IMG/VR virus record: IMGVR_UViG_3300023296_000646
Coordinates: 30,981 to 94,980 of that record
Strand: one strand, 5' to 3'
Origin: a virus
DNA length: 64,000 nt
Part shown: positions 1-64,000 of the stretch, in pieces
How the letters are laid out: each line of letters opens with the position of its first letter
Position numbering within the stretch: position 1 is the stretch's first letter
Translations under genes and position numbers: made by a program
The notes under the pieces: model-generated
The model's input: only the letters and a program-made list of their open reading frames with translations
What the model was told of the DNA's origin: nothing
The model's database searches: none

Positions 1-1730
1 CATTCCACCAATCAATCTTTTAATTTCATTCATTGAAATTGAATTTCTACCTATAGGGTCTCTTCCTAGTACATGCTTATCTGTAGCATACTTAGTTTGA
101 TTTCCTCTAGGTCTTCCACCCTGTTTATATTTTTCATCGTTTTCAAAATCTTCTGCATCTTCATCTTCTCCGGAGAATCCAGATACATCATCGCTATCTT
201 CATCTTCTCCGTTAAATGGATCTATTGCCTGACCACCAACTACATGTTGACCAGATTTTGCAGGATCATTTCCATCAGAATCTATCTGATCCAATCTATA
301 TTTGAATTTTGCATCGTTCACTAATCTCAATCGTTCTCTAACAATATCGTCTTCAGATAGTTTGAAAATAGTTTCATAAATCCAATCTACTGACAACAGC
401 TGTCCGGATTTAATATCATCACCAAGTCGAACCTTTTCTTGCCAAATTCTAATTTGCTCCTGTTCGTACACGGTAGAAGACATCGCTAATTCCAATGAGA
501 AGTCTATTAACTCCTTATCCGTGTATCCGTTTGCATATAAATGAACTATTGCTATTTTTGAAAGTTCAGATACAACAATTCTCTGAACCTTTCTAATACT
601 TCTAGCAAATCTCATATCCTCTTGAGCTAATGTACCCTTTCCACTTGTATCTTCTTCATAGCCAAGATATGCTCTAGGAATTTTAAGACCTGCAAATAAT
701 TTCTTTTGTAGGTATTCAATATCCTCTACTGTTTGATATTCCAATCCAGGAAGATTTTCAATTGATGTGCCATCCTTAGTACCACGAACTGGAAGGTAGA
801 AATCTTCTAACAGGTTTTGAATGTTAAATTTTAAATTGTATTCACCTGTATTGGGATCCATCAGCGATGCCTTTTTAGTCTTTTGCATAAGACGCTGCAT
901 ATATCCTTCTACATCCTTAGGAGGAATATTACCAATATCTACTTTATACATTCTACGTTCAGGAGCTCTAACGATTCTATGAACCATCATTGCGTCTTCC
1001 ATAAGTTTTATTTGTTTCCAAATTCTACGTATGTTTTCAACAATAGCCTTTCCGTATGGAAGGAAATTTGAATCTGTACCCAATCTAAAATGGGCCATTT
1101 CGTAATCATCGTATGTAGTTGCTTGATTACTTGAATATGTTGTTGCTCCTGATATATCATGAATAAATCTAACAGCCTTAGGATCTTCTATATCGTATCC
1201 TTCTTCTCGTATTATCTCGTATACTGAAAGTGGAATTACATCTATAACTCCAATTCCTTCTTCTATTTCTAGTTTTAAAAACAGATCACCATACTTACAT
1301 AAATTTCTAATCCATGCAGATAAATTGAAATTGATGTTTAGAATATCATAAAATAGATTATGAAGAATTTGCTTCACATCGTTATTAGATGTGGTAATTT
1401 TTAAGATTTGACCAAACTCATCTTCCAATGAAGATTCTTCTGCATACATATCTATTGCTGATGCAATAATTGGATCAGCATCCATTCCTTCATAATCCCT
1501 GAATAGGTGGTATCTGGTTGCTTGAAATACTCCAGTTTGATCCCTACCTTGGGCGCCAGGAGTTCTATATATGGATGCATGTCTTTGCTTCCAACTACCC
1601 TTAGGCATTAGCTGACTACTATTTGCGTCAAATACTTTTATTCCCTTTCCACTGCCCTTGCTTACTACACGAACTACAGATCCGTTTGAGAATAATCTTT
1701 TTAATCTTGCATTAAAGCTTTTGTTTGCCA
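1..1730 (-). CDS. Portal vertex protein, T4 gp20 family (3' end beyond window)
   Basis: Forms the dodecameric ring at the capsid vertex through which DNA is packaged and to which the neck attaches. The minus-strand frame starts at ATG 1730 and stays open for 576 codons to the window edge, so the C-terminus is missing. Translation shows gp20-type features: a middle region with EMAHFRLGTDSNFLPYG, then RIWKQIKLMEDAMMVHRI and RAPERRMYKVDIGN, and a later LQKKLFAGLKIPRAYLGYE, all characteristic of T4-like portals. The end of the visible part is acidic (repeated GEDED-type residues). A GTATATTTATA-type promoter element lies 26 nt upstream. Terminase follows upstream on the same strand, the usual packaging order. 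The family call is strong. Confidence 0.9.
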
Positions 1731-1756
1731 TTGTAATACTAGGTTGTTTGTCAGTT

Positions 1757-1767
1757 TATAAATATAT
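1757..1767 (-). promoter_or_regulatory. Late promoter-like element upstream of portal
   Basis: Minus-strand ATATATTTATA, 26 nt before the portal ATG. It is a copy of the recurrent element that precedes many genes here and resembles the T4 late -10 box in composition and position. It lies inside the terminase 3' non-coding tail. Confidence 0.55.
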
Positions 1768-1791
1768 GCACAAGTTAATTAGCCTAAAATA

Positions 1792-3420
1792 CTACCCTAA
1801 TAGCCAGCGCAAATCTTCCTCGTCACCATTACCTACGTCCATTTTGTATGGATCACTACCACCAGTAGAGTCTAAACTGTTATACATTCCATCATATGGA
1901 CGTTTAACTGATATTGAACTAATTGCTGCTGCCGTCAAATCTATTCCTTCTTGTTTAAGTTTTATTGCAGTATCTCTTACCCATAATCCTATGCCCAATG
2001 GCATTACCAAATCATCATTATATCCTCTAAGGGCTTGTGCCTTTCCATTAAGCCAATTAAAGGTAAATAATTCTTCTATAGTTCGTATTGATTTAATCGT
2101 TACTGCTTTATCTCTGAAGTATTCATCTAACTTAGAAATGATAAGTGGTCTAGTTCTTGCAGATGTAGTAAATCCTGCTACCATTTTGGTATCAGGATCA
2201 TACTTATTAATATTCATTTGGTGTTCTACGTCTACATACTTTAAATCGTTAGACATATAAAATAGATTTGGGTATCCTCTATCTATTACAACCTGAATCG
2301 CATGCCAACCTACTGTTGCGTTTTCTACTACAAGAAGGGCATCATTATATTCTGTTGCTATTGACAGTAACATATTTCCAAAGATTTTGGTAGTAACCTT
2401 ACCTTTAAATTCTGCTACCTGCGTCATTGTCTCTAGATCGAAAACATGATATGCAGAATAATCTGCACCATCACCCCTTGCAACGTCAGCCACAACTAGA
2501 TATCCCATTTTTCTGTTATAATCTACAGGTTCCCAAACCCATAAATTGGATCCCATTCCTCGTCTCTCTAATGGCTCTTCTACATATGTGTCTTTATAAA
2601 ATTGAATTACTTCACCAGGAATTACAGTATGACCAGACGCAATGAAATCGCAGTCACATTCCTGAGCTGATCCCTTTTCTCCCAACAATTCAGTCTGCTG
2701 ATCTCTCCAGTCTTGATCACGTTCTGGATGGAGTGACCAATGAATATTAATTGGGTTCCATGTAATAACGTTATTCTTAGTTTCTATTTTTTCTTTAGCC
2801 AGTGCCTTTTGCCATGTTTGATGGAACCAATTTCCCATTCCGTTTGGAGTAGATACAGCGATTGCAGTTCCACCCGTTGCTAAAGTCGAAGACGATGCTT
2901 TCCAAATTTCATCAATCTTATCAATAAACGCTGCCTCATCGAATATAAGAAGAGATAGCGCTTCAGAACGTCCTGCTTCTCCTGATGATGAAATTGCCTT
3001 TATTTGAGAACCATTTGCAAATCGCAATGACAATTTATTATCCTCTAGTGCCTTTCCCTTTAGCCATACTGGAAGATTTGAATGCATATGTCTAACCTTC
3101 GTAACTAGGTTTTTCGCAGTGTCTTGTTTTGTTGCAATCACTAATACATTCTTATCATCATGAAACAGAATCAACCAGAGCGCATAAGCTGCAGTTAGTG
3201 TTGATATCCCAGTTTGTCGACTCTTAAGAATTGCATTGAACCTGTGATTTTGGAAGTCCTTTAGTGCATCTTCCTGAAATGGAAACATTTTAAATAAAAT
3301 GCTACCTCGAATAGGATGTTGAATTTTGCAATACTTCCTTACAAAATGGGCAGGATCTATCATGCAGTTTTTATATTCCTGCTTTATTATATCCTGTAAT
3401 GATTGTTGTTTTTCTGCCAT
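1792..3420 (-). CDS. Terminase large subunit (gp17-like packaging ATPase/nuclease)
   Basis: Motor that translocates DNA into the prohead and cuts the concatemer. Of 542 residues, the N-terminal ATPase shows a Walker A variant KSRQTGIST (about 66-74) and Walker B LLIFDEAA (about 157-164). The C-terminal RNase H-like nuclease begins near LVVADVARGDGAD (about 310), with the expected aspartates. The C-terminus, EEDLRWLLG followed by TAG, looks natural, so TAG works as a stop here. It lies between the portal and a small secreted protein gene, with a 1-nt overlap to the latter. Confidence 0.95.
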   Translation of the reverse strand: MAEKQQSLQDIIKQEYKNCMIDPAHFVRKYCKIQHPIRGSILFKMFPFQEDALKDFQNHRFNAILKSRQTGISTLTAAYALWLILFHDDKNVLVIATKQDTAKNLVTKVRHMHSNLPVWLKGKALEDNKLSLRFANGSQIKAISSSGEAGRSEALSLLIFDEAAFIDKIDEIWKASSSTLATGGTAIAVSTPNGMGNWFHQTWQKALAKEKIETKNNVITWNPINIHWSLHPERDQDWRDQQTELLGEKGSAQECDCDFIASGHTVIPGEVIQFYKDTYVEEPLERRGMGSNLWVWEPVDYNRKMGYLVVADVARGDGADYSAYHVFDLETMTQVAEFKGKVTTKIFGNMLLSIATEYNDALLVVENATVGWHAIQVVIDRGYPNLFYMSNDLKYVDVEHQMNINKYDPDTKMVAGFTTSARTRPLIISKLDEYFRDKAVTIKSIRTIEELFTFNWLNGKAQALRGYNDDLVMPLGIGLWVRDTAIKLKQEGIDLTAAAISSISVKRPYDGMYNSLDSTGGSDPYKMDVGNGDEEDLRWLLG

Positions 3421-3842
3421 TAGTTTCCTCCTGAACTATTAATGTTCTGTAACACTATAGAGGATACCAGTATGGTAGCTGCACCGTTTAAAAACCACAA
3501 TACCTTGCTTTGTCTCCAACCTCTCTTCTCTAGATGTGTTATATAATCAGTATGTGATTGTATTTCGTCTTCTAGCAGCCGAATACGTTGATCCTTAAAT
3601 CCTAGTAGTAGACTATCCTGTTCTACAATAAACTCTAATTTTCTAATTTCTAATTTCTTAAAACCAAGTAGAGTTCGTAAATCTGCATTATCAGTTTGCA
3701 GCGAATCTACTTGAGTAAAAAACGCTTGAAGTTCTGTTTTAGGAATTGTTACCGTATCTGTGCTATCCTGGGCCTGTACATTTTGAACTCCTAGCATTAA
3801 AACAAACAGCAATGCTAATAGAATCTTTTTCATATTATTCAT
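3420..3842 (-). CDS. Secreted coiled-coil protein with C-terminal membrane segment
   Basis: Function not recognised. The start at 3842 (140 residues) or the next ATG at 3833 places a clear signal peptide (MKKILLALLFVLMLG...VQAQD) at the N-terminus; longer upstream starts would put charged residues before it. The AXA-Q cleavage context is common in Bacteroidota. The mature part is a heptad-like helix (LQTDNADLRTLLGFKKLEIRK...) and ends with a hydrophobic span, LWFLNGAATILVSSIVL. The overlapping upstream gene has an N-terminal anchor and coiled coil, so the pair could be spanin-like lysis proteins; this is inference from topology only. Confidence 0.6.
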   Translation of the reverse strand: MNNMKKILLALLFVLMLGVQNVQAQDSTDTVTIPKTELQAFFTQVDSLQTDNADLRTLLGFKKLEIRKLEFIVEQDSLLLGFKDQRIRLLEDEIQSHTDYITHLEKRGWRQSKVLWFLNGAATILVSSIVLQNINSSGGN

Positions 3843-4155
3843 TACCATACTTTCTTTGAAAATCATCAATTGCGTTTCCAGTCTTATCTGGAGTTCTAGA
3901 GTTTATCCTATCTTCAATAATCTTAGCCTTGTTTTGAATATCCTTCAACTCTGACTTTGCCTTTGCCTTATTGGCTGCAGTCTCTACTTCTCGTTCGTAT
4001 AGGGCGTCGCGTCGACCTCTATTTTTATTTACCATTTCTTGATACTTTTCCTTAACTGCATCTGCGTCTCCTCTAGTTAAATACAAAAACGCAACTATTA
4101 GAAATAGTATTCCACTACCGATTAGTACTATATTGTTCCACAATTTTTTCATCAT
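3835..4155 (-). CDS. Small membrane-anchored coiled-coil protein (possible inner spanin)
   Basis: 106 residues. One N-terminal transmembrane segment (IVLIGSGILFLIVAFLYL, about 9-26) is followed by a charged helical region rich in Lys, Glu and Ala. This topology matches i-spanins (Rz-like), and the gene overlaps the next one, as Rz/Rz1 pairs often do, but no sequence motif proves it. It starts inside the 3' end of the zinc-ribbon gene (41-nt overlap). An alternative is a head- or neck-associated membrane protein of unknown role. Confidence 0.55.
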   Translation of the reverse strand: MMKKLWNNIVLIGSGILFLIVAFLYLTRGDADAVKEKYQEMVNKNRGRRDALYEREVETAANKAKAKSELKDIQNKAKIIEDRINSRTPDKTGNAIDDFQRKYGNE

Positions 4156-4762
4156 CTTTGATCACCAATTCTTGTCGCATGCGGTTTAATTCTTTATTAG
4201 CTTCTGGTAGTATATATACGATATCATCCAATTCGGTCTGAATTCCATCTCTTATGGCTTCCCAATTGCCTGCAAATTCAAATCCTGTTATAATACCGTT
4301 AGCTGATACTAATTCTGATTTAGAATCTGAGTCTTCAGATAGTGCTTCTGTAAATTGTACCTTTAACTCAGTTAAAATTGAAATTTCGTTTTCAAAAACT
4401 TTAATACGTTCCCATAGTGGATACAATCCAGTAACCCTAAGTTTGTGTTCAAAATCTTGTTGACATGTGAAACAATGTCCAGTTCTATAGTAGAATTTGG
4501 TATCAAATTTGTTCTTCATATGCTGATTACATTTAGGACAAAAAGAAGGTACTCTAAACTCTTTAAAAATTTCAGATTTAGCTCTTCTATTTTCTTCTTC
4601 TCTGCTCAATCGCTCTTGGCGATCATCTTGAGATTCGGTCCATCCAAATGTGTCCTTTCTGTAATCGCCATTCATTACATCTAGAATTTTACGACGCGAC
4701 TTATGCATCTTATTTCTAGAATCTGTCTTATTGTACGTACCGTCCTTTACCTTTATTAACAT
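4115..4762 (-). CDS. Zinc-ribbon protein of the packaging region, unknown function
   Basis: 215 residues. A four-cysteine zinc ribbon sits at about 75-105 (FCPKCNQH ... GHCFTCQQDF), after a basic and acidic N-terminus and before a long helical C-terminal half. It lies between terminase-side genes and the 804-residue protein, with an AGGT-type ribosome site before ATG 4762. The place in the order would suit a terminase accessory factor, but it does not resemble gp16. It ends at TAG. Confidence 0.6.
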   Translation of the reverse strand: MLIKVKDGTYNKTDSRNKMHKSRRKILDVMNGDYRKDTFGWTESQDDRQERLSREEENRRAKSEIFKEFRVPSFCPKCNQHMKNKFDTKFYYRTGHCFTCQQDFEHKLRVTGLYPLWERIKVFENEISILTELKVQFTEALSEDSDSKSELVSANGIITGFEFAGNWEAIRDGIQTELDDIVYILPEANKELNRMRQELVIKDDEKIVEQYSTNR

Positions 4763-4776
4763 AACCTATAACCTTT

Positions 4777-7191
4777 TTATTGCTGCTCTATTGTCATTTT
4801 TTTGTCGTATGCGTCTTTTTTCATATCGACAATTTGTTGAATGAATGGCGATCTTCGTAAAGCTTTAAATGCAAGATTTTCTACAGATAATTCCCCACCA
4901 GATTCTAATCCGCTTTGTCTCATTCTTTTTAACTTATCTTGAATATCTTCAATTGCACTAATTACCTTATCATATTTAGCGTCATTCATATAACCTTCTA
5001 AAATTGGAATCATTCTCATAAAATTATCTGCCTTGCTGACTACATCATCTATATCAATAGTAGACACGTCTTTGTTAGGAACACTGATCCAATTATCCTT
5101 TACTATGGAATATAGACCAGACGCTATATGAGTTTCTCCAATGTTTTCTACAAATACTTCTACAGGAAACCCATGAATCTTAATATCGTGCTTTGTATTC
5201 CATACAGTCTTCTTAGCCAATACTAAATTGCGAACTAAATCTTCGTTTTCGTCTATATCAGAAAATTTAATTCTAATATGAAGATCTATGTCAGAAAATT
5301 TAGACCAATTGAAATTTGAAATACTTCCAGTAAGTGTAATGTCTTGTATTTTTACACCTTCATTAAATTCTAATCCTTCAAAAAATTCTTCTGCTATTAT
5401 TAGCAGTTTGGTGCGAACATCTGATTTTAGTTTGCTATCATTCCAAATTTTAGGATTTAGTGAATCCTGAGTTTTGAAGCTGTTCAATACGTCTGAAGGA
5501 ATATCTTCATTTATACCAAGTCTGTTACGAGTCTGAGCCGGTGTTTCTCCACGTCTAGCACCTCTAATTGGTTTTTCAGAACCCAATTTACCTTGAATCT
5601 TCTTTTTCTTTTTAATCATAGGAGATTTTCCATGATCAATATCTATTCCCTTAGCAGTATTACTTCCAGTATACTCAGAAGGTTTTATAATTCTAGTTCC
5701 CTTTTCATCCTTTCCTGCTGTCTTCTTTCCAAGATATATTTCTAATTTGTATTTATTGCCAATAATTTTAATTTTCAATTGACGTTCAATTGATTTTAGT
5801 ATTTTTAATAATACTGACTTATTTGGTGGATATTTCCAAAATGATATTACCTTACGTCTTATCCAAATTCTACCTGGATATTCCCAATCATCTCTATCGG
5901 TTGGTAGTAAATCAAACTCATCTTCATCTATAAAATCTTCATCCAATAAATGCATTGATAATTCATCATGATATGTATCATGATTTCTTGCAACATACGT
6001 TTTTCCCTTATATGAGCTAAAGGCTCTTGCATCTCGCTCATCATATTGAACTAAACTACCAACCCAATCTGGATTTTCGTTTAGTTTAGCCTTTCTAAAT
6101 GTTACAACCTTTCTTCCGTTTATTGTTGGCATTCCATGCTCATCTGTTCCAATGGCCTTTACTATAGTTTTCTTATTTTTAAATTTGCCAGTTAATATCG
6201 TATCACCAATTTTTACGTCTATACTAATTGCTTCATTTAGATATATGTTCTTTTCTGAAACCTTCTTAAATTTGGTTATGATATCCCCAGCTAGCGCATG
6301 TGCTTCTGTTTCTAATGGATCTGTTTGATCTATTGCCCATTTACTTCCGTCTTCTGCAATAGCCCCAAGTCTACCATCTTCATTCTGCTTATGATGAACT
6401 AACTCATGAACTACTGATCTTAGATAATCTGCTAGCGCTCTTCCTTTGGTATAAATTTTAATGTCAAATGACATTGGATTATAATAAGCAGTAGTAGAAA
6501 TATCTTCTCTGCTATCTGTTAATTTTATCGGAGGTCGTTCTCTAATGCTAAGTTCTTTAATGGCAAACTGAATTAAATCTTCTGTAATTGCCTTATCACC
6601 ATCTTCAGATTCATATTCAAATAATGTAACTGATTCTGAAATTTGTGGCTTTTCTTTTGCATCTGCTTTAGATTGCTTACTTGTTATACGTTTTTCTGCT
6701 GCAGTATTTATTCTAGTTTCTCTGCTTTTTACCAATTCATACCCAACCATAGCAGCTCGCCTGGTAACATGAGTAAACCACTTATTCCATGCTTCACTAC
6801 CAACTAAATCTTGCTGATTTGTTGGCGTTTTTTTTCCTGCATCACCTGCAGGGAAAAATGATACAGAATCTACTGGCCCATTTGGATATATTGGTGGGTT
6901 GTCATCATCATCAGATGCACCATCTATAATATAGTTGATAACAGACCATCCAATCTGCTCTGCTCTTTCTTTTGTAACTCTCTTATAAATAGAATGATTT
7001 TTGTAATGATAGTTTGGACCATCATCAACTGCTAACAATCCACCGCCTACGCTAGTATTTGTCAATTCGTCTAAAACATTTTTAAATGAATCAGTTTGCA
7101 CATACTCTAGTATTTCTTCTTCAGTTGGAAGGAGTTCTAATACGTCGTCTACTAAAAATAAGTCTGCTAATTGTATAGAAAGTTCGTTCAT
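4777..7191 (-). CDS. Large multidomain protein: zincin-like plus nucleotidyltransferase-like domains
   Basis: 804 residues. Around residues 260-266 is VVHELVHHKQ, an HExxH zinc-peptidase signature, with acidic residues downstream (about 290) that could be the third ligand. Around 620-640 is TGSISNFNWSKFSDIDLHI, matching the hG[GS]...Dh[DE]h motif of the polymerase-beta-type nucleotidyltransferase fold, with a later VEVFVE that could provide the third carboxylate. A lysine-rich, GETPAQTRNRLGINED-like linker joins the halves. Neither activity is proven. It has its own GTATATTTATA element 22 nt upstream and lies between the fibre and packaging genes, so it is probably a late, possibly virion-carried protein. 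Confidence 0.6.
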   Translation of the reverse strand: MNELSIQLADLFLVDDVLELLPTEEEILEYVQTDSFKNVLDELTNTSVGGGLLAVDDGPNYHYKNHSIYKRVTKERAEQIGWSVINYIIDGASDDDDNPPIYPNGPVDSVSFFPAGDAGKKTPTNQQDLVGSEAWNKWFTHVTRRAAMVGYELVKSRETRINTAAEKRITSKQSKADAKEKPQISESVTLFEYESEDGDKAITEDLIQFAIKELSIRERPPIKLTDSREDISTTAYYNPMSFDIKIYTKGRALADYLRSVVHELVHHKQNEDGRLGAIAEDGSKWAIDQTDPLETEAHALAGDIITKFKKVSEKNIYLNEAISIDVKIGDTILTGKFKNKKTIVKAIGTDEHGMPTINGRKVVTFRKAKLNENPDWVGSLVQYDERDARAFSSYKGKTYVARNHDTYHDELSMHLLDEDFIDEDEFDLLPTDRDDWEYPGRIWIRRKVISFWKYPPNKSVLLKILKSIERQLKIKIIGNKYKLEIYLGKKTAGKDEKGTRIIKPSEYTGSNTAKGIDIDHGKSPMIKKKKKIQGKLGSEKPIRGARRGETPAQTRNRLGINEDIPSDVLNSFKTQDSLNPKIWNDSKLKSDVRTKLLIIAEEFFEGLEFNEGVKIQDITLTGSISNFNWSKFSDIDLHIRIKFSDIDENEDLVRNLVLAKKTVWNTKHDIKIHGFPVEVFVENIGETHIASGLYSIVKDNWISVPNKDVSTIDIDDVVSKADNFMRMIPILEGYMNDAKYDKVISAIEDIQDKLKRMRQSGLESGGELSVENLAFKALRRSPFIQQIVDMKKDAYDKKMTIEQQ

Positions 7192-7212
7192 TTTATGTAC
7201 TCTCGTTTCTCA

Positions 7213-7223
7213 TATAAATATAC
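7213..7223 (-). promoter_or_regulatory. Late promoter-like element upstream of the 804-residue gene
   Basis: Perfect minus-strand GTATATTTATA, 22 nt before ATG 7191, in the only gap between this gene and the fibre gene. Confidence 0.6.
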
Positions 7224-7232
7224 GTGTAACTA

Positions 7233-10200
7233 TTATTCAATAATTTTCTCACGTTCTACACCATTCCAGTACTTGATAGCTGCTTCATCCTTTCTAGTTG
7301 CTATTACCAATACATTATATTCACCGTCAGTGTCTGCGTATACCCTCACTGCGTTTTTGTCTGGTGTTATTTTACCGTATGCTCTACCAAAATGATCAAC
7401 AGCATTTACCCATATTTGTACATCAGTGTTTAAGTAATGGAAATAATCTGGTATGAGGGTCCAGCCAGATCCATCATACACATCAACTGTGAATCTATAA
7501 ATGTTGTCACCAGCTGTTGGAGACTCAACAAACGAATGCCATAGAGTATGTGTATCCGTTTTTTCTGGATCTGGATGATCAATCATAAATGATCCAGCGG
7601 TTTTACTTAATGTACCTGCTACGTGGAGCGACGGTTCTACCACCCACCGAACATTAGTCCAGTCGTAATAAATTTCACTACCGAAGTTTAAAGATCCACT
7701 ATAAACTGGGGCAATGTATACTTTGTTTGCTGCCAATCCAGAACCAGATACTGCAGCAATTGCCAATCCAGTACTATTGGAAGTTCCTTCAGAATCCCGT
7801 AGTAAAAACTGAGCAAGTACGTTATTTGATCCATTAACCAATGCGTTAATTGATTCTTCAGATGTTATAGATCCCCTTGCTACTATCTTATTAGATGTTG
7901 ATGCTCCAAATGAATGACCAGAACCTACCGTCAGATGATCCGTAGTTGTTAACCCACCAACAGTAAGATCTGTTGATATTTCTTGACTACCAGTTACCGA
8001 AAGTTGACCAACTACCAATACTGCTGGTGTTGAATCTTGAACTCGTAAGTATGCGTCTGCGGCGGCTACTGCTTGAAATCCACCACCATTAATGGTTGTT
8101 TTTGCCAATTCCAACGTTGCACTTATAGTTTCTCCAGCCAAATTAAACGATGAATCTGGGACTGTTGACAGCGGTTTTGCAGAAAACCACCCACCACTCT
8201 CTTCAATGTGCCATTGCGCTGTATATGTTGTAATACCCGATGTTAAGTCAGCATCTACTGTGAATTTATGTGAAGTCCAACTTACTGTAGTATTCCAACC
8301 TTGATCTACTGAATATGATGTTATGGTTCTAGTACCACTTTCAGCTATCAACGTGGTACCATTAAAAATTTGTAACTTAACCGTTGCCGACGCTATACCA
8401 TTACCGTCAAATGCAGAATCACCACAATATACAGTCCTACTTGCATGTGCTCCAAGTGTAGCTGATACTGTGTACGTACCAGTTAATGTGGGTGCTGGGG
8501 AGAACGTTACTGGGTGGACATAAATTGATGATGATATTCCAGTATTAGCCCAAGAAACTGCGTGCGTTGTTGTGGTTGAAGTTTCAGTTAGAGTTTCACC
8601 CGCAGTTGGATCTGGTAGTGTCAATGCAGTATTTGCTAAGAATCTAGCCGCTCCATTTGAATCTCTAACACTTATAGAATCATTACTACCGTCAAGCGTA
8701 ATTTTACCACCCACAGACGTTAATGCAGTACCCGAAAGTGTAAATCCACCAACCTCACCGCTACTTGCACTAACAAATCCAGTGAAACTAGCGTTTTTTG
8801 CAACAAGTGATCCAGATGAATCTAAACTGAAGTTTGGTGCCTGTATCGAATCATTATATACGGCTACACCACCAATTGTACCACCTATGGCGTATATTGT
8901 ACCAGATACTGCCAATACGTTTGTACCCGAATTCCACGATAAGCCGTTACCAGATCCACCAGTTCCATTTAAATAAAAGTTACCATCGTTGTTCATGTAT
9001 GTTGTCCATGTACTTCCAACATGGAACCCAAGTTCGGTTGCAGTCAGAGACAATCCAGTACCTGTTGGTGCTGCATCTCGCCATACGAACCCCTGATTCG
9101 TTGTGAATATTGACAATGATGCACTTGTCAAATCTCCAGCCAACGACGATGAATATGCAGAAGACGATGCATATGAATTTGTAACATCATCTGCTAGAGA
9201 TCCAGAAACTTCATCAAATGCTCCAGAAACATTATTTGAACCCGAAGTGATATTATCTGCGAGTGATGATGAATATAAAGAAGATGATGCATATGAATCA
9301 GTAATACCACCCGCCAATGATCCAGAAACGGCATCAAACGCCCCAGAAACATTATTTGAACCCGAAGTGATATTATCTGCGAGTGATGACGAATATAAAG
9401 AAGACGATGCATATGAATCAGTAATACCAGTTTCATTCAGAGTAATTGAAATTCCTTGAGCGGTAACAGTTGTTGCAGCAGATGATGAATATGCAGATGA
9501 AGATGCAAATGAATCTGTAATTGAAATTCCTTGAGCTGTGATCGACGTCGCAGCAGATGATGAATACGCAGATGAAGATGCATATGAATTCGTTATTGAA
9601 ATTCCTTGAGCTGTGATGTCAGTTGAAAATGACGACGAATATCCAGAAGAAGAAGCAAACGAATCAGTAATTGAAATTCCTTGAGCTGTTATATCGGTTG
9701 ATAACGATTGAGAATACGCAGATGAAGATGCATATGAATTCGTTATTGAAATTCCTTGAGCTGTAATCGATGTGGCCAATGACGAAGAAGTTCCATCAAA
9801 TGCACCAGATACATTATTAGCGTTGGCTGTAATAGTAATTCCTTGAGCTGTGATCGACGTCGCAGCAGATGATGAATATGCAGATGAAGATGCGTATGAA
9901 TTCGTTATTGAAATTCCTTGAGCGGTTATATCTGTCTGAAACGATTGAGAATATCCTTCATTAGACTGTGATACCGAAGTTAATGTCAATCCCTGAGCAG
10001 TTAAATCTGCTTGAAATGATTGAGAGTATCCAGAAGAAGAAGCAAACGAATCAGTAATTGAAATTCCTTGTGCCGTAATATCAGTTGAAAATGACTGAGA
10101 ATAAGCTGACGACGACGCATACGAATTTGTTATTGAAATTCCTTGATCTGTTATTGATGTTGCGAATGATTGAGAAACCGTATCGAATGCCCCAGATATC

Positions 10201-13200
10201 GATGATGTTGTTGGGACATTTCCGCCAGTTACAGTAATCGCACCCTTCACCGATAAGTTGGAACCATTCCAAATCATATGACCGTTTGATCCTGACAATG
10301 ACATTTTTAATGTTTCACCACTAACTGATCCGGATCCTAAATAAAATCCAGACTGTGCGTAATTTTGGACAGATTGTCCTAACGAAATATATGGACTATC
10401 AATACCACCGTTTAATGCAATGTTAGCCTCACCAGATACTTCGTTTGTACCAATGTTTAAAACCTTTCCAATATATGCGTCCTGTGCAAGTAAAATATCA
10501 GTAGCAACTGCTGCGAAATTTGTAAAAGTTCCCCAATAATCAGTAGTATTAGAACCTGTTGGATGCCCGTTATTTGAGCTAATTGTAGATTTTAAATCTC
10601 CGTCAGATCCAGTATAATAATAATACGTACTACCGTGGGTAACAATATCTCTTCTAACATCGTCGTTTTGAAGTGGCCAATTTGCAAGTAAATCATCATA
10701 GTCACCTATATAAACTACTCCTGGACCCTGACGACCCTGATAGGCCTTTGTCACTGTAAATGAACCCTGAAGTGTCGTTGTATAATCACTATATGCCTTA
10801 GATGCAGTTACAGATACTAATGCAGTTTCTAGTGTGCTAGGTGTAAATGAATCTACTGCTATTGTTTCTTTATCTGTTGCGACTAGAGCTGACATATTTG
10901 CAGAACTACTGGCCCATGTCCATGTAGTATAATCGGTCTCAAGTTCTCCGTCTACATAGAGATATACATCTACAGTATTTGGCAAACCGGATATAACATC
11001 TCCAGTAGGTCCTGCTGGGACTACAAAGCTTTCTGGAGAAAATGATAGACCAAACGCATTACGAGGTTCTGATACTATTGTAAATTGTTCCTTTATTGTA
11101 ATAGATGCGCTAGTGAACGCGATAGTCATATTGCTAGTGCCGCCGCCATCTACATCAATAGATACGTTTGCCCAATCATCGGTTCTAAGACCAGTATTTT
11201 CTGATCCAGTTTGAAGATTCGTTCCGCTAATAGTTATGGGCCAACCTCTAGTCGCAGTTACAGTATCACCTATGTAAAACGATGCAGTAATTCCATTTGT
11301 AACATCGGTAGGTGTATAAACTCCAGTATTAGGGCTGTATTGCCAAACTCTGTTATTATCATCAAGGTTTAATATTCCGCTAGGTGCTGCTATTCCATCT
11401 GTTCCATCAGATACAACATGAAACGTTTCCTCTGTTGTGAGCGAAGTTCCGTATGTAGGATCTACATATGTAAACGTTACACTTAAATCCTTTGTATTTG
11501 CGTATGAATCTTCTGATACTGAATTGCCATCAACATCACTCACAGTGACAGCAATATCAGTAGATCCACCAGGTTCATAACTCCAGCTCATCTGATCAAC
11601 TGTACCTGTCCAATTTGGATCTATTCCTACATATCTACTATACACTACACCCGTTCCGTCGCTCTGGTTCGGTATATAAAAACTACCGGTAATTCCCAAT
11701 GTAGATGGGGTGTACTCATTGCTTCCGCTTCGAATTAACGTGCGACCTGAATCTGTGGAAATATATCCAGCAGGTTTTCCGTCTTGCAAATCTGCAAGGG
11801 TAATTGTATCAGCAACTACTGATCCAGATTTTGCAATAATAGTTAAAGATCCAGTTATTGCAGAACCACTAATTTGTGCGTGATATGGAAGAATTCCAGA
11901 TCCGTTATACGGAGAGCCTGTTGCTGTACCTGCTGAAATACCATTCATCGATCCTACTAATTCTACAGATGCAGAATAGAGTTTTATATCTCCTGAATTT
12001 AAAATATATTCCTGGGATCCTGATACCTTTACTAGTTGAATTTCTAAATTTCCTGCGTTACTTGGATCACCACCGTCTTTGTTTTTTAAGACAGTCCCAA
12101 AGAATGGTCTGATTAAATATGATACAGAATTAGTACCATCAGTAATATCAGATACTGAAATTGTATCTACTACTGCTAGAGCTGATCCAGAATACCATTC
12201 AAATACTTCTAATGAATCAATATCATCTTTAGTAATTCGATATACTGTTCCTCCAGGAAGAGATGCAGTAATATTTGAGTTATCACTCTGTTTACGCAGA
12301 TATGATGTAGAACCAGATATAATATCTGTAACAGATCCACTTGTTGTAGTTTGGGTTTTAAATTCTAAATATGCAGGCTGGTGTAATCCGGAATTTGGAT
12401 TTGTACTGAAATATGTGCCACTTATTGGAAGAATTGTGTGAGCTAACGTGTCTATGCTTCCAGAACCATCTAAACCTTCTACGGTTATGTAGAATGTCTC
12501 TTCTGTGGTCATCGTGTTTGCATATGTAGGATCAGTATACGTAAATGTTAAACTTAAATCAGTAGTAGTTGCATATGCGTCTTCTGAAACAGATCCACCG
12601 TCTAAGTCGTTTCCTATAACCTCAATATCAGAAGTTCCTCCTGTATCATAGCTCCAACTCATTTGATCTGCAGATCCATTCCAATTTGGATCTATGGATA
12701 CATACCTATTATATGTAGTACCTGATCCATCGGATTTGTTTGGTATATAAAAACTACCAGTTAATCCTATTGAATTAATATTATATGTAGATGTATTTGG
12801 ATCTCTCTTAAAAACTCTAGTATTTGCAGTGACATATCCTGCAGGAAGTCCATCTTGTAAATCTGCTAGAGTTATTGAATCCCATAAGATTCCAGATCCA
12901 GTATCCTCTGCAGTCAGTAATAATGATCCAGTAATAGCAGATCCGCTTATTTGTGCATTGTATCTAACATCTGCCAATCTGGTGCCATCACCTATTCCAT
13001 TAAAGCTAGTATTCAGTTCAACACTTGCTGAATATAATCTTACATTTCCAAGGGCTACAGATGAACTTACTAATCTACCATCTACAAACTTTACAATTTC
13101 TATTTCAAGATTTCCTGTGTTATCTGGATCTCCACCATCTTTGTTTTTTAAAACAGTTCCAAATACTGGGCGTATGAACACCTGCTTACCAGATAAGCCG

Positions 13201-16200
13201 TCGGTTGAGGTGTTTATTGACACAGCATCATATTTACCTTCCGAAGATGCAGTAATTTCAACATTCCCAACAGTATATCCATTATCAGATCCTGTGAAAT
13301 TGGCAACAGTCATTGTTCCACCAGAATCAGTTAAATCAGTCATTGTTCCTGGATAAACATCTGCTCCAAATGTAGAGAATAAATAGCATGTATCTGTAAT
13401 AGAATCCCTATTAACCGACGCAGTAAGTGGAAAGTCTGATCTCTGAAGTGTTAATGAACTAGTATTATTTCCATAAAAAGATGATGTGAATGTTTGGTTA
13501 CCAGTTCCACCAACTACGGATCCCACTAACGACGATGTTGTAATATTAGTACCATCGTTTTTCTTGACAGTAAAGTCTCCAGATATAATAGTACCAGATA
13601 AACTTTCTTGCTGTATAGTAAAGGTGACAGTGTCCGATGTTGGAATTGTAGACCCAGATTCTTGATATTCAATTGGACTAGGAGACGCAAACATTATTAG
13701 CTTTTCAGATCCACCTGATTTGTCCTTAGATACTGTGAACGTGTGCTCATACAGCATATCCGCTATGCTAGCGCTTAGAGTTACTGTTCCACTATCAGTA
13801 TCATCATGAAGAGATGCAGTATACAATCCAGTTGAATCTATACTAGCTGTTACTCCGGCAGATGAACCAGATAATGTAAATGTTGTCCCAGATGATACGT
13901 TATCATTTGCGCTAAAGACAAAGAAACTTCCAGTAGTTCCTAGATAGTTACCACCTGTGCCATTTGCTTCAGTTGCCACGCTATGGGTAGCATTTGAAAG
14001 AAATGTTACATATGACGATGTTTCGTATGATGCAGATGGGATTAAAGAACCAGAATCATCGAACGCCTGAGATGCATAAGTTATTGATCCTGTTACTAAA
14101 CCTCTAGTAGACGTAGTAAATGTTATAGCCTGGGCTATTGGATTTGCAGTCAATACGAAACTACCTGAAATATCTGGCGTATTGAATGTAAAGCTAGGTC
14201 TGTTTGCGCTAAAGTTTACCGATTTTCCAAACAGACTACCACCATAGAAACTTTGCTTATCTGATACTACAGTTATGTCGATTAGGTTAGAGTTGACATC
14301 AAAAAATTCTGATTTGAATTCATACGTTTGGTCATTTATCGTAGTCGGTATTTGAATCGTTGTTACAAATTGATTTGGACTAAAATTGGTTTCATGATAT
14401 TCCTTTAGACTAACATCACCTATGTACCATTCTGCACCTCTTATTACAAAATTAAGTACCCCAGTTCCATTATATGTTGGTTCAAAGTTTTCAGAAAAAT
14501 CTAATGTAGTTCTAACACCACCAACCTTTACGGATCCTATAAGTTGACCATACGAATGATTGTCATCTATTATTCCCAATGATCCTGTAGTATTGTTAAA
14601 TGATGAACCGCTAAGAAATACTTCCAATGATCCTTCACCCAATCCTATTGTGGAAAACGATACATTATATTCTGATCCTGTTACGTATGGTGTTTCAACT
14701 GAATTGTTAAATCCATATTCGTTTTTTACAGATGAACTATATGCATATGTACTTCCAGTATATTGACTAGTGCCTGCTAAGGAACTAGATACTTCTGCTA
14801 ATATGAATATTGTATTATCAGATCCATTATTGGCAATAAAGCTTGGGGTTGAAATTTCAGTAGATGCAGATACATAAAAGCTTTGTGTAGCGCCAGAAGA
14901 TATAGATTCGCTTTCGTAATAAACAGATCCAGTAAATGTACCAGTTCCTGCGTGTGATCTAGATTCATACGTTAAAATTTGAGTTAAAAATTCTGATGCC
15001 GATGATGTTGTGAACGTATAAGTAGCAGGAAATGTTGTTGATCCTGAAGTAAATTCTTTAACGGTTGCAGATGATGTTAGATGTACAGACTGGAATAATG
15101 TTGAATCATTATTTGATGCAGTTATAAAAAATGAAGACGTATTCCAATAGCTATCAATTGTTGCCTGAGTTCTAAATGTCCCAGTTCTGTATTCTGTGCC
15201 AGTTTTAGAATCGTCCTTTAATTCTTCCCTAGCTTCAATTACTTGATCTTGGACTAATTCGTAATCAGTTTCAACTGTACTGCCTATTGGTCTTCTATAT
15301 AGTTTAATCCTATGAACATCACCAGAAAATGTTTCTAAGTTTGTAATAGTAACCGTTGCAAATGATGCAGTACCGTCGTTTGATGGATCTGTTTCAAATG
15401 ATTCTGATGTATACGCAGAAATGAAACTGACATCGCTAAAATCTGCAATGACTTCTTTGTATGAGCTGGCGTGTATAGAATTGGACGATGTAATAAAATA
15501 CGGAGTGGTTGCTAACGCCTCAGTATCACTTAGTATCTTTTTTAACTTAGTCGTGTACGTTTGATTTAGTGACGATACCGTTATTATGCCCTCGCTAGGA
15601 ACCATTAGTTCGCTAAATGTAGATCCAGATATTGTTAATTTATATTCAGTATTACCGTTGAATCTACTCCAATCATGTCCTGCCTTTGGAAATCCTGCAG
15701 ATCCACTTAAACTACCAGAATTTTGAATTATTGTTGGAACTCTCTTTTTGAGATTAACAATGTTTTCTGTGACTGAAATTATTGGTCTAGAAGTAAATCT
15801 TACCCTAGTTTCGTTTGGTAATGATTTGTTAATGAATATTGGATATTCCCACCTAACATTATAATTGTCTTTCCATTCGTCAGGAATATCTATCAAATCT
15901 CCAGATTCATTTCTATACTTTCTAAGCTCACCTAGAATTGTAATTTTACCTTGACCAATTGGAGTATCGTCATATACCCACACAGAAACTACCTTAGATC
16001 TTCCTTCGTAATATTGTGGCCGTCCTTGGGCCACTTCATAGTAAACTGGGTTTCCATCAACATCTGTAATTTCAACCTTAACGGTAGTTCCTAATTCTAA
16101 TTCACGTGTTCCTGTAATTAGAAATCCGTTCTTTCCACCAGTCAGAGTTTGAGGTAGATCCGTTACTGCAAAATATCTAGAACCAACACTCCTGTCTTCT

Positions 16201-16259
16201 TTAAAGACTACGTATTGATCTAAATTTTGCTTTTCTACTATTCTCTTAATTCTTGGCAT
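7233..16259 (-). CDS. Giant tail fibre / receptor-binding structural protein
   Basis: 3008 residues, among the longest genes expected in such a phage. The N-terminal part has beta-rich segments; then come Ser/Thr/Gly-rich Ig-like or beta-sandwich modules, including two copies of a module about 245 residues long (12455-13190 and 11392-12125). Next is a zone of about 25-residue repeats of the type SITAQGISITNSYASSSAYS (9100-10200). The C-terminal region has distinct beta-domains and ends in a compact tail. The composition is typical of marine T4-like phage fibres. Signal peptide and catalytic motifs are absent. A variant promoter element lies 24 nt before ATG 16259. It most likely binds the host surface; the exact receptor domain is not identified. 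Confidence 0.8.
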   Translation of the reverse strand: MPRIKRIVEKQNLDQYVVFKEDRSVGSRYFAVTDLPQTLTGGKNGFLITGTRELELGTTVKVEITDVDGNPVYYEVAQGRPQYYEGRSKVVSVWVYDDTPIGQGKITILGELRKYRNESGDLIDIPDEWKDNYNVRWEYPIFINKSLPNETRVRFTSRPIISVTENIVNLKKRVPTIIQNSGSLSGSAGFPKAGHDWSRFNGNTEYKLTISGSTFSELMVPSEGIITVSSLNQTYTTKLKKILSDTEALATTPYFITSSNSIHASSYKEVIADFSDVSFISAYTSESFETDPSNDGTASFATVTITNLETFSGDVHRIKLYRRPIGSTVETDYELVQDQVIEAREELKDDSKTGTEYRTGTFRTQATIDSYWNTSSFFITASNNDSTLFQSVHLTSSATVKEFTSGSTTFPATYTFTTSSASEFLTQILTYESRSHAGTGTFTGSVYYESESISSGATQSFYVSASTEISTPSFIANNGSDNTIFILAEVSSSLAGTSQYTGSTYAYSSSVKNEYGFNNSVETPYVTGSEYNVSFSTIGLGEGSLEVFLSGSSFNNTTGSLGIIDDNHSYGQLIGSVKVGGVRTTLDFSENFEPTYNGTGVLNFVIRGAEWYIGDVSLKEYHETNFSPNQFVTTIQIPTTINDQTYEFKSEFFDVNSNLIDITVVSDKQSFYGGSLFGKSVNFSANRPSFTFNTPDISGSFVLTANPIAQAITFTTSTRGLVTGSITYASQAFDDSGSLIPSASYETSSYVTFLSNATHSVATEANGTGGNYLGTTGSFFVFSANDNVSSGTTFTLSGSSAGVTASIDSTGLYTASLHDDTDSGTVTLSASIADMLYEHTFTVSKDKSGGSEKLIMFASPSPIEYQESGSTIPTSDTVTFTIQQESLSGTIISGDFTVKKNDGTNITTSSLVGSVVGGTGNQTFTSSFYGNNTSSLTLQRSDFPLTASVNRDSITDTCYLFSTFGADVYPGTMTDLTDSGGTMTVANFTGSDNGYTVGNVEITASSEGKYDAVSINTSTDGLSGKQVFIRPVFGTVLKNKDGGDPDNTGNLEIEIVKFVDGRLVSSSVALGNVRLYSASVELNTSFNGIGDGTRLADVRYNAQISGSAITGSLLLTAEDTGSGILWDSITLADLQDGLPAGYVTANTRVFKRDPNTSTYNINSIGLTGSFYIPNKSDGSGTTYNRYVSIDPNWNGSADQMSWSYDTGGTSDIEVIGNDLDGGSVSEDAYATTTDLSLTFTYTDPTYANTMTTEETFYITVEGLDGSGSIDTLAHTILPISGTYFSTNPNSGLHQPAYLEFKTQTTTSGSVTDIISGSTSYLRKQSDNSNITASLPGGTVYRITKDDIDSLEVFEWYSGSALAVVDTISVSDITDGTNSVSYLIRPFFGTVLKNKDGGDPSNAGNLEIQLVKVSGSQEYILNSGDIKLYSASVELVGSMNGISAGTATGSPYNGSGILPYHAQISGSAITGSLTIIAKSGSVVADTITLADLQDGKPAGYISTDSGRTLIRSGSNEYTPSTLGITGSFYIPNQSDGTGVVYSRYVGIDPNWTGTVDQMSWSYEPGGSTDIAVTVSDVDGNSVSEDSYANTKDLSVTFTYVDPTYGTSLTTEETFHVVSDGTDGIAAPSGILNLDDNNRVWQYSPNTGVYTPTDVTNGITASFYIGDTVTATRGWPITISGTNLQTGSENTGLRTDDWANVSIDVDGGGTSNMTIAFTSASITIKEQFTIVSEPRNAFGLSFSPESFVVPAGPTGDVISGLPNTVDVYLYVDGELETDYTTWTWASSSANMSALVATDKETIAVDSFTPSTLETALVSVTASKAYSDYTTTLQGSFTVTKAYQGRQGPGVVYIGDYDDLLANWPLQNDDVRRDIVTHGSTYYYYTGSDGDLKSTISSNNGHPTGSNTTDYWGTFTNFAAVATDILLAQDAYIGKVLNIGTNEVSGEANIALNGGIDSPYISLGQSVQNYAQSGFYLGSGSVSGETLKMSLSGSNGHMIWNGSNLSVKGAITVTGGNVPTTSSISGAFDTVSQSFATSITDQGISITNSYASSSAYSQSFSTDITAQGISITDSFASSSGYSQSFQADLTAQGLTLTSVSQSNEGYSQSFQTDITAQGISITNSYASSSAYSSSAATSITAQGITITANANNVSGAFDGTSSSLATSITAQGISITNSYASSSAYSQSLSTDITAQGISITDSFASSSGYSSSFSTDITAQGISITNSYASSSAYSSSAATSITAQGISITDSFASSSAYSSSAATTVTAQGISITLNETGITDSYASSSLYSSSLADNITSGSNNVSGAFDAVSGSLAGGITDSYASSSLYSSSLADNITSGSNNVSGAFDEVSGSLADDVTNSYASSSAYSSSLAGDLTSASLSIFTTNQGFVWRDAAPTGTGLSLTATELGFHVGSTWTTYMNNDGNFYLNGTGGSGNGLSWNSGTNVLAVSGTIYAIGGTIGGVAVYNDSIQAPNFSLDSSGSLVAKNASFTGFVSASSGEVGGFTLSGTALTSVGGKITLDGSNDSISVRDSNGAARFLANTALTLPDPTAGETLTETSTTTTHAVSWANTGISSSIYVHPVTFSPAPTLTGTYTVSATLGAHASRTVYCGDSAFDGNGIASATVKLQIFNGTTLIAESGTRTITSYSVDQGWNTTVSWTSHKFTVDADLTSGITTYTAQWHIEESGGWFSAKPLSTVPDSSFNLAGETISATLELAKTTINGGGFQAVAAADAYLRVQDSTPAVLVVGQLSVTGSQEISTDLTVGGLTTTDHLTVGSGHSFGASTSNKIVARGSITSEESINALVNGSNNVLAQFLLRDSEGTSNSTGLAIAAVSGSGLAANKVYIAPVYSGSLNFGSEIYYDWTNVRWVVEPSLHVAGTLSKTAGSFMIDHPDPEKTDTHTLWHSFVESPTAGDNIYRFTVDVYDGSGWTLIPDYFHYLNTDVQIWVNAVDHFGRAYGKITPDKNAVRVYADTDGEYNVLVIATRKDEAAIKYWNGVEREKIIE
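9100..10200 (-). repeat. Array of about 75-bp coding repeats in the fibre gene
   Basis: The plus strand repeats a segment close to ATTGAAATTCCTTGAG followed by GCAGATGAAGATGCATATGAAT many times. It encodes 25-residue units of the type ITAQGISITxSxASSSxYSxS, some with NNVSGAFDxxSxS inserts. The units are imperfect, so they look like selected protein repeats (extended beta or coiled rod), not recent slippage. Confidence 0.85.
11392..12125 (-). repeat. Second copy of the ~245-residue fibre module
   Basis: Begins with LIRPFFGTVLKNKDGGDP and ends near TTEETFHVVSDG. It is a diverged tandem copy of the module at 12455-13190, with shared SASVEL, AQISGSAITGSL, ITLADLQDG.PAGY, GSFYIPN.SDG and DQMSWSY segments. 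Confidence 0.85.
12455..13190 (-). repeat. First copy of the ~245-residue fibre module
   Basis: Begins with FIRPVFGTVLKNKDGGDP and ends near TTEETFYITVEG. Paired with 11392-12125; the two differ at many positions, so the duplication is old or the copies are under diversifying selection. Confidence 0.85.
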
Positions 16260-16371
16260 ATAAAAACTCCGGACTGTTACAGTTAAATATGCACAGCTCG
16301 GAGTTATTATTTTTGAGTATTTTAATAAATTTTACATTATTTCAATACTTATAAGAAATAGGTTATTACAT
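16260..16371. promoter_or_regulatory. Divergent intergenic region
   Basis: The only divergent gene pair in the window starts here: the fibre gene leftward and the RHH-like gene rightward. It holds a minus-strand GCATATTTAA element (16283-16292) 24 nt before the fibre start. On the plus strand, AT-rich boxes precede a purine-rich AAGAAATAGG site about 8 nt before ATG 16372. Confidence 0.45.
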
Positions 16372-16545
16372 ATGTCTAGAAATACAGATTACAAAATGCT
16401 TCAGATACCACTAGAAGCACATTCAGTTCTAAAACGATATTGTTCAGAAAACGACTACAAAATGGGAAAGTTTGTTGGTAAACTAATTGTTAGGGAATTG
16501 GGAAAATTAAAGCCAGATGGAAAGATGTTACCTACGGGTAATTGA
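16372..16545 (+). CDS. Small ribbon-helix-helix-like protein (only plus-strand gene)
   Basis: 57 residues from ATG 16372 to TGA. The segment YKMLQIPLEAHSVLKRYC followed by ENDYKMGKFVGKLIVREL has the strand-helix-helix pattern of RHH/Arc-MetJ DNA-binding proteins and of short phage proteins with the same layout. A purine-rich ribosome site (AATAGG) precedes the start. It converges on the Mre11-Rad50 gene, overlapping its last 14 bases. A transcriptional regulator is plausible; the target is unknown. Confidence 0.6.
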   Translation: MSRNTDYKMLQIPLEAHSVLKRYCSENDYKMGKFVGKLIVRELGKLKPDGKMLPTGN

Positions 16546-19500
16546 TGTAACTAAATCCATCTTCCTTTTTTATCTCAATTAATTTATCTACCACATCTCT
16601 CATAACATCTAAGTGGGATATTACGATTACAAATTCGAACTGACTTCTTAGATATTCAAACATCGTAAACATTGATGTAAGATTTTCTGAATCTAAATTT
16701 CCAAATCCTTCATCAACTACTAGGAAGTTTGACCTAGGTAAGCTACACACATTCATTGTAGCCACTCTCATACACAAATCAATAATGAACTGTTCCATTC
16801 CACTAGATAGTTCCACTAGCCAACTTGATCCATCTTCATTGATTTTACCAACAATATCCTTTCCGTCAACCTCTAATGATATTGTAAATTCTTGGGTTTG
16901 TCCTAATATGTTGTTTACTTCGTTTTCAATTGCAGGAAGAGTTTTAGCAATCAGCTCAGATGGAATTCCGTCTCGCTTAGTTGCAGTTAAATAATATTCG
17001 TAAACTGCATATTCATTTTCTAATTCTCTAAGCTGCTCAATTTGTTCTAACGTAGATTCAATTCTAGTTTCTAATGCTCGCAGATTACCAATTGCAGAAG
17101 TGTGAACTCTATATTTAGAATCATATGTTTCAGATAATGCTGAAAGTTCTTTGTTCAATAACGAAAGTTCAAGTTCAATTTTTGTATTTTTATCAATTTG
17201 ATCTTTATTATCCTTGAATCTTTGTATGTTTTCAGCTATAGGTAATAATCTATTTTGTCTATTTTGAATTTCACCACTTAGTCTAGCAACCCTATTTTCT
17301 GATTCTGATTTCGCTAATTCTAGTTTTGATACTTCACGAACTAATCTAATTGCGTTTGTGTACTCTACATAAATTGTGTTATCAACATTCAATTCTGACA
17401 TTTCCTTATTGATAATTCTAGCAGATTCAATTAGCGACTTCATATTTGATTTGTCGTTAGATATTTCTTCCTCTAATTGAGATACTAATTTAATATGACC
17501 TTTTGCGTTGAAAACGCAAAATCCACAATCTTCATCATAGTCGTATTCATCCTTTACTGAAGACAATCTTGCCTTTTTAGAAATGATAGCAGTTTTTAAT
17601 TCAACTGCCTTTCCCTTTATTGTTCTAACCTTAGTTGATAATTCCTCATTTCTATCATGTCTAAACGTAATTTCATCTACATCAACTTTATCTAATTTTT
17701 TAGATTTCCTTTTGAATTGTTTTGTATGTTCAGATAGTTTAGAATTTAATCCTTCTAAATCTATTTCAAGTTTAGATATTTCATATTCAAATGTAGCTAG
17801 CGTATCTTCTAATTTTTCTAAATCATTTCCATGTACATCTACCTTTACCATTGATGCTTCCTTAGTAGAAATTTTATCTCTAAGTTTTATGACATCCTTT
17901 TCAATTGCTTTAACTTCTACCTTAGTGGTATCAAACTCTGATTGAACACCGTCTAACTCTTCATCCAACTCAGTTAAAATTTCATCATGATCTACCTTCT
18001 TAAGCAATTTTACTTGAGCAGCTCGTTCTTTAGTATCTGTAGAAGCTAATTTATTAAGTCTATCATAAATGCCAATTCCCATAAACTGAGACAAGAGATC
18101 TTTACGCTGAGACTGTTTCTTTTTAATAAATGTAGAATTATTACCCTGAAGTGATATTGTTGTTGCTATGAAATCATCATACGTTCCAATATGGTTTCGT
18201 ATGTTAGCATTGGTACCATTTCTATCAGCTCCATTTAGAGGAATTCTAACCCCATCTTCCAACTTATAAAAACTCACAGGAACCCGTAACGATTTTGCAC
18301 CTTGAGTTGCTACCCTTTCAATAACATATTCAGTATCTGCAATTTGAAATTTAAATTCACATTCAAATCCATCAGATTTTCTGTTTTTAATATGATCTGC
18401 TTTAAATGTCTTAGATGATTTATCAAACAGACAAAATAACATCACATCCAATACAGATGATTTACCACTTCTATTTGGCGCAAACAGTCCATATAATCCA
18501 GCTAAATCCGTAAACTCTAATGAATTTCCAAGACCATATGAAAACATATTATCGAATTTTAACGATATCGGTTTCCATACAACATTTCGAATAATCTCTT
18601 CTTCTGAAAGTCTACTATTTAAATCTGCGTTAATTTTAGCAATCTCAGAAACGGTATCCATATCTAATGAAAATTTTCTATCCAAATAATCTTTTAGTAA
18701 CTCTAGCTGATATTCCACGTTAGTAACATCTCCGAATGTCAATGTGTTATCAGTTTTACCGTCTCTAGAAAATACGTCTAGCCTATTTATCGTATATGAC
18801 TTTATGTTATGCTTCTTTCGAAATTCAACTAACGCTAATTTTAAATCTGCAGATGTTGTGTTTTGAACTTGAATCCTAAGTCTAGGATTCTTAGGCATAT
18901 CGTCTACATTTGGAATTACACCATTATTAATTTCTAACGTATAATACCCATAGTCGTTTACAATATCTTGAAAATCTGCATCTTCTAATTTGCCATCTGT
19001 AAAGTTCCATTGCATAAATCCATGGCCATCTAATGCCTCACCATGATTTTGCTGAACTAGAGATCCTGCATATGCAATTAGTGGGTTATCTGATTCTGGA
19101 ATAATTTGACGCTTATGAATATCTCCACATAAAACTAGTGGACATCCTTCAAATGTTTCCGGAGTTGTATCCGTATCATATAATACGAATCCGGTATCCG
19201 TTTCAGATGCATCTACTGGACCATGAAATAATCCTATATTATATCTACCGTCGTCTGGGGGCGTTGGCCAATCCTTTGGATCTTCAAAAATGCCATAATG
19301 AACCAAATTGATATCTGCTAACCTATATACTCCTGAATCCTTCAAATAATGAATATTTGGATTATTCATGTTATCAATTATGGGAGATAGCGCATCTAGT
19401 CGATTGGCGTTATTTTGATTGCAATCATGGTTGCCTGGTATTAATACAGTTGGGTATCTACTTGAACATTCAGATAAAAAATTAGAGATCATCTGGATCA

Positions 19501-19717
19501 ATTCTGGTGACATCTCAGTTTTTGCGTGAGCAATATCACCAGCTATATAAATAATTGACTTTTTAGACGCCCGTTCTGGCTGATCAATCTCTTCTAGAAA
19601 GTTTTTAAATACTTGCCTATATTCTTCATGTCTCTTAACATTTCGAATATGTAAATCTGCTATGTGAAAAATTCTGTGTAGTTTCTTAAATCCTACATCA
19701 ATGGTTTCATAATTCAT
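16532..19717 (-). CDS. Single-chain Mre11-Rad50 (gp47-gp46 / SbcD-SbcC) recombination nuclease
   Basis: 1061 residues uniting two normally separate subunits. Residues about 15-340 are a calcineurin-type nuclease: ADLH (20-23), AGD (59-61), PGNHDCN (94-100) and a later CGDIHK. Then follows an SMC-like ATPase: Walker A APNRSGKSS (about 410), long coiled coils, a zinc-hook CGFC (about 730), signature ELSSGMEQF (about 970), Walker B FLVVDEGFGNLD (about 1000) and the H-loop VISHLD. All key residues are present. In T4, gp46/47 resects ends for recombination-dependent replication. It overlaps the primase gene by 11 nt, a replication/recombination cluster. It ends at TAG. Confidence 0.92.
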   Translation of the reverse strand: MNYETIDVGFKKLHRIFHIADLHIRNVKRHEEYRQVFKNFLEEIDQPERASKKSIIYIAGDIAHAKTEMSPELIQMISNFLSECSSRYPTVLIPGNHDCNQNNANRLDALSPIIDNMNNPNIHYLKDSGVYRLADINLVHYGIFEDPKDWPTPPDDGRYNIGLFHGPVDASETDTGFVLYDTDTTPETFEGCPLVLCGDIHKRQIIPESDNPLIAYAGSLVQQNHGEALDGHGFMQWNFTDGKLEDADFQDIVNDYGYYTLEINNGVIPNVDDMPKNPRLRIQVQNTTSADLKLALVEFRKKHNIKSYTINRLDVFSRDGKTDNTLTFGDVTNVEYQLELLKDYLDRKFSLDMDTVSEIAKINADLNSRLSEEEIIRNVVWKPISLKFDNMFSYGLGNSLEFTDLAGLYGLFAPNRSGKSSVLDVMLFCLFDKSSKTFKADHIKNRKSDGFECEFKFQIADTEYVIERVATQGAKSLRVPVSFYKLEDGVRIPLNGADRNGTNANIRNHIGTYDDFIATTISLQGNNSTFIKKKQSQRKDLLSQFMGIGIYDRLNKLASTDTKERAAQVKLLKKVDHDEILTELDEELDGVQSEFDTTKVEVKAIEKDVIKLRDKISTKEASMVKVDVHGNDLEKLEDTLATFEYEISKLEIDLEGLNSKLSEHTKQFKRKSKKLDKVDVDEITFRHDRNEELSTKVRTIKGKAVELKTAIISKKARLSSVKDEYDYDEDCGFCVFNAKGHIKLVSQLEEEISNDKSNMKSLIESARIINKEMSELNVDNTIYVEYTNAIRLVREVSKLELAKSESENRVARLSGEIQNRQNRLLPIAENIQRFKDNKDQIDKNTKIELELSLLNKELSALSETYDSKYRVHTSAIGNLRALETRIESTLEQIEQLRELENEYAVYEYYLTATKRDGIPSELIAKTLPAIENEVNNILGQTQEFTISLEVDGKDIVGKINEDGSSWLVELSSGMEQFIIDLCMRVATMNVCSLPRSNFLVVDEGFGNLDSENLTSMFTMFEYLRSQFEFVIVISHLDVMRDVVDKLIEIKKEDGFSYINYP

Positions 19718-20642
19718 ATGCTATACGTTGCTTCAATAATGTTTCAAATCCCATTTCAATTGAGTCAGTCTCTAATATTCCGCTGAATCCCAATTCACTT
19801 GGATCCTTTCCCTGAATATCTAACAGTCTTACACTTATGCCCTGACTCATGTATTTCTTTGCTATCTTTAGAGCATCTGCTCTTCCATCTAAATCTAGCG
19901 CTATGTTTATTCTAGAAACCCTATTACCCATAATTTTACTATGAAGGGAGTTAGATATAAATTTACCCAATAGCGGAATTGCATTGGACTTAATTGCCAA
20001 CGCATCAAACACGCCTTCTACTAATGTAATGGGCTCATTCCAATTTATATGGAGATCAAATAGAATTGTATCTCGTTCTGCTGGTGGATTTTTGTATGCA
20101 ATAGGATCATCTTTGTAATATGCCCTTGCTACAAAATAATTTAAACTAGCAGAATCATCGTACGACGGAACTATCAATCTATTTGAATATCTTCCTTCTG
20201 CACAATAACCAATGTTATGTTTAATAACATCTTCTCTAGTTATTCCTCTTAACTTTGCATAATGTAATGCATTTCTAAATTCTATTGAGTCTTCAAATTT
20301 GAGTAGAGATTTAAATTCCTTTGGAAGACGAAGGATTGGAATTTCCTTATCGTTCTTATCCTTCTTTCTATACGTTATGTATTCAGGATCTCTAGTTAAA
20401 TCGGATACTAGTTTTATCGTATGAGAATCTGCATTTGCCTTCTTAACCAATGAGTATAAACTCTTTCCTCTAGAATTACATACCCAACAATGCCATACTC
20501 CTCTATCAATAGAGACCTGCAATTTCAACTTTCTATGGTTACAAAACGGACATTTAAAGGATTCTTCGTTATCTGCTTTACTGTGTCTGCTAGGACCTAA
20601 TACAGAATTTAGAATTCTTAATAACTCACTTACGTTTCTCAT
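19707..20642 (-). CDS. DNA primase (gp61/DnaG type)
   Basis: Makes RNA primers for lagging-strand synthesis. 311 residues: an N-terminal zinc finger CPFCNHRKL ... WHCWVCNSRG (about 31-60), then a primase core and a TOPRIM domain with LVEGVFDALA (catalytic Glu, about 213) and INIALDLDGRAD (DxD, about 250), followed by GKDPSEL. It is short compared with bacterial DnaG and lacks a helicase domain, as in T4 gp61. It overlaps both neighbours by about 11-17 nt, so the three nucleic-acid genes are translationally coupled. Confidence 0.9.
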   Translation of the reverse strand: MRNVSELLRILNSVLGPSRHSKADNEESFKCPFCNHRKLKLQVSIDRGVWHCWVCNSRGKSLYSLVKKANADSHTIKLVSDLTRDPEYITYRKKDKNDKEIPILRLPKEFKSLLKFEDSIEFRNALHYAKLRGITREDVIKHNIGYCAEGRYSNRLIVPSYDDSASLNYFVARAYYKDDPIAYKNPPAERDTILFDLHINWNEPITLVEGVFDALAIKSNAIPLLGKFISNSLHSKIMGNRVSRINIALDLDGRADALKIAKKYMSQGISVRLLDIQGKDPSELGFSGILETDSIEMGFETLLKQRIAYEL

Positions 20643-21045
20643 TTATCCAATCGATCGGAATTGTTCCTTGAGCCCATTGAAAACCGTTCTTCTCAGCCCA
20701 CATTGCGTAAGTAGTTTTGCTACTCTTGCTTATTGTGTTTTTTGCTCTTTGGAAGACGAATCTTATATCTTTAGTTGGGTTTTGTTCCCTAACTAAAATC
20801 ATTTTTTTACGATCTGCTGCCTTTAATCGACCCTTTGCTTCTATAACAATACCATTTGGAAGAATGAAATCTGGTGTATATGTGTGTGGTATTGCAGGAG
20901 TTATGTACGCTAACTTAATAGTTTCGTATTCAATTGGAATTCGAATAACTTTTAAATTTTCTGCAATTGTACGTTCAAAATTACTACGGTACGGATCCGT
21001 CTTTACCCTTTTTGATCTTTTAAAAGCCAAATGAAATTCCACCAC
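20626..21045 (-). CDS. Holliday-junction resolvase, T7 endonuclease I family
   Basis: Resolves branched DNA before packaging. 139 residues that align well with T7 gp3: HTYTPDFILPNGIVIEAKG contains the D...ExK nuclease core, followed by DRKKMILVREQNPTKDIRFVF and a C-terminal WAEKNGFQWAQGTIPIDWI. The likely start is GTG 21045 or 21042 (no ATG), with TTG 21030 also possible. It overlaps the end of the Arg/Ser-rich gene. In T4 this job is done by gp49, so the endonuclease-I type next to T4-like genes is a modular exchange. Confidence 0.9.
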   Translation of the reverse strand: MVEFHLAFKRSKRVKTDPYRSNFERTIAENLKVIRIPIEYETIKLAYITPAIPHTYTPDFILPNGIVIEAKGRLKAADRKKMILVREQNPTKDIRFVFQRAKNTISKSSKTTYAMWAEKNGFQWAQGTIPIDWINEKRK

Positions 21046-21253
21046 CTAAAGATCCACGATTGTTACGTGCTCTTAAATTTAATGTTGCCCTACCTCTTGA
21101 TCTTCTGCCTCCACTACTAAACGCAGATAGTCTAATATTGGCACTAGATCCTCTACCTCTTCTAGAAAGACTTGTACGAATAGATCCATTTCTGCTTCTT
21201 GAAGAAAATGTTCCACTTATACTTAATCGCGTTCTGCGTCTTCTGTGTGACAT
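21020..21253 (-). CDS. Arginine/serine/glycine-rich small basic protein
   Basis: 77 residues, very basic (about 20 Arg), with RRRRTR at the start and repeated SRR, RGRGSS and RSRGR stretches, and a C-terminal GGGISFGF. It is protamine-like in composition, with an alternating polar/aromatic pattern near the end. No family recognised. It could bind DNA in the capsid or bind RNA. It overlaps the resolvase start by 26 nt, which itself supports that the frame is translated. Confidence 0.55.
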   Translation of the reverse strand: MSHRRRRTRLSISGTFSSRSRNGSIRTSLSRRGRGSSANIRLSAFSSGGRRSRGRATLNLRARNNRGSLGGGISFGF

Positions 21254-21265
21254 TAGTGTTCTCTA

Positions 21266-21562
21266 TTAGTATGTATCTCTAATCAAATCAAGGAATGTTT
21301 GCCCTGCGTTTGATTCTTTAAATTTGACGCCGTCCTTTAATACGATTTCATAAGTAACCGATATTCCAACTCCTTCACGACCTTGTCTATAAAAATTAGA
21401 TTTTAAAATTTTAACTTTACCACCCTTTCCGGTAGGGTATGTTTTGCCAACTTCATATTGATCGTATCCTGCATCTTTAGCTTCTGAAAGATTATTGCGC
21501 TTAAATTTGGCACTTTCATTTAAATCATTCATTAGCGTTCTTAATTTCATTGCATCTGTCAT
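21266..21562 (-). CDS. Small protein with prohead-targeting-like N-terminus (copy A)
   Basis: 98 residues. It begins MTDAMKLRTLMNDLNES and has NLSEAKD at about 23-29, a possible (L/I)xE cleavage site of a T4-type prohead protease. The rest is a small beta-rich domain. The upstream gene has the same N-terminal design (MTDAHKMRKLMDGLNES). Capsid-internal protein is a hypothesis. Confidence 0.6.
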   Translation of the reverse strand: MTDAMKLRTLMNDLNESAKFKRNNLSEAKDAGYDQYEVGKTYPTGKGGKVKILKSNFYRQGREGVGISVTYEIVLKDGVKFKESNAGQTFLDLIRDTY

Positions 21563-21570
21563 AGTGTTCT

Positions 21571-21840
21571 CTAGTATAATTTACCGTATATGCCACGGAT
21601 TTCACTTTCAACTTTTTTCGCTTGTGCTATTGCCGCAATGAGAGCCTTTTCTGATTTAGAATTGCCGTCTCCATAATCATCTTCAATACCGCTTATTAAT
21701 TTTGTAAGTAAACTAATTTGTGTTTCTACAAGACTTTTAAATCTTTTTAGATTTGCAGAACCTTTTGCTTCGTCTAATGTAGGCTTAACGCTTTCATTTA
21801 AACCATCCATTAATTTTCGCATTTTATGTGCATCTGTCAT
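21571..21840 (-). CDS. Small protein with prohead-targeting-like N-terminus (copy B)
   Basis: 89 residues; begins MTDAHKMRKLMDGLNES, then TLDEAKG (possible LxE cleavage), and a helical Lys-rich remainder. A perfect GTATATTTATA element and an AGGAGAA ribosome site precede it. Ends at TAG. Shares its leader with the downstream gene, so the two arose by duplication or share a targeting signal. Confidence 0.6.
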   Translation of the reverse strand: MTDAHKMRKLMDGLNESVKPTLDEAKGSANLKRFKSLVETQISLLTKLISGIEDDYGDGNSKSEKALIAAIAQAKKVESEIRGIYGKLY

Positions 21841-21857
21841 ATTGTTCTCCTATTTCT

Positions 21858-21868
21858 TATAAATATAC
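21858..21868 (-). promoter_or_regulatory. Late promoter-like element
   Basis: Perfect minus-strand GTATATTTATA, 18 nt before ATG 21840, between a tail-gene stop and the small head-protein-like genes. Confidence 0.6.
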
Positions 21869-21869
21869 G

Positions 21870-22787
21870 TTAGGTGTCAAACCTGATAATAAAGTTGATT
21901 GGATAATCTGGCAATGATTTTACAGGTTTTGCCAACTTAGCAACTGCTACACAATTTAGATCATCGTCATAGAATGCCAGATTAGTAATGTATGGCGCTA
22001 AATATGATCCAGTAGGATCTACTGAAGATGAATATTCATAATCACCAAACCCACCACCCATTGAACTGCTAAATGATGACGTAAAATTCTTATCGTAATA
22101 AACTTCACCTTCTCCTGGAATATCATGGTATCCAGTCTTTCGTATGTAACCATAAAATGAAGATCCAGTATCATCGCTGATATATGACGTTGGATTTTGA
22201 GATACATTGAATTCTCCTTCACCAATTTCTACAAATATTTCGTTTTCATAAATAGTAGTAGTGCTTCTAAAATCCAATGTAAAATCTGCGGCAAATGATT
22301 CTGAATAGAATGACGATGTGCTAGTTGCAATAATTATTCCATGTGGATATATTACGTTTCCCAATTGAACAGACTGAGTTGCATTGTCTACTAAATTTCC
22401 CTTTCCATCGTCTATATACGTTCGTCCAGTTGTATCGTCTGTAATAGATACAGATCCTGAAAGAATCTCTTCACCAAAATACCTAGTAGGAATGCTAATG
22501 ACGTTACAGTGAGTATTGATCACCCTAATATTATCTTCAAATTGCCCCTTCATACCAACCATCTTTATGGGCGTTTGGTTTTGATAGTACATTTGATTGA
22601 TCTGATTATAAATCGATCGCTTAGGAACTAAATTACTAGTTGCTTCAGAAGCTGAGATAAAATTACTTCCAGTTATCTGTTCACCCCTGTAAACTAATAT
22701 ACCGTCCGACGCTTGGTCTAATGACCATAATTTGTACGCCTTAAACGGTCGTACATTATAATGCTTTGGATCTATAGTTTTGAACAT
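21870..22787 (-). CDS. Tail/baseplate structural protein with C-terminal repeat motif A
   Basis: 305 residues, beta-rich, Ser/Gly/Asp-rich. The C-terminus has the pattern NLAFYDDDLNCVAVAKLAKP..., closely matching the end of the next gene (TIGLYNEANECLAVAKLSQP...). That shared tail is common in marine T4-like virion proteins. Its exact position in the tail is unknown. The two genes lie in tandem 9 nt apart. Confidence 0.6.
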   Translation of the reverse strand: MFKTIDPKHYNVRPFKAYKLWSLDQASDGILVYRGEQITGSNFISASEATSNLVPKRSIYNQINQMYYQNQTPIKMVGMKGQFEDNIRVINTHCNVISIPTRYFGEEILSGSVSITDDTTGRTYIDDGKGNLVDNATQSVQLGNVIYPHGIIIATSTSSFYSESFAADFTLDFRSTTTIYENEIFVEIGEGEFNVSQNPTSYISDDTGSSFYGYIRKTGYHDIPGEGEVYYDKNFTSSFSSSMGGGFGDYEYSSSVDPTGSYLAPYITNLAFYDDDLNCVAVAKLAKPVKSLPDYPINFIIRFDT

Positions 22788-22796
22788 ATCTCATTC

Positions 22797-23990
22797 TTAA
22801 AAGTCGAGTTTTACTCTAACACTTAATTCACGATCAAACGATTTCTTATTTGGCTGAGATAGTTTAGCTACTGCTAAACATTCATTGGCTTCATTATATA
22901 ATCCAATTGTTGTTGGGAATGTTTTAGGATCTCCCTCAAATGTAGTATTCCTAAATTTACCAACTGAGCCTGTTATGAATGTTGGATTGTTAGAGAAATT
23001 AAACTCTCTATTGTTCAATCTTACGAAATAGTGGTTTGATGTAATATTTTCTGTAGATCTTGCTTGGAAATCGTTACCGTCATCTATAGCAACAAGAAGC
23101 TTTCGCTGATTATATTGATATGCTGAAAGAGATTTGTTTGGAGTTAGCGTTGTACCTAGTGATGATGATAGTGCGCTTGGATTAAGAATGAATATTCCTG
23201 CGTCAGGATACATAAGTCCAAATCCTTGTCCGTTCGATGCAGATGTTGCGTATACAGATGAACTAACTTGTCCAAGTTGAAGAGCTCCAGATGCAATATT
23301 AAATATTCTACCAGCCTTTCCAACATTATCTGTAATTTTCTTACCACTATCATCAATTAGTGTAATTGTAGATCCACCTGCAGTTAGTGTCAATGACCAG
23401 TTACCTGGATCTATTTTTTCTTTAAATCTGTTTCTAGCAACGTTGATCACGTAAATATCATCTATATCAGCAGTACCTGCAGCGGATCCAGTTACAACAG
23501 TAAATTTAGTATCGTTTGGTTCTAACAAAAGATTTTTATATTGATTGTAAGTTGCCCTTGTTGCAAGGTTAGATGTATCCAATTGTTCTAACGATGGAGC
23601 CCCTGCCCCAGATACGTGACCGTATGCGATAGAGAATTGAATTTCAGAACTTGTAGAAGATGTTGCAGCATTGTAGACATCTACATAATACTTGCCACTA
23701 TCTAAAACAGTATCTTGATTTGAACTTGTGAAGAATGTTGTAAGACTTCCAGTATTTCCTGCCCACAATCCAGTGGTAACAACTTCGTTTTTACCAAGAA
23801 CCATTTCATTTGGTCCTAATCGCTTATAAATACCGTCAGTTATCCCAGTATCTACGGTAGTCACTCTACTTTCTGCTGGGAGAAATGCATTAAGTACGGA
23901 TACAATATTATTTGTATCCAGCGCATTTCCTGAACTATTAATAAGTTCTTGAAGCTGTCTTGCTAATTGTCCTGTTGGTTCTATTGGCAT
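22797..23990 (-). CDS. Tail/baseplate structural protein with C-terminal repeat motif B
   Basis: 397 residues; paralogous at the C-terminus to the neighbouring 305-residue protein (LYNEANECLAVAKLSQPNK ... VRVKLDF). The N-terminal part begins MPIEPTGQLARQLQELINSS and then a beta-rich body. Part of the contiguous virion block, probably a baseplate or fibre-attachment component. Confidence 0.6.
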   Translation of the reverse strand: MPIEPTGQLARQLQELINSSGNALDTNNIVSVLNAFLPAESRVTTVDTGITDGIYKRLGPNEMVLGKNEVVTTGLWAGNTGSLTTFFTSSNQDTVLDSGKYYVDVYNAATSSTSSEIQFSIAYGHVSGAGAPSLEQLDTSNLATRATYNQYKNLLLEPNDTKFTVVTGSAAGTADIDDIYVINVARNRFKEKIDPGNWSLTLTAGGSTITLIDDSGKKITDNVGKAGRIFNIASGALQLGQVSSSVYATSASNGQGFGLMYPDAGIFILNPSALSSSLGTTLTPNKSLSAYQYNQRKLLVAIDDGNDFQARSTENITSNHYFVRLNNREFNFSNNPTFITGSVGKFRNTTFEGDPKTFPTTIGLYNEANECLAVAKLSQPNKKSFDRELSVRVKLDF

Positions 23991-24008
23991 TTTCTATTCT
24001 CTATAATT

Positions 24009-24641
24009 TTAAGTAGATGTAGGTGCGGTTATTGTTACTGGGATTACTACAGTTCCACCAGTTTCATTTCCTACAATAGTAATCTTAGTAGTAATGTCTG
24101 TCGTAATTTGTGAATTAGGAACAAATTCAAATGTTATTCCACTTGCAACTTGAGCAGTAGCTGCAGTAGCATCTCCTAGATAAAATGGTACAGAACCAAC
24201 TTTAACGTTTTCCAATCCAAACGCCAACACTTCCCCAGCTCGTCTGTTATGCAGAATTGCTGTATATCCTAATCTAGAATTTCCACCACCATCTGTAGAT
24301 GGAGAAACTGCAACAACTCCTTGGTTGTATGCGCTAGATATGGATGGAATACCTGCAACTACTTGAGGAATTCTTGTTACTGTTTTTGGCAGAGTAACTA
24401 ATTTGTATCTCATAACTTGAGTTTCATCAGGAGTTGCCTCTGTTACCGGTAATGATGTAATTGCATCATCATAGTATGCAGATCCCAATGGATGAGCGGC
24501 GTCATATAGGCCGTAATCAATCTCATCATCAGCTGCTGCGAATTTAGTTACATTAAGTCCATTACCTGAAGAGAGTATTTGTCTACCCTTTTTAGTTAAA
24601 ATCGCTTGAACTGTAATGGTTGTATTATTCAAATATGCCAT
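24009..24641 (-). CDS. Conserved virion structural protein (marine T4-like family)
   Basis: 210 residues. The N-terminus VQAILTKKGRQILSSGNGL and TKFAAADDEIDYGLYD is a recurring signature of tail-associated proteins in marine phages. The middle has NRRAGEVLAFGLENV, and the end is a small beta-domain. A TATACTTATA-type promoter variant lies 37 nt upstream of the ATG. Confidence 0.6.
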   Translation of the reverse strand: MAYLNNTTITVQAILTKKGRQILSSGNGLNVTKFAAADDEIDYGLYDAAHPLGSAYYDDAITSLPVTEATPDETQVMRYKLVTLPKTVTRIPQVVAGIPSISSAYNQGVVAVSPSTDGGGNSRLGYTAILHNRRAGEVLAFGLENVKVGSVPFYLGDATAATAQVASGITFEFVPNSQITTDITTKITIVGNETGGTVVIPVTITAPTST

Positions 24642-24677
24642 ATGTGTTGCTCTAATTTATTTGCTCTACTATCTGTG

Positions 24678-24688
24678 TATAAGTATGT
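24678..24688 (-). promoter_or_regulatory. Late promoter-like element (variant)
   Basis: Minus-strand ACATACTTATA, 37 nt before ATG 24641, in the 65-nt gap after the 1500-residue gene. Confidence 0.45.
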
Positions 24689-24706
24689 CTTTATCTTCGT
24701 TTTTTA

Positions 24707-27700
24707 TTATTCTACATTTAAAATAGGTTCATCATTGCTCCTATCGCTTTTATTAACTTTAATGGTTCCTACATTTGAAATAAATACTTCAATAGGTGGT
24801 GCACCATCAATTGTAGTTTCTTCCGTCAAATCTACTCCTTTATAAAACGAATTTCTAAGACCAGTAGATATATTTTGAGTTTTGGATGTATGAAACGGTA
24901 AATGTCCATGAACCTTAGTTCCTCCTGCTGTAAATGAAGCAGATGAATGGAGTACGTTTAAATGCTGAATAGATTCTGTTACTATTACATTGTGGTAAGC
25001 ACCTTCTTGACTATCAGTATTTCCGTCTATTAATTGACTTACTGTTTTGTAGCTATCAATATCTATAAGTTCCAGTTTAACTCTCTTTCTACCTTCTACT
25101 CCATCCTTAAGATAAATAATTTCAGCATCACCCTCAATTGCATAAATTCCAAATATACTTTGAGGCATTCCAAATGATGTGTAGTTATAGCTAGCAGATG
25201 CAAAATTTGGCCCGCTGTGATTAGGTACTTTGTAATTTTCATAGTATCCAACCATTATTGCCTTAGATTCTTGGTTAAAATCAATTGCAGTAGATCCAGA
25301 TAAAATTGAACCAACATCTCCATCGTATGTAGTATGATCTCCTGTCATAAAAATAGATTCTGTTGTAAATACAGATCCAGAATATGAAGTTTGATCTCCT
25401 GTCATTAAAATAGATTCTGTTACGAATAATGTTGTACTGTATGATGTTACTATACCTGACGCCATTGATCCAGTATCTATTGCGTTAATTGTACCTTCTG
25501 CAGAATATTCTAATAGAGATGGCTTTTTGAACGCTATCTTATTTCTTTCCAACATGTGAGGTTCAAAAAGAATACCCTTGGATAGTTTAGCTCTAATAGG
25601 AGTCATATCTTCTACATACTCAAAAACTGTTTTATCAAATTGACGAATTAGAGTGATATAATCATATATGTTCATTGAAGATGAATTTCTTTCCCAATAA
25701 TGCTCATTGATTGCAGATAGATCTGCATATGAAGAAGAATATCTTGCATCTGGGTCACCAATTTCATTCATGAAATCATGTCCACCAAACGCTCTAATCA
25801 TATCTCTATTTATTTCAGTAGTTGGTGAAAAGAATACTCCTAATCTATTTGAATCAATAGGAGATTGATCAAATGATTTTTTAGTAATTCTACTGTTGCG
25901 TTCTAGTTGCTTACCATCTAAGAATGATTGAGATTCAAATCGTATTTTATCTGATTCATATCTAAATCCAAGTGTTGGCACTTCAAACGAAGAATCTTGT
26001 TCTATTCTAGTAAATTGAAATGGATCGCTTACAACCGTTGTAAAGTTTGATGCGGTAGCATGTGATACACCATATCCATTAGATCCAGTATACGCAAAGT
26101 TTGGAAGTAAAGTTGAAGTTGCTAAGTTTTGTGGTCTATCAAACGTTAATCTGACCAGTAAATCTTGTACTGACGAAGTATAGTTGTTACCCCTAATAGA
26201 TTCATGCCATCTGACATGGTGATCAAATGATGTTTCAGTAAGAGGAACTTTCCATACGCTGAATTCGTCAACCGATCCACTAAATTCGTTTCCTATAATA
26301 ATGTCAGTAACATCTTCCCAAGAAGAGGTAGCAACGTTTACAGATGCAGAAGATGCATGAGTAATTTTTGTGTATAAACTTTTCTTAACGTAAAGATCAA
26401 AATTATCTGTAACAGATCCGCTAGTTCTAGTTACCATCATTGTAAATGAATCTCCGTCAAATAGTGGAAGTTTAGATGATGAAATTTGACTAATACCAGT
26501 AGATGAAGATATAGCCAATCTCACTCTACCGTTATATGATGATGAAGGTTCAGAATCGATAAATACGTTAATTGTGTCAGTAGAACCTGATTTTCCAGTT
26601 AATAGATTCCATGATCCGGATATTGCAGGAGAATTAAACTCTGGAATATTTGTTGTTCTAAAACTAATTTCAAGTGAATCTGGCTTCCTAGACAAATCAG
26701 AGTCTACCCAATCTATTTCTATCTGTTCAGAGCCAGACAATTTCAGTTCTGCAATTGGATCATCAAATGTATAATAGATGTTCTTACGAGTCATCAGGGT
26801 AGGCCCACCAAACTCTCGTATTTGAACAAACCCGTCAGGAATACCATAAATATGGAATATAGCCCTAATTGATGCTCTAGTTCCCTTTGTCTTTAGTAAG
26901 AACGGAAGATTATTTAAGAATCTTCTAAGAAGAAGTTCTTCTCTCTTTTTAGCAGTAGATGATGATAAGTTAGATCCATCTAGGTTTTTACCTAGTATAT
27001 AATCCGTTAATTCCCTATCTGATCCAGATGTTCTAATTTGCCATCCAAACGCTTCAAGTACAGGCTTTAAAAGTTCGGTAGGAGTTCCACTTCCAGATGT
27101 ATGTGTTCTCACATATACATTGCTCATGGAATCGATGTGAGATTTTATGATATCAAAATGTTGCCCTAGCATTGTTGTAAACAATACAAAATCTACGTTA
27201 GCCGAATCTCGTATAATGTGCTCTGGCAATAAATTGGCCAAACTATCAAAATTGCTATCGTCATATGTTTGAGCAATTGTAGATTGACTTGCAAAATATG
27301 CTATTGAATTAGAACCAGAAGTATGAATAACTGATCCATTAGATTTTGGCCAAGAACTATTGCCCTCGTCAAGGTATAAGAAATTTTCATAACCGTCGAA
27401 ACTTGTTTTAATTCTATTTATGTTAGAGCTCAGCTTTCCTAATTCTCTATTTACTAATATACTTCCTGTAACTGCTCCACCATCATTGATATTATTTATC
27501 TTTAGCTGATCTGCTTCTATTAACTGAAGTTTGTATTTGAAATTAGTTAATCTTTCGTCAGCTGAACTATAAAATACGAAATTACTAAACGATGTGTAAT
27601 CAATATCTAGATTGGCATCTGTAATGAAATTACTTCCACCTAATACAGAATTCATAATGTCAGTAGTTGCCGAACCTGAAGAAATATATCCATATCCGGT

Positions 27701-29206
27701 CAAATCATCGTCTGATATTGTATTATGCTCAGCATCTGTTTTGTAATTGAGCAAATCGTCTGCCCTATACATAGCAGTTCCGTTCCTAGTGTCAGCTCCT
27801 ACAATTTCGTTATTGGAAATAGGTAATCCCAAATCCATAGAATCATCAATATCAAAATTAGGACCACGCAACTCATTACGTACGACTACAGATCCTCTTT
27901 CAAATTTGAGATTAACAATGGATGAATCCATAACCTCATATGCTATGAAAAATGAATCTAAATTTGTTGATTCAGTAGGTTCGTATAATTTAGCCACTAT
28001 TGAATCATTAACATCTGTGACGTATGAAAACATCAATTGTTCTGTTCCGTCGTCTGATACTAGAATATTTCTAAGTACCTTCTTATCGTTTATGATGTGA
28101 TTAATATTTAATGGAATTTCTACATCACCACAAATGCCTATAAATAACTGATCTGTCAATTCGCTTATTGTTAGAGAACTCTTAGCTATTCCTGGCTGAA
28201 TTGTCAATAGAGAATTTATATAAACTCTAGTATCTCCAACATCATCATATCTTACAGCAGATTCAATAAACACTCTATATGTGCCCAGTGGAACTCCACT
28301 ATGAACTTTGATATCTCTTATTCTGCTTTCTAATGGCCTAGTGTCTAGTACATATTGAATTTCAATATTCTCATAGCTCTGAAGACCTACAATAACATCA
28401 GGTATTACAAATCCACCTGCTGCACCGTCATCTATAAAGAATCTTTCTGTATTTCTAGGTACATATGATACTATAATATCCTGTTCAGAAAATATAGCCT
28501 GTTTATTAATCTTAGGATCACTAAATATTGCTTCGCCTTCTGCAACGTCAAATGATTTAAATTCAATCTTTATTGGTTCAGTTTTACTTCTACCATTTAA
28601 ATTTAATGCAGATACTAATAATGATTTACGTCCAAATTGATTATCAAAAAATGTAAATGGAAAGAATTTCTTAAGTGTAGCAGGGGTTGTAGAATTTTCT
28701 ACATCTAGTGTAACAGAATTTCCAGTATTAAATAGTGTGTTAGGTCCACCTATTATAACTATGCTATCTGCGTTTGCATATGTTATAGAAATTACAGGTG
28801 CATCTGAAGGTGATTCATTTTGCTTTGTAATCACTAAGCTATGATTTACAGATGCAGTAAGCTCAATTGGAATTCCCACTAGAAAATGATACGTGTTGCG
28901 CCTGTCACTATTCGTTGAAACTGAAAGCCATCCATCGCCTATAGAAGTATTGGTGATAACATATGATACTACAACGTCGCTACCGTCTAATTTTAGTGGA
29001 GTGTTATTTACCGCACTTAGATTACTAGATGTGTCAACATTAAACGTGATATTGTCGACAGAACCGACACCGATCAATTTAATTTCAATCACATATGTCC
29101 TATTCAACTCAATAAAACTTGAATTGAATGATGTAGTTTTATTTAAGTCTACAGATCCCTCTGGGCTTAATGATGCTACCATATCATATATAGTTGAATT
29201 ATTCAC
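24707..29206 (-). CDS. Large baseplate/tail protein with gpI-like and LamG-like regions
   Basis: About 1500 residues. The N-terminal third is beta-rich; a central segment LPEHIIRDSANVDFVLF ... LLRRFLNNLPFLLKTKGTR and IRAIFHIYGIPDGFVQIREFG matches the tail protein I / baseplate family. It is followed by a LamG-like sandwich (SVDEFSVWKVPLTETSFDHHV), then a long tail. The start is probably GTG 29206, which overlaps the upstream stop (an in-frame TTG lies at 29209). It likely joins the baseplate wedge to fibres. Confidence 0.65.
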   Translation of the reverse strand: MNNSTIYDMVASLSPEGSVDLNKTTSFNSSFIELNRTYVIEIKLIGVGSVDNITFNVDTSSNLSAVNNTPLKLDGSDVVVSYVITNTSIGDGWLSVSTNSDRRNTYHFLVGIPIELTASVNHSLVITKQNESPSDAPVISITYANADSIVIIGGPNTLFNTGNSVTLDVENSTTPATLKKFFPFTFFDNQFGRKSLLVSALNLNGRSKTEPIKIEFKSFDVAEGEAIFSDPKINKQAIFSEQDIIVSYVPRNTERFFIDDGAAGGFVIPDVIVGLQSYENIEIQYVLDTRPLESRIRDIKVHSGVPLGTYRVFIESAVRYDDVGDTRVYINSLLTIQPGIAKSSLTISELTDQLFIGICGDVEIPLNINHIINDKKVLRNILVSDDGTEQLMFSYVTDVNDSIVAKLYEPTESTNLDSFFIAYEVMDSSIVNLKFERGSVVVRNELRGPNFDIDDSMDLGLPISNNEIVGADTRNGTAMYRADDLLNYKTDAEHNTISDDDLTGYGYISSGSATTDIMNSVLGGSNFITDANLDIDYTSFSNFVFYSSADERLTNFKYKLQLIEADQLKINNINDGGAVTGSILVNRELGKLSSNINRIKTSFDGYENFLYLDEGNSSWPKSNGSVIHTSGSNSIAYFASQSTIAQTYDDSNFDSLANLLPEHIIRDSANVDFVLFTTMLGQHFDIIKSHIDSMSNVYVRTHTSGSGTPTELLKPVLEAFGWQIRTSGSDRELTDYILGKNLDGSNLSSSTAKKREELLLRRFLNNLPFLLKTKGTRASIRAIFHIYGIPDGFVQIREFGGPTLMTRKNIYYTFDDPIAELKLSGSEQIEIDWVDSDLSRKPDSLEISFRTTNIPEFNSPAISGSWNLLTGKSGSTDTINVFIDSEPSSSYNGRVRLAISSSTGISQISSSKLPLFDGDSFTMMVTRTSGSVTDNFDLYVKKSLYTKITHASSASVNVATSSWEDVTDIIIGNEFSGSVDEFSVWKVPLTETSFDHHVRWHESIRGNNYTSSVQDLLVRLTFDRPQNLATSTLLPNFAYTGSNGYGVSHATASNFTTVVSDPFQFTRIEQDSSFEVPTLGFRYESDKIRFESQSFLDGKQLERNSRITKKSFDQSPIDSNRLGVFFSPTTEINRDMIRAFGGHDFMNEIGDPDARYSSSYADLSAINEHYWERNSSSMNIYDYITLIRQFDKTVFEYVEDMTPIRAKLSKGILFEPHMLERNKIAFKKPSLLEYSAEGTINAIDTGSMASGIVTSYSTTLFVTESILMTGDQTSYSGSVFTTESIFMTGDHTTYDGDVGSILSGSTAIDFNQESKAIMVGYYENYKVPNHSGPNFASASYNYTSFGMPQSIFGIYAIEGDAEIIYLKDGVEGRKRVKLELIDIDSYKTVSQLIDGNTDSQEGAYHNVIVTESIQHLNVLHSSASFTAGGTKVHGHLPFHTSKTQNISTGLRNSFYKGVDLTEETTIDGAPPIEVFISNVGTIKVNKSDRSNDEPILNVE

Positions 29207-29963
29207 CAAATGCTACTCGTATGTTATTTTTAAATTCTGTTTTAAGTATTTCTTTAAATTCCGTTTGATCTGATATTCCGTTAAGGCGTATAAATTCAAA
29301 CGTACTTTGTCTAGTGTTACTAATTATCAAATCCAATTTGTTTGGAAGAACATATGAAAAATACGCGCCCATTTCGATAGGAGATGCACTTCCGTGTCTA
29401 TCAAACTTAAATAGTTCTTCCTTGAAGTTTTGAGTTAAATTTTCTGATATTATTTGTTCAGGAATAAACCCAGTAAATGGGTATGCTTCAGTTGGAGGCT
29501 TAAAGATATAATCTAACATTTTATTTATTTCTGCGTCAGATAGGCTAGCATTTGCAAATCTCTTAAATCTATCTTCATTTCCCTTAGTAGGTAATAATCT
29601 AACTTCAGTTTTTGATGGTGAAATTTCGCTTATGTATACTCCAGGAGAATCTACATCTCCAACCAAAATTCTCCAAAAATTGTATATAATTTTAAATTCC
29701 CCACTACTAAATCCGAATTCAGTAATATCTAATTCCGGATCTACTGATATTTTGCCCTTATCATATGCAGGAATATCAGTAGATATTATAGAATTAATCA
29801 AAAAATCATTTCTATCATATAGTCTCTTAACAATAACATCCGTTGGCCCACCACCGAACCTATCTACTATTGAATTTATAGAACCTATAAAAAATTCTGC
29901 ATCTCCACCAGATATTCTGTTCTGTGTGATTACGTTTATGCTATTTGTATCTATTTTTGCCAT
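29199..29963 (-). CDS. Putative baseplate-associated protein
   Basis: 254 residues, no clear domain. Segments such as VDSPGVYISEISPSKTEVRLLP and KFDRHGSASPIEMGAYFSYVLPN look like a beta-structured virion component. It is overlapped by the 1500-residue gene and lies 7 nt after the coiled-coil gene, all in the baseplate block. Confidence 0.5.
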   Translation of the reverse strand: MAKIDTNSINVITQNRISGGDAEFFIGSINSIVDRFGGGPTDVIVKRLYDRNDFLINSIISTDIPAYDKGKISVDPELDITEFGFSSGEFKIIYNFWRILVGDVDSPGVYISEISPSKTEVRLLPTKGNEDRFKRFANASLSDAEINKMLDYIFKPPTEAYPFTGFIPEQIISENLTQNFKEELFKFDRHGSASPIEMGAYFSYVLPNKLDLIISNTRQSTFEFIRLNGISDQTEFKEILKTEFKNNIRVAFGE

Positions 29964-29970
29964 TTAAATT

Positions 29971-30918
29971 TTATCTAAAATCGTCCTGTCTAGTTGAATA
30001 AAACACATCATCAAGTAATTGCTCTAACCTATCTATGTCTATTCGTAATTTTTCAAGCTGACGTCGATTCATTTCTGCAAATATTGTGTCGAATGCATCA
30101 TGTATATCTGACATTACTGTAGATGACCGTATGATAGCAATTTCACTGACAAGTTGTCTAGTATTGCTAGTACTCATATCGGAAATTACAGTTCGAGCAA
30201 TACGTCTAATTTCATCAATAGGTCTGACTACAACAACATTGCCATCTCCATCTAGTTCAACACCACCATCACGTCCACCTCTATTGCCATCATCATCGCT
30301 ATTCAAACTTCCACCTAATCTAATTACTTCGCTTCTAAGCGCAGCGTTTTCAAAAGATAATTTTTTGTTTTCTATGCTCAACTGTTGAACTGCGTCATCT
30401 CTAGTAGTTGCTGCACGTTCTAGGGAACTATTGCACTCTCGTAGTACTTCTATTGCAGTTACTAGCTCTTCAAAATCATTAGTTAATGATTCTAATTCAG
30501 ATCTCAATTCGAATATGGTTCTATTTAGTTCTGATTGATCTGTGAGCTGTAACGTTAATCGTTCAATTTCTGCTTTTAATTTTTCAACTAAGATAGAAAG
30601 TGCATCCTTAGATTCTAATTCTACTGAACATAAAGTTCCAAATACATCGTCAGATAACACAAATGATCTGGCACCTCCAGTTAATTCTCCTATGGTAACA
30701 TCAATAGATTTTATCATTTGACCGTAATCTACTTGTGCTTGAGTAGATTCTAAACTAATAGTATTGATATTCAGTTGAGGCTGACCTTCACTGTCGGTTA
30801 AAATTACTTCGCCAGTAGGATCAAGCATATCATACTGTAGATCTACCGTTTCTCCAGTAGTCGGGTCTATATTAAAAGTTTGTATGCCTACGTTTTGTAT
30901 GTTTACAATTCTAGTCAA
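29971..30918 (-). CDS. Coiled-coil virion protein, TTG start
   Basis: 315 residues. N-terminal beta-segments are followed by a long coiled coil (LVEKLKAEIERLTLQLTDQ ... ELRSELESLTNDFEEL) and an Asp/Gly-rich hinge (DDDGNRGGRDGGVELDGDG), then a second helical region. No ATG is available: the start is TTG 30918, two bases after the upstream TAA. Baseplate or fibre trimeric rod component by context. Confidence 0.5.
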   Translation of the reverse strand: MTRIVNIQNVGIQTFNIDPTTGETVDLQYDMLDPTGEVILTDSEGQPQLNINTISLESTQAQVDYGQMIKSIDVTIGELTGGARSFVLSDDVFGTLCSVELESKDALSILVEKLKAEIERLTLQLTDQSELNRTIFELRSELESLTNDFEELVTAIEVLRECNSSLERAATTRDDAVQQLSIENKKLSFENAALRSEVIRLGGSLNSDDDGNRGGRDGGVELDGDGNVVVVRPIDEIRRIARTVISDMSTSNTRQLVSEIAIIRSSTVMSDIHDAFDTIFAEMNRRQLEKLRIDIDRLEQLLDDVFYSTRQDDFR

Positions 30919-30920
30919 TG

Positions 30921-32012
30921 TTATCTCACAACCTTAAATACGTTATCTTCATCATAATAGTCTACTAGACTGTTACGCTCTATTTTAAGTACAACTCTGT
31001 AAACGCGCTCAGGCTGAAAGCCGCTAAACCACTGATCGAAATAGCTACCATTAGAATCTATACTTAATTTTGTGTTATCGCTAAATGGTATAATAACATC
31101 CTCTGTTACTGCATCCTGAATTGAATAGTAAGATGAAGTTGGTAAGAAATTGTTTATATCGTATTGACTACCAGTAGTAAATGTTTTTGAAGGATATCTT
31201 GCCCTTGAAAAATACCGTATACGAGCTTTAGAATTTCTCTTATACTCACTACGTAAATCTTTAAGGTATACTACTCTATCAGAATCTGTTGACTCTGATA
31301 GTGATCCTGTTGACACTGAAGAGTCATCCCATGCCACTTCTAATGTTGGTGGATAAATTGTGTTCGTGTCCATTGAAAAGAACGCCAATGTTCCATAATC
31401 TTGAATGTCAGTTTCAACTGCCTCAGTATGTTTAACTATAAAACCATGATTAGGAATACTTCCACTTAACCACTGTCTCATAATTACAGAAACATCCATT
31501 CTGATATTTGAAGATTCGTTTGAAAACGATTGGGATGCAGCAGATGATGTATACCAAGTTCCCCCACCAGATCCGTCAACAGATCCACTTGTATTTGCTG
31601 CTAATGATCCAGTTGCAGTAGTTGATCCTGATACCCACAGCGATGCAGAATCTGCAGAATTTTTGTAAAGCCAAGATGCTCCAGTAGTTGTTACTCCATC
31701 ATATTTAGTACCAACTCCCATTTGCCAGCTCTGAGATACTGGATATGCGTATAGTGTATATTCCAATGGAATTTGCTTAGCATCTGCTATTGTCATATTA
31801 AGATAATATGAAGCTCCTGCTGCAATTGTACCACTGACGATAGAATTTGAAATTGGAGTGATATCGAAACTAACTAAACCTCTAGCGTTTTCTCTAAGAG
31901 TACCATTATAAAAGCTTTTTTCCACTTCTATGATTTCATCAATACCCGTATTTTGGGTCGACTGCTGCATATAAAGGGTAGTGTCTTTATTTGGAAAAAT
32001 GAAATGATGCAT
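30921..32012 (-). CDS. Beta-rich tail/baseplate structural protein
   Basis: 363 residues; the N-terminus HHFIFPNKDTTLYMQQ resembles the start of DNRLRE-type cell-surface-like domains also used in virion proteins. Ser/Gly linkers follow, then an aromatic C-terminus. It overlaps the gp6-like gene by one base (coupled translation). Confidence 0.55.
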   Translation of the reverse strand: MHHFIFPNKDTTLYMQQSTQNTGIDEIIEVEKSFYNGTLRENARGLVSFDITPISNSIVSGTIAAGASYYLNMTIADAKQIPLEYTLYAYPVSQSWQMGVGTKYDGVTTTGASWLYKNSADSASLWVSGSTTATGSLAANTSGSVDGSGGGTWYTSSAASQSFSNESSNIRMDVSVIMRQWLSGSIPNHGFIVKHTEAVETDIQDYGTLAFFSMDTNTIYPPTLEVAWDDSSVSTGSLSESTDSDRVVYLKDLRSEYKRNSKARIRYFSRARYPSKTFTTGSQYDINNFLPTSSYYSIQDAVTEDVIIPFSDNTKLSIDSNGSYFDQWFSGFQPERVYRVVLKIERNSLVDYYDEDNVFKVVR

Positions 32013-33943
32013 TATAGTACTCTGCCTCTTATGTCTTTAGATGGATATTTCACCTCAAAAATACTGGGGTCTAAACTAGGATAGATTATTTTTCCAAGTT
32101 CTGTAGATCCGTCTACTGCCGAAGTGTTTCGTCTTGCTCTTTTGATATTATATGAGAAGTCTGAATATAAACCTCCTGATAAATTTCGTACAACTATGTT
32201 TTGAACTGATGAAACTCCCTTTACTGAAGCTAAATCTAATTCTAATTCTGAAAGATTTATTGGTTGGTTAAATGTCCAATTGTCTATATTAAAAAATTCT
32301 TTTGCCTTTTCTATCGCCCTCAATAATACTTCTTTTTTGTTTTCAGATCTAAATGCAGTAATCGAAAAATCAACTCCTATGTTAACTACAAATCCGTTTA
32401 TGAGATTTACACCATCAGTTACCATTCTGTATTCACTTAGATAGGTTTTTAAATTTTCCTTTACTGCGTCGTTTATGTTTACTAATTTTTTGTTTGCGTC
32501 GTATCCTAATGCATACATATTGATTGCAAATGGATTATGCTTTTCTTGCTCATCATTTACTGATACATCACCGTGTGCATCTTGTGAAACTACAACCTTA
32601 GCTATGCTACCAAATCTAGGTGGCATAGACAATGCTCTAATTTCGTAGTCGCGTTTAGTAACTGCTCTTTGTTGTGATGCAAAATATGCAATAGCATTAT
32701 TCCTAATATTTTCCAATGGTTCTTCATCTCTACCACCTGTTCCTGGAACTGTATTAGTCACAGATAAACTCTGTTTCAATTCAGATACCGTTATTGATTG
32801 TGCTGAGGTAAATGTTTCATCTTCAGTTTCAAATTCAATTTTGCGAATGCTAGTAAGATCATTAACAGATACGTTTGAAGATAGGCCACCACCTTCAACA
32901 TACTTAACAGTTAGTGTAGTATTTGCTGGAACTTGTCCATATGTTCTAGTTGAAAAGAAATTCTGAGGATCAATCGGATCAGATAATGATTTTGCATTAT
33001 TTCCAAGTCCAATATCCTTAGGAGAAGGAATTAATGTTTGATCTGCATCTGACGATACACCAGATCCAAATTGAATTTCTAGTTTATTTTCTTCAGTTAG
33101 TCTAGTAACAAATCTCCGTGGAGTTTTAAGCATTCTAAGAAGAAATGGCACAGAATCTTTATGAGAAGAAAGGGCTGTGTCGTATCTGTCAGTATTGGCG
33201 TAATCGATATACACAAAATCTTGGACTAGATACGGAACTTCATACCACGTATTATTATTAGAATCGGTAACAGATGATATTTCCACAACTTTAGTGCTGT
33301 CTATTGTTAATGTCTTAAATTCTTCTGCAGATCCAATTGTAAATGTGGTTGTTTTTTCAGCACCAGCTAAAGCATCTACTTGCTTTTCTAATAAATAAAA
33401 TATTGGTTCGCTAGAAACTGAATCTCTACTGTAAACACTTGTAGATGTTGGATCAAACGAACTACTAAACCCGAAATCAACTGGGATCTCAGTTCTAAAT
33501 CGCACAGTAGGATCTATAGCAGATTCTACTTCCATTCCAGATTTTACAGTTAATGTATATGAATAATCCGGTACATTATTAATACCAGTCCCAGTAGCAG
33601 GCACTAATTGATATACGTTTAATCTGGTTGTAGCAGGAGTAATAGGATGAATTTTATATCCAAAAAACTGTGCAAGATTTACAATATTTTTTCGTTCTTG
33701 CGCATATGGAAGAAGACTTTCCTTTAATGAGTCATCTATATAATATGAAAGAACATCACCCACAAACGAAGCCATTTCTATGATCATCATTCCAGGAGAT
33801 GATTCATTATAATCATTATACGTATCTGGAAAGTATGTCTTAGCATACTCAATCAAATTACGTCTAAATTGAGTGAAATCTTTAGATAGGTAATTTATCT
33901 CTTTATTTCTGTTATTATTTTGGTCAATGTTAACTAATGCCAT
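32012..33943 (-). CDS. Baseplate wedge protein, gp6 / baseplate J-like
   Basis: 643 residues. The N-terminus (INYLSKDFTQFRRNLIEYAKTYF followed by NESSPGMMIIEMASFVGDVLSYYIDD) is the hallmark of gp6-type wedge subunits. There is also KRDYEIRALSMPPRFGSIAKV in the middle and a C-terminal baseplate-J-like portion. In T4, gp6 forms the inner wedge ring. The gp25-like gene lies just upstream. Confidence 0.85.
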   Translation of the reverse strand: MALVNIDQNNNRNKEINYLSKDFTQFRRNLIEYAKTYFPDTYNDYNESSPGMMIIEMASFVGDVLSYYIDDSLKESLLPYAQERKNIVNLAQFFGYKIHPITPATTRLNVYQLVPATGTGINNVPDYSYTLTVKSGMEVESAIDPTVRFRTEIPVDFGFSSSFDPTSTSVYSRDSVSSEPIFYLLEKQVDALAGAEKTTTFTIGSAEEFKTLTIDSTKVVEISSVTDSNNNTWYEVPYLVQDFVYIDYANTDRYDTALSSHKDSVPFLLRMLKTPRRFVTRLTEENKLEIQFGSGVSSDADQTLIPSPKDIGLGNNAKSLSDPIDPQNFFSTRTYGQVPANTTLTVKYVEGGGLSSNVSVNDLTSIRKIEFETEDETFTSAQSITVSELKQSLSVTNTVPGTGGRDEEPLENIRNNAIAYFASQQRAVTKRDYEIRALSMPPRFGSIAKVVVSQDAHGDVSVNDEQEKHNPFAINMYALGYDANKKLVNINDAVKENLKTYLSEYRMVTDGVNLINGFVVNIGVDFSITAFRSENKKEVLLRAIEKAKEFFNIDNWTFNQPINLSELELDLASVKGVSSVQNIVVRNLSGGLYSDFSYNIKRARRNTSAVDGSTELGKIIYPSLDPSIFEVKYPSKDIRGRVL

Positions 33944-33954
33944 TACTTATCTCA

Positions 33955-34392
33955 TTATGCCTCTACTAAAAGTGTTAGATCAGAAGATCCCACAACGTTT
34001 GATACAGAATAATTTATGCTTATTCTCAAAGAATAAATATCTGGCTCTCCGCTTTCTTTCTGAATTGTAACTGAATGGATATTGACAAACGGCATCCACC
34101 TAGATATAGCTTCTCTAACCCTATCTTCTACGTCAGATTCTATGTCTACAGATTGTTGAGTAAACACTAAGTCGTATAATGTTGATCCGAATTCTGGATT
34201 CATTGGACGTTCACCAACCTTAGTTAATAATAGATTTATCAAATCAGTTCGTATTGCTGCATCTGTAGTAAATGATTGTCTAAAATACCCAGTTGATCCC
34301 TTAACAATTGGTAATGTAATACCAACTGCCTTAGATGGTGATTGATCTAATGGATCTGAAGATGACAATGATTGGGATACGATTAATGGCAT
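33955..34392 (-). CDS. Baseplate wedge protein, gp25-like
   Basis: 145 residues, the usual family size. It has KGSTGYFRQSFTTDAAIRTDLINLLLTKVGERPMNPEFGSTLYDLVF, containing the GERPMNPEFG motif of gp25/lysozyme-like wedge proteins. It docks with gp6 at the sheath-nucleating baseplate core. Confidence 0.9.
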   Translation of the reverse strand: MPLIVSQSLSSSDPLDQSPSKAVGITLPIVKGSTGYFRQSFTTDAAIRTDLINLLLTKVGERPMNPEFGSTLYDLVFTQQSVDIESDVEDRVREAISRWMPFVNIHSVTIQKESGEPDIYSLRISINYSVSNVVGSSDLTLLVEA

Positions 34393-34398
34393 TTATTA

Positions 34399-34995
34399 TT
34401 ATTTTTTAGACATCATTCCTGAATAATCCTTTGTTAATGCGCTTGCTAGTGATTTCCCTGCTGATGAGTTTATATCTATTTGTTGACCTCCAGTACCTCT
34501 AGTTTGAACTGGTACTGCATTTCCTGCTCCACCTGCATGCATTGCTGCTGCTGAAAATGTTTGAGTATCTGACACTCCACCTGCTATTTCATTAAAGTCT
34601 CCACCTTGCCCATCATCATGCCCACCGTATTGTGAGTATTCACCGACAATTCCACCACGCATACTTGCTAATACTTCGTCTATTTTGCCCTTTCCTGTTT
34701 TCAGTGTGTGAGTCGGTACAGCTAATACAGGCTCTGCCTGCTGTTGAGGTTGTGATGACTGTACTCCAGAATTTCTAAAATCTTGAAGAACCTTAGCTGC
34801 ATCAGCAAACGCATCGACATTTTGTGATGTGTGATGTTCTTGTACATTAGATTTAGTAGCTATTGCTTCTAATAATGATCCATAATCTTCCTTAGAAAGT
34901 AAAATATGTTCTGCCAATATGGACTTTACCTGCTTTTTAACTTCCCGTTCGACCATTAATCGTATTTTTGTGATTAACTTTTGTGCATTTTTCAT
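34399..34995 (-). CDS. Virion-region protein with helical N-terminus, unknown
   Basis: 198 residues. The N-terminal helix is rich in Lys/Glu/Ile (ITKIRLMVEREVKKQVKSIL); the C-terminal half is Gln/Gly/Ala/Ser-rich and probably disordered (GGAGNAVPVQTRGTGGQQ). Such composition fits an assembly or scaffold-like tail factor. A TATTAATATAC variant promoter lies 15 nt upstream. Confidence 0.5.
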   Translation of the reverse strand: MKNAQKLITKIRLMVEREVKKQVKSILAEHILLSKEDYGSLLEAIATKSNVQEHHTSQNVDAFADAAKVLQDFRNSGVQSSQPQQQAEPVLAVPTHTLKTGKGKIDEVLASMRGGIVGEYSQYGGHDDGQGGDFNEIAGGVSDTQTFSAAAMHAGGAGNAVPVQTRGTGGQQIDINSSAGKSLASALTKDYSGMMSKK

Positions 34996-35009
34996 TTTGC
35001 ATTTACCTC

Positions 35010-35020
35010 TATTAATATAC
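35010..35020 (-). promoter_or_regulatory. Late promoter-like element (variant)
   Basis: Minus-strand GTATATTAATA, 15 nt before ATG 34995; one mismatch to the consensus. Confidence 0.4.
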
Positions 35021-35053
35021 TAGTAAATATCCACATAGTAGAATTGTGTCTGC

Positions 35054-35866
35054 TTATCTCAGTAGTGTTGTTCTAATTCTAGTAATGTTATCCTTGAAGC
35101 GATCTATTGCAGATTCACCTCCTTCGTATTGAAGCATAATAAACGGATCATCTTGAAATTCAGATGCGTCAGTTATGATTTCATCTAGTGTGTCTATGGC
35201 ATTTAATTTTTCAAATATGATATCGCATTCTGATTGTGTTGACGGAAGTCTGCTTGCGTTCAACTCTTCTAACTCTAATTGAATATCATCTAAAATTTTA
35301 TTGTAACCATCCTCATCAAATTCGAAGTATGGATCTGGATCTATTTCACCAAATTCCGTAACGTCATCTGCATAGGCTAGATTTTGAACTTCGTATAGCT
35401 CTTCTAGTTTAGCTGCACAAAACAAATTTATCAATGCTGCTCCTGAAGAAATTACTGCGGTTGTAGTTGCGACTCGTTTTAGTATATCTTGTGCCTTATA
35501 ATATAATGTTGCAAAGTCAGCAGCTGCAGGCGGTGAAAATCTAGTTGCAAATTTTGCAATTCGTAGAATCACTCTAATGATTATTGCCACTGTAGTTAAA
35601 ATTAATCCTAGCTTTACAATTTTTCTAGTTCGCTTCTCACACCAATATAAAGTTTTTCTTGCCTTTTCCCATTGACTTCTAAGTTTTTCCTGCTTTGCAG
35701 CTTCTGTATCATTTATTGGATCACCATGATCATCTAAAATAAGTTTAGTTAATAGTATTTGTGAAATAACAGCAGACACTTCCCATAGCGATCCCATGAT
35801 TCTACTCATAGCGGATCCTATTTTATTACCAACTCCTAGTGTTTTTAATTTAGATAGTCTACTCAT
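35054..35866 (-). CDS. Membrane-segment protein in the baseplate block
   Basis: 270 residues. Two hydrophobic spans at about 85-115 (LGLILTTVAIIIRVILRI) and 145-165 (TTAVISSGAALINLFCAAK), then an acidic C-terminal half (DPDPYFEFDEDGYNKILDDI). The stop TAA abuts the 433-residue gene start. A tape-measure-like or membrane-penetrating tail part is possible, but no family is recognised. Confidence 0.5.
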   Translation of the reverse strand: MSRLSKLKTLGVGNKIGSAMSRIMGSLWEVSAVISQILLTKLILDDHGDPINDTEAAKQEKLRSQWEKARKTLYWCEKRTRKIVKLGLILTTVAIIIRVILRIAKFATRFSPPAAADFATLYYKAQDILKRVATTTAVISSGAALINLFCAAKLEELYEVQNLAYADDVTEFGEIDPDPYFEFDEDGYNKILDDIQLELEELNASRLPSTQSECDIIFEKLNAIDTLDEIITDASEFQDDPFIMLQYEGGESAIDRFKDNITRIRTTLLR

Positions 35867-37167
35867 TATTTATTGGGTCCTATGAATACAGTGTTGCTCA
35901 ATAATGCTTGTTTGATATCTTCTGTAAGTACATATTGCTTGTTTACATTTTCTGAAAATGCATTTACCATATCTACTAATCCTGGGATGTTCAATTGACC
36001 ACCCCTCTCAGCAGAATCAAATAGACTAGAAAGAATTTTCATAAAATCTCTAAGATCTTTAAAAAATCCATCTAAATGAATTAGTGTATTTGTTCCTAAT
36101 AGCGCTGGTTGATCTATATTGTTTTCCTTTCCTAAATAGATATCTGACGAATTTATATATGTGTTGTTAGATTTTAATCTAAAGCTTGAATTTGGAGTTG
36201 ATAGGTCTATTCCTAAATTACTATCAACTGAAAATTTACTATCACTGAATATTCCAAATTGACCTTTAGAAAAGAATAGTGTTTCGTGTATGTTCGATGT
36301 AAATACTAATCTATCAGATGAAATCAATACTTGGTTACCATCTAACTCCCTAGGATATATAAACGAACTTGTTGTGCCACCCTTTACTGTAGTAAATTTT
36401 TCATATCCATTTCCATCAATTAAAACTTTTTTAGCCTTATCATAATAGACAGTTGGCTGAAGATTCACATTAGCAGGCCCGCTAGTAAGATAAATAGAAG
36501 AACCATCTCTATTGATATTTTCTTCAGAAATGACAATTGAATTTTTAGTTGTAGTACCTCTAATATCATTTGTTATTAGAATCGACGGAGAATACGAACT
36601 TATATTATCATCATTTGCCGAAGAATCTGTAAATCGAATTGCAGATCCAAATCTACTTTGAATTATAGTATCTCCTGAACTAGGAATTAATTGTCTACTC
36701 CCAATGCTTGGTAAAAACGAGTTAGAAGTATTATCATTAGAATTTCCAATACCTATTCCATCTCTAGTATTTAAATTCCTGTTACCATTGTAATTTATGT
36801 TGTTAAAATAATTCAATGGCCAATAGAACGGAACTGGAGAAGTTCCAAACTCTCCAACTACTACCATTTCATTTACTACTGGGAATTGCTTCACACTTGG
36901 GCTCATTGGATATGCAAGAATTGCATCATCATCGCCCCTATTTGTCATAGAATGAATTGGCTTGCATAGGACAGATCCAATAAGAGATAGATTTCCAGTT
37001 TTAGTTATTTCAGGATCATCTATTGAATCTATTACCCTAATAACTATCGCAGTATCCAATTCAAAAAAGTATGATGTCTTATCAACATCCCTGTTATGAT
37101 TTGTCTTTATAGCAGATTCTTGAGTATTCTTAAATCTGTGTAATGTTTTAGTATGACCTACACCCAT
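35866..37167 (-). CDS. Baseplate hub/spike protein, gp5-like OB-fold
   Basis: 433 residues. The N-terminal region (TAIVIRVIDSID ... GNLSLIGSVLCKPIHS ... VKQFPVVNEMVVVGEF) has the OB-fold pattern found in gp5-type hub/spike proteins. A central beta-helix-like portion is rich in S/N/D repeats, and a C-terminal helical tail ends NTVFIGPNK. The lysozyme domain of T4 gp5 is not seen. It overlaps the next gene by one base and follows the 137-residue gene directly. Confidence 0.65.
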   Translation of the reverse strand: MGVGHTKTLHRFKNTQESAIKTNHNRDVDKTSYFFELDTAIVIRVIDSIDDPEITKTGNLSLIGSVLCKPIHSMTNRGDDDAILAYPMSPSVKQFPVVNEMVVVGEFGTSPVPFYWPLNYFNNINYNGNRNLNTRDGIGIGNSNDNTSNSFLPSIGSRQLIPSSGDTIIQSRFGSAIRFTDSSANDDNISSYSPSILITNDIRGTTTKNSIVISEENINRDGSSIYLTSGPANVNLQPTVYYDKAKKVLIDGNGYEKFTTVKGGTTSSFIYPRELDGNQVLISSDRLVFTSNIHETLFFSKGQFGIFSDSKFSVDSNLGIDLSTPNSSFRLKSNNTYINSSDIYLGKENNIDQPALLGTNTLIHLDGFFKDLRDFMKILSSLFDSAERGGQLNIPGLVDMVNAFSENVNKQYVLTEDIKQALLSNTVFIGPNK

Positions 37168-37581
37168 TTATTCCTCAGTTGTAGTATCATCTTCAGTGAT
37201 TGGCTCTTCTAGCGTTTCCTTTTTAACGTCGTTTGCCCAATCCTTTGCTTCCTGTTTCAACTGTTCAATTGCACTATCACTTAGGAATCCGTCATCTCCA
37301 AGTTCTTTCATTTCCGCAATTGCTATTCTCTGATAGAGTGTTGCCAGCTTAATTAGATGATCATCGTTCCTAACAGCAGTTTCTAAATAATCCCTAATCA
37401 TTGGAAGAATCAGTTTAGAATCGTATTTGTTATCCTTTCCACCATCTTCCTTCCCAATCATATCTGTCATTTTAGAAATAATACCATCTATCGTTCTAGC
37501 TTTTCTAGTAGAATTCGAATAGATGTCGTTCATTAGACTATCAAATGACTTATTTCCAAATACCTTTTTTGATGTATCCAT
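37168..37581 (-). CDS. Small helical protein before the baseplate operon, unknown
   Basis: 137 residues, mainly alpha-helical (MIRDYLETAVRNDDHLIKLATLYQRIAIAEM is the core, given in part), acidic C-terminus. It is the first gene after a strong terminator and a perfect promoter element, so it opens the baseplate transcript. A small-terminase or assembly-factor role is conceivable from size and helix content only. Confidence 0.5.
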   Translation of the reverse strand: MDTSKKVFGNKSFDSLMNDIYSNSTRKARTIDGIISKMTDMIGKEDGGKDNKYDSKLILPMIRDYLETAVRNDDHLIKLATLYQRIAIAEMKELGDDGFLSDSAIEQLKQEAKDWANDVKKETLEEPITEDDTTTEE

Positions 37582-37609
37582 TTTGCTTTATACCATATTT
37601 CAGTTCTTC

Positions 37610-37620
37610 TATAAATATAC
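37610..37620 (-). promoter_or_regulatory. Late promoter-like element heading the baseplate operon
   Basis: Perfect minus-strand GTATATTTATA directly after the terminator at 37628-37662, 29 nt before ATG 37581. Terminator then promoter makes this a clean transcription-unit boundary. Confidence 0.65.
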
Positions 37621-37627
37621 TAGGCAT

Positions 37628-37662
37628 AAAAAAAGTGGGGTTTGATATGATTCAAACCCCAC
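37628..37662 (-). terminator. Rho-independent terminator after the sigma factor gene
   Basis: Perfect 11-bp stem GTGGGGTTTGA / TCAAACCCCAC with a 6-nt loop, followed on the minus strand by seven T residues. It sits 29 bases after the sigma factor stop and before the baseplate promoter. It is the strongest terminator in the window. Confidence 0.9.
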
Positions 37663-37690
37663 AATTCATTACATCACTATCCTCTATCAC

Positions 37691-38692
37691 TCACCACTTG
37701 AAACTGCTACTCATATTAAATTCTCGTCCTACCTCTACAATATCTCCAGTATTTCGAAATTCAGTTAACATATCAAACTGGGTCTTTTTCATTATGTTTA
37801 CAACCCTAGTTATGTATTGAGTTTTACAATCTGCCATTTCTCTAATTAGCAAATACAGATGCTTTTTATTGAAGTTTTCAATGCTATCTGATCTCCTGAA
37901 CAATTCTAATATGGCATCTGCAATTTGTATGTCTCTCTTTTTTCTAAATACAGTAGTTAGATTTTTATCCCAAAAATCTAGCATTATACCTTTAAATTCT
38001 ACCCACTCAGAAACGTCTTCTCTTTCGAAAAAATTATCTTCAATTTCCCAATTTTCTGGCATAGTAGACATTAATGTAGATCTCTTATACCTTCTGTGAT
38101 TACTATTATTCAACTGCATAAGATAATGCTTAGCAACTACTGTGAAATACGAAAATGCCCTAGTTCCCTTTGATTCATCGTACTTATGAAGGTTCAATAA
38201 TAAGTTATGAAGAGCTTCTGTTTTAATATGATCAGGTGGAGCATCAAAATATGAAAGCTTATATTTGTTGTACATATTCTCCACTATTTTTTCAAGTGGA
38301 TATATAATATGATCGCTAAATATTTTATTTTTCCAGTACTCTATTTCGGTTGATCTGTGATCTGTATAGAGCAGAGTGGTGTATTCTAACTGAGCAGTTA
38401 GTCTTTTTATTTTGTGATTAAGATCACTTAGCTTGAGTTCCTTATCTTCTAGCTCCATTGTTATATTGGTAACTCTGTGTAACTCATCATATAACTTAGC
38501 CAAGGTCTCTACACATACATCAGATTTCCAAGACATTTTGTTATAGAGAACAATAGCATTTTCAGTCTCCTGCGTAAAATAAAATATTTTCTTTTTACGA
38601 CCACGATTTCTAGTAGCCGTCTTGGCCTTTTCTTCTAGAAATTCTTTTGCCTTAGTTACTATTTCGTACTGTACAACTTCACTTAAATTCAT
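37691..38692 (-). CDS. Late-transcription sigma factor, gp55-like
   Basis: 333 residues. The region at about 165-205 (EALHNLLLNLHKYDESKGTR then AFSYFTVVAKHYLMQLNN) matches sigma region 2 as found in T4 gp55, which recognises late promoters through a -10 element only. The N-terminal half is helical, and the C-terminal part could contact the sliding clamp; no clear clamp-binding tail is seen. It lies between the terminator and the small membrane gene. The recurrent GTATATTTATA element is the likely target. Confidence 0.75.
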   Translation of the reverse strand: MNLSEVVQYEIVTKAKEFLEEKAKTATRNRGRKKKIFYFTQETENAIVLYNKMSWKSDVCVETLAKLYDELHRVTNITMELEDKELKLSDLNHKIKRLTAQLEYTTLLYTDHRSTEIEYWKNKIFSDHIIYPLEKIVENMYNKYKLSYFDAPPDHIKTEALHNLLLNLHKYDESKGTRAFSYFTVVAKHYLMQLNNSNHRRYKRSTLMSTMPENWEIEDNFFEREDVSEWVEFKGIMLDFWDKNLTTVFRKKRDIQIADAILELFRRSDSIENFNKKHLYLLIREMADCKTQYITRVVNIMKKTQFDMLTEFRNTGDIVEVGREFNMSSSFKW

Positions 38693-38943
38693 ATATTGTA
38701 TTCTATAGTTTGAAGATTTTCTGCTGCTGCTAATAATTCTTCAAAAATATCACCAACTTCATCGTCCGATTGAAACGCTCCACCTTCATCAATTTCTTGC
38801 ATTTCTGAAAGTGTGTTTTGTATCTTTAAAACGGTATCCTCTGCCCATTCTTCATACAAACCGCTTTTACGGTCTGCATTCCAATTGGCATATACTGAGA
38901 TAATCAGTAAGATAAAAGTCAATAAGAATAAGTAAAACCACAT
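38689..38943 (-). CDS. Small membrane-anchored acidic protein
   Basis: 84 residues: an N-terminal transmembrane helix (MWFYLFLLTFILLIISVYA), then an acidic, helical cytoplasmic or periplasmic tail. Its stop overlaps the sigma factor start by 4 nt, so it is co-translated. It lies just downstream of the tmRNA. Function unknown. Confidence 0.6.
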   Translation of the reverse strand: MWFYLFLLTFILLIISVYANWNADRKSGLYEEWAEDTVLKIQNTLSEMQEIDEGGAFQSDDEVGDIFEELLAAAENLQTIEYNI

Positions 38944-38974
38944 ATTGTACGGTAAGTTAAAAAATAATTAATCG

Positions 38975-39336
38975 TGGAGATGCCGGGAGTCGAACCCGGG
39001 TGTTACATTGTTTCAATACAAAGTCGTTCACGTGTGTAGGTAATTTCTTTCCAATTTCCAAAGTCACATTGAATTTTGCGTTATGCAATGTTTAACGAAA
39101 CAAGTTTTTCAGTTCTACATATTTCTTAGAACATGGTTTGTAAAAGTCTTTGATTAAGACCCCAAGTTAGCTTACGCTAATACTTCTTCTACAGGAGTCC
39201 CAACGAGTGCCATGGCATCTTCGAAGGTAAAGTCAGAAAGTGATTCTGCATTTATTTGTTTTTTGATGTTTAAGACCTTTCTAGTCTACACGCACTTCAT
39301 ACCGCTCCAACATAGTCGAATACCAAGTACATCCCC
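38975..39336 (-). ncRNA. ssrA: Phage-encoded transfer-messenger RNA (tmRNA)
   Basis: Rescues ribosomes stalled on broken mRNA and tags the product for proteolysis. The 5' end GGGGATG pairs over 7 bp with CATCTCC at the 3' end; a T-arm GGGTTCGACTCCC and a D-arm-like GTATTCGAC are present. CCA is not encoded (ACGA follows). The resume frame starts at GCA 39249 and runs 25 codons to TAA 39172-39174, giving a tag that begins AESLSDFTFED and ends PVEEVLA. Length (about 362 nt) is typical. A perfect promoter element ends 9 nt before the 5' end. Confidence 0.93.
39172..39249 (-). other. tmRNA tag-peptide reading frame
   Basis: 25 codons from the GCA resume codon to TAA. Its length is above the usual 8-12 residues, and it ends -EEVLA instead of the common -ALAA. 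The other two frames give TGA or a tag without a hydrophobic end. Confidence 0.8.
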
Positions 39337-39345
39337 ATATTGTTA

Positions 39346-39356
39346 TATAAATATAC
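39346..39356 (-). promoter_or_regulatory. Late promoter-like element of the tmRNA
   Basis: Perfect GTATATTTATA with 9 nt to the mature tmRNA 5' end, the spacing expected of a -10 box. It anchors the assignment of the recurrent motif as a promoter. Confidence 0.7.
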
Positions 39357-39363
39357 TCATAAC

Positions 39364-39495
39364 CTATTCTAAAGTTCCATTTGAGTATTCAAATTCATCA
39401 TAGTCCAACAATAGTTGAACAACTTCCCGTACCATAGCCCAGTTTTCTGAGTCTAAGGCTGTTTGTAATAATTCTGCCATTTCGCTTAATTTCAT
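39364..39495 (-). CDS. Small helical acidic protein (43 residues)
   Basis: Begins MKLSEMAELLQTALDSENWA and ends at TAG. Highly helical with an acidic C-terminus. Its ATG directly follows the TAA of the upstream gene (TTAATATG), implying coupled translation. No family recognised. Confidence 0.55.
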   Translation of the reverse strand: MKLSEMAELLQTALDSENWAMVREVVQLLLDYDEFEYSNGTLE

Positions 39496-39496
39496 A

Positions 39497-39835
39497 TTAA
39501 GATTCACCGATATCGGGTTTAGAAAGAAATCCTCTATACCCTTTGTGTTTTGCTTCTTTTACTTTGGTTAGTTCAGATTTTATATAGACTGCTGTTTCTT
39601 CAGTATCGCGTTCAATATCACTATGCTGCGCACCATTCAATCTATGTAAAAAATCTTCTCTATCCATTATCCCTTCTTCAAACAATAAGTATACAGTAAT
39701 TTCTAAATAATGGCGTAAAACACGAATTGATGCTCTAGAAGTTGCAGCCTCTACCATTAAATCATTATTTGACTTAACTAACTTATCAATTTGATCTTCT
39801 AATTTTTTTAGTCGCTCTTCGTCTGAATAATACAT
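39497..39835 (-). CDS. Coiled-coil protein downstream of the endolysin
   Basis: 112 residues from ATG 39835, which overlaps the endolysin stop as TAATG; longer starts would overlap more. The N-terminus is a coiled coil (EERLKKLEDQIDKLVKSNN), then a helical region. Unknown; might be a lysis-accessory or regulatory protein. Confidence 0.6.
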   Translation of the reverse strand: MYYSDEERLKKLEDQIDKLVKSNNDLMVEAATSRASIRVLRHYLEITVYLLFEEGIMDREDFLHRLNGAQHSDIERDTEETAVYIKSELTKVKEAKHKGYRGFLSKPDIGES

Positions 39836-40440
39836 TATGGTGCACCATATACCCATCCATCTACTCCGTCTCGCATATCCATAGGATTGTTTGGAGTATC
39901 CCAAGTTGGATAGCTCTTATTATACCCATACACTCCAGTCATAGTTGACGGGTAATACGCATGAGTAATTCCTTCATAACGATTAGGAACTCCCATTACT
40001 AATACGTTTCTTGCAATATCGTATGCTTCATTGAAATGAGAATTATTAGAATCTAATGTTAATTTCTTATATCTATTCCATGATTCTCCAGTAACAGCTG
40101 AGAATTGCCGTTTGTCATGAATGACTGACCATACATTAGTTTTTCTTCTATGCTCAGTGTCTACTCTATTTTTAACAATAGAAGCCATCATTATCCAAGG
40201 TTTTCTTCTAGTATCTTCACTTAAAAGAACCCTAGCAATCCAAAGAGATTCGTTATGAATCTTTTCCTTATCTTCATTGGACATGACTGCCCATTTGTAA
40301 TCAAAGGTTTCAATAATTCTAGCATACAATCTCAGTGATGTGGGAAGACCACCATTACTTTTAACCGGAATCGGTATAATCGAAATTCCCAATATGCATA
40401 TAACTAGTATTGATATTAAGTATTTAAATTGCATTGACAT
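39835..40440 (-). CDS. Endolysin, SleB/Hydrolase_2-type cell-wall hydrolase
   Basis: Degrades peptidoglycan to release virions. 201 residues: an N-terminal signal-anchor/signal peptide (FKYLISILVICILGISIIPI), then a catalytic domain with a family-type RVLLSEDTR ... MMASIVKNRV, RQFSAVT and THAYYPSTM. The hydrophobic N-terminus suggests export through Sec or a SAR mechanism. Its start overlaps the preceding gene by 25 nt. Confidence 0.8.
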   Translation of the reverse strand: MSMQFKYLISILVICILGISIIPIPVKSNGGLPTSLRLYARIIETFDYKWAVMSNEDKEKIHNESLWIARVLLSEDTRRKPWIMMASIVKNRVDTEHRRKTNVWSVIHDKRQFSAVTGESWNRYKKLTLDSNNSHFNEAYDIARNVLVMGVPNRYEGITHAYYPSTMTGVYGYNKSYPTWDTPNNPMDMRDGVDGWVYGAP

Positions 40441-40733
40441 AATATGTGTTCTCGTATTATTGATAATCTATTTATGTAACTACTAAGAACCAGTTCGTTG
40501 CTTATGCTATTGTTAGTAAAAAAACGTTCGCACATGTTAAGTGCTAACGGCCAATCTTCTTTATGCATCCAAATGGTTTGACCTGTTGGATGGGTTAAAA
40601 TTTTCTTTTTGTCTGTATCAAACAAAACACATATTTCTAATGTGTCCATAATCCGATTGTGGTAAATATAATCAGAAGGGGTGTCTTTTAACAATTCTTG
40701 TATTTCTTTTTCCAATAGACCCAAATCTAACAT
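40416..40733 (-). CDS. Hypothetical protein, 105 residues
   Basis: Mixed alpha/beta, with HTPGQ-like HPTGQTIWMHKEDWPLALN in the middle and a Cys-rich end (ILCQCNLNT). No family recognised. Overlaps the endolysin start and sits 3 nt after the deformylase stop. Confidence 0.5.
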   Translation of the reverse strand: MLDLGLLEKEIQELLKDTPSDYIYHNRIMDTLEICVLFDTDKKKILTHPTGQTIWMHKEDWPLALNMCERFFTNNSISNELVLSSYINRLSIIREHILCQCNLNT

Positions 40734-40736
40734 ATA

Positions 40737-41354
40737 TTATTTAACCTCCCATCCTTCACCTAACAGGTGTATTCCATGCTTATATTTCATAAATTCTGCA
40801 TCTCCTGTCTTAACATTCATAAACATAACTTGTTCATTTCTACCGTACTTTTTAACTTTAGAAACAGTACTAGAATACACTCTATCTTTAATTGTAATTC
40901 CATTCAGATGGTCTATCTCATGCTGAATTACTACTGATTGCAGAAACCCAACATCATTCCAGAAGTTTACTGGGTTTGCATCCCAATCTTCTCTACTATC
41001 TGGACCAAAAACCATATCATCTGCTAGATTATCTGCTCTAACCTTTACCCACTCAAACCGCTCAGTTTTGATTAGCTTCTTTTTCGTTTTTGGAATAGAT
41101 AAACATCCCTCATAATACGTAAACCGTTCTTCAGAAGTTTCTACGATCTGAGGGTTAATTAAATAAAGAGGTTCCTCCTTAACATTAATTACGCATACTC
41201 GCTTACTCAATCCTATCTGATTTGCAGATAATCCCAATCCACCTGCTATCGTTAATTCTGAAAATAGCGCTGCTGAAATTACTTCAGCTTCATTTGATTC
41301 AAAATTACTTACCGGTACAGGTATTCTTAATTTGTCTAAGTCTGTTGTTATCAT
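40737..41354 (-). CDS. def: Peptide deformylase
   Basis: Removes the formyl group from nascent proteins. The three family motifs are present: GLGLSANQIG (GxGLAAxQ), EGCLSIP and QHEIDHLNG (HExDH zinc site). The start at ATG 41354 (205 residues) has a GGAG site 9 nt upstream; a TTG 15 nt further up is less likely. Phage deformylases are known from marine myoviruses, where they are thought to support fast virion protein maturation. Part of the translation-related set with tmRNA and PTH2-like genes. Confidence 0.92.
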   Translation of the reverse strand: MITTDLDKLRIPVPVSNFESNEAEVISAALFSELTIAGGLGLSANQIGLSKRVCVINVKEEPLYLINPQIVETSEERFTYYEGCLSIPKTKKKLIKTERFEWVKVRADNLADDMVFGPDSREDWDANPVNFWNDVGFLQSVVIQHEIDHLNGITIKDRVYSSTVSKVKKYGRNEQVMFMNVKTGDAEFMKYKHGIHLLGEGWEVK

Positions 41355-41390
41355 ATTATTAAACTCCAAACAAGTAATACTCTGTTTGGT

Positions 41391-42464
41391 TTAAATTGTT
41401 TCAGGATCTATGTGGTCGAAAAGTGGCCTTGCGTCTATATGAACATGTGGTTTGAATTCCTTAGCCTTTATGATTACCCTTCCACCTGCAGTTGCAACAT
41501 CATAATGTGTTGGCTTTTTATCTTCTATAATTGATTCAGTAGCTACAGCTTCGTTAAAACTATTATCATCTCTAACTGCTCGTTTGAGAATTTCGTCGTC
41601 TTCACTATCATTTTCTTTATTCCAAAACGCTTCACCGTGCTTGTACATATCGCCAAATATCATATTGTCATCTTCTTCAATTGAATCTTCAGGATCTTTC
41701 TTATTTTCTCTATCTACTCTAATTGCGTTGTTGAACGAAATGATTAATAATAGTGCCAGCGGATCAAATACAAATATGAGAAGAAAAATAAACCACTTCA
41801 CAACAGTATCTAATTCTACTCCTAACGCCTCTGCTACAAATTTAAATCCACCAATTTCGCGTTCAGTATCTATATTTACAAGCCTAGTATCAAAGACTAA
41901 TGTACTTAATGAATCTGCATCAACCCTTGCTTGGGTAATCTGATCACTCAACGAATTAATTTCAACATTTGCTTCAGTTATAAGATCTGTAGTTTTTCTA
42001 GCATTTACCCAATGCTCTCCTGCTACTAAACTATCATATCTAACTTCCTGGCGAGTTCTATTTTCAGATAGTGTATTGATCCTATTTTCCCACCTTGGAA
42101 TATCAACTAATGCGCTATTACGTTGGGTTTCAAACAAGGTCACCCTGGACTCTACCTGATTCACACTAATCTGGGTTTGTGTATAAGCATTTGAAAGAAA
42201 TCCAAATATGCCTGCTGAAGTGATTAGCACCAATATAAGAATGATTGATACCATTGCGTTCCTAACAACAACATTCGTTTCTTTCCAATAGTTATGAAGA
42301 TGGGATGTTGCTACTAGTTTACCAAATTCTAAAAGGCCTGCCATAAAGTAAACTGCAATTGCAGCTCCACTGAAAAGAAGTCCAAATCCTGTAACTGAAA
42401 AATATGCAGCACACATAGCTAACGCCACTGCTGAAAATCCAGTTAGAAATGTGATAAATCGCAT
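41391..42464 (-). CDS. Multi-pass membrane protein with a periplasmic coiled coil
   Basis: 357 residues with four predicted transmembrane helices: two at 10-55, one at about 70-90 and one at 235-260. Between the third and fourth lies a long coiled-coil-like segment (VESRVTLFETQRNSALVDIPRWENR). The cytoplasmic C-terminus is acidic. The arrangement resembles DUF4407-type proteins. Function unknown; possibly it senses or alters the envelope. Confidence 0.6.
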   Translation of the reverse strand: MRFITFLTGFSAVALAMCAAYFSVTGFGLLFSGAAIAVYFMAGLLEFGKLVATSHLHNYWKETNVVVRNAMVSIILILVLITSAGIFGFLSNAYTQTQISVNQVESRVTLFETQRNSALVDIPRWENRINTLSENRTRQEVRYDSLVAGEHWVNARKTTDLITEANVEINSLSDQITQARVDADSLSTLVFDTRLVNIDTEREIGGFKFVAEALGVELDTVVKWFIFLLIFVFDPLALLLIISFNNAIRVDRENKKDPEDSIEEDDNMIFGDMYKHGEAFWNKENDSEDDEILKRAVRDDNSFNEAVATESIIEDKKPTHYDVATAGGRVIIKAKEFKPHVHIDARPLFDHIDPETI

Positions 42465-42485
42465 TAGAGTCTCAAATTAAGATAT

Positions 42486-42662
42486 TTAATCTTCTAGAGT
42501 TAGTGCTTCTTCAAGTCTCTCAACTTCTTCCTTTAATTCATCTATAGCTCGTGTAGCAGTTTCCTGATTTGCTGGAACTCTACCTAATACCATACGCTCT
42601 AAAATAAGAACTTTGAGTCCTAAGCGGTCTACAGTATTTGTCATTTGTTGTTTGTATCTCAT
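42486..42662 (-). CDS. Small coiled-coil protein (58 residues)
   Basis: MRYKQQMTNTVDRLGLKVLI... to ...EEALTLED, a helical acidic protein. A variant promoter (GTATTTATA) lies 36 nt upstream, and the gene sits in the gap before the membrane protein gene. No family recognised. Confidence 0.55.
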   Translation of the reverse strand: MRYKQQMTNTVDRLGLKVLILERMVLGRVPANQETATRAIDELKEEVERLEEALTLED

Positions 42663-42697
42663 AATAACTATTCCTTTCGGGGTTTATGTTTGTTGAC

Positions 42698-42708
42698 TAT
42701 AAATACTC
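42698..42708 (-). promoter_or_regulatory. Late promoter-like element (variant)
   Basis: Minus-strand GAGTATTTATA, 36 nt before ATG 42662 and just after the stem-loop at 42712-42751. Confidence 0.4.
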
Positions 42709-42711
42709 CAT

Positions 42712-42751
42712 ATACTAGAAAAGAGGAATATTTCTACTCCTCTTCTAGTAT
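42712..42751 (-). terminator. Long stem-loop after the 122-residue gene (possible terminator)
   Basis: ATACTAGAA(A)AGAGGA pairs with TCCTCTTCTAGTAT, a 14-bp stem with one bulge and a 10-nt loop, 29 nt after the stop of the upstream gene. No U-tract follows, so it may be an RNA-processing or stabilising hairpin instead. Confidence 0.55.
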
Positions 42752-42780
42752 AAAATGTGTTAATTGTGTGCAGTATTATT

Positions 42781-43149
42781 TTATCTTCCGGATGTTTTCC
42801 ATTTGTTGCCATCAAGAACCGTATATGTGTATCTAGTAGCATTTCCGTTATGGCCACCACCTGGATGATGATAATCAAATTCTATTAGAATTACAACAGT
42901 ACCACCACCATAGTCAGGATCACTACCGACCCTAACCTCAAACGTAAGATCTTCAAACATATTTCCAATAAAACCAAGAGTAGATGGATTAATTTTACCA
43001 GAATCTAATAATTGCATTTTATCTTGCAAATCTGATTGTTTTGCTTTCTTTTTAACACCTAGCTCCTTGAGCTTAGCGTTTATAAGTTTTAAGAAATCTG
43101 GTTTCTTATCTGCTTCGGTCAGCAATTCTGTTAATTTAACGTGGGCCAT
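42781..43149 (-). CDS. Small protein with LxE-type leader
   Basis: 122 residues. The N-terminus MAHVKLTELLTEADKKPDF resembles the two small proteins near 21.5 kb and the capsid-targeting leader of T4 internal proteins, with a possible LLTE|A cleavage site. The C-terminal half has a DYGGGTVVILIEFDYHHPGGGH-like beta segment. Candidate head-internal protein. Confidence 0.5.
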   Translation of the reverse strand: MAHVKLTELLTEADKKPDFLKLINAKLKELGVKKKAKQSDLQDKMQLLDSGKINPSTLGFIGNMFEDLTFEVRVGSDPDYGGGTVVILIEFDYHHPGGGHNGNATRYTYTVLDGNKWKTSGR

Positions 43150-43172
43150 TTCAATTCTCTGTTAGTATACTC

Positions 43173-43183
43173 TTAAATATAAT
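43173..43183 (-). promoter_or_regulatory. Late promoter-like element (variant)
   Basis: Minus-strand ATTATATTTAA, 24 nt before ATG 43149. Confidence 0.4.
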
Positions 43184-43185
43184 GT

Positions 43186-43848
43186 CTATACTGTAAATTC
43201 ACTTTCTCTTTCTATTGTTGCAGCCATATGATCTGCCCAATGAAGAATATATGGAATTGTTCTTCTCAATTGCTGATCTTCACCAAACTTACATAGATAT
43301 AATGAATTGCCTTCTTCATACATTCCATCCGTAAGTCTAATGCCAATCATCTCATTTTCAGTAAGAGTAATTCCATACTTTTGAAGAGTAAAGAATGCCC
43401 TATCAGTAACAGGCATAAACTCTAGTTCTGGATTGTGCTTGAAATATTCATTGCGGTTTTCAATATGCCACTTTGAATCGTTAATCATATAGTACATTTC
43501 ATCAGGAGTACCAAGCTTTCCTAGATCATGGTGAAATGCTGCCATTGCCAATTCTTCTGAAGTGAAATTAATTGTTCCACCTAAAGACTTATATACCTTC
43601 GCCAACTTTCTAGAAAACTTTACCACATTTAAAATGTGATCTATATAACCACCCTGATATGCGGCATGAAAGTGTGGTCTCCCTGATGCTGGACTAAGAA
43701 CTAATGATCCACCTAATTCATCTTCTGAATACATATGTTCTAATAGTTCATATCGTTCAGGACTTACCAGTTTTTTGAGAACTGACATAAACTCATTGTA
43801 TCTATCTTCTAACTCGTCGTTAGAGTACCTTACGTAAGGTGGCTTCAT
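43186..43848 (-). CDS. HD-domain metal-dependent phosphohydrolase
   Basis: 220 residues. Motifs: IDHILNVVKFSRKL (first His), AAFHHDLGKLG (HD pair, about 100) and LHWADHMAATIE (final Asp). Nucleotide or nucleotidyl phosphate hydrolysis is the known family role; the substrate is unknown. Its start lies two codons after the TAG of the upstream AT-hook-like gene, in the same frame. Ends at TAG. Confidence 0.8.
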   Translation of the reverse strand: MKPPYVRYSNDELEDRYNEFMSVLKKLVSPERYELLEHMYSEDELGGSLVLSPASGRPHFHAAYQGGYIDHILNVVKFSRKLAKVYKSLGGTINFTSEELAMAAFHHDLGKLGTPDEMYYMINDSKWHIENRNEYFKHNPELEFMPVTDRAFFTLQKYGITLTENEMIGIRLTDGMYEEGNSLYLCKFGEDQQLRRTIPYILHWADHMAATIERESEFTV

Positions 43849-43851
43849 ATT

Positions 43852-44088
43852 CTAATCCCATTCATATCGCAACATTTGCATGTCGTCGAAATTTGTAACT
43901 TTACTCTTCTTCAGCAGCCTTACAACTTCATCTCTGTTATCTCGCACGTACTTGTGCATATTAACGTTTTTGTGTAAAACTACTTCCATTTTAGTTGGAA
44001 CCATCATAGTGATCGTAAATGTTACGGCTTCTGATGGATCTACGTTAGTATGTTTAGATCTGTTTTTGGATCCCTTAGGACGTCCCAT
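43852..44088 (-). CDS. AT-hook-like small protein
   Basis: 78 residues. The N-terminus MGRPKGSKNRSKH is an AT-hook-like motif for A/T-rich DNA; the rest is a small mixed domain. Ends at TAG; TAG-AAT-ATG then leads in frame into the HD hydrolase, so readthrough would give a fusion. Could be a DNA-binding regulator. Confidence 0.6.
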   Translation of the reverse strand: MGRPKGSKNRSKHTNVDPSEAVTFTITMMVPTKMEVVLHKNVNMHKYVRDNRDEVVRLLKKSKVTNFDDMQMLRYEWD

Positions 44089-44177
44089 TTTCTCTGTGTA
44101 TTTTTGAGTTCGTAGAGTATTTTAAACCCCAATAGCAAAACTAAACCTATCATAGATAAAAATTCTGTACCCATCAT
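44040..44177 (-). CDS. Tiny membrane protein (45 residues)
   Basis: MMGTEFLSMIGLVLLLGFKI then a charged tail ending NILT. Overlaps the start of the AT-hook-like gene by 49 nt. A 17-residue hydrophobic frame (ATG 44227) ends in an ATGATG overlap with this start. Coding is plausible but unproven. Confidence 0.4.
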   Translation of the reverse strand: MMGTEFLSMIGLVLLLGFKILYELKNTQRKWDVLRDPKTDLNILT

Positions 44178-44230
44178 AATGTATGCGTTATTAGTGTTAA
44201 CATACCTAATATAATCAAAAATGCCATAAC

Positions 44231-44416
44231 TTAAAACCCGTCGTCGCCATAGATGTCAAGTATCAGTGAGTCAAATTCTAGTCTATTTTGATGATCGTCT
44301 TCATACATATCTTCCATGAAGTCGTCTTTATACTTGCCCTTTTTATGAGGAACTGTTTTACGGTTCTTTGTTTTGACGTTTGAGAAATCATTCTCAGTCT
44401 TACGAGTTTTTCCCAT
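44231..44416 (-). CDS. Small basic/acidic protein, unknown
   Basis: 61 residues with a Lys-rich N-terminus (KTRKTENDFSNVKTKNRKTV) and an acidic C-terminus. Its ATG overlaps the thioredoxin stop by one base. No family recognised. Confidence 0.5.
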   Translation of the reverse strand: MGKTRKTENDFSNVKTKNRKTVPHKKGKYKDDFMEDMYEDDHQNRLEFDSLILDIYGDDGF

Positions 44417-44715
44417 TATGATAACATGTTTTCCAATAGTGGATAAGGAACTATTCCGTTTTTTGCAGTAGTATTGCCACCATTAATAATAACGGTAGCA
44501 GGTACCGATCGAATATTAAAATGTTCTTTTAATTCTGGTGATTCATCAACATCTGCCCGAATAACTGTCACGTCACTTATTGTTTCGTTTATTCGTTCAT
44601 ATACTCGCTTATATATTTTGCATGGTCCACACCAAGTGGCATGAAATACTAACATAACCTTTCCTACTGCCGATACACTTTTCAATTCGCTAAGTGTGGT
44701 AATATCTCTAATCAT
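44416..44715 (-). CDS. Thioredoxin
   Basis: 99 residues, full thioredoxin fold with active site ATWCGPCKIY (about 31-40) and the cis-proline region RSVPATVIINGG. Reduces disulfides; in phages it may supply ribonucleotide reductase or act in assembly. Overlaps the neighbour at 44712 by 4 nt. Confidence 0.92.
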   Translation of the reverse strand: MIRDITTLSELKSVSAVGKVMLVFHATWCGPCKIYKRVYERINETISDVTVIRADVDESPELKEHFNIRSVPATVIINGGNTTAKNGIVPYPLLENMLS

Positions 44716-44993
44716 TTTTTTACATGTTGAATTATTGCGTCTCTAATGACACAACATATGTCGTAATCTTCTTGTTTGACAAAATATTCTAAACAATGTT
44801 CCAATATTTCTGAGAATTCTGAATGATCTATCAAACAAACGTATGGCTCATGTTTCATATCAAATAGCATACATTCAGATAAATTTTGATCTATTGCAGA
44901 AAAAATCTTTGCTGAAATAATATCGTATAGCTGGTACTTAGGCGCAGTTTCAGAAGTGAAAAGTTTATGCCAATCTGAATATTCTAATTCCAT
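44712..44993 (-). CDS. Hypothetical helical protein, 93 residues
   Basis: Helical, Cys-containing (ECMLFDMKHEPYVCLIDHSE). Coupled to thioredoxin by an overlap. No family recognised; a thioredoxin-linked role is only suggested by place. Confidence 0.5.
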   Translation of the reverse strand: MELEYSDWHKLFTSETAPKYQLYDIISAKIFSAIDQNLSECMLFDMKHEPYVCLIDHSEFSEILEHCLEYFVKQEDYDICCVIRDAIIQHVKK

Positions 44994-45002
44994 AGTAGTA
45001 AC

Positions 45003-45221
45003 TTAATTTGTAAAGCACATCCAAACTCCAATTCCCTTAGCGTATACTTGCACATGGTCGCTTCCTGGTGGTTTAGATTCATAGATATCGTCATCATATA
45101 CAATTGCACCTAGGTCCATTATATCATCCATAAACAAATCTTCAACAAAAAAGCTTCTATTAGTGTAAAGCCACTCAATAAACTCTTCCTTACTCATATT
45201 ATTAAAGTCTTCAGGATTCAT
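45003..45221 (-). CDS. Small acidic protein, 72 residues
   Basis: Begins MNPEDFNNMSKEEFIEWLYT and is strongly acidic, ending with GIGVWMCFTN. Preceded by a TATACTTAT-like element at 45243-45252. Unknown. Confidence 0.5.
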   Translation of the reverse strand: MNPEDFNNMSKEEFIEWLYTNRSFFVEDLFMDDIMDLGAIVYDDDIYESKPPGSDHVQVYAKGIGVWMCFTN

Positions 45222-45259
45222 AATAGTTACTCCGTTTATACAAATAAGTATAATGAACC

Positions 45260-45733
45260 TTAACTATACAGATACCAATCGTCTAGATACCATCCAATAT
45301 TTAATAAGTTTTGGTTAAGATTTTTTACAGAATTTTCGTTTACCCAAGTGTATATTCGCTTAATGGAATTATCCTTAAAAATTTCAGATATAACTAAACT
45401 TAAAAAAATGTGATAAGTTGAGTTTGAAATATTTCCATATTCTGAAAATTTGTGTAGAGCTAGTGTATTTTTAAGTGTGTGCGGCACTCCACATGGGTGA
45501 ACAAAATCACTACTCCATACACTACACTCAGTATCATTATCAAGTTTTAATCTATATCCAGTTTCACAATTTAACGCCCTCCAATTGATATCCTCTCTTG
45601 ACATAGAATGGCTTCCAATTGATGTATCAAAGGATTTCATATTAACAATTTCTAAATTTGGAAGTGGTGATCCCCAATTTTCAGAAGTTACTAAATGATT
45701 TATAGATTTGCGACGTATGGTTAATGTAACCAT
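45260..45733 (-). CDS. Hypothetical protein, possible GNAT-like fold
   Basis: 157 residues. The end, KRIYTWVNENSVKNLNQNLL followed by NIGWYLDDWYLY, recalls the last strands of N-acetyltransferases, but the acetyl-CoA motif is not evident. Seven nt after the dUTPase stop. Low confidence in fold. Confidence 0.4.
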   Translation of the reverse strand: MVTLTIRRKSINHLVTSENWGSPLPNLEIVNMKSFDTSIGSHSMSREDINWRALNCETGYRLKLDNDTECSVWSSDFVHPCGVPHTLKNTLALHKFSEYGNISNSTYHIFLSLVISEIFKDNSIKRIYTWVNENSVKNLNQNLLNIGWYLDDWYLYS

Positions 45734-45740
45734 TTATTTT

Positions 45741-46193
45741 CTATTCTCCAGTAGATCCGAACCCTTTGTCTCCCCTAGAAGTTTCATTAGTAAACTCTTC
45801 CACTTCAGTTATTCCAAGACTATGTTCAAATACTGGTATGATTACCATCTGTGCTACCTTATCTCCTCTGTAGAACGTTTTGACCTTACCACTAACGTTA
45901 TGCATAAGAATTTTAATTTCACCGCGGTATTCGTTATCAATCACACCTGCGTGTACGAATATACCTTGCTTAGAACTAATCGACGATCTATCCTTAATGA
46001 ATGCACCAAATCCATCTGGAAATCGTACTGCAACTCCAGTTGAAATTAGTTTATATTCGCCTGGGAATAGAGTCTCCTGTTCTCCACAAAATAAATCCCA
46101 CCCTAAGTCACCTAGATGTGCTTTTTCTGGAATAACTGCGTGATCTAATAGTTTGACAACCTCAAACGCGTTTGGGTTTCTAATGTACATCAT
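45741..46193 (-). CDS. dut: dUTP diphosphatase (dUTPase)
   Basis: Hydrolyses dUTP to dUMP, keeping uracil out of DNA. All five motifs are seen: LGDLGWDLF, KDRSSISSKQG, GVIDNEYRGEIKI, RGDKVAQMVI and the C-terminal DKGFGSTGE. 150 residues is normal for the trimeric type. The frame ends precisely after the flexible C-terminal motif at TAG, showing TAG works as a stop here. Confidence 0.95.
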   Translation of the reverse strand: MMYIRNPNAFEVVKLLDHAVIPEKAHLGDLGWDLFCGEQETLFPGEYKLISTGVAVRFPDGFGAFIKDRSSISSKQGIFVHAGVIDNEYRGEIKILMHNVSGKVKTFYRGDKVAQMVIIPVFEHSLGITEVEEFTNETSRGDKGFGSTGE

Positions 46194-46530
46194 TGTCTAT
46201 CTTGTTAAATTTAATTACTGTTGCAATCCCAAACCATTTGGGATCATCAAATTTTAAGTATTCAAATAACTCTTCAGTAGATTTGAATCCACAGTTATAA
46301 ATTTCAGTTTGAGTTATGCCGAAAAAATTGGAAAATTTAATTCCAGTTAATTCGACTGCTTGCGTGTCTCTAGACGACGCATTGCATAGCACCAACCCAT
46401 CCAATGTATTGCACTCATATTTTCCAACCCGTATTATATTGATCTTTCGATTCGATTTAATTAATTTAAATTCCCAAGGTAATACTGTTAAATATCTAAG
46501 TGCCATACTAATATATAGTTTTTTGATCAT
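46180..46530 (-). CDS. Hypothetical protein, 116 residues
   Basis: Begins MIKKLYISMALRYLTVLPWE; beta-rich with KRKINIIRVGKYECNTL-like strands. Overlaps the dUTPase start by 14 nt; ends at TAG. Follows a terminator. No family recognised. Confidence 0.5.
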   Translation of the reverse strand: MIKKLYISMALRYLTVLPWEFKLIKSNRKINIIRVGKYECNTLDGLVLCNASSRDTQAVELTGIKFSNFFGITQTEIYNCGFKSTEELFEYLKFDDPKWFGIATVIKFNKIDNDVH

Positions 46531-46559
46531 ACAAAGGCAGGGAACTATAGTTCCCTGCC
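46531..46559 (-). terminator. Palindromic terminator
   Basis: GGCAGGGAACTATAGTTCCC plus TGCC is a perfect 24-nt palindrome, followed on the minus strand by TTTGT. It lies 21 nt after the stop of the 320-residue gene and before the next start. Confidence 0.75.
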
Positions 46560-46579
46560 AATATATGAATCACGTGTAT

Positions 46580-47542
46580 TTAAATCTGTCCACCACAAGT
46601 TGCACAAAACTTCCAGTTTCGCTTTGCTCGTGTTCCGCAGTTAGTACAATATGATCTAACATCCGAATTGCTGTACGACTCTCGTGTTGATTCAGGTTTA
46701 ATGTTTAAATTGATTTCATACGAATGTAAAAGATCAAAATGAACATCAACTGAATCTAAACGTTGATCGCTAGATTCTCCTTTTGCAATTCTGCCAGTTT
46801 CAACCTTATTGAGATCTCGTACTGGCATATAATAATCTTCATTTAGATCAAATGAATCCGTTGTTGTAGTTGTCATTACTACGTTATCTGCATTGTATGC
46901 ATCTGTAGTTGTGAAATTAACTGCGTCTCCAGATGTTGAATCTATTGTAAGAGAACCGTGTGCCGTCGACCCAGCGTCAGTAATGTTAGAATTATCTAAC
47001 AATAGCGAAGTACCTGTGCTAGACACATTAAGAGTTGAACTAGGAGTTGATGTTCCTATTCCAACTGTTGCGTTACTATACATAATACTAGCAGATCCTG
47101 AAACATTCATTGATCCGGTAATTCCAGGGGCACTAATATTAAGCGGAAATGTTCCTGTGCTAGAAAACGACCAGTCAACTGGATCTATTTGTTGATTTAT
47201 TGTTACTTGTTTTTCTTTGTAGAATTTAACAAATACGTTTCCGTTATTCTTAATTGCCTCTTGAACTTGTTCATCATCACCATCTACTTCATATGTTTCA
47301 AATAAAAACTTTACTTGATCATCGATGTAGCGATCTAAGAAAACTCGTTCTCCAGGTTTAAGTACCAACTTAGATGTCGATATTGGAGATCCATTTAATT
47401 CAAGTATAACACCGAATGTGTCTTGTTCTCCGTTGAACAACTCTACTTGAAAGTTTGATTCATCTTTTAGATAAACCGTATTGCCATGGTATTCCTTTAG
47501 TCTACCTTTATTTAGGGCAATATGAGCTTCTAATTTACTCAT
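46580..47542 (-). CDS. Fibre-like protein with C-terminal zinc ribbon
   Basis: 320 residues in three parts. An N-terminal domain about 115 long has KLVLKPGERVFLDRYIDDQ then FLFETYEVD, a domain also seen in virus surface or structural proteins. The middle is fibre-like, SGSASIMYSNATVGIGTSTP and following Ser/Thr-rich beta repeats. The end has a C-terminal four-cysteine zinc ribbon, YCTNCGTRAKRNWKFCATCG. The mix suggests a virion or host-surface protein that ends in a small zinc module. Its transcript has a conserved structured leader (47581-47656), as does the vWA gene. Confidence 0.6.
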   Translation of the reverse strand: MSKLEAHIALNKGRLKEYHGNTVYLKDESNFQVELFNGEQDTFGVILELNGSPISTSKLVLKPGERVFLDRYIDDQVKFLFETYEVDGDDEQVQEAIKNNGNVFVKFYKEKQVTINQQIDPVDWSFSSTGTFPLNISAPGITGSMNVSGSASIMYSNATVGIGTSTPSSTLNVSSTGTSLLLDNSNITDAGSTAHGSLTIDSTSGDAVNFTTTDAYNADNVVMTTTTTDSFDLNEDYYMPVRDLNKVETGRIAKGESSDQRLDSVDVHFDLLHSYEINLNIKPESTRESYSNSDVRSYCTNCGTRAKRNWKFCATCGGQI

Positions 47543-47580
47543 TGTTTTTCCTCATTTTATGTTTTTGTCCACACATCGTT

Positions 47581-47645
47581 TTATGACCTTAAATCATTCT
47601 AAAGCTCAGAAATTCTGAACTCACGACCAATGAACGCGAGATGTA
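47581..47645 (-). promoter_or_regulatory. Structured 5' leader of the 320-residue gene
   Basis: Downstream of a promoter element. Minus-strand RNA: CTCGCG-TTCATTGGT-CGTGAG forms hairpin 1, then TTCAGAA/TTCTGAG hairpin 2, then CTTTAGAATGAT. Matches the leader of the vWA gene at 49228-49281, with the loop ATTGGT conserved and hairpin 2 preserved in shape despite different bases. Confidence 0.6.
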
Positions 47646-47656
47646 TATAAGTATAT
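47646..47656 (-). promoter_or_regulatory. Late promoter-like element (variant)
   Basis: Minus-strand ATATACTTATA, about 104 nt before ATG 47542, leaving room for the structured leader. It overlaps the stop of the 90-residue gene. Confidence 0.5.
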
Positions 47657-47928
47657 TAGACGTTTACCTTTTCGATGTTTGCTTCATATAATTCTTGACG
47701 TTTTGCCCATTCCTTTCTACGTTCAATCACCTTAGGTGAAATCGTATAGTAGTAATGGTAACATCTGTTGATCCAATCTATATGGTGTTGTTTTGCTGTA
47801 CCAGTTAGCAATTGAGTTTCAATCTGAGAGATATGGTGCAATTTGTATCGTGTGATTTTAACATTACCCCAAACTTCATCACCACCATTTCTATACCACG
47901 CTCTTACTGCATCTATTTTATTTTTCAT
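47656..47928 (-). CDS. Hypothetical protein, 90 residues
   Basis: Basic, aromatic-rich helical protein (YHYYYTISPKVIERRKEWAKR). Overlaps the PTH2-like gene by 4 nt, so the two are co-translated. No family recognised. Confidence 0.5.
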   Translation of the reverse strand: MKNKIDAVRAWYRNGGDEVWGNVKITRYKLHHISQIETQLLTGTAKQHHIDWINRCYHYYYTISPKVIERRKEWAKRQELYEANIEKVNV

Positions 47929-48281
47929 TTTGTGTACCTGTCATTTTGATTACCGTTTTTTAATGTGAGAGGAAGGTTCGATGTGTATTTATCGATACCT
48001 TCCCCAATTGCTGCTACAGAACATAATTCACCATCTAAATCTGGCTCATAAAATCCAGTGACTGATATGTCATCGTCTTCACATAACTGTCTTAGTAGTT
48101 TATCTAACCTTATTTCATTTCGTGCGCTTAAACATACTATCGTATTGTTCTTCCACGTATTAAATAAAAATGGATATCGAATAGCGAACTCTGCAACTCC
48201 GTGTGCAGTTTGTGCTACCTGATATCCATCTGGCAAATCTCTTCTAGTAATTACGTAAAATCTTTCTTGTGTCTATGTCAT
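47925..48281 (-). CDS. PTH2-like peptidyl-tRNA hydrolase family protein with in-frame amber at codon 3
   Basis: Family members act on peptidyl-tRNA. The AGGA ribosome site (8 nt) and ATG 48281 give ATG ACA TAG ACA CAA GAA, then codons 6-14 RFYVITRRD, LPDGYQVAQTAHGVAEFA (about 15-32) and LSARNEIRLDKLLRQL. This is the PTH2-like fold (first strand, then xxAQxxHA helix), and ending GFYEPDLDGELCSVAAIGEG fits too. No ATG/GTG/TTG occurs between the TAG and TTG 48236, which would cut off the first beta-strand. Thus full-length protein needs readthrough of the TAG at 48273-48275. 118 sense codons. Confidence 0.7.
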
Positions 48282-48298
48282 TGTATTATTCCTATTGC

Positions 48299-48433
48299 TT
48301 ATAAAATTAGAACTATAAATATTATAGTACCTATTGCTATGCATGAATTGTAAATCCATTTTCTAAGATTTCCAGTTTCTAGATCTAAAAAGATCCAGTA
48401 TCCTAGCTATCCTAATTCTTCTTTACTTTTCAT
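48299..48433 (-). CDS. Small membrane protein with in-frame amber at codon 9
   Basis: From ATG 48433, which lies 4 nt after the tRNA discriminator base: MKSKEELG, TAG (48407-48409), LGYWIFLDLETGNLRKWIYN, then SCIAIGTIIFIVLIL and TAA. A C-terminal transmembrane helix follows a polar segment, so the frame reads as one protein. No start codon directly follows the TAG. It is translated only if the amber is read through; otherwise an 8-residue peptide. Sits between the suppressor tRNA and the PTH2-like gene, 17 nt before the latter's start. Confidence 0.6.
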
Positions 48434-48437
48434 ATCG

Positions 48438-48508
48438 TGCTCGTACAGAGACTTGAACTCTGATCCAACGCTTTAGAGGCGCATGCTCTACCATTGAGCT
48501 ATACGAGC
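48438..48508 (-). tRNA. Amber suppressor-type tRNA, anticodon CUA
   Basis: 71-nt cloverleaf: acceptor GCTCGTA/TACGAGC (7 bp), D-stem GCTC/GAGC with loop AATGGTA, anticodon loop CTCTAAA, T-stem CAGAG/CTCTG with loop TTCAAGT, variable loop GGAT, discriminator A. CCA not encoded (CGA follows). U33 and A37 are in place, so positions 34-36 are CTA and read UAG; shifting the loop by one would put C at 33 and break a stem pair. The anticodon stem has a T-T mismatch at 27:43 and G-T at 28:42. 3:70 is not G-U, so alanyl identity is not expected; the charged amino acid is unknown. Confidence 0.85.
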
Positions 48509-48509
48509 T

Positions 48510-48560
48510 TATAGATACGTAGTACTATTAAACGATTTAATTGTTTAATACGTATCTATA
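48510..48560 (-). promoter_or_regulatory. Long inverted repeat abutting the suppressor tRNA
   Basis: TATAGATACGTA (48510-48521) and TACGTATCTATA (48549-48560) pair perfectly; an inner TTAAAC/GTTTAA pair extends the stem. It ends one base before the tRNA 5' end and 15 nt after the vWA stop. No U-tract, so it may be a processing signal or weak terminator. Confidence 0.5.
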
Positions 48561-48575
48561 TTTGCTAATCAAATA

Positions 48576-49175
48576 TTAAACTTGATCTGCATTTTCTGTT
48601 CTATAGGAAGTTGAACGTGTGCTCATTGAACTGTAGTTTAAAGTAGTACCATCAAATGTTGATGCGAATGAAACTGAATCTGCTTTAGATAACCCATAAT
48701 TGGCTCCACCTTGGGCAAATCCGTCAATTCCTGTGCCAGCAAACATAAATTCCCAACCTAGAGTTTGTTTACCCTGAATTAGTTCTTTAGCTTGATTGGT
48801 GTTGTACTCTCTACTTGAATTTTCTTGACCATCCGTATTAATAAATACCATTGCTCTTCCATCACTATATCTTAATAGTGTTTCTCCAATTGCATCATTC
48901 AATGCAGTACCATATCCACCACAACTATATTCATTTCCAGTTAAAACCGGCGTATCTTGAATATCAATTCTATTGTGAAGTGTTGTAACTTTGTTGTTGA
49001 ACATTATTGTACTTAATATTGCTTCTCCCTTTACTAGCTTTTGTTCCTGAATGAATTCGTTGAAACCACTAATAACACTATCTGTCAGATGCGACATTGA
49101 TGGTGATTGATCCAATATACAAATGATATGTACTGGGCCTTCCTTATTTGCTACTACCTTTTTTGCATTAGCCAT
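48576..49175 (-). CDS. von Willebrand factor A-domain protein
   Basis: 199 residues. Near the start is VHIICILDQSPSMSHLTDSV with the MIDAS DxSxS motif; a later FINTDGQENSS holds the metal-binding Thr/Asp. Binds divalent metal and a protein partner. It may work in host interaction, assembly or stress response. Preceded by AAAGGAGAAAACA and a structured leader shared with the fibre/zinc-ribbon gene, both under the same promoter variant. Confidence 0.8.
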   Translation of the reverse strand: MANAKKVVANKEGPVHIICILDQSPSMSHLTDSVISGFNEFIQEQKLVKGEAILSTIMFNNKVTTLHNRIDIQDTPVLTGNEYSCGGYGTALNDAIGETLLRYSDGRAMVFINTDGQENSSREYNTNQAKELIQGKQTLGWEFMFAGTGIDGFAQGGANYGLSKADSVSFASTFDGTTLNYSSMSTRSTSYRTENADQV

Positions 49176-49227
49176 TGTTTTCTCCTTTCTTTAATTGAAT
49201 ATCCACCAATCATTTTGTGACCTATCT

Positions 49228-49281
49228 TTTTATGATCACTCTAAAGTCTTAAAGACTCATAACCAATAGATGCGAGTTATA
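49228..49281 (-). promoter_or_regulatory. Structured 5' leader of the vWA gene
   Basis: Minus-strand CTCGCA-TCTATTGGT-TATGAG hairpin with conserved loop ATTGGT, then GAGTCTTTAAGACTTTAG hairpin and AGAGTGATCA. Same order as in the 47581-47645 leader, base-different but shape-like. It lies between a promoter variant (49282-49292) and the ATG. Confidence 0.55.
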
Positions 49282-49292
49282 TATAAGTATAT
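49282..49292 (-). promoter_or_regulatory. Late promoter-like element (variant)
   Basis: Minus-strand ATATACTTATA, identical to the element before the sister leader; about 107 nt before ATG 49175. Confidence 0.5.
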
Positions 49293-49304
49293 CAAACTTA
49301 GTGT

Positions 49305-50726
49305 TTAATTAACTAGATGTGCGTCTGCATTGTAATTAAATGTAGCCTTATATCCAGCCTCTCCACTATACAAATACATTTGGCCTGCTCGTAGAGTTCC
49401 TACAAACGTTTTAAGATGATGCCATCCATCTGTTTTTGAAAGAGAAGGTGCTTGACGAACTGTAACTCCCTTGTCTTCTGCATATTCTGTAATGAAATAT
49501 CCACCATCCTTTTTGTGAAGGTGACCAGTATGAACTTCTCTATATGGACATTTAAACCAATTTTCTGAATATTCAACTGCCATAAATCCTTGAGCATTTT
49601 TGAATGTTGAATTATTACCATGGACTCCCATAAAGAAATTTTTCTTATATGCGTGATCTGCAACTCCATGTTTATGGACGCTTACAGTAACATCATCAGT
49701 ATGTGCAAAATGCGACTGAATTGATTTACATATTCCATAGCTAGTATTCCAATCATGGTTACCTGCTACATGACGCACATATACATGATCACAATATTCT
49801 CTACAAATATTTGCAGTTTGAATTCCTAACTCCAATCCAGCATCAAACTGACTATACCAACTTGCGTTAGATTCAACTTGTGTTCCACGAGTCGTTTGAC
49901 CTCTAACATTATCAGTATGGGTTAAATCATTACCCCACCAAATAATAATTTCTTCAATGTTGTAAATTCCAGCTTGAGCTAACATAAATCGAACTGCTCG
50001 TTCATGTTCTGCCATTGCATCTTTAATCGTCCAACTTTCATCTACAGCTAATTTGCCAAGATGAAGATCTGCTATGTTTATTACAAGGCAGTGTGGAGTT
50101 TCAAATTGAACTCCATGTTTGAACGTTCGTTTGGCTACACTACCAATTGGACCTGTTTTTTCTAAACGTTCTAATAATAGTTCAAGAGATTTAACCTTTG
50201 TTTGAACATCTTTATTTGGTCGTAACTCTGCATGAATAGACCATGCACTGTGACTATGAGGAACTTCAATATATCCAAATGATCCATCAGATTTGACATG
50301 TTCATGTCTAAGCTTCATTGCAACCGTTCTGGGTTTAACAGTTAGCTTCTGGATGATCCATTCATCTTCTTTTAAGTTTACCAGTTTGAAAATATCAGAT
50401 GCATCTATGTTTGCACCACCCACAGTTCCACTAATAACTCTTGTTCCGTTTTCAAGAATTGTTGCATGTAACCCTTCATACTCTTTATCATCTAGAGTTT
50501 TACCTGCATCCCGTTCGGATTTAGTTTCTACCCATGATTTTAGTGTGGTAAATCGATCGTCGTCTAAATCCGAATCAATATAACCTTCCTCATCACGTAG
50601 ATCTGTGTTTGCCCATTTACTAACGTGGTTAACTCCCATTCCCATAACATTGGAAATTTCAACTCTAGTTAAATTTAAAGGATAGTTGACCGCATTTTTA
50701 ATCAGTCTGTGTAATTTGATATTCAT
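49305..50726 (-). CDS. HTH-metallophosphoesterase protein
   Basis: 473 residues. The N-terminus (NLTRVEISNVMGMGVNHVSKW) is a helix-turn-helix-like segment; the C-terminal half is a calcineurin-like phosphoesterase: NIADLHLGK, WWGNDLTH, VAGNHDWN, VHGNNS and TGHLHKKD. This order is known in phage DNA-metabolism phosphoesterases, with DNA as likely substrate. It starts 25 nt after a pair of 17-bp repeats (50751-50786) that could be its operator or promoter. Confidence 0.75.
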   Translation of the reverse strand: MNIKLHRLIKNAVNYPLNLTRVEISNVMGMGVNHVSKWANTDLRDEEGYIDSDLDDDRFTTLKSWVETKSERDAGKTLDDKEYEGLHATILENGTRVISGTVGGANIDASDIFKLVNLKEDEWIIQKLTVKPRTVAMKLRHEHVKSDGSFGYIEVPHSHSAWSIHAELRPNKDVQTKVKSLELLLERLEKTGPIGSVAKRTFKHGVQFETPHCLVINIADLHLGKLAVDESWTIKDAMAEHERAVRFMLAQAGIYNIEEIIIWWGNDLTHTDNVRGQTTRGTQVESNASWYSQFDAGLELGIQTANICREYCDHVYVRHVAGNHDWNTSYGICKSIQSHFAHTDDVTVSVHKHGVADHAYKKNFFMGVHGNNSTFKNAQGFMAVEYSENWFKCPYREVHTGHLHKKDGGYFITEYAEDKGVTVRQAPSLSKTDGWHHLKTFVGTLRAGQMYLYSGEAGYKATFNYNADAHLVN

Positions 50727-50750
50727 ATGTTTCTCATTCGTTCATAAAAA

Positions 50751-50786
50751 GTTAATTGCAAGTTTAATAGTTAATTGCAAGTTTAA
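50751..50786. repeat. Tandem 17-bp palindromic repeats
   Basis: GTTAATTGCAAGTTTAA occurs at 50751-50767 and 50770-50786, two bases apart. Each is an imperfect palindrome around TTGCAA, with a third half-like TTGCAA at about 50790-50795. Upstream of the HTH-phosphoesterase gene; operator-like. Confidence 0.6.
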
Positions 50787-50797
50787 CTTTGCAATTT

Positions 50798-50977
50798 CTA
50801 ATTGATTAGGTCTGAACCTTCTCCAACCATCGCAACTAAGTATGCAAGGGTATCCTGCGTCATTATAGCATAACCATCTTCTACGATGATTTCCCCATTT
50901 TCTAATTCTTTTATGTTCTTGCGCTTTCCAAACTTGCGCTTTAGGAACATACGTAACGTCTCTTTGTCTTCACTCAA
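50798..50977 (-). CDS. Small basic protein between the two larger genes
   Basis: 59 residues from TTG 50977 (50 from ATG 50950): SEDKETLRMFLKRKFGKRKN, then IKELENGEIIVEDGYAIMTQ. The frame is continuous and the start follows the neighbour stop closely, supporting translation. Ends at TAG. Function unknown; basic N-terminus suggests nucleic acid contact. Confidence 0.5.
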   Translation of the reverse strand: MSEDKETLRMFLKRKFGKRKNIKELENGEIIVEDGYAIMTQDTLAYLVAMVGEGSDLIN

Positions 50978-50981
50978 AATC

Positions 50982-51455
50982 TTATACTCTACTGCTTACA
51001 GTTATTTTTCTAAATGTCGAAGAATATGAAATACAATAAATGTTATTTCCAATTGACATATAATAAATCTTCCATGATTTTACTGGAGAATCAAGTTCTA
51101 CAACAGTATATCCAAATGCTACAGCATTGTTGACATCCGTATCAAACGTCTCTACGTTATATCCCTGAGTTGTATTTATCGTTAATGAACACAATAGCGG
51201 ATTTGTTTCACTAACGGTCTTAGTTGGTACAATTTGAAACAGCGCTGAAAGATGTGAGGTAACTAAATTTGATGCACCATCTTCAGAATTGGCAATCACA
51301 TAATCAGTTACTTCTGAAAATGTTCTATTCTTTAAAGAATCAACAGAAGTTTTAATATGAATCGCAATATCTAAATCTTCGTGTTGATTCTTTATCTTCT
51401 TCCGCTTACCGTGAAGTTTGCGGTTTCCAAATTCTTTATGTTTAGTTTCTAGCAT
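50982..51455 (-). CDS. Hypothetical protein, 157 residues
   Basis: Basic N-terminus (NRKLHGKRKKIKNQH), then a beta-rich domain with repeated VSSxxxx-type strands. A promoter-like CATATTTATC lies close to the ATG and a terminator sits upstream. No family recognised. Confidence 0.5.
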   Translation of the reverse strand: MLETKHKEFGNRKLHGKRKKIKNQHEDLDIAIHIKTSVDSLKNRTFSEVTDYVIANSEDGASNLVTSHLSALFQIVPTKTVSETNPLLCSLTINTTQGYNVETFDTDVNNAVAFGYTVVELDSPVKSWKIYYMSIGNNIYCISYSSTFRKITVSSRV

Positions 51456-51501
51456 AGTATTGATAAATATGACGTATAGTGTCTATTGCTCTAATCAATT
51501 A

Positions 51502-51541
51502 CAAAATAAAAAGGAGAGTGTAGATTTGCTACAGGCTCTCC
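51502..51541 (-). terminator. Terminator upstream of the 157-residue gene
   Basis: GGAGAG-TGTAG and CTACA-GG-CTCTCC pair (6 + 5 bp, GG bulge); on the minus strand TTTTTATTTT follows. It closes the transcript from the right and isolates the 157-residue gene. Confidence 0.75.
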
Positions 51542-51747
51542 AGTGTATTGACATTAAGTGCAATGAGATCTATTGTTCAAAAACTTCTTCTTTTATTTTC
51601 TAAAAATTTAATAAACTATAAGATATAATGTTTATATTGTAATAGTTTGTATTATTAATAGATGGTAGATAGTAGATAGTAGATAGTATCTATACTTATT
51701 CTTTTCCTAAATTTTTGTTTCCTAAAAATCTACAATTTATTCATAAA
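51542..51747. other. AT-rich non-coding stretch with heptad repeats
   Basis: No gene seen in 206 bp. It holds three perfect tandem GTAGATA units (51665-51685), ending in an inverted TAGATA/TATCTA arrangement, and AT-rich promoter-like boxes. Could be a replication or regulatory site, or a small RNA; nothing decisive. Confidence 0.5.
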
Positions 51748-52101
51748 TTAATAAACCATTAGAGCATACGTTCCAATTAGACAGGAAATGTGAATGAATT
51801 GGTCTATGCCAATTATTAAGAAAAATGTATGAATCTTTTTTTCTTCCCAATATTTTGAAGTAAGTCTAGATGTAACATAATCTGTAACCCAATGTAAGAT
51901 TCCGTTTAATAGTGCATATTGCCAAGAAATAAGAATAAATACACACGAATACGTGCCCGCGTGAAGTGATAACCATTTAATACTTTTACTCTTATTTTCT
52001 GCCATTTTCCTGGTTTGAAGGGCAAAATCTGCAATTACATGCATAGCGCATAGCATAATTACGATCACAACTGGGATATTCAGCATCATTATATCATTCA
52101 T
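51748..52101 (-). CDS. DUF3307-type membrane protein
   Basis: 117 residues from ATG 52101 (AGGAGA at the right distance; the longer frame overlaps the ribosome site). Pattern HVIADFALQTRKMAENKSKS and NGILHWVTDYVTSR, then DQFIHISC, matches DUF3307. Three to four transmembrane helices. Role unknown in phage; seen in several lytic myoviruses. Confidence 0.7.
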   Translation of the reverse strand: MNDIMMLNIPVVIVIMLCAMHVIADFALQTRKMAENKSKSIKWLSLHAGTYSCVFILISWQYALLNGILHWVTDYVTSRLTSKYWEEKKIHTFFLIIGIDQFIHISCLIGTYALMVY

Positions 52102-52502
52102 GACCATTCTCCTGCAATATAGTCAGTTATAGTAACTCTTGGTGATTCATCTTGCAATCTCTTGGACAACTCTGGATACAATGAAACTACATCTATTTTG
52201 TGTACAGTTCTTTTAACAGGGAACTTCTTTAAGAGCCATGCTGGGAATACGTCCTGTTTAAAGTGTTGCCACCAGCTAGTTGGTACCCCTTTAATTTCGT
52301 AATTACGGTTATTTCCGTACACATGGGCTTCCAGTCTAAATGTTAAATTTTGAGCAACTTCAGAAAGAGTACGATCTACTCGTAGGCTGTCAATAAGCTT
52401 ATCAGTTTTGAGTTGAGTATCTGGAACTGCCGCACATATAAATGTACGTATTTTTTCCAATTGATGTTGCTCAATTGTATATGAGTCGTGTATATCTATC
52501 AT
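52098..52502 (-). CDS. Hypothetical protein, 134 residues
   Basis: Helical, with VPTSWWQHFKQDVFPAWLLK, a recurring pattern in tailed phages of unknown role. Overlaps both neighbours by 4 nt. Confidence 0.55.
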   Translation of the reverse strand: MIDIHDSYTIEQHQLEKIRTFICAAVPDTQLKTDKLIDSLRVDRTLSEVAQNLTFRLEAHVYGNNRNYEIKGVPTSWWQHFKQDVFPAWLLKKFPVKRTVHKIDVVSLYPELSKRLQDESPRVTITDYIAGEWS

Positions 52503-52771
52503 ATTTTTATTACCCTAGCTGCTATTCTAATGTTTCCGTCGCTTATTAAAAACGATCCTTTTTTATCTGCCCTATGTAATTCTATAAGTTCGTCATCGGG
52601 TTCATCATATGGTTCATCTTTAGCAAAACAAAAATTCCGTGAAAGAATAATTGCCTTATCATTTGCTTCCTTTATTTTTGCCTTTGGATCTAGATGAACA
52701 AAAAACACCCTTCGTCCACCGTTTCTATAGTTAGCTATAAATTTGTATTCCTTCTTTCCTAATATTGTCAT
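52499..52771 (-). CDS. Hypothetical protein, 90 residues
   Basis: Mixed alpha/beta, with an acidic EPYDEPDDELIEL middle. Coupled by ATGA overlaps to both neighbours. No family recognised. Confidence 0.5.
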   Translation of the reverse strand: MTILGKKEYKFIANYRNGGRRVFFVHLDPKAKIKEANDKAIILSRNFCFAKDEPYDEPDDELIELHRADKKGSFLISDGNIRIAARVIKI

Positions 52772-53046
52772 TTTTTCGTTTCACGTTTTGCATATTTATT
52801 TGCAACTCTAACTGCTTTAGACATCGTTGCTAAATCTCTCTTTAGAGTTAATGGGTTTTGCCCATGCCTCTCTGCATCTTTTACCAATTGAGCACATCTG
52901 TCTATTGCGCTTTGAATATCTATTGAATACCCAGAAGGCCCAGATTTAGAAGATGATATTACAGTATATGATTGGTTTATACATCCTGTGCAATTACACA
53001 TACACCCTGCATAAAAATTATCTTTCTCAATCCATGCTACTACCAT
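52768..53046 (-). CDS. Cysteine-cluster protein, 92 residues
   Basis: N-terminal GCMCNCTGCINQSY (four Cys within eight residues) could bind a metal; the rest is a basic helical domain (HGQNPLTLKRDLATMSKAVRV). Unknown. Confidence 0.5.
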   Translation of the reverse strand: MVVAWIEKDNFYAGCMCNCTGCINQSYTVISSSKSGPSGYSIDIQSAIDRCAQLVKDAERHGQNPLTLKRDLATMSKAVRVANKYAKRETKK

Positions 53047-53047
53047 A

Positions 53048-53241
53048 TCAATCCTCTATATCTAAAGGTCCATAAAATGTGTAATCGTCCAACACGCGAA
53101 CAGTAGACACCAATACCCAATTCATGATGTCTACTGTAAACTTCCACTTATAGTCCATATGATCTTGTATCATATATTGACCAGGTGGAGCTCCCGTTAT
53201 TTCAGATCCTTTCCATTTTTTTTGGAACTATCATTACTCAT
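53048..53241 (-). CDS. Small protein needing a -1 shift at an A8 run
   Basis: From ATG 53241 (overlapping the upstream stop) the frame reads MSNDSSKK, then eight A residues (minus strand) lead to an early stop in frame 0. Shifting -1 there gives KWKGSEITGAPPGQYMIQDH followed by MDYKWKFTVDIMNWVLVSTV and a natural TGA. The A8 context is a slippery heptamer type (A AAA AAA); sequence error or transcriptional slippage are alternatives. No good separate start exists downstream. Confidence 0.5.
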
Positions 53242-53599
53242 CTTCTTCTTTAAGTTCAAATCCTAGAGCTTCTGCTACTTCATAATCTTCAACATAATTG
53301 ATTATTTCAATTCTATCAATTTTGTGTTCACCATGGCATGGAATTTCGAATTCTTGATCCCATTCACTAACCTCCAATGGTTTATGTGTAAACGCAGAAT
53401 CTAACAGTTGTCCCAATTTCCATGCAGGATTTCCATCTGACCAAAGCTCGTTGTACATTATTACATATGAATCATCAATAAAGTTTCCACACGCTTCCAT
53501 AATCTTTCTAAGGAGTTCTGGATTGTCTGCTCCTTGCTTTTCAAATGAATCTACTACTGCGTGTGCTTTGTATGCATAAGCGTCTACTGACATTCCCAT
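53234..53599 (-). CDS. Hypothetical protein, 121 residues
   Basis: Acidic helical protein with YVIMYNELWSDGNPAWKLGQ and a terminal acidic run. Ends where the A8-run gene begins. Unknown. Confidence 0.5.
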   Translation of the reverse strand: MGMSVDAYAYKAHAVVDSFEKQGADNPELLRKIMEACGNFIDDSYVIMYNELWSDGNPAWKLGQLLDSAFTHKPLEVSEWDQEFEIPCHGEHKIDRIEIINYVEDYEVAEALGFELKEEDE

Positions 53600-53602
53600 A
53601 TA

Positions 53603-54118
53603 TTAGTTCCAGTTTATGTGAGGACAATTTTCTTTATACGTAGCCTTAATTTTAGCTGCTAACAGAGATTCTGTGTGTGGTTCTGGAGTACGATTCTTTT
53701 CGTATTGTACAATTAAATATCCAATTCCCATAATTACCACACATGTTAATCCAATAATAGCTAATCCGGAAATCCAGTTAAATATTAATCCTGTTCCAAA
53801 TAACCATTTACCAAGAAAGTATGCTCCAGTATTGGCACCCCAAAATCCTGCACCTGCAAGTACCTTCATTGGCCAATCTGCAACTCTATCTGATTTAACT
53901 AGTTTTAGCTGCTGATTGAATGGATATGCCACTGCTGTCAGTGGAAACCAAACACATGCTGCAGCTACTTGCCAAAAATATGGACAAAGATTTGTTGGAG
54001 CTTTTCTATTGAATGATGCTCTAAAAAATTTGTAATGCCAATCATTTTTTGAAAGGTTCACTTCTGTTTTTTCTTGGATATCTTCTTCTTGATCGTATCC
54101 TTCATTCATATGCGCCAT
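53603..54118 (-). CDS. Multi-pass membrane protein, 171 residues
   Basis: Hydrophobic spans at about 45-65, 85-105 and 115-140 (LAIIGLTCVVIMGIGYLIV), flanked by charged ends. No family recognised. Part of the small-gene run. Confidence 0.55.
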   Translation of the reverse strand: MAHMNEGYDQEEDIQEKTEVNLSKNDWHYKFFRASFNRKAPTNLCPYFWQVAAACVWFPLTAVAYPFNQQLKLVKSDRVADWPMKVLAGAGFWGANTGAYFLGKWLFGTGLIFNWISGLAIIGLTCVVIMGIGYLIVQYEKNRTPEPHTESLLAAKIKATYKENCPHINWN

Positions 54119-54119
54119 A

Positions 54120-54323
54120 TTAGCTTGCTCGTATTATGTTAATTGATGAACCAACATTTAGTTGGTCTAGCGTTTTACTTAGAAGATCATCCATTTGATC
54201 AGCTTCAGATAAATTTATGTGATGAGAAATTTCAGCTTCTTCCATTTCTTGAGTTCTCATTGCCTTCACAATTTCATGATAAAAATTTATATCGTATCGA
54301 TAATCCAGATCTTTACTATTCAT
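54120..54323 (-). CDS. Small acidic helical protein, 67 residues
   Basis: EEAEISHHINLSEADQMDDL is typical; overlaps the next start by one base. Unknown. Confidence 0.5.
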   Translation of the reverse strand: MNSKDLDYRYDINFYHEIVKAMRTQEMEEAEISHHINLSEADQMDDLLSKTLDQLNVGSSINIIRAS

Positions 54324-54574
54324 TATTTCTTTCTTTTGTGTTTTGGAGGATCGTTTAAGATTTCTGGAAGTATGGAGTCTATTTCTTCCTTCGATGGTTT
54401 AGTCCATGCGCCATCACTTAATATTTTTTTTATTATTGGAAACCATTCTGGATCCAGTTTATGCTTTAGAACCCCAATTCCGCTATTTTCAAATAATGCA
54501 AATCCATACATTGTAACTGCACGTACTTGATCTATTCTTGGCATTTTATTAAATGCTTCCTTTGATGGTTCCAT
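54323..54574 (-). CDS. Hypothetical protein, 83 residues
   Basis: Begins MEPSKEAFNKMPRIDQVRAV; ends in a Lys-rich KHKRKK tail. Overlapping starts and stops (TAATG type). Unknown. Confidence 0.5.
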   Translation of the reverse strand: MEPSKEAFNKMPRIDQVRAVTMYGFALFENSGIGVLKHKLDPEWFPIIKKILSDGAWTKPSKEEIDSILPEILNDPPKHKRKK

Positions 54575-54789
54575 TATCTAGTATGCAGTGTCAATGTTGA
54601 TATATTTGGGGTTCTATTTAAAAGATCAGTAAGAATCTTTACCCATGTTTGAGCATCCTGTTCGCTTGGTGCAATAATAAAAGTTTTAGCAGGATGATCT
54701 AACCATTTAATTGAATATGTATCCATAACATAGTATACAATTATTTTTCCATTAACTAGGATTTCACGTCTATTCTTATTCTTTGACAT
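54574..54789 (-). CDS. Hypothetical protein, 71 residues
   Basis: Basic start, then a small beta-rich domain with IKWLDHPAKTFIIAPSEQDA. Unknown. Confidence 0.5.
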   Translation of the reverse strand: MSKNKNRREILVNGKIIVYYVMDTYSIKWLDHPAKTFIIAPSEQDAQTWVKILTDLLNRTPNISTLTLHTR

Positions 54790-54792
54790 ATT

Positions 54793-55353
54793 TTATTTAC
54801 CAGTTAGAGATGTAGTGTACCAACCGTCTTTGCTTCTAACCAAATCTCTAGTGTTATCTGGCTGGGCTTTAATATCACCCATCCAACGTCTCCATCTTTG
54901 ACATCCTGTTAAAAATCCACTAACCCTACTAAGAGGAACTTTAACAATTTGATTTGATGTCAATTCATATCTCTGATATCCATTTTTATCTACAACATCT
55001 TTATCAATTATAATAACATTTATTCCAAACATTCCAGGAATAAATCCGTTAATTGTCTTGTCATTTGTACAATGGGCGTTAAATGTATGTCCAGTTGTGC
55101 TACTATAGTGGCTGAGTTCACCTGCTAATACTGTTGCAATTATATATGGCTCTGAAAATCCTTCCCAAATATTTTTTAGTTCTGATTGAGGCTGTCCTTT
55201 AACAGTTTCTAAAGTTTCAACCCTATTCATCAATTCTGAATACTCGTCAGAATGTCCTAGAGTATTAGATATAAACCCGAATTGTAGTGCTGCTACTAAG
55301 ATTATAGCAATCATTCCGAATGAATACCATGCGATCGTTTTGTTCATTTTCAT
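54793..55353 (-). CDS. Membrane-anchored extracytoplasmic protein, 186 residues
   Basis: Start at ATG 55353, ATGA-overlapping the upstream stop; a longer frame would put polar residues ahead of the anchor. One N-terminal helix (WYSFGMIAIILVAALQFGF), then a domain with two Cys (CTNDK, TGCQRWRRW). Unknown. Confidence 0.55.
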   Translation of the reverse strand: MKMNKTIAWYSFGMIAIILVAALQFGFISNTLGHSDEYSELMNRVETLETVKGQPQSELKNIWEGFSEPYIIATVLAGELSHYSSTTGHTFNAHCTNDKTINGFIPGMFGINVIIIDKDVVDKNGYQRYELTSNQIVKVPLSRVSGFLTGCQRWRRWMGDIKAQPDNTRDLVRSKDGWYTTSLTGK

Positions 55354-55556
55354 TTTAGTTTGTGTTTGATTACGATAAAAAGCATGTCTATTAGAAATAC
55401 TACCAGTATAGTAGTTCCAAGTTTCCAATGATGTAAAAATACTTGCATCTCTGAGAGTTCAGGGTTTCTAACCCAATAGGTAAATGCTATTATCATGTAC
55501 AATAACATTAAGCCATACATAGCATACGAAAGATATTTTTCTAAAAATTTAATCAT
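55350..55556 (-). CDS. Small two-helix membrane protein, 68 residues
   Basis: MIKFLEKYLSYAMYGLMLLY and a second span LGTTILVVFLIDMLFIVIKH. Overlaps both neighbours by a few bases. Holin-like topology is possible but not shown. Confidence 0.55.
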   Translation of the reverse strand: MIKFLEKYLSYAMYGLMLLYMIIAFTYWVRNPELSEMQVFLHHWKLGTTILVVFLIDMLFIVIKHKLK

Positions 55557-55890
55557 TTGATCTGTTAAACCGTTCTGAATATGATTTTGATAAATCGAAT
55601 GTATCAATCGGAACTTCCATATCAGCAGTCCCATGGCTGATGTTACCATTTGCATTGTCTGATCCAGTTGTGCCTGACGTAGTTTGGGTAGGCGGAAATT
55701 GACCGTTTTGGTAAACCCCATTGCTGTCTGCGTACATTGTATTAAATGTGATTGTATTATCTAACACCTGAATGGTTACAGTCTTATTGCCGTTAAATAG
55801 CCAATATGTGCCTGCAACTACAATAAGAATTAATATAACCCATCCACCACCATCAAATAAAGTATTTTTCATATTTTTGTTTTGTAACAT
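55549..55890 (-). CDS. Single-span membrane protein with Ser/Thr/Gly-rich tail, 113 residues
   Basis: One span (GGWVILILIVVAGTYWLF), then QTTSGTTGSDNANGNISHG, probably extracellular and flexible. Start is M1 or M7; an AT-rich stretch precedes it. Unknown. Confidence 0.5.
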   Translation of the reverse strand: MLQNKNMKNTLFDGGGWVILILIVVAGTYWLFNGNKTVTIQVLDNTITFNTMYADSNGVYQNGQFPPTQTTSGTTGSDNANGNISHGTADMEVPIDTFDLSKSYSERFNRSND

Positions 55891-55968
55891 CTAGAACAAT
55901 ATGTGTCTGTTCTATGAGTTGATATCCATACGGATATATAATTGTGTATTCTGAAGTAACATAAGATT

Positions 55969-56370
55969 CTACTTAGCTTTCTTTTTCTTACTACCATCGA
56001 ATTTCATATTTATCTTAATGAGTTCCACTTTAGTTATGGTATCTTCTCTAGATTGAGTTGTACTAATGCTAAGTGGAAACGATGGAACACGTTCGTTTCG
56101 TATTAGTTCCTTCATGATAGATCCATTAGGAGTATTTAAAACATCTACAGATACCATAACTTTGCCATCTTCTATCGATGCGTTGTTTATCACATGTGAT
56201 ACCTTATGCAAATTGATTGTCCAAGGATTTGGATCATTCTCATCAAAGGGTTCACCATATCTATTACCCTTATTTATCTGAGAAACAATAGATTCGCATG
56301 CTTCTCTAGAATATATGATCCCAAATTGATTTGGTTTTTCTACTTGAAAAAGGCATACTCGCAAATTCAT
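55969..56370 (-). CDS. Possible prohead-protease-fold (gp21-like) protein
   Basis: 133 residues. NQFGIIYSREACESIVSQIN, NPWTINLHKVSHVINN and VDVLNTPNGSIMKELI, then PSFPLSIST, resemble the S80/gp21 prohead protease pattern (His-containing strand, ...LnTPnG...k, Ser segment). The catalytic His/Ser positions are not clear, so it may be an inactive or repurposed relative. ATGA overlap with the zinc gene. Ends at TAG. Confidence 0.45.
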   Translation of the reverse strand: MNLRVCLFQVEKPNQFGIIYSREACESIVSQINKGNRYGEPFDENDPNPWTINLHKVSHVINNASIEDGKVMVSVDVLNTPNGSIMKELIRNERVPSFPLSISTTQSREDTITKVELIKINMKFDGSKKKKAK

Positions 56371-56543
56371 AATTCACCGTCTAAGGTTTTAATTTTTGGA
56401 TCTATTGAGATTTTTCTTCCACAACCATAGCATGTATCAGATGGCCATTTATTATCTAGGTGAACGTGTTTACACTCAGAATTCCATAAATATGTTTTAA
56501 GTATTCCATCAAAACATCGTGTCCACTTACATATGTCTATCAT
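56367..56543 (-). CDS. Small zinc-binding protein, 58 residues
   Basis: MIDICKWTRCFDGILKTYLW, then ECKHVHLDNKW and DTCYGCGRKI: four or more Cys plus His arranged as a zinc knuckle/ribbon. Overlaps both neighbours (17 nt and ATGA). Below a usual size cut-off but well supported by layout. Confidence 0.6.
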   Translation of the reverse strand: MIDICKWTRCFDGILKTYLWNSECKHVHLDNKWPSDTCYGCGRKISIDPKIKTLDGEL

Positions 56544-56724
56544 CGTTCAATAATTGTCTTTCGCTTTGAGTACTGGTAATATACCCATTAAAGTTAGATT
56601 CAAATGTCTTAACTGCATTATCAGCTTCAGTTGATGCCCTATTTGAAGTTGAATTACCAATACAGTTTGCATATACTTTTGCCCACAATCTTAGTTTCAT
56701 TTTATTAAATTCTGATGTTGTCAT
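56527..56724 (-). CDS. Hypothetical protein, 65 residues
   Basis: Basic N-terminus (FNKMKLRLWAKVYANC), polar helical remainder. Overlaps the zinc gene by 17 nt. Unknown. Confidence 0.5.
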   Translation of the reverse strand: MTTSEFNKMKLRLWAKVYANCIGNSTSNRASTEADNAVKTFESNFNGYITSTQSERQLLNDDRHM

Positions 56725-56727
56725 ATT

Positions 56728-57138
56728 TTATTTTATTCCTGTTGAACTTGTGCCTTTAAATTTAAGCTGCACATTAATGGGTTCTTGTTCTTGTGTGAAC
56801 AGTGTGTTTCCGCTCACGCCTCTAAAAATCAGTAATTCTTGATTACTTGAAGTTGTTACTAGAGTTCCAGTTTTAACTTGTGACCACAAAGGATCAATAA
56901 TAGCTCGTTCTTCAACGGCATATTTTTCCCACCATGAATCGTCTTCTACTATAGGTAATTTATTATGGTTGTATGCTGATATAAACGCATATGATAGTGT
57001 AATTCCTACTACGGCATCTATTACTGAGAATCTTAAGAATAATTCAGGAGAGTCAATGTATACTCCTATTATTGAAGTTAACGTAACGTAAAGTAAAATG
57101 TAACATAGAAAATATTTTGAAAAGATATAATCTAGCAT
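56728..57138 (-). CDS. Two-span membrane protein with beta-rich tail, 136 residues
   Basis: Start ATG 57138 (a TTG in the same frame lies just upstream). Spans at about 10-26 and 35-55 (VIDAVVGITLSYAFISA), then a soluble domain with SQVKTGTLVTTSSNQELLI. Unknown. Confidence 0.55.
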   Translation of the reverse strand: MLDYIFSKYFLCYILLYVTLTSIIGVYIDSPELFLRFSVIDAVVGITLSYAFISAYNHNKLPIVEDDSWWEKYAVEERAIIDPLWSQVKTGTLVTTSSNQELLIFRGVSGNTLFTQEQEPINVQLKFKGTSSTGIK

Positions 57139-57140
57139 AA

Positions 57141-57294
57141 TCAATTAACCTCTTCATATTGAAGATTAACACTTCCTATTTCAATAGAACCCTCTGGAAA
57201 TTCCAGATTAGCCAATCTCTTACCAATCTTCAGTCATTGCATATTTTCGTATGTAATCAAATAACTCGGAACTAATACTTTCATTAAGGTACAC
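57141..57294 (-). CDS. Small protein with apparent +1 frameshift
   Basis: GTG 57294 overlaps the TAG of the upstream gene (TAGTG, as in TAATG here). It reads VYLNESISSELFDYIRKYAM then TEDW followed by TAA; skipping one base at TGG-T-AAG continues as KRLANLEFPEGSIEIGSVNL to a TGA that abuts the next gene. Both halves are protein-like and neither has its own convincing start. +1 programmed shift, disruption or base-call error. Confidence 0.45.
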
Positions 57295-57557
57295 TACATA
57301 AAAACTTCCGTTCGCTTTACTGTATGTGGAGTTTCTTTAAGTTTGGTTCTTTTCAGTGCAGTTTTAGCACTCTCTTCTGTTATGTACTGTTTAGCATTAT
57401 TCTTAGTAGTACTTAGTGAATATTCAATATATGAATCACGTTGATTTCCCTTGACAGTTTCAACTATATAATGAAACGTATCATCTGTCCCGTTTGTAAC
57501 GAACGCCCTGAATTTACCATTGCTAAGTTCTGATATGAAATATTTTCTGTGCTTCAT
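57294..57557 (-). CDS. Hypothetical protein, 87 residues
   Basis: Small beta-rich domain, MKHRKYFISELSNGKFRAFV ... with Lys/Thr-rich end. Ends at TAG that overlaps a GTG start. Unknown. Confidence 0.5.
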   Translation of the reverse strand: MKHRKYFISELSNGKFRAFVTNGTDDTFHYIVETVKGNQRDSYIEYSLSTTKNNAKQYITEESAKTALKRTKLKETPHTVKRTEVFM

Positions 57558-57578
57558 AATTTTTCTATTGGCATCGTA

Positions 57579-57746
57579 TTATATGGTCAATAGGTACTGG
57601 TGCTCCCATATCAAGGCTGCACCATACATAGTGATTACAAACGAAATTGCCTTGATGAATAAATCTACAAGGGTATCTTTACCCCATGCAACAGTCATAA
57701 CTGCAAATATTAGTGTGGCTATCCATACAAATGCTATATAACTCAT
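57579..57746 (-). CDS. Small membrane protein, 55 residues
   Basis: Two hydrophobic spans (YIAFVWIATLIFAVMTVA; IKAISFVITMYGAALIW) separated by a short charged loop. A purine-rich segment precedes ATG 57746. Unknown. Confidence 0.55.
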   Translation of the reverse strand: MSYIAFVWIATLIFAVMTVAWGKDTLVDLFIKAISFVITMYGAALIWEHQYLLTI

Positions 57747-57806
57747 TGTCTTGTGTGTTTTTGGTTAGACATAACACATAATAAACAAAAAATTACATAA
57801 AGTACA

Positions 57807-57890
57807 CTAATCGACCACTTTAAGAAGGGCTGTCCAATCTTTTGCTAATTTATCTGCCTTAGTGTTGACCATATGTATTTTGAATTTCAT
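57807..57890 (-). CDS. Tiny ORF, 27 residues
   Basis: MKFKIHMVNTKADKLAKDWT, then ALLKVVD and TAG. Begins 5 bases after the stop of the 57-residue gene. Coding not proven. Confidence 0.3.
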   Translation of the reverse strand: MKFKIHMVNTKADKLAKDWTALLKVVD

Positions 57891-57894
57891 ATTT

Positions 57895-58068
57895 TTATAT
57901 AGAAAAGTAAATTATCCATAATACAGTAATTGCAAGTCCTAAAATGAATTTCGCAATTGATGGGCCTCTCTGGGCCCATATAGCTTCAGTATCACATTCA
58001 CGTTCAATTTTTGCAATTACAGGATCTTCGCTATATGTTCGCCTAACTGGCTTTTTAATTCTGTTCAT
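57895..58068 (-). CDS. Small membrane protein, 57 residues
   Basis: Basic N-terminus (MNRIKKPVRRTYSED), then a C-terminal span (FILGLAITVLWIIYF). Starts immediately after the upstream TAA (TAAATG). Unknown. Confidence 0.6.
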   Translation of the reverse strand: MNRIKKPVRRTYSEDPVIAKIERECDTEAIWAQRGPSIAKFILGLAITVLWIIYFSI

Positions 58069-58320
58069 TTAATTGTCTACTACTACTACTACGTTTTCTC
58101 CGTTCACCCATGCTTCTTGGGCATCTCCTGGAGTAAGATCCTTAGATGGTGTAATTTGCTTTGCCACGTGAGCTACATCATCCCAATTCATATTACCAGA
58201 AGCCCAATCACAAATCTCATAATCGTCACTTGGATCACTATCCAATACGATTTTCACTTGACCAACTGCACACGCAAATCCTATAATTAGATATAAGACT
58301 ATCCATAAAAATACCATCAT
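58069..58320 (-). CDS. Small membrane-anchored protein, 83 residues
   Basis: N-terminal span (FLWIVLYLIIGFACAVGQ), then an acidic domain with WASGNMNWDDVAHVAKQ. M1 or M2 may be the start (ATGATG overlapping an upstream TGA). Unknown. Confidence 0.55.
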   Translation of the reverse strand: MMVFLWIVLYLIIGFACAVGQVKIVLDSDPSDDYEICDWASGNMNWDDVAHVAKQITPSKDLTPGDAQEAWVNGENVVVVVDN

Positions 58321-58745
58321 TTGTTTAATATTTTTTTAGTTAATATTTTATTGATTTCGTCTACTGACCAACCTTTGAGATATGGATAATATTTCTGCAT
58401 TCCTCTTGCTTCTCTGAAAATCCAATATTCCATCGTGTATTTTGTTTCATTTCCATTTTCAGTAAGATGATTAAGGTATGCTCTACCTTCCACTGCATGA
58501 CTCCATATTTCAATGTGGGCTCTTAAAATCGGTAGCTGACATATTACTGCAGGAAGAATTCCAAATAAGATTAAAAGTGTCCACAACCAATACTCTGCCT
58601 TCTCTTGTTCCATGGTCCATGATGGAGTGTTATCATCATATACTATTCCATAAAATGGGTAATTGCTAGCTTTTCTTTTTCCACGACCTGTAGGTTGTAT
58701 GTCGCCTTCTACTTTATGTAGTAAAAATTTTGGTATCCAAATCAT
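58317..58745 (-). CDS. Membrane protein, 142 residues
   Basis: Start ATG 58745, chosen because the promoter element lies 22 nt upstream and the longer frame would run through it. Two spans, WTLLILFGILPAVICQLPIL-type, then a charged C-terminus. Unknown. Confidence 0.6.
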   Translation of the reverse strand: MIWIPKFLLHKVEGDIQPTGRGKRKASNYPFYGIVYDDNTPSWTMEQEKAEYWLWTLLILFGILPAVICQLPILRAHIEIWSHAVEGRAYLNHLTENGNETKYTMEYWIFREARGMQKYYPYLKGWSVDEINKILTKKILNK

Positions 58746-58767
58746 ATTTATGCTCACGTTTGTTACA

Positions 58768-58778
58768 TATAAATATAA
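58768..58778 (-). promoter_or_regulatory. Late promoter-like element
   Basis: Minus-strand TTATATTTATA, 22 nt before ATG 58745. The only strong copy in the right-hand small-gene region. Confidence 0.5.
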
Positions 58779-58787
58779 TTGCAATTG

Positions 58788-59060
58788 TTAATCTCTAATT
58801 GATGTTACCTTTCCAGATTCATCTCTATAGATTTTCCAAAAGTTTTCCATACGTAATGGATCTGAAGATTGAACGACTCTAATAATTTCCGCAGTATCTG
58901 GAACAAGTTCCATATAGCCACCTCTGTAAAAGAATTCATCGTTAAATGTAGATCCCTTTAAAGGATCTTCTACCCACTCATCCTCTAATCGTTTTGAATG
59001 AAATGGTGCTATCCAGTATAACCATACTGAATCTATCATTTTTGCAAATACATATGCCAT
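58788..59060 (-). CDS. Hypothetical protein, 90 residues
   Basis: DSVWLYWIAPFHSKRLEDEW and a mixed remainder. No family recognised. Confidence 0.5.
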   Translation of the reverse strand: MAYVFAKMIDSVWLYWIAPFHSKRLEDEWVEDPLKGSTFNDEFFYRGGYMELVPDTAEIIRVVQSSDPLRMENFWKIYRDESGKVTSIRD

Positions 59061-59063
59061 ATT

Positions 59064-59231
59064 TTACACCTTACAATTTGGTCCTTTACACATTTCCATT
59101 TTACATATTACTCCATCTAAATATGGATTTCCTGAAATTCGTTTTGCACCACATTTCTGGCATTTGTATTCATGGATACCTGGAAATTTAGAAATCTTTC
59201 TAAGCGTTCCGTTACATGTTGTGTTAGTCAT
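59064..59231 (-). CDS. Zinc-ribbon protein, 55 residues
   Basis: Start ATG 59231, overlapping the upstream stop. Cys pairs in HEYKCQKCGAKRISG and ICKMEMCKGPNCKV suggest a double zinc knuckle. Unknown. Confidence 0.6.
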   Translation of the reverse strand: MTNTTCNGTLRKISKFPGIHEYKCQKCGAKRISGNPYLDGVICKMEMCKGPNCKV

Positions 59232-59703
59232 ATTGTGGCTTTTTAACCTCTTTAAAATTTGGATCGTATTTGGCTTCAACATCAAAGTTAGGATCACGTT
59301 CCCAATGTTCCTTTAGATATTTTTCGTCAAGCCATCTAGCAGCATATAGTGCGTGGTGCTCAGTCATACATAAGGAGTTGAATCCGTAAGATGAAGAAGA
59401 CCATGCACCTACAACTCCTTCTTCAATTTGATAGTGGCGTTTAATCCAGCATCCGTATGCTCCATACTTAATACGTGGTTGATCCTTTGCCCATTTCCAT
59501 CTTGATAGTGTAGTATCAATAATGTTAAGCAATTCATCAGACGCACATCTATACACTTCCATTTCTCTCTTACGTTCAAGTGCAGATATATCCATAACTG
59601 GGGCTCCGTGAATCTTAATCCACTCTAAGGTATCTCCCATAGTTAAGACTTTATTTATCCACTTAGAAGTTGGAATACGTTTTTGTTGGAGTTGAGTATT
59701 CAT
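59224..59703 (-). CDS. Hypothetical protein, 159 residues
   Basis: Start 59703 (ATG after the upstream TAA; an in-frame ATG at 59715 overlaps more). Trp-rich, with GAYGCWIKRHYQIEEGVVGA. Unknown. Confidence 0.5.
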   Translation of the reverse strand: MNTQLQQKRIPTSKWINKVLTMGDTLEWIKIHGAPVMDISALERKREMEVYRCASDELLNIIDTTLSRWKWAKDQPRIKYGAYGCWIKRHYQIEEGVVGAWSSSSYGFNSLCMTEHHALYAARWLDEKYLKEHWERDPNFDVEAKYDPNFKEVKKPQYD

Positions 59704-59705
59704 TG

Positions 59706-60059
59706 TTATACCCATTCTAAAATGTCAGAAGGACGAAGTGGAAATCCATACGTATCCTCTACTGGATATGATGTACCTGCCACCTTAGTTCCTATTGTAG
59801 TAACTCCTTTGCCTTCTACGTATCCTAAAATACTATAGTCATTGAAGTAAATTTCGGAAACTCCTCGTACTCTATACGCAATGGAACCATCAAAAATGAA
59901 TTGAGTTCCGATAATGGCTACAGTAACAATTCGTGTTGCCCCTTTGCATCCACGTTCCGCTTCAACAAATCGCCCAACGTTCTTTTCTAATTCGTTTGCT
60001 GGGGTGTCCCAAAGGTGATGAAAGGCATCTTGTTCTTTGTGAGATTTATGAATAGCCAT
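59706..60059 (-). CDS. Hypothetical protein, 117 residues
   Basis: Begins MAIHKSHKEQDAFHHLWDTP; beta-rich core with GTQFIFDGSIAYRVRGVSEI. Unknown. Confidence 0.5.
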   Translation of the reverse strand: MAIHKSHKEQDAFHHLWDTPANELEKNVGRFVEAERGCKGATRIVTVAIIGTQFIFDGSIAYRVRGVSEIYFNDYSILGYVEGKGVTTIGTKVAGTSYPVEDTYGFPLRPSDILEWV

Positions 60060-60122
60060 TTTCCTTTACACTTTATTAGTTGGTGTGTAGACCAATATAA
60101 CAAAACATATTTAAAAAGTATA

Positions 60123-60512
60123 CTAAACCTCAAATTCCTTTCTTAACATTTCATATTGAGCGCGCTTACTGGATATGTTTCTTGCCTCAACTAATGCCAA
60201 TTGCAATTTTACGTATTCATTACTTATTGCCTGAGTGGTAACTCCAAACTCAACTAAATAACCCCATAGTTCACTAGATACATTTTCATTTCTAATACGT
60301 ATCGGACATTCAGTAATAAAATCTATATCACCTTGTTCATATCCACCATTTGCTTCAATACGTGTCCATGTTCCAGATTTAAAACTAATGTATATGGTGT
60401 TGTAACTACCATATCTAATTTCTCTAACCAATTCTCCCTGAAGAAATTTAGTTTCAAATTCTACAAATGAATCTATTAGGGTATCTCGAATATCTTCTAA
60501 TCTCTTTTTCAT
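60123..60512 (-). CDS. Hypothetical protein, 129 residues
   Basis: Helical ends around a beta segment (YGSYNTIYISFKSGTWTRIE). AGGAG ribosome site 4-5 nt before the ATG. Ends at TAG. Confidence 0.5.
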   Translation of the reverse strand: MKKRLEDIRDTLIDSFVEFETKFLQGELVREIRYGSYNTIYISFKSGTWTRIEANGGYEQGDIDFITECPIRIRNENVSSELWGYLVEFGVTTQAISNEYVKLQLALVEARNISSKRAQYEMLRKEFEV

Positions 60513-60519
60513 TACTCCT

Positions 60520-60582
60520 TTACGTTTTTATTTTCCAGTTTGAACACTCATCAATACAAATTCTATGTTGATACCCAGTCAT
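60520..60582 (-). CDS. Tiny ORF, 20 residues
   Basis: MTGYQHRICIDECSNWKIKT, ATGA-overlapping the upstream stop and just before the next ribosome site. Coding unproven. Confidence 0.3.
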   Translation of the reverse strand: MTGYQHRICIDECSNWKIKT

Positions 60583-60830
60583 TGTGGCATATTTGGGATT
60601 AGGTATGGAAGACCTACGTTCTGTTTTGTGGTATCTAATGTGTACAACGGTCCCACTTCATCTTGGTGAAAGTGGACAACTATGGAAGATCCCTTTTCAG
60701 TTTCTATAGCACCAAATAATACACGATCTCCATTTACCTTAGATCTTCCACTATGGTACGTTCCAAAGAACTCCGTTTTAGTTGGATTATTTCTACTTAC
60801 TTGTTTACGTAACGCCTGCTGAGAGTTCAT
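60579..60830 (-). CDS. Hypothetical protein, 83 residues
   Basis: Basic N-terminus (RKQVSRNNPTKTEFFG), beta-rich middle. Unknown. Confidence 0.5.
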   Translation of the reverse strand: MNSQQALRKQVSRNNPTKTEFFGTYHSGRSKVNGDRVLFGAIETEKGSSIVVHFHQDEVGPLYTLDTTKQNVGLPYLIPNMPQ

Positions 60831-60835
60831 TATCG

Positions 60836-61096
60836 TTAGTTTTTTGGAAATCGTTTTGTGTATTCTGCATCTAGATCATATGGCTCAGGAGATACAATTT
60901 TTGTAGTATCAGTTTGAACTAATGTAGCTTCCGATCTAGTATCTTGCTGTTCAGTTTGAGTAACTTCGTCCTTTGGAGGTTCATTTGACTTTTTGTCGTC
61001 GCTATCGTCTGGCCATATTAGCCATATGAAAAGAATAATCCAAAATATTGGAATTCCGTCTTCGTATAGTCTGTCGCGTTTTCTAAATAAATTCAT
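60836..61096 (-). CDS. Small membrane-anchored protein, 86 residues
   Basis: Hydrophobic IPIFWIILFIWLIWPD near the start, then an acidic, Gln/Thr-rich tail. Unknown. Confidence 0.5.
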   Translation of the reverse strand: MNLFRKRDRLYEDGIPIFWIILFIWLIWPDDSDDKKSNEPPKDEVTQTEQQDTRSEATLVQTDTTKIVSPEPYDLDAEYTKRFPKN

Positions 61097-61108
61097 GTGT
61101 GTTGTGTT

Positions 61109-61324
61109 TTATAACCATATAAGTCTAATTAGAACAAATAGGGCAAAAATGACTAATGGCAAATATGTAGTAGATACCAATCCGTAAAATCCTATGAAGC
61201 ATATTAGGGCTAGTAATAGTGCTTGGTAAAAATGCTTAGTTTGAGTTTCCATGAAATCAATATAAAATAAAATGGGCTAACTTGTCAATTCTTCAGAATA
61301 ATGAAACGTATGTTCACTTTTCAT
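61109..61324 (-). CDS. Small membrane protein with possible in-frame amber at codon 16
   Basis: ATG 61324 has a GGAG site and reads MKSEHTFHYSEELTS, TAG (61277-61279), PILFYIDF, then METQTKHFYQ and two transmembrane spans to TAA. The inner ATG 61252 (47 residues) lacks a ribosome site, so readthrough is one reading; the 47-residue form is the cautious one. Unknown function. Confidence 0.5.
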
Positions 61325-61325
61325 G

Positions 61326-61649
61326 CTAATATCTCCATCCAGAAACTCGTCCAACACGAATCGTGTACGATATTGGATCTCCTATTTGGTATCGTTCATA
61401 TCTTCCATGACTTACCGACTTTGAATCATCGTGACCATCTAGCGATTTAATGTCAACACTCCATGATGGTGGATGTGACTGAATGTGTGGCATATCATTA
61501 ATATATGTAGTTGTAACATACGCAGGATGATAGTGCTTATCTGTTACCATTCCAGTTTGAGGAATGTCTGGTTGAAATGCACAATCTATCGGAAGGAATA
61601 TAAATATGAATGCCAATAGACATCCAAATAATACAGTTAATACTTTCAT
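61326..61649 (-). CDS. Secreted or membrane-anchored protein, 107 residues
   Basis: Hydrophobic N-terminus (VLTVLFGCLLAFIFIFLPI), then TGMVTDKHYHPAYVTTTYIN and a DPISYTIRVG-type strand pattern. Ends at TAG. Resembles short phage envelope-exposed proteins; role unknown. Confidence 0.55.
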   Translation of the reverse strand: MKVLTVLFGCLLAFIFIFLPIDCAFQPDIPQTGMVTDKHYHPAYVTTTYINDMPHIQSHPPSWSVDIKSLDGHDDSKSVSHGRYERYQIGDPISYTIRVGRVSGWRY

Positions 61650-61954
61650 ATCGCGTCGTCTAACTGTTTAGTTGATGGTTTTTCAAAATGAACACATCCA
61701 AAGTCTGTATCTGTTACTAAGCAATATCGGCTTCGTTCTACGTTACCGAAAGGTATCTGATCACTTTGACTTTCAAATCTCTGTTCACCATTTCCCTTTT
61801 CGGAACGGTTACTTCTATCTAGAACTGTAGCTGCAGAATCGTTATGTATTGTAAACTTCCATTTAGCAGAAGTACATATTCCCTTAAAGATTGAATATCC
61901 AATTTCTGCTTGCTCATTTTTCCAATGGGCACAATTTTTACAAATTTCTTTCAT
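61646..61954 (-). CDS. Cysteine-rich protein, 102 residues
   Basis: MKEICKNCAHWK, later GICTSAKW, and SRYCLVTDTDFGCVHF: five Cys arranged as a metal-binding fold. Coupled to the next gene by overlap. Unknown. Confidence 0.55.
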   Translation of the reverse strand: MKEICKNCAHWKNEQAEIGYSIFKGICTSAKWKFTIHNDSAATVLDRSNRSEKGNGEQRFESQSDQIPFGNVERSRYCLVTDTDFGCVHFEKPSTKQLDDAI

Positions 61955-61990
61955 ATGTCAAGCCTAGTGGTTATTTTTTGATATCCGGAT

Positions 61991-62173
61991 TCACTTATCG
62001 TCTCCTGTCACAATTGCACCAATTGCAGCAACTAATCCACCTACTAATAGATGGGCAAATGTTGCATTGTCAAATAGTCCCAAAGCTAGCATGCGATAAA
62101 ACGCAAAAATAACTGAAGGGGCTGAAATGATAATGGCAATTACTTTTGTGTTATGGGCTATTTTAGCTGTCAT
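61991..62173 (-). CDS. Small membrane protein, 60 residues
   Basis: Start ATG 62173 rather than a longer upstream start with polar leader. Two spans, VIAIIISAPSVIFAFYRML and HLLVGGLVAAIGAIV. Unknown. Confidence 0.55.
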   Translation of the reverse strand: MTAKIAHNTKVIAIIISAPSVIFAFYRMLALGLFDNATFAHLLVGGLVAAIGAIVTGDDK

Positions 62174-62187
62174 CTTTTTGTTTTGTT

Positions 62188-62403
62188 TTAGAGCGTTCGT
62201 TCTTTTCCCACAAATTGGGCTTTCCACGCAGGATCTTTTTGTTTTTCGATTAATGTTGCGTATGCATCATTGTATGCGTGTCTCATAAGATCAATTTCAA
62301 AATTTAGTTCTTCTACTTGATCCTTTTTATCTGCGATCTTTGTCATCAAAGATCTAGTTTTAGTTTGAAGTGCTGGAATTGATAAGTTTTCGTTATGGTG
62401 CAT
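62188..62403 (-). CDS. Small coiled-coil protein, 71 residues
   Basis: Helical, IADKKDQVEELNFEIDLMRH. Ten codons after the TAG of the upstream gene in the same open frame. Unknown. Confidence 0.5.
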   Translation of the reverse strand: MHHNENLSIPALQTKTRSLMTKIADKKDQVEELNFEIDLMRHAYNDAYATLIEKQKDPAWKAQFVGKERTL

Positions 62404-62430
62404 TATGAATCTAATGTAATAAATTTTTAA

Positions 62431-62667
62431 CTAGTAAGTTCTATTTTCCGATTGTTCTTCTTTAGATAACTCTGAAATTTTTCTATCAGTTAATATTGGT
62501 GTAACGGTTAGATTGTTAATAGTTGGAGGTCCTGTAGGATATCCAGTGTTTTCATACCATCCAATCACAACACTCTCACCACCTTCAGAATATTCTAAAG
62601 ATCGTGCCCTAGTAAGTGCTTCTATCAATCCGTCTACTTGTATAAATGAAAGTTTAAATTCTGGCAT
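62431..62667 (-). CDS. Hypothetical protein, 78 residues
   Basis: Begins MPEFKLSFIQVDGLIEALTR. Ends at TAG; the frame then stays open for nine codons into the start of the 71-residue gene. Unknown. Confidence 0.5.
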   Translation of the reverse strand: MPEFKLSFIQVDGLIEALTRARSLEYSEGGESVVIGWYENTGYPTGPPTINNLTVTPILTDRKISELSKEEQSENRTY

Positions 62668-62672
62668 AATCT

Positions 62673-63029
62673 TTATGTGATACTTGTAAAGATAAAAACA
62701 GTAGGTTCTGGTACTATTCCGTTTTCTGGTATTTTAAACAATTGTCTATACCGATTCATTATTGCGGTTGGATCTTCTAACGTTTTCATGGCTTGAGTGA
62801 TGTCAAACGGATCCCATGAATAATATTTACCACCATCCTCTTGTGCAAGAATTTTTCCAAATACTGGAGTGCCGTGCTCACCTGTGATTAGACTAAAGTC
62901 TTCGCCGATATGTCCCTCAATCATAGGTAAGAATTCATCATCCCAAAAATCAATTTCGTTACCTTCGTAATCTTCCGTCAGTTCCAGTTGATATCCATGT
63001 ACAATATAATCTGTTCTGTCAACTCCCAT
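62673..63029 (-). CDS. Conserved phage-type hypothetical protein, 118 residues
   Basis: GVDRTDYIVHGYQLELTEDY, then acidic with WDDEFLPMIEGHIGEDFSLI. Pattern seen in other tailed phages, role unknown. Confidence 0.55.
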   Translation of the reverse strand: MGVDRTDYIVHGYQLELTEDYEGNEIDFWDDEFLPMIEGHIGEDFSLITGEHGTPVFGKILAQEDGGKYYSWDPFDITQAMKTLEDPTAIMNRYRQLFKIPENGIVPEPTVFIFTSIT

Positions 63030-63255
63030 CTTGTTCGTCCCCTATTTGCTTTAGAATAAAGTCTTTTACATATAGACATAACAGAATAGGAAGTCCAACG
63101 AACCAAAAAACTGATAGCTGAGCTTCGCCCTTGTGTGGTCTTTCAGTTCGTCGACTCGTGTCAAGTCCATGATAGTTTCTAAAAAGTCCCATATGGACTC
63201 CTGCCATTGTTGCATATGCAACAATTATTATAAGTATGATTAATAGAATTGTCAT
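63019..63255 (-). CDS. Small membrane protein, 78 residues
   Basis: Two spans: TILLIILIIIVAYATMAG and FWFVGLPILLCLYVKDF. Overlaps both neighbours. Unknown. Confidence 0.55.
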   Translation of the reverse strand: MTILLIILIIIVAYATMAGVHMGLFRNYHGLDTSRRTERPHKGEAQLSVFWFVGLPILLCLYVKDFILKQIGDEQDGS

Positions 63256-63560
63256 TTTTTAGTATTTCCTCTAATTTTATCAATAGCCCGTTGAATATTA
63301 TCGTCACGATTTTTAGCGTATGGTGCACATTCGTTTCGTAGGCGTTCAAGCGCCCGTTCTGGAACTAAATACTTATCAAACTTCATAAGTGTAAGTAGGT
63401 TAAGCATTACTATAGGAGAATCTGTTTTGAATTGTTCTCCGGCCATATGATGGTCAAACGTATCTGTCTTTGTTTGAATCATGCATACCAACGTACTGTC
63501 AAGATATTTCAAAACATATACGTTGCTATCATCTCCAATTCTACAATAAGTCATATTCAC
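63252..63560 (-). CDS. Hypothetical protein, 102 residues
   Basis: MTYCRIGDDSNVYVLKYLDS then helical remainder. Unknown. Confidence 0.5.
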   Translation of the reverse strand: MNMTYCRIGDDSNVYVLKYLDSTLVCMIQTKTDTFDHHMAGEQFKTDSPIVMLNLLTLMKFDKYLVPERALERLRNECAPYAKNRDDNIQRAIDKIRGNTKK

Positions 63561-63562
63561 AG

Positions 63563-63979
63563 TTACCAGTCTATATTAATTACGTATTCACCTGAGTCCA
63601 AAAATCCTTTCGTGTGCAAATCGTTAGCAAGTGTCATAACGTCTGGGTAAAAATTCCGTTCCCAAAATAATCTTAAATGAAAATGTTCCATAGTAGATTC
63701 GTCTACCACATCAACCCCCAACCATTCAGTTGGGCTACGGGCTAACCAATTTACGAACTTAACACCCATTTCATCCCCGTTAACTACCTCTGGGATAGAC
63801 TCAGGGTAACATTCGTCCATTTCAGGATATTTCTCAGGCACATTTAATGCGAAAGTACCACGATTCCTACAACCTTCTTGCTGTTGAAAATTATAGATCC
63901 GACAGTACACATCAGTGACTAGGCGATCCCATTCAGCACACTCAACCATCGTTACCAATTCTGTCTTTAATTTTTTCAT
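63563..63979 (-). CDS. Hypothetical protein, 138 residues
   Basis: Cys- and Trp-containing, with GCRNRGTFALNVPEKYPEMD and a beta-rich end. Last gene before the window edge; nothing beyond 63979. Unknown. Confidence 0.5.
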   Translation of the reverse strand: MKKLKTELVTMVECAEWDRLVTDVYCRIYNFQQQEGCRNRGTFALNVPEKYPEMDECYPESIPEVVNGDEMGVKFVNWLARSPTEWLGVDVVDESTMEHFHLRLFWERNFYPDVMTLANDLHTKGFLDSGEYVINIDW

Positions 63980-64000
63980 CCTTTTTGTGATTTGTTAGGT

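Follow-up and report, generated by a model that had tools for sequence, protein, structure and literature searches.

A phage-encoded tmRNA with a long tag, a conserved tag core and a non-canonical tag end

The window, i.e. the whole stretch of 64,000 nucleotides analysed here, contains a complete one-piece tmRNA gene encoding a tag of 25 amino acids, AESLSDFTFEDAMALVGTPVEEVLA*. The tag belongs to a family of long tags in phage tmRNAs that share a conserved core, and in the small clade to which the window belongs the end of the tag is derived. Judging from its sequence, the RNA is very probably a functional tagging RNA. For the explanation as a whole, a working phage tmRNA with a tag core that has a function of its own and with an altered tag end, we estimate a probability of about 75%. 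That the altered end also gives the tagged proteins a different fate is possible, at somewhat less than even odds.

ARAGORN places the coding part of the tag at positions 88-165 of the gene. The Rfam model RF00023 matches in full (model positions 1-374, window positions 38972-39336) with 75.5 bits (gathering score 47) and an E value of 1.6e-27, whereas the best host tmRNAs reach 106-198 bits with the same model. The preliminary description, made from the letters alone, had proposed complete acceptor pairing, a T-arm, a D-like element and a 25-codon tag frame starting at GCA, and had named a covariance-model search as a check; these features are all present, and the search did not refute the proposal. 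The acceptor stem GGGGATG/CATCTCC is paired in 7/7 positions including G3:U70, which is the alanine identity pair, and both the T-arm and the D-like GTATTCGAC are present. The resume codon GCA follows AAACAAATAAAT, which is near the Rfam consensus AAAAAAUAAuU. The coordinates are collected in Table 1.

Table 1. Features of the tmRNA locus in the window (all coordinates are window positions)
Feature	Position	Strand	Remarks
tmRNA gene, one-piece, ssrA-like	38974..39336	-	CCA not encoded; ARAGORN and Rfam RF00023
5' acceptor strand GGGGAUG	39330..39336	-	Partner 38976-38982 (CAUCUCC); G3:U70 present
T-arm CCGGG-TTCGACT-CCCGG	38983..38999	-	Stem 5/5 paired, loop TTCGACT
Apparent hairpin at PK1 position, AGACU-AGAAA-GGUCU	39273..39287	-	Compensatory stem differences in L359 and L196 (alignment)
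Tag reading frame, 25 codons and TAA, AESLSDFTFEDAMALVGTPVEEVLA*	39172..39249	-	In-frame pN/pS 0.30 against L162
Tag core T-F-E-D-A-M-A-L-V-G, conserved	39199..39228	-	Family comparison
Non-canonical tag end TPVEEVLA and stop	39172..39198	-	The wider family has (A)DYAVAA there
Promoter-like recurring motif GTATATTTATA	39346..39356	-	Just upstream of the mature tmRNA 5' end
333-aa protein, synteny marker	37691..38692	-	Downstream of tmRNA; identity 61% L162, ~48% L180, ~51% L359
Small ORF, 43 aa	39364..39495	-	Immediately upstream of tmRNA
Peptide deformylase	40737..41369	-	1.4 kb upstream of tmRNA; Pfam PF01327, E 6e-27

Typically there are four pseudoknots in a tmRNA. Minimum-free-energy folding of the window RNA on its own, with a program that cannot model pseudoknots, gave an unremarkable z of -1.5. 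That the RNA goes beyond chance follows from the existence of syntenic orthologous tmRNAs with the same tag family. Among 60 tmRNAs of the family, the acceptor stem occurs in 15 sequence types but is fully paired in 59 and has G3:U70 in 59, and the T-stem is paired in all 60. The acceptor-stem types and the compensatory changes at the PK1 position indicate that the fold of the RNA is under selection as well as the tag. A megablast comparison of the window region with cultured phages gave no match, and blastn with the tmRNAs matched only generic T-arm stretches.

The tag is the best-conserved segment of the RNA across four orthologs, with 72% identical columns compared with 52% upstream of it, 42% downstream (the pseudoknot regions) and 64% in the 3' tRNA-like part. 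The ortholog at locus L162 was located through the 333-aa neighbour protein without use of the tag; its tmRNA (8310-8666) lies in the same place as that of the window and has the tag AEDISDFTYEDAMALVGTPVEELV with TAG as stop codon. Tag-based patterns yielded L180 and L196 (both AEEISNFTFEDAMALVGTPVEELV), L359 (AEETSEFTYEDAMALVGASVEELV) and the more distant L360 (AEEKSSFTFEDAMAFVGEGDLVLA). In the four-ortholog alignment 17/22, 19/22 and 14/22 first, second and third codon positions are identical. In the tag frame all ortholog pairs have pN/pS values of 0.29-0.48, whereas in the two other frames the value exceeds 1 for every pair that includes the window; for the window and L162 taken by themselves the contrast comes from about nine changes (~4.5 synonymous and ~4.5 nonsynonymous). 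The preliminary description had asked whether the frame is disrupted in related genomes, and it is conserved there. A second copy of the tag core was not found elsewhere in the 64,000-nt window, and a comparison of the tag with solved proteins gave no match.

This conservation bears on the idea that the RNA is a decoy which binds host SmpB or ribosomes and inhibits or titrates trans-translation, so that the tag hardly matters. The tmRNA of phage DS6A, which consists of the tRNA-like domain only, is a suggested precedent (PMC4131195; PMC11915505), and since SmpB is missing from the phage record, the RNA would have to share that of the host. However, a decoy could do without an open frame, and here no part of the RNA is better conserved than the tag frame, whose changes are biased towards synonymous ones; family members also have both the resume context and a stop codon. 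We regard a decoy as very improbable.

The virus record of 94,980 bases is of myovirus type, with terminase, primase, baseplate wedge and portal genes, and thus the claim that the tmRNA is phage-encoded is borne out. The genes flanking the tmRNA, including those for peptide deformylase and the 333-aa protein, are shared in L162, L180 and L359, and an ORF of similar size to the 43-aa ORF directly precedes the tmRNA in L162, L196 and L359. Peptide deformylase is a second translation-related gene in this neighbourhood. By terminase and baseplate the nearest cultured relatives are Flavobacterium phage immuto and Microcystis phage Mel-JY01, from which a flavobacterial or other Bacteroidota host may be guessed.

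The tmRNA resembles Bacteroidota ssrA in its tRNA-like domain, G3:U70, T-arm, resume context and full model match, but the tag of 25 aa differs from the bacterial ones of 9-10 aa, ends in -EEVLA instead of -ALAA or -AMAA, and is unrelated in sequence to the ANDYSYAMAA and GENNYALAA types. Among 30 Bacteroidota tmRNAs, 29 have tags of 9-10 aa ending in -AA, and the frame of the remaining ARAGORN call, which has 14 residues, seems to have been misread. The window tag is about 2.5 times the usual bacterial length; a modal length of 10 aa has been published for tags (PMC11915505). None of 395 Bacteroidota genomes contained the tag in a search that detected 14 of 17 phage records as positive control. 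These genomes and controls were used because a contig pattern with a TCGAC anchor, for which 0/45 matches were tmRNA and which most family members lack, says little about bacteria in general.

These comparisons leave little room for a host ssrA gene that was acquired by accident and is now drifting as cargo or a remnant. The low covariance score and the variable presence of the gene among related phages would fit such an origin, but tags of this kind are absent from the 395 genomes, the stems show compensatory changes and the frame is constrained, and the position of the gene has been kept across strongly diverged relatives. An accidental origin is extremely improbable, even more so than a decoy.

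At least 121 loci, found with the IMG/VR pattern T-[FY]-[ED]-D-A-M-x-[FL]-V-G or among earlier loci, have the core within a frame that resembles a tag, and 72 of those listed are distinct at the nucleotide level. Among these loci the core is S-x-[FMW]-T-F-E-D-A-M-[AS]-F-V-G with (A)DYAVAA as the usual end, and the consensus is approximately [AD][VE]E[LK]S[ST][FMW]TFEDAM[AS]FVGADYAVAA. The family tags have 23-26 aa and occur in more than 100 phage sequences. With SDFTFEDAMALVG the window tag fits the family motif S-x-[FMW]-T-[FY]-[ED]-D-A-M-[AS]-[FL]-V-G at a length within this range, but it has -TPVEEVLA in place of the (A)DYAVAA-like end of the majority, which is typical and not universal in the family. 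Compared with other IMG/VR members such as L365, L374 and L297, the window tag is alike in length and core, and it differs in that those mostly have (A)DYAVAA ends whereas the window clade has TPVEEVLA, TPVEELV or ASVEELV.

The conservation of the core is partly by construction, because the search pattern fixes it in most members. Seven members were picked up by a T-arm pattern that is blind to the tag, and at two positions outside the search pattern there is a serine (position -4, in 71 of the 72 distinct tags) and a bulky hydrophobic residue (position -2, in all of them). ARAGORN found no further tmRNA in the first 160 related loci, most of which are fragments that stop short of the locus.

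In the tmRNA tree the window, L162, L196 and L359 form a group with support 0.999 that is nested inside the family. The -VEELV/-VEEVLA end is thus derived, most simply from a tag whose end was like that of most bacterial tags. In the terminase tree, likewise, the window and five long-tag phages form a group (94/83), and the terminases of several family phages are the nearest to that of the window (59-63%). The family is also found in phages whose terminases are very distant. Two large phages of this kind, at L518 (G082) and L519 (G084), of 254 and 294 kb, are the only long-tag phages in which SmpB was found; a tmRNA with a TFEDAM tag together with an SmpB gene makes a nearly complete kit for trans-translation.

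The preliminary description had called the tag unusually long and its end atypical. Against Bacteroidota both parts of this description stand. The length is ordinary among phages, however, given the family of 23-26 aa and the tags of 22-28 aa in cultured actinobacterial phages, and 25 aa as an unusual feature in itself was rejected for phages. A ClpXP-type ssrA degron is a C-terminal end of small nonpolar residues, -LAA or -(V,L,M)AA. This type of end is absent from the window tag (-EEVLA) and from its orthologs (-VEELV).

It is conceivable that the tag is nevertheless an ordinary one, with a -VLA or -LV end that ClpXP or ClpAP of the host can still recognise, a long N-terminal part that serves as linker or adaptor site, and nothing new in the fate of the product. 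Every family tag ends in A or V, thus in a small or hydrophobic residue, -AVAA is the end found in the closest family members, and the variants LVA and AAV of the E. coli tag serve as degradation tags (PMC9382460). On the other hand, the second-last alanine has become leucine with two glutamates ahead of it, while 28 of 34 distinct family tags called by ARAGORN keep -AA. The -VEELV end is itself conserved in three lineages, which argues against simple decay. We consider an ordinary tag a serious but minority possibility, slightly less probable than an altered fate.

An opposite suggestion is that the tag does not lead to degradation at all, but has rescued proteins sent to a phage structure or kept inert, so that the RNA serves ribosome recycling only. 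The loss of the canonical degron in the window clade while the core was retained would suit this, as would the ends of other long phage tags that are not -AA (Phabba -VLV, Mareelih -ALV and Calle_3 -VAVGV). But the ends remain hydrophobic like those of degrons, most of the family has kept the canonical end, and no phage partner was identified; a tag without any role in degradation is unlikely.

The reading that we prefer is that of a working tmRNA with a functional core and a changed end. The RNA would depend on the host both for AlaRS, to be charged with alanine, and for SmpB as its binding partner, since no SmpB gene was found in the 94,980-base record, the part of the phage genome that is known. 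Ala-tmRNA would then enter ribosomes stalled on broken mRNAs and receive the peptide, translation would resume at GCA, and the 25-residue tag would be added before termination, so that ribosomes are freed and unfinished proteins are marked. The core (SxFTFEDAM[AS]FVG) has been kept over wide divergence, even without a ClpX-type end, which suggests that it binds something; it would act in its own right, most likely by binding an adaptor or a protease. With -AVAA/-ALAA exchanged for -VEELV/-VEEVLA in the window clade, the handling of tagged proteins may well differ from that of proteins tagged by the host, and they might meet another protease, adaptor-dependent degradation or slower degradation. 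The proposal in the preliminary description that the tag is read by a different protease or by none is plausible, and it is strengthened by the loss of the canonical end in a clade where the core stayed. More tentatively, and with rather low probability, the core instead of a C-terminal degron could be the working part, a phage docking site that steers stalled products to a pathway of the phage's choice (adaptor, protease or sequestration), the ClpXP degron having been abandoned in the window clade. If so, ribosome rescue would be uncoupled from standard ssrA proteolysis in this clade.

Long tags that differ in sequence also occur in phages outside this family. Gordonia phage Mareelih (28 aa, -ALV) and the Mycobacterium phages Phabba (26 aa, -VLV) and EniyanLRS, which keeps -AA, also encode tmRNAs with acidic tags of 22-28 aa, but they have other hosts and no tag motif in common with the window, and Mareelih and Phabba have the core TEADFAxIEAFA. 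A second family of long phage tags, of about 23-24 aa, was seen at L224, L225, L276, L288 and L539 (Cellulophaga phage Calle_3) with the core AQIEANM(N/E)xV. These ANAQIEANM tmRNAs differ from that of the window in the core and in the upstream RNA; Calle_3 is a flavobacterial phage that has likewise lost the -AA end (-VAVGV, not -AVAA). The recurrence of long tags without -AA in Mareelih, Phabba and Calle_3 is the strongest hint that phages gain from long tags unlike those of the host. In bacteria, the mf-ssrA tag of Mesoplasma florum is longer than that of E. coli and is read by Lon (PMC9382460). It is similar in its length and in having an end read by a protease other than ClpXP, but it is encoded on a bacterial chromosome, ends in NYAFA and is unrelated in sequence to the window tag.

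Phage tmRNAs as such are known: 402 of 18,146 phage genomes carried one in one survey (PMC9004378), the search for a 2025 tmRNA database covered viral genomes too (PMC11915505), and long phage tags ending in -LV are already found in GenBank annotation, as in Mareelih. No description of the TFEDAM tag family or of the degron replacement was found in the open-access literature, and a large phage tmRNA family with a shared long tag is apparently undescribed. Phage tmRNAs are usually annotated and then left alone. A nested clade that lacks the standard degron but has kept the core makes it testable whether phages only recycle ribosomes or also redirect unfinished proteins, and the family may yield new degrons that are orthogonal to host tags.

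The preliminary description had also assumed a promoter in front of the tmRNA and late expression. The first part is partly upheld by the motif GTATATTTATA, which is likely to be a phage promoter: TATTTATA has 13 copies on the minus (coding) strand where about 5.4 are expected, compared with 0 for TATAAATA where about 6.7 are expected, and 7 of the 13 copies are intergenic. The motif was absent upstream of the tmRNA in four other sequences that were checked, however. Late expression is weakly suggested by the copy that precedes the portal gene, but the motif is not conserved at the tmRNA of relatives, where a small ORF directly precedes.

The window further contains a tRNA with a CUA (amber) anticodon at 48437-48508 (-), with 67 bits for the Rfam tRNA model. 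Recoding of TAG, as this tRNA might suggest, was rejected, since TAG terminates 5 of 32 long ORFs and is the stop codon of many family tags, where it comes directly after a canonical -AA. As TAG still terminates several genes of the phage, the tRNA looks like a suppressor and not like full recoding. Readthrough would extend tags that stop at TAG, as those of L162 and many family members (e.g. L368) do. The ORF at 7233-16259 (-) encodes a protein of 3008 aa with a Ser/Ala-rich repeat and no Pfam or PHROG match, which is probably fibre-like; within it CAAGGAATTTCAAT occurs eight times at about 9458-10145, mostly at intervals of 75 bases or multiples thereof.

Other tmRNA forms were seen in related or larger phages. 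Two relatives by baseplate gene, L228 and L229 (G027 and G026), have a permuted (two-piece) tmRNA in which the 3' acceptor part precedes the tag part, and tags near AQVEMAMAA and EHVEMAMAA; they score below the RF00023 cut-off. The 484-kb phage W03 (LR756508.1) has a full-length match at 92434-92880 and, at 414804-414915 (locus L538), a tmRNA-like sequence of about 110 nt with the tRNA domain only, which at 58 bits is above the RF00023 cut-off and recalls the DS6A type.

What the first reader, a model, noticed from the sequence alone, without database searches (positions are those of the whole stretch)
47925..48508. Amber-suppressor-type tRNA followed directly by two frames interrupted only by early in-frame TAG codons
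Seen: a tRNA with loop CUCUAAA (anticodon CUA); then a 44-codon frame with TAG at codon 9 and a PTH2-like frame with TAG at codon 3, with no usable start after either TAG that keeps the protein whole. The PTH2-like first beta-strand lies between the TAG and the next possible start. Known: CUA anticodons decode UAG, and some phages use suppressor tRNAs with TAG recoding. Inference: the tRNA gates expression of these two proteins, so they are made only after the tRNA accumulates. The host, charging enzyme and timing are unknown.
Basis: partly seen in the sequence, partly recalled or inferred. Interest (0 to 1): 0.92.

Follow-up and report, generated by a model that had tools for sequence, protein, structure and literature searches.

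The report
Phage enzyme gene locked by amber codon
Many unrelated phages carry a peptidyl-tRNA-hydrolase-like gene that begins with a stop codon and sits beside a phage tRNA able to read that stop, which suggests a natural lock and key for switching on a single gene module.

Summary
A tRNA with anticodon CUA lies at 48437-48508(-), and 156 nt downstream a PTH2-fold gene starts ATG-ACA-TAG (48281-47925, -). The next possible start would delete its first beta-strand. This is not an accident of one genome. Among 87 distinct PTH2-like phage homologues, 53 have TAG at codon 3-9 and almost none of these has another start before the domain. Of 54 start-less frames the blocking stop is TAG in 53. Relatives that lack the TAG have a Thr or Ala codon there and use the same ATG. 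A CUA tRNA lies within about 6 kb in 42 of 53 TAG loci, against 9 of 34 sense-start loci. Control loci and shuffles gave none. Ten isolates share the TAG, including XacN1, GAP32, CBB, BF, ME3, Arash and pT24. In several phages the partner HD-domain-like gene also carries an in-frame TAG. TAG is not reassigned genome-wide. I conclude this is a dedicated amber-locked tRNA-sup/PTH2(-HD) module. The 44-codon frame has no support. Readthrough is inferred, not measured. Timing, inserted amino acid and purpose are untested; I favour dosage matching or feedback between suppression and PTH2.

The parts
48437..48508 (-). tRNA with anticodon CUA (suppressor type); A73, no encoded CCA
   Evidence: ARAGORN; Rfam RF00005 67.1 bits; fold
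47925..48281 (-). PTH2-like gene, 118 codons plus TAA, ATG-ACA-TAG start
   Evidence: phrog_1866/3668; AF2 pLDDT 90; only PTH2-fold structures significant in Foldseek
48273..48275 (-). in-frame TAG, codon 3 of the PTH2-like gene
   Evidence: conserved in relatives
48234..48236 (-). TTG, next possible start; would delete beta-strand 1
48299..48433 (-). 44-codon frame with TAG at codon 9 (48407-48409); no support as a gene
   Evidence: no homologue
48509..48562 (-). hairpin between the VWA-like gene and the tRNA; possible terminator or processing signal
   Evidence: fold -14.9 kcal/mol, z -4.85

Best explanation
The phage carries an amber-locked module. The gene for a PTH2-fold (peptidyl-tRNA hydrolase type 2) protein has an in-frame UAG just after its start codon, so ribosomes end after two residues unless the phage's own CUA tRNA, encoded just upstream, reads the UAG. 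Shown by comparison: the same ATG start, the conserved early TAG, the recurrent linkage to a CUA tRNA, and the absence of genome-wide TAG reassignment. Inferred: that the tRNA is charged and reads this codon, so that the hydrolase is made only when, and in proportion as, suppression is active. Proposed purpose, less certain: PTH2 (with an HD-domain-like partner in many phages) clears or recycles peptidyl-tRNAs that suppression generates, including the suppressor tRNA itself. Locking its gene with an amber codon then matches its dose to suppression, possibly as negative feedback.
For: (1) Walking up from beta-strand 1 in 90 IMG/VR homologues, 53 of 54 frames with no ATG/GTG/TTG before the stop are blocked by TAG, one by TGA. 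(2) TAG is at codon 3, 4, 5 or 9 in 27, 16, 7 and 2 of 52. (3) Terminase control: 48 of 48 have a start. (4) Close relatives align codon by codon: ATG GCG TAG ATT AAA GAA GGC GAT (L157) against ATG GCC ACC ATC AAA GAG GGT GAC (L218). (5) CUA tRNA within about 6 kb in 42/53 TAG loci against 9/34 sense-start loci, Fisher p 1.5e-6; structural finder 36 hits in TAG loci, 0 in 1.74 Mb of terminase loci, 0 in shuffles; same strand in 33 of 34. (6) Isolates: pT24 ATG AAA TAG plus tRNA-Sup, XacN1 ATG AAG TAG with an SD-like AGAGGA, RAS14, ME3, Kaldavass, XbC2, CBB, BF, Arash, GAP32. (7) The partner HD-like gene is TAG-interrupted too: codon 47 in five Mimas/Eneladusvirus-type phages, codon 4 in LR745206. 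(8) The lock stays at the gene start when domain order is swapped (XacN1). (9) CUA tRNAs are of many unrelated sequences. (10) Little gain in open frame under TAG=sense; terminase and a dUTPase-like gene in this phage end in TAG.
Against: No expression, charging or proteomic data. 11 of 53 TAG loci lack a CUA tRNA detected in the locus, though L161, L163, L186 and L191 among them have a tRNA-like stretch just upstream and one record (L167) has a CUA tRNA 128 kb away. The genes are related, so counts are not independent (at least 3 changes of state forced on the tree, 7 on the best tree). The following codon is mostly Ile/Val, so the 52/52 purine context may reflect protein conservation. Some sense-start PTH2 genes also neighbour suppressor-like tRNAs, so the linkage may have a second cause. 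The PTH2 lysine (recalled as catalytic) is Tyr here, so hydrolase activity is not assured.
Confidence: 0.8

Rival explanations
1. Leader minigene: ATG-x-TAG is a two- to four-codon leader; ribosomes stop there and reinitiate just downstream at AUU or another weak start, giving an attenuator rather than readthrough.
For: The codon after TAG is ATT, a rare but real start, in 32 of 52. Mycobacteriophage genes have (A/G)TG TAG GTG with GTG usable as start.
Against: Other loci have ACC, AAT, GTA, AAC, GGC after TAG. Sense relatives read straight through. TAG at HD codon 47 lies inside a conserved domain. It does not explain why the stop is TAG only, or the CUA tRNAs.
Confidence: 0.1
2. Pseudogenes or sequencing errors: the TAG is a chance nonsense mutation.
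For: Single assembly for the window; no second contig was found that covers the site.
Against: Same early position in at least 53 homologues and ten isolates, rest of the frame intact, stop is TAG in 53 of 54.
Confidence: 0.02
3. General TAG reassignment (code 15), and PTH2 merely happens to use the codon.
For: Lak phages in the family are known recoders (general knowledge); some loci use TAG rarely as a stop.
Against: Open-frame coverage hardly changes under TAG=sense; TAG ends real genes in the window phage. No excess of TAG-blocked non-PTH2 frames was seen.
Confidence: 0.06
4. The lock is mainly a delay or anti-leak key: the hydrolase is toxic or useless early and the tRNA delays it (coherent feed-forward), with no feedback on the tRNA. 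This is a rival to the proposed purpose, not to the lock itself.
For: A synthetic circuit of this design cuts leak in E. coli (PMC7969014). It needs no substrate relation.
Against: PTH2 genes without a lock also sit beside suppressor-like tRNAs (UUCA, UCA, UUA, CUA), which suggests a functional relation beyond gating.
Confidence: 0.4

Closest known systems
Phage suppressor tRNAs with TAG recoding (crAss-like and Lak phages, code 15; PMC9523058, PMC10879173)
   Same: Phage-encoded CUA tRNA reads UAG as sense in phage genes
   Different: There TAG is reassigned in many genes; here one module carries it and TAG stays a stop elsewhere
prfB (RF2) in-frame stop autoregulation (PMC12421855)
   Same: Early in-frame stop in a gene for a translation factor, which can couple its dose to a translation state
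   Different: prfB uses a programmed frameshift; here there is no frameshift and a dedicated tRNA is encoded nearby
Synthetic suppressor-tRNA feed-forward leak dampener (PMC7969014)
   Same: Works like it: nonsense codon in the target plus a cognate suppressor tRNA
   Different: Engineered; the present system is natural and recurrent in phages
PTH2 of jumbo phages (PMC7824862) and PTH2 in mycobacteriophage tRNA arrays (PMC5966550)
   Same: Same protein family; the link to tRNA arrays was noticed for cluster C mycobacteriophages
   Different: Neither text, where searched, mentions suppressor tRNAs
Xanthomonas phage XacN1 suppressor tRNAs (PMC5852040)
   Same: Two CUA tRNA genes per terminal repeat and a PTH were reported; authors could not identify target genes
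   Different: A second PTH2-like gene, ORF364, starts ATG AAG TAG upstream of the annotated start
Pyrrolysine decoding (tRNA-Pyl, UAG)
   Same: Dedicated CUA tRNA for few genes while TAG still stops others; ARAGORN labels these tRNAs Pyl by anticodon only
   Different: Most of these tRNAs have ordinary cloverleafs; no PylS was looked for

Membership tests
tRNA, amber-suppressor type | cloverleaf with CUA anticodon | tested here: met
tRNA, amber-suppressor type | is charged and reads UAG in vivo | not testable with these tools
   needs tRNA-seq or a reporter
PTH2 (PF01981) | sequence profile above Pfam cut-off | tested here: inconclusive
   window protein itself has no PTH2 hit; relatives of the same alignable family score 30.4 and 36.1 against cut-off 23
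PTH2 (PF01981) | PTH2 fold | tested here: met
   AF2 pLDDT 90.3; the seven Foldseek hits with E below 0.001 include solved PTH2 proteins 2zv3, 3erj and 1q7s
PTH2 (PF01981) | catalytic Lys (recalled from literature) before the conserved Gln | tested here: not met
   Tyr in PGYQ at that place; conserved Gln and His kept
PTH2 (PF01981) | hydrolyses peptidyl-tRNA | not testable with these tools
   no biochemical data
genetic code 15 phage | TAG in frame in many genes | tested here: not met
pyrrolysine system | tRNA-Pyl architecture and PylS | not tested
   window tRNA has an ordinary D-arm and T-arm; no PylS search made

The most novel reading that the evidence does not exclude
A natural homeostat for nonsense suppression: the PTH2-like protein destroys or recycles peptidyl- or aminoacyl-suppressor tRNA, and its own gene can be read only by that tRNA. 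The phage thereby holds stop-codon readthrough at a set level, in a circuit kept or re-invented with many unrelated tRNAs.
Probability: 0.35. Interest if true: 0.95.

Novelty: new variant of a known kind. Interest (0 to 1): 0.9.

Why it matters
Suppressor tRNAs occur in many phages, yet for phages without a reassigned code their targets are unknown; the XacN1 authors looked and found none. A conserved dedicated target, present in cultured phages, makes that question directly testable. It would also be a natural version of an engineered suppressor-tRNA switch, and it shows that gene callers cut or split these genes (pT24, XacN1, GAP32, CBB, BF).

Tried and rejected
Single-protein pattern scans for the window PTH2 and the VWA-like gene in IMG/VR gave no relatives. 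The exact tRNA pattern was found nowhere else. Terminase relatives (mostly 50-58% identity) gave no PTH2 or CUA tRNA that could be compared in synteny. The genome-contig scan found no bacterial relative. The 44-codon frame was rejected as a target. Fusion of PTH2 with the gene upstream by a +1 frameshift at TGAR in the UUCA-tRNA loci was considered and rejected, because the shift leads to the wrong frame. The Lak TAA/UUA match is only suggestive, because an in-frame ATG follows. Mycobacteriophage (A/G)TG TAG GTG was counted as sense-start because GTG is usable.

Full report
Observation. The window lies in a 94,980-base virus record. The minus strand carries a tRNA with anticodon CUA at 48437-48508 (ARAGORN; Rfam tRNA 67.1 bits), the only tRNA of the record. 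A 118-codon frame follows at 48281-47925, starting ATG ACA TAG. The next ATG/GTG/TTG is a TTG at codon 16. The AlphaFold2 model (TAG entered as Gln) has mean pLDDT 90.3 and beta-strand 1 at residues 8-13, so only readthrough of the TAG gives the whole fold.

Identity of the protein. PHROG families 1866 and 3668 match it, the first from residue 6 of the stretch searched. Relatives of the same alignable family pass the Pfam PTH2 cut-off (30.4 and 36.1 bits against 23), although the window protein alone does not. Foldseek against the PDB gives seven matches with E below 0.001, led by solved PTH2 structures, and a profile search finds solved PTH2 chains. The conserved Gln and His are kept; the lysine that I recall as catalytic in PTH2 is Tyr, so activity is not assured.

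Recurrence of the early TAG. Phage homologues found by tblastn showed the surprise: pT24 ATG AAA TAG, LR745206 ATG AAC AAT TAG, LR756504 ATG ACA TAG, LR756501 ATG TCG TAG, LR756500 ATG AAG TAG. Three IMG/VR scans gave 90 distinct sequences. Walking up from beta-strand 1 to the nearest in-frame stop, treating all three stops alike, 54 frames had no start in between; the stop was TAG in 53 and TGA in one. TAG sits at codon 3, 4, 5 or 9. The same walk on terminases from related phages found a start in 48 of 48, and other frames in the PTH2 loci show no excess of TAG.

Start site. The nearest relatives without the TAG align codon for codon (L157 ATG GCG TAG ATT AAA GAA GGC GAT; L218 ATG GCC ACC ATC AAA GAG GGT GAC), so TAG stands where Thr or Ala stands and the ATG before it is the family's start. 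Several loci have a purine-rich Shine-Dalgarno-like core before that ATG (20 of 50 by a simple test; XacN1 AGAGGATTAATACC-ATG).

The tRNA. 42 of 53 TAG loci have a CUA tRNA within about 6 kb, against 9 of 34 sense-start loci (Fisher p 1.5e-6). A structural finder gave 36 hits in TAG loci, none in 1.74 Mb of terminase loci and none in 2.9 Mb of shuffles; it lies on the PTH2 strand in 33 of 34 cases. Eight of the 42 are atypical tRNAs that ARAGORN misses, several with an extended region between acceptor and D-like stem; L161, L163, L169 and L191 have a further degenerate tRNA-like stretch just upstream. The CUA tRNAs are of many unrelated sequences, so the linkage is not simple co-inheritance of one tRNA.

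Isolates and partner gene. Using the XacN1 protein as query, the early TAG was found in Stenotrophomonas RAS14, Acinetobacter ME3 (CUA tRNA annotated just upstream), Erwinia Kaldavass, Xanthomonas XbC2, Pectobacterium CBB, Serratia BF, Cronobacter GAP32 and Salmonella Arash, besides pT24 and XacN1. PTH2 is joined or adjacent to a gene with HD-type motifs (motifs seen by eye; Pfam gave no HD hit). In five phages of the Mimas/Eneladusvirus kind the HD-like gene has an in-frame TAG at codon 47, ELDTG-TAG-GDP or -GDS; in LR745206 the separate HD-like gene starts ATG AAT ACT TAG. In XacN1 the HD-like part comes first and PTH2 second, yet the gene still starts ATG AAG TAG. The lock follows the module, not one protein end.

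Not a new code. Open-frame coverage changes little when TAG is read as sense, and terminase and a dUTPase-like gene of the window phage end in TAG. RaK2, for which the authors list no suppressor tRNA (PMC3622015), has four PTH2 matches, each with a start codon and no lock.

Evolution. On an 89-row tree the TAG/sense state needs 7 changes, at least 3 forced by well-supported branches; the short protein leaves deep forks unresolved.

Mechanism. Shown by comparison: start site, conserved TAG, linkage. Inferred: charging and decoding. Purpose is a proposal: because PTH2 genes without the lock also sit beside suppressor-like tRNAs (CUA, UUA, UCA, and 8-nucleotide anticodon loops with UUCA), I think PTH2 deals with peptidyl-tRNAs that suppression creates, and that the lock matches its dose to suppression. 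A coherent feed-forward switch without feedback is the main alternative; a synthetic circuit of that kind works in E. coli (PMC7969014).

Literature. Six searches of the held library found no report of this lock. XacN1 authors found CUA tRNAs but no target (PMC5852040). The library lacks most subscription journals and all preprints, so priority is not settled.

Noticed in passing
L218, L219, L221, L229, L230, L231, L233, L236, L239, L241, L243, L244, L247, L249, L253: High-GC phages with a sense-start PTH2 have one or two nearby tRNAs, most with an 8-nucleotide anticodon loop (AUUUCAAC or ACUUCAAA, UUCA), as if to read UGA plus one base; target unknown.
   Followed up: partly
L173, L175, L179, L180, L182, L183, L184, L188: CUA tRNA-like genes missed by ARAGORN, with an extended 5' domain, often with a CTTAA motif before a D-like stem; L189 has almost no D-arm.
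   Followed up: partly
L310, L311, L312, L313, L315 (HD-like gene from about 2815, in L313 from 2920): HD-domain-like gene beside PTH2 has a conserved in-frame TAG at codon 47; deposited annotations split both genes.
   Followed up: partly
L307:236-244 (XacN1 243735-243743): XacN1 ORF364 start is probably misannotated; ATG AAG TAG lies upstream with an SD-like site.
   Followed up: yes
L117 (Lak-B7), near 925: ATG AAT ATC TAA before PTH2 with a UUA-anticodon tRNA nearby: stop and anticodon match, but an in-frame ATG follows.
   Followed up: no
L121, L122, L154, L155: Cluster C mycobacteriophages have ATG TAG GTG or GTG TAG GTG at the PTH2 start and a CUA tRNA just downstream.
   Followed up: partly
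L158, L212, LR756501 (L118): A second in-frame TAG inside the PTH2 domain.
   Followed up: no
38972-39336: The window phage also encodes a tmRNA; a relative (G024) does too.
   Followed up: no
48509-48562: Strong hairpin directly before the tRNA (z -4.85).
   Followed up: partly
L314:3816-3890 (Arash): tRNA annotated as Phe is read by ARAGORN as CUA.
   Followed up: no
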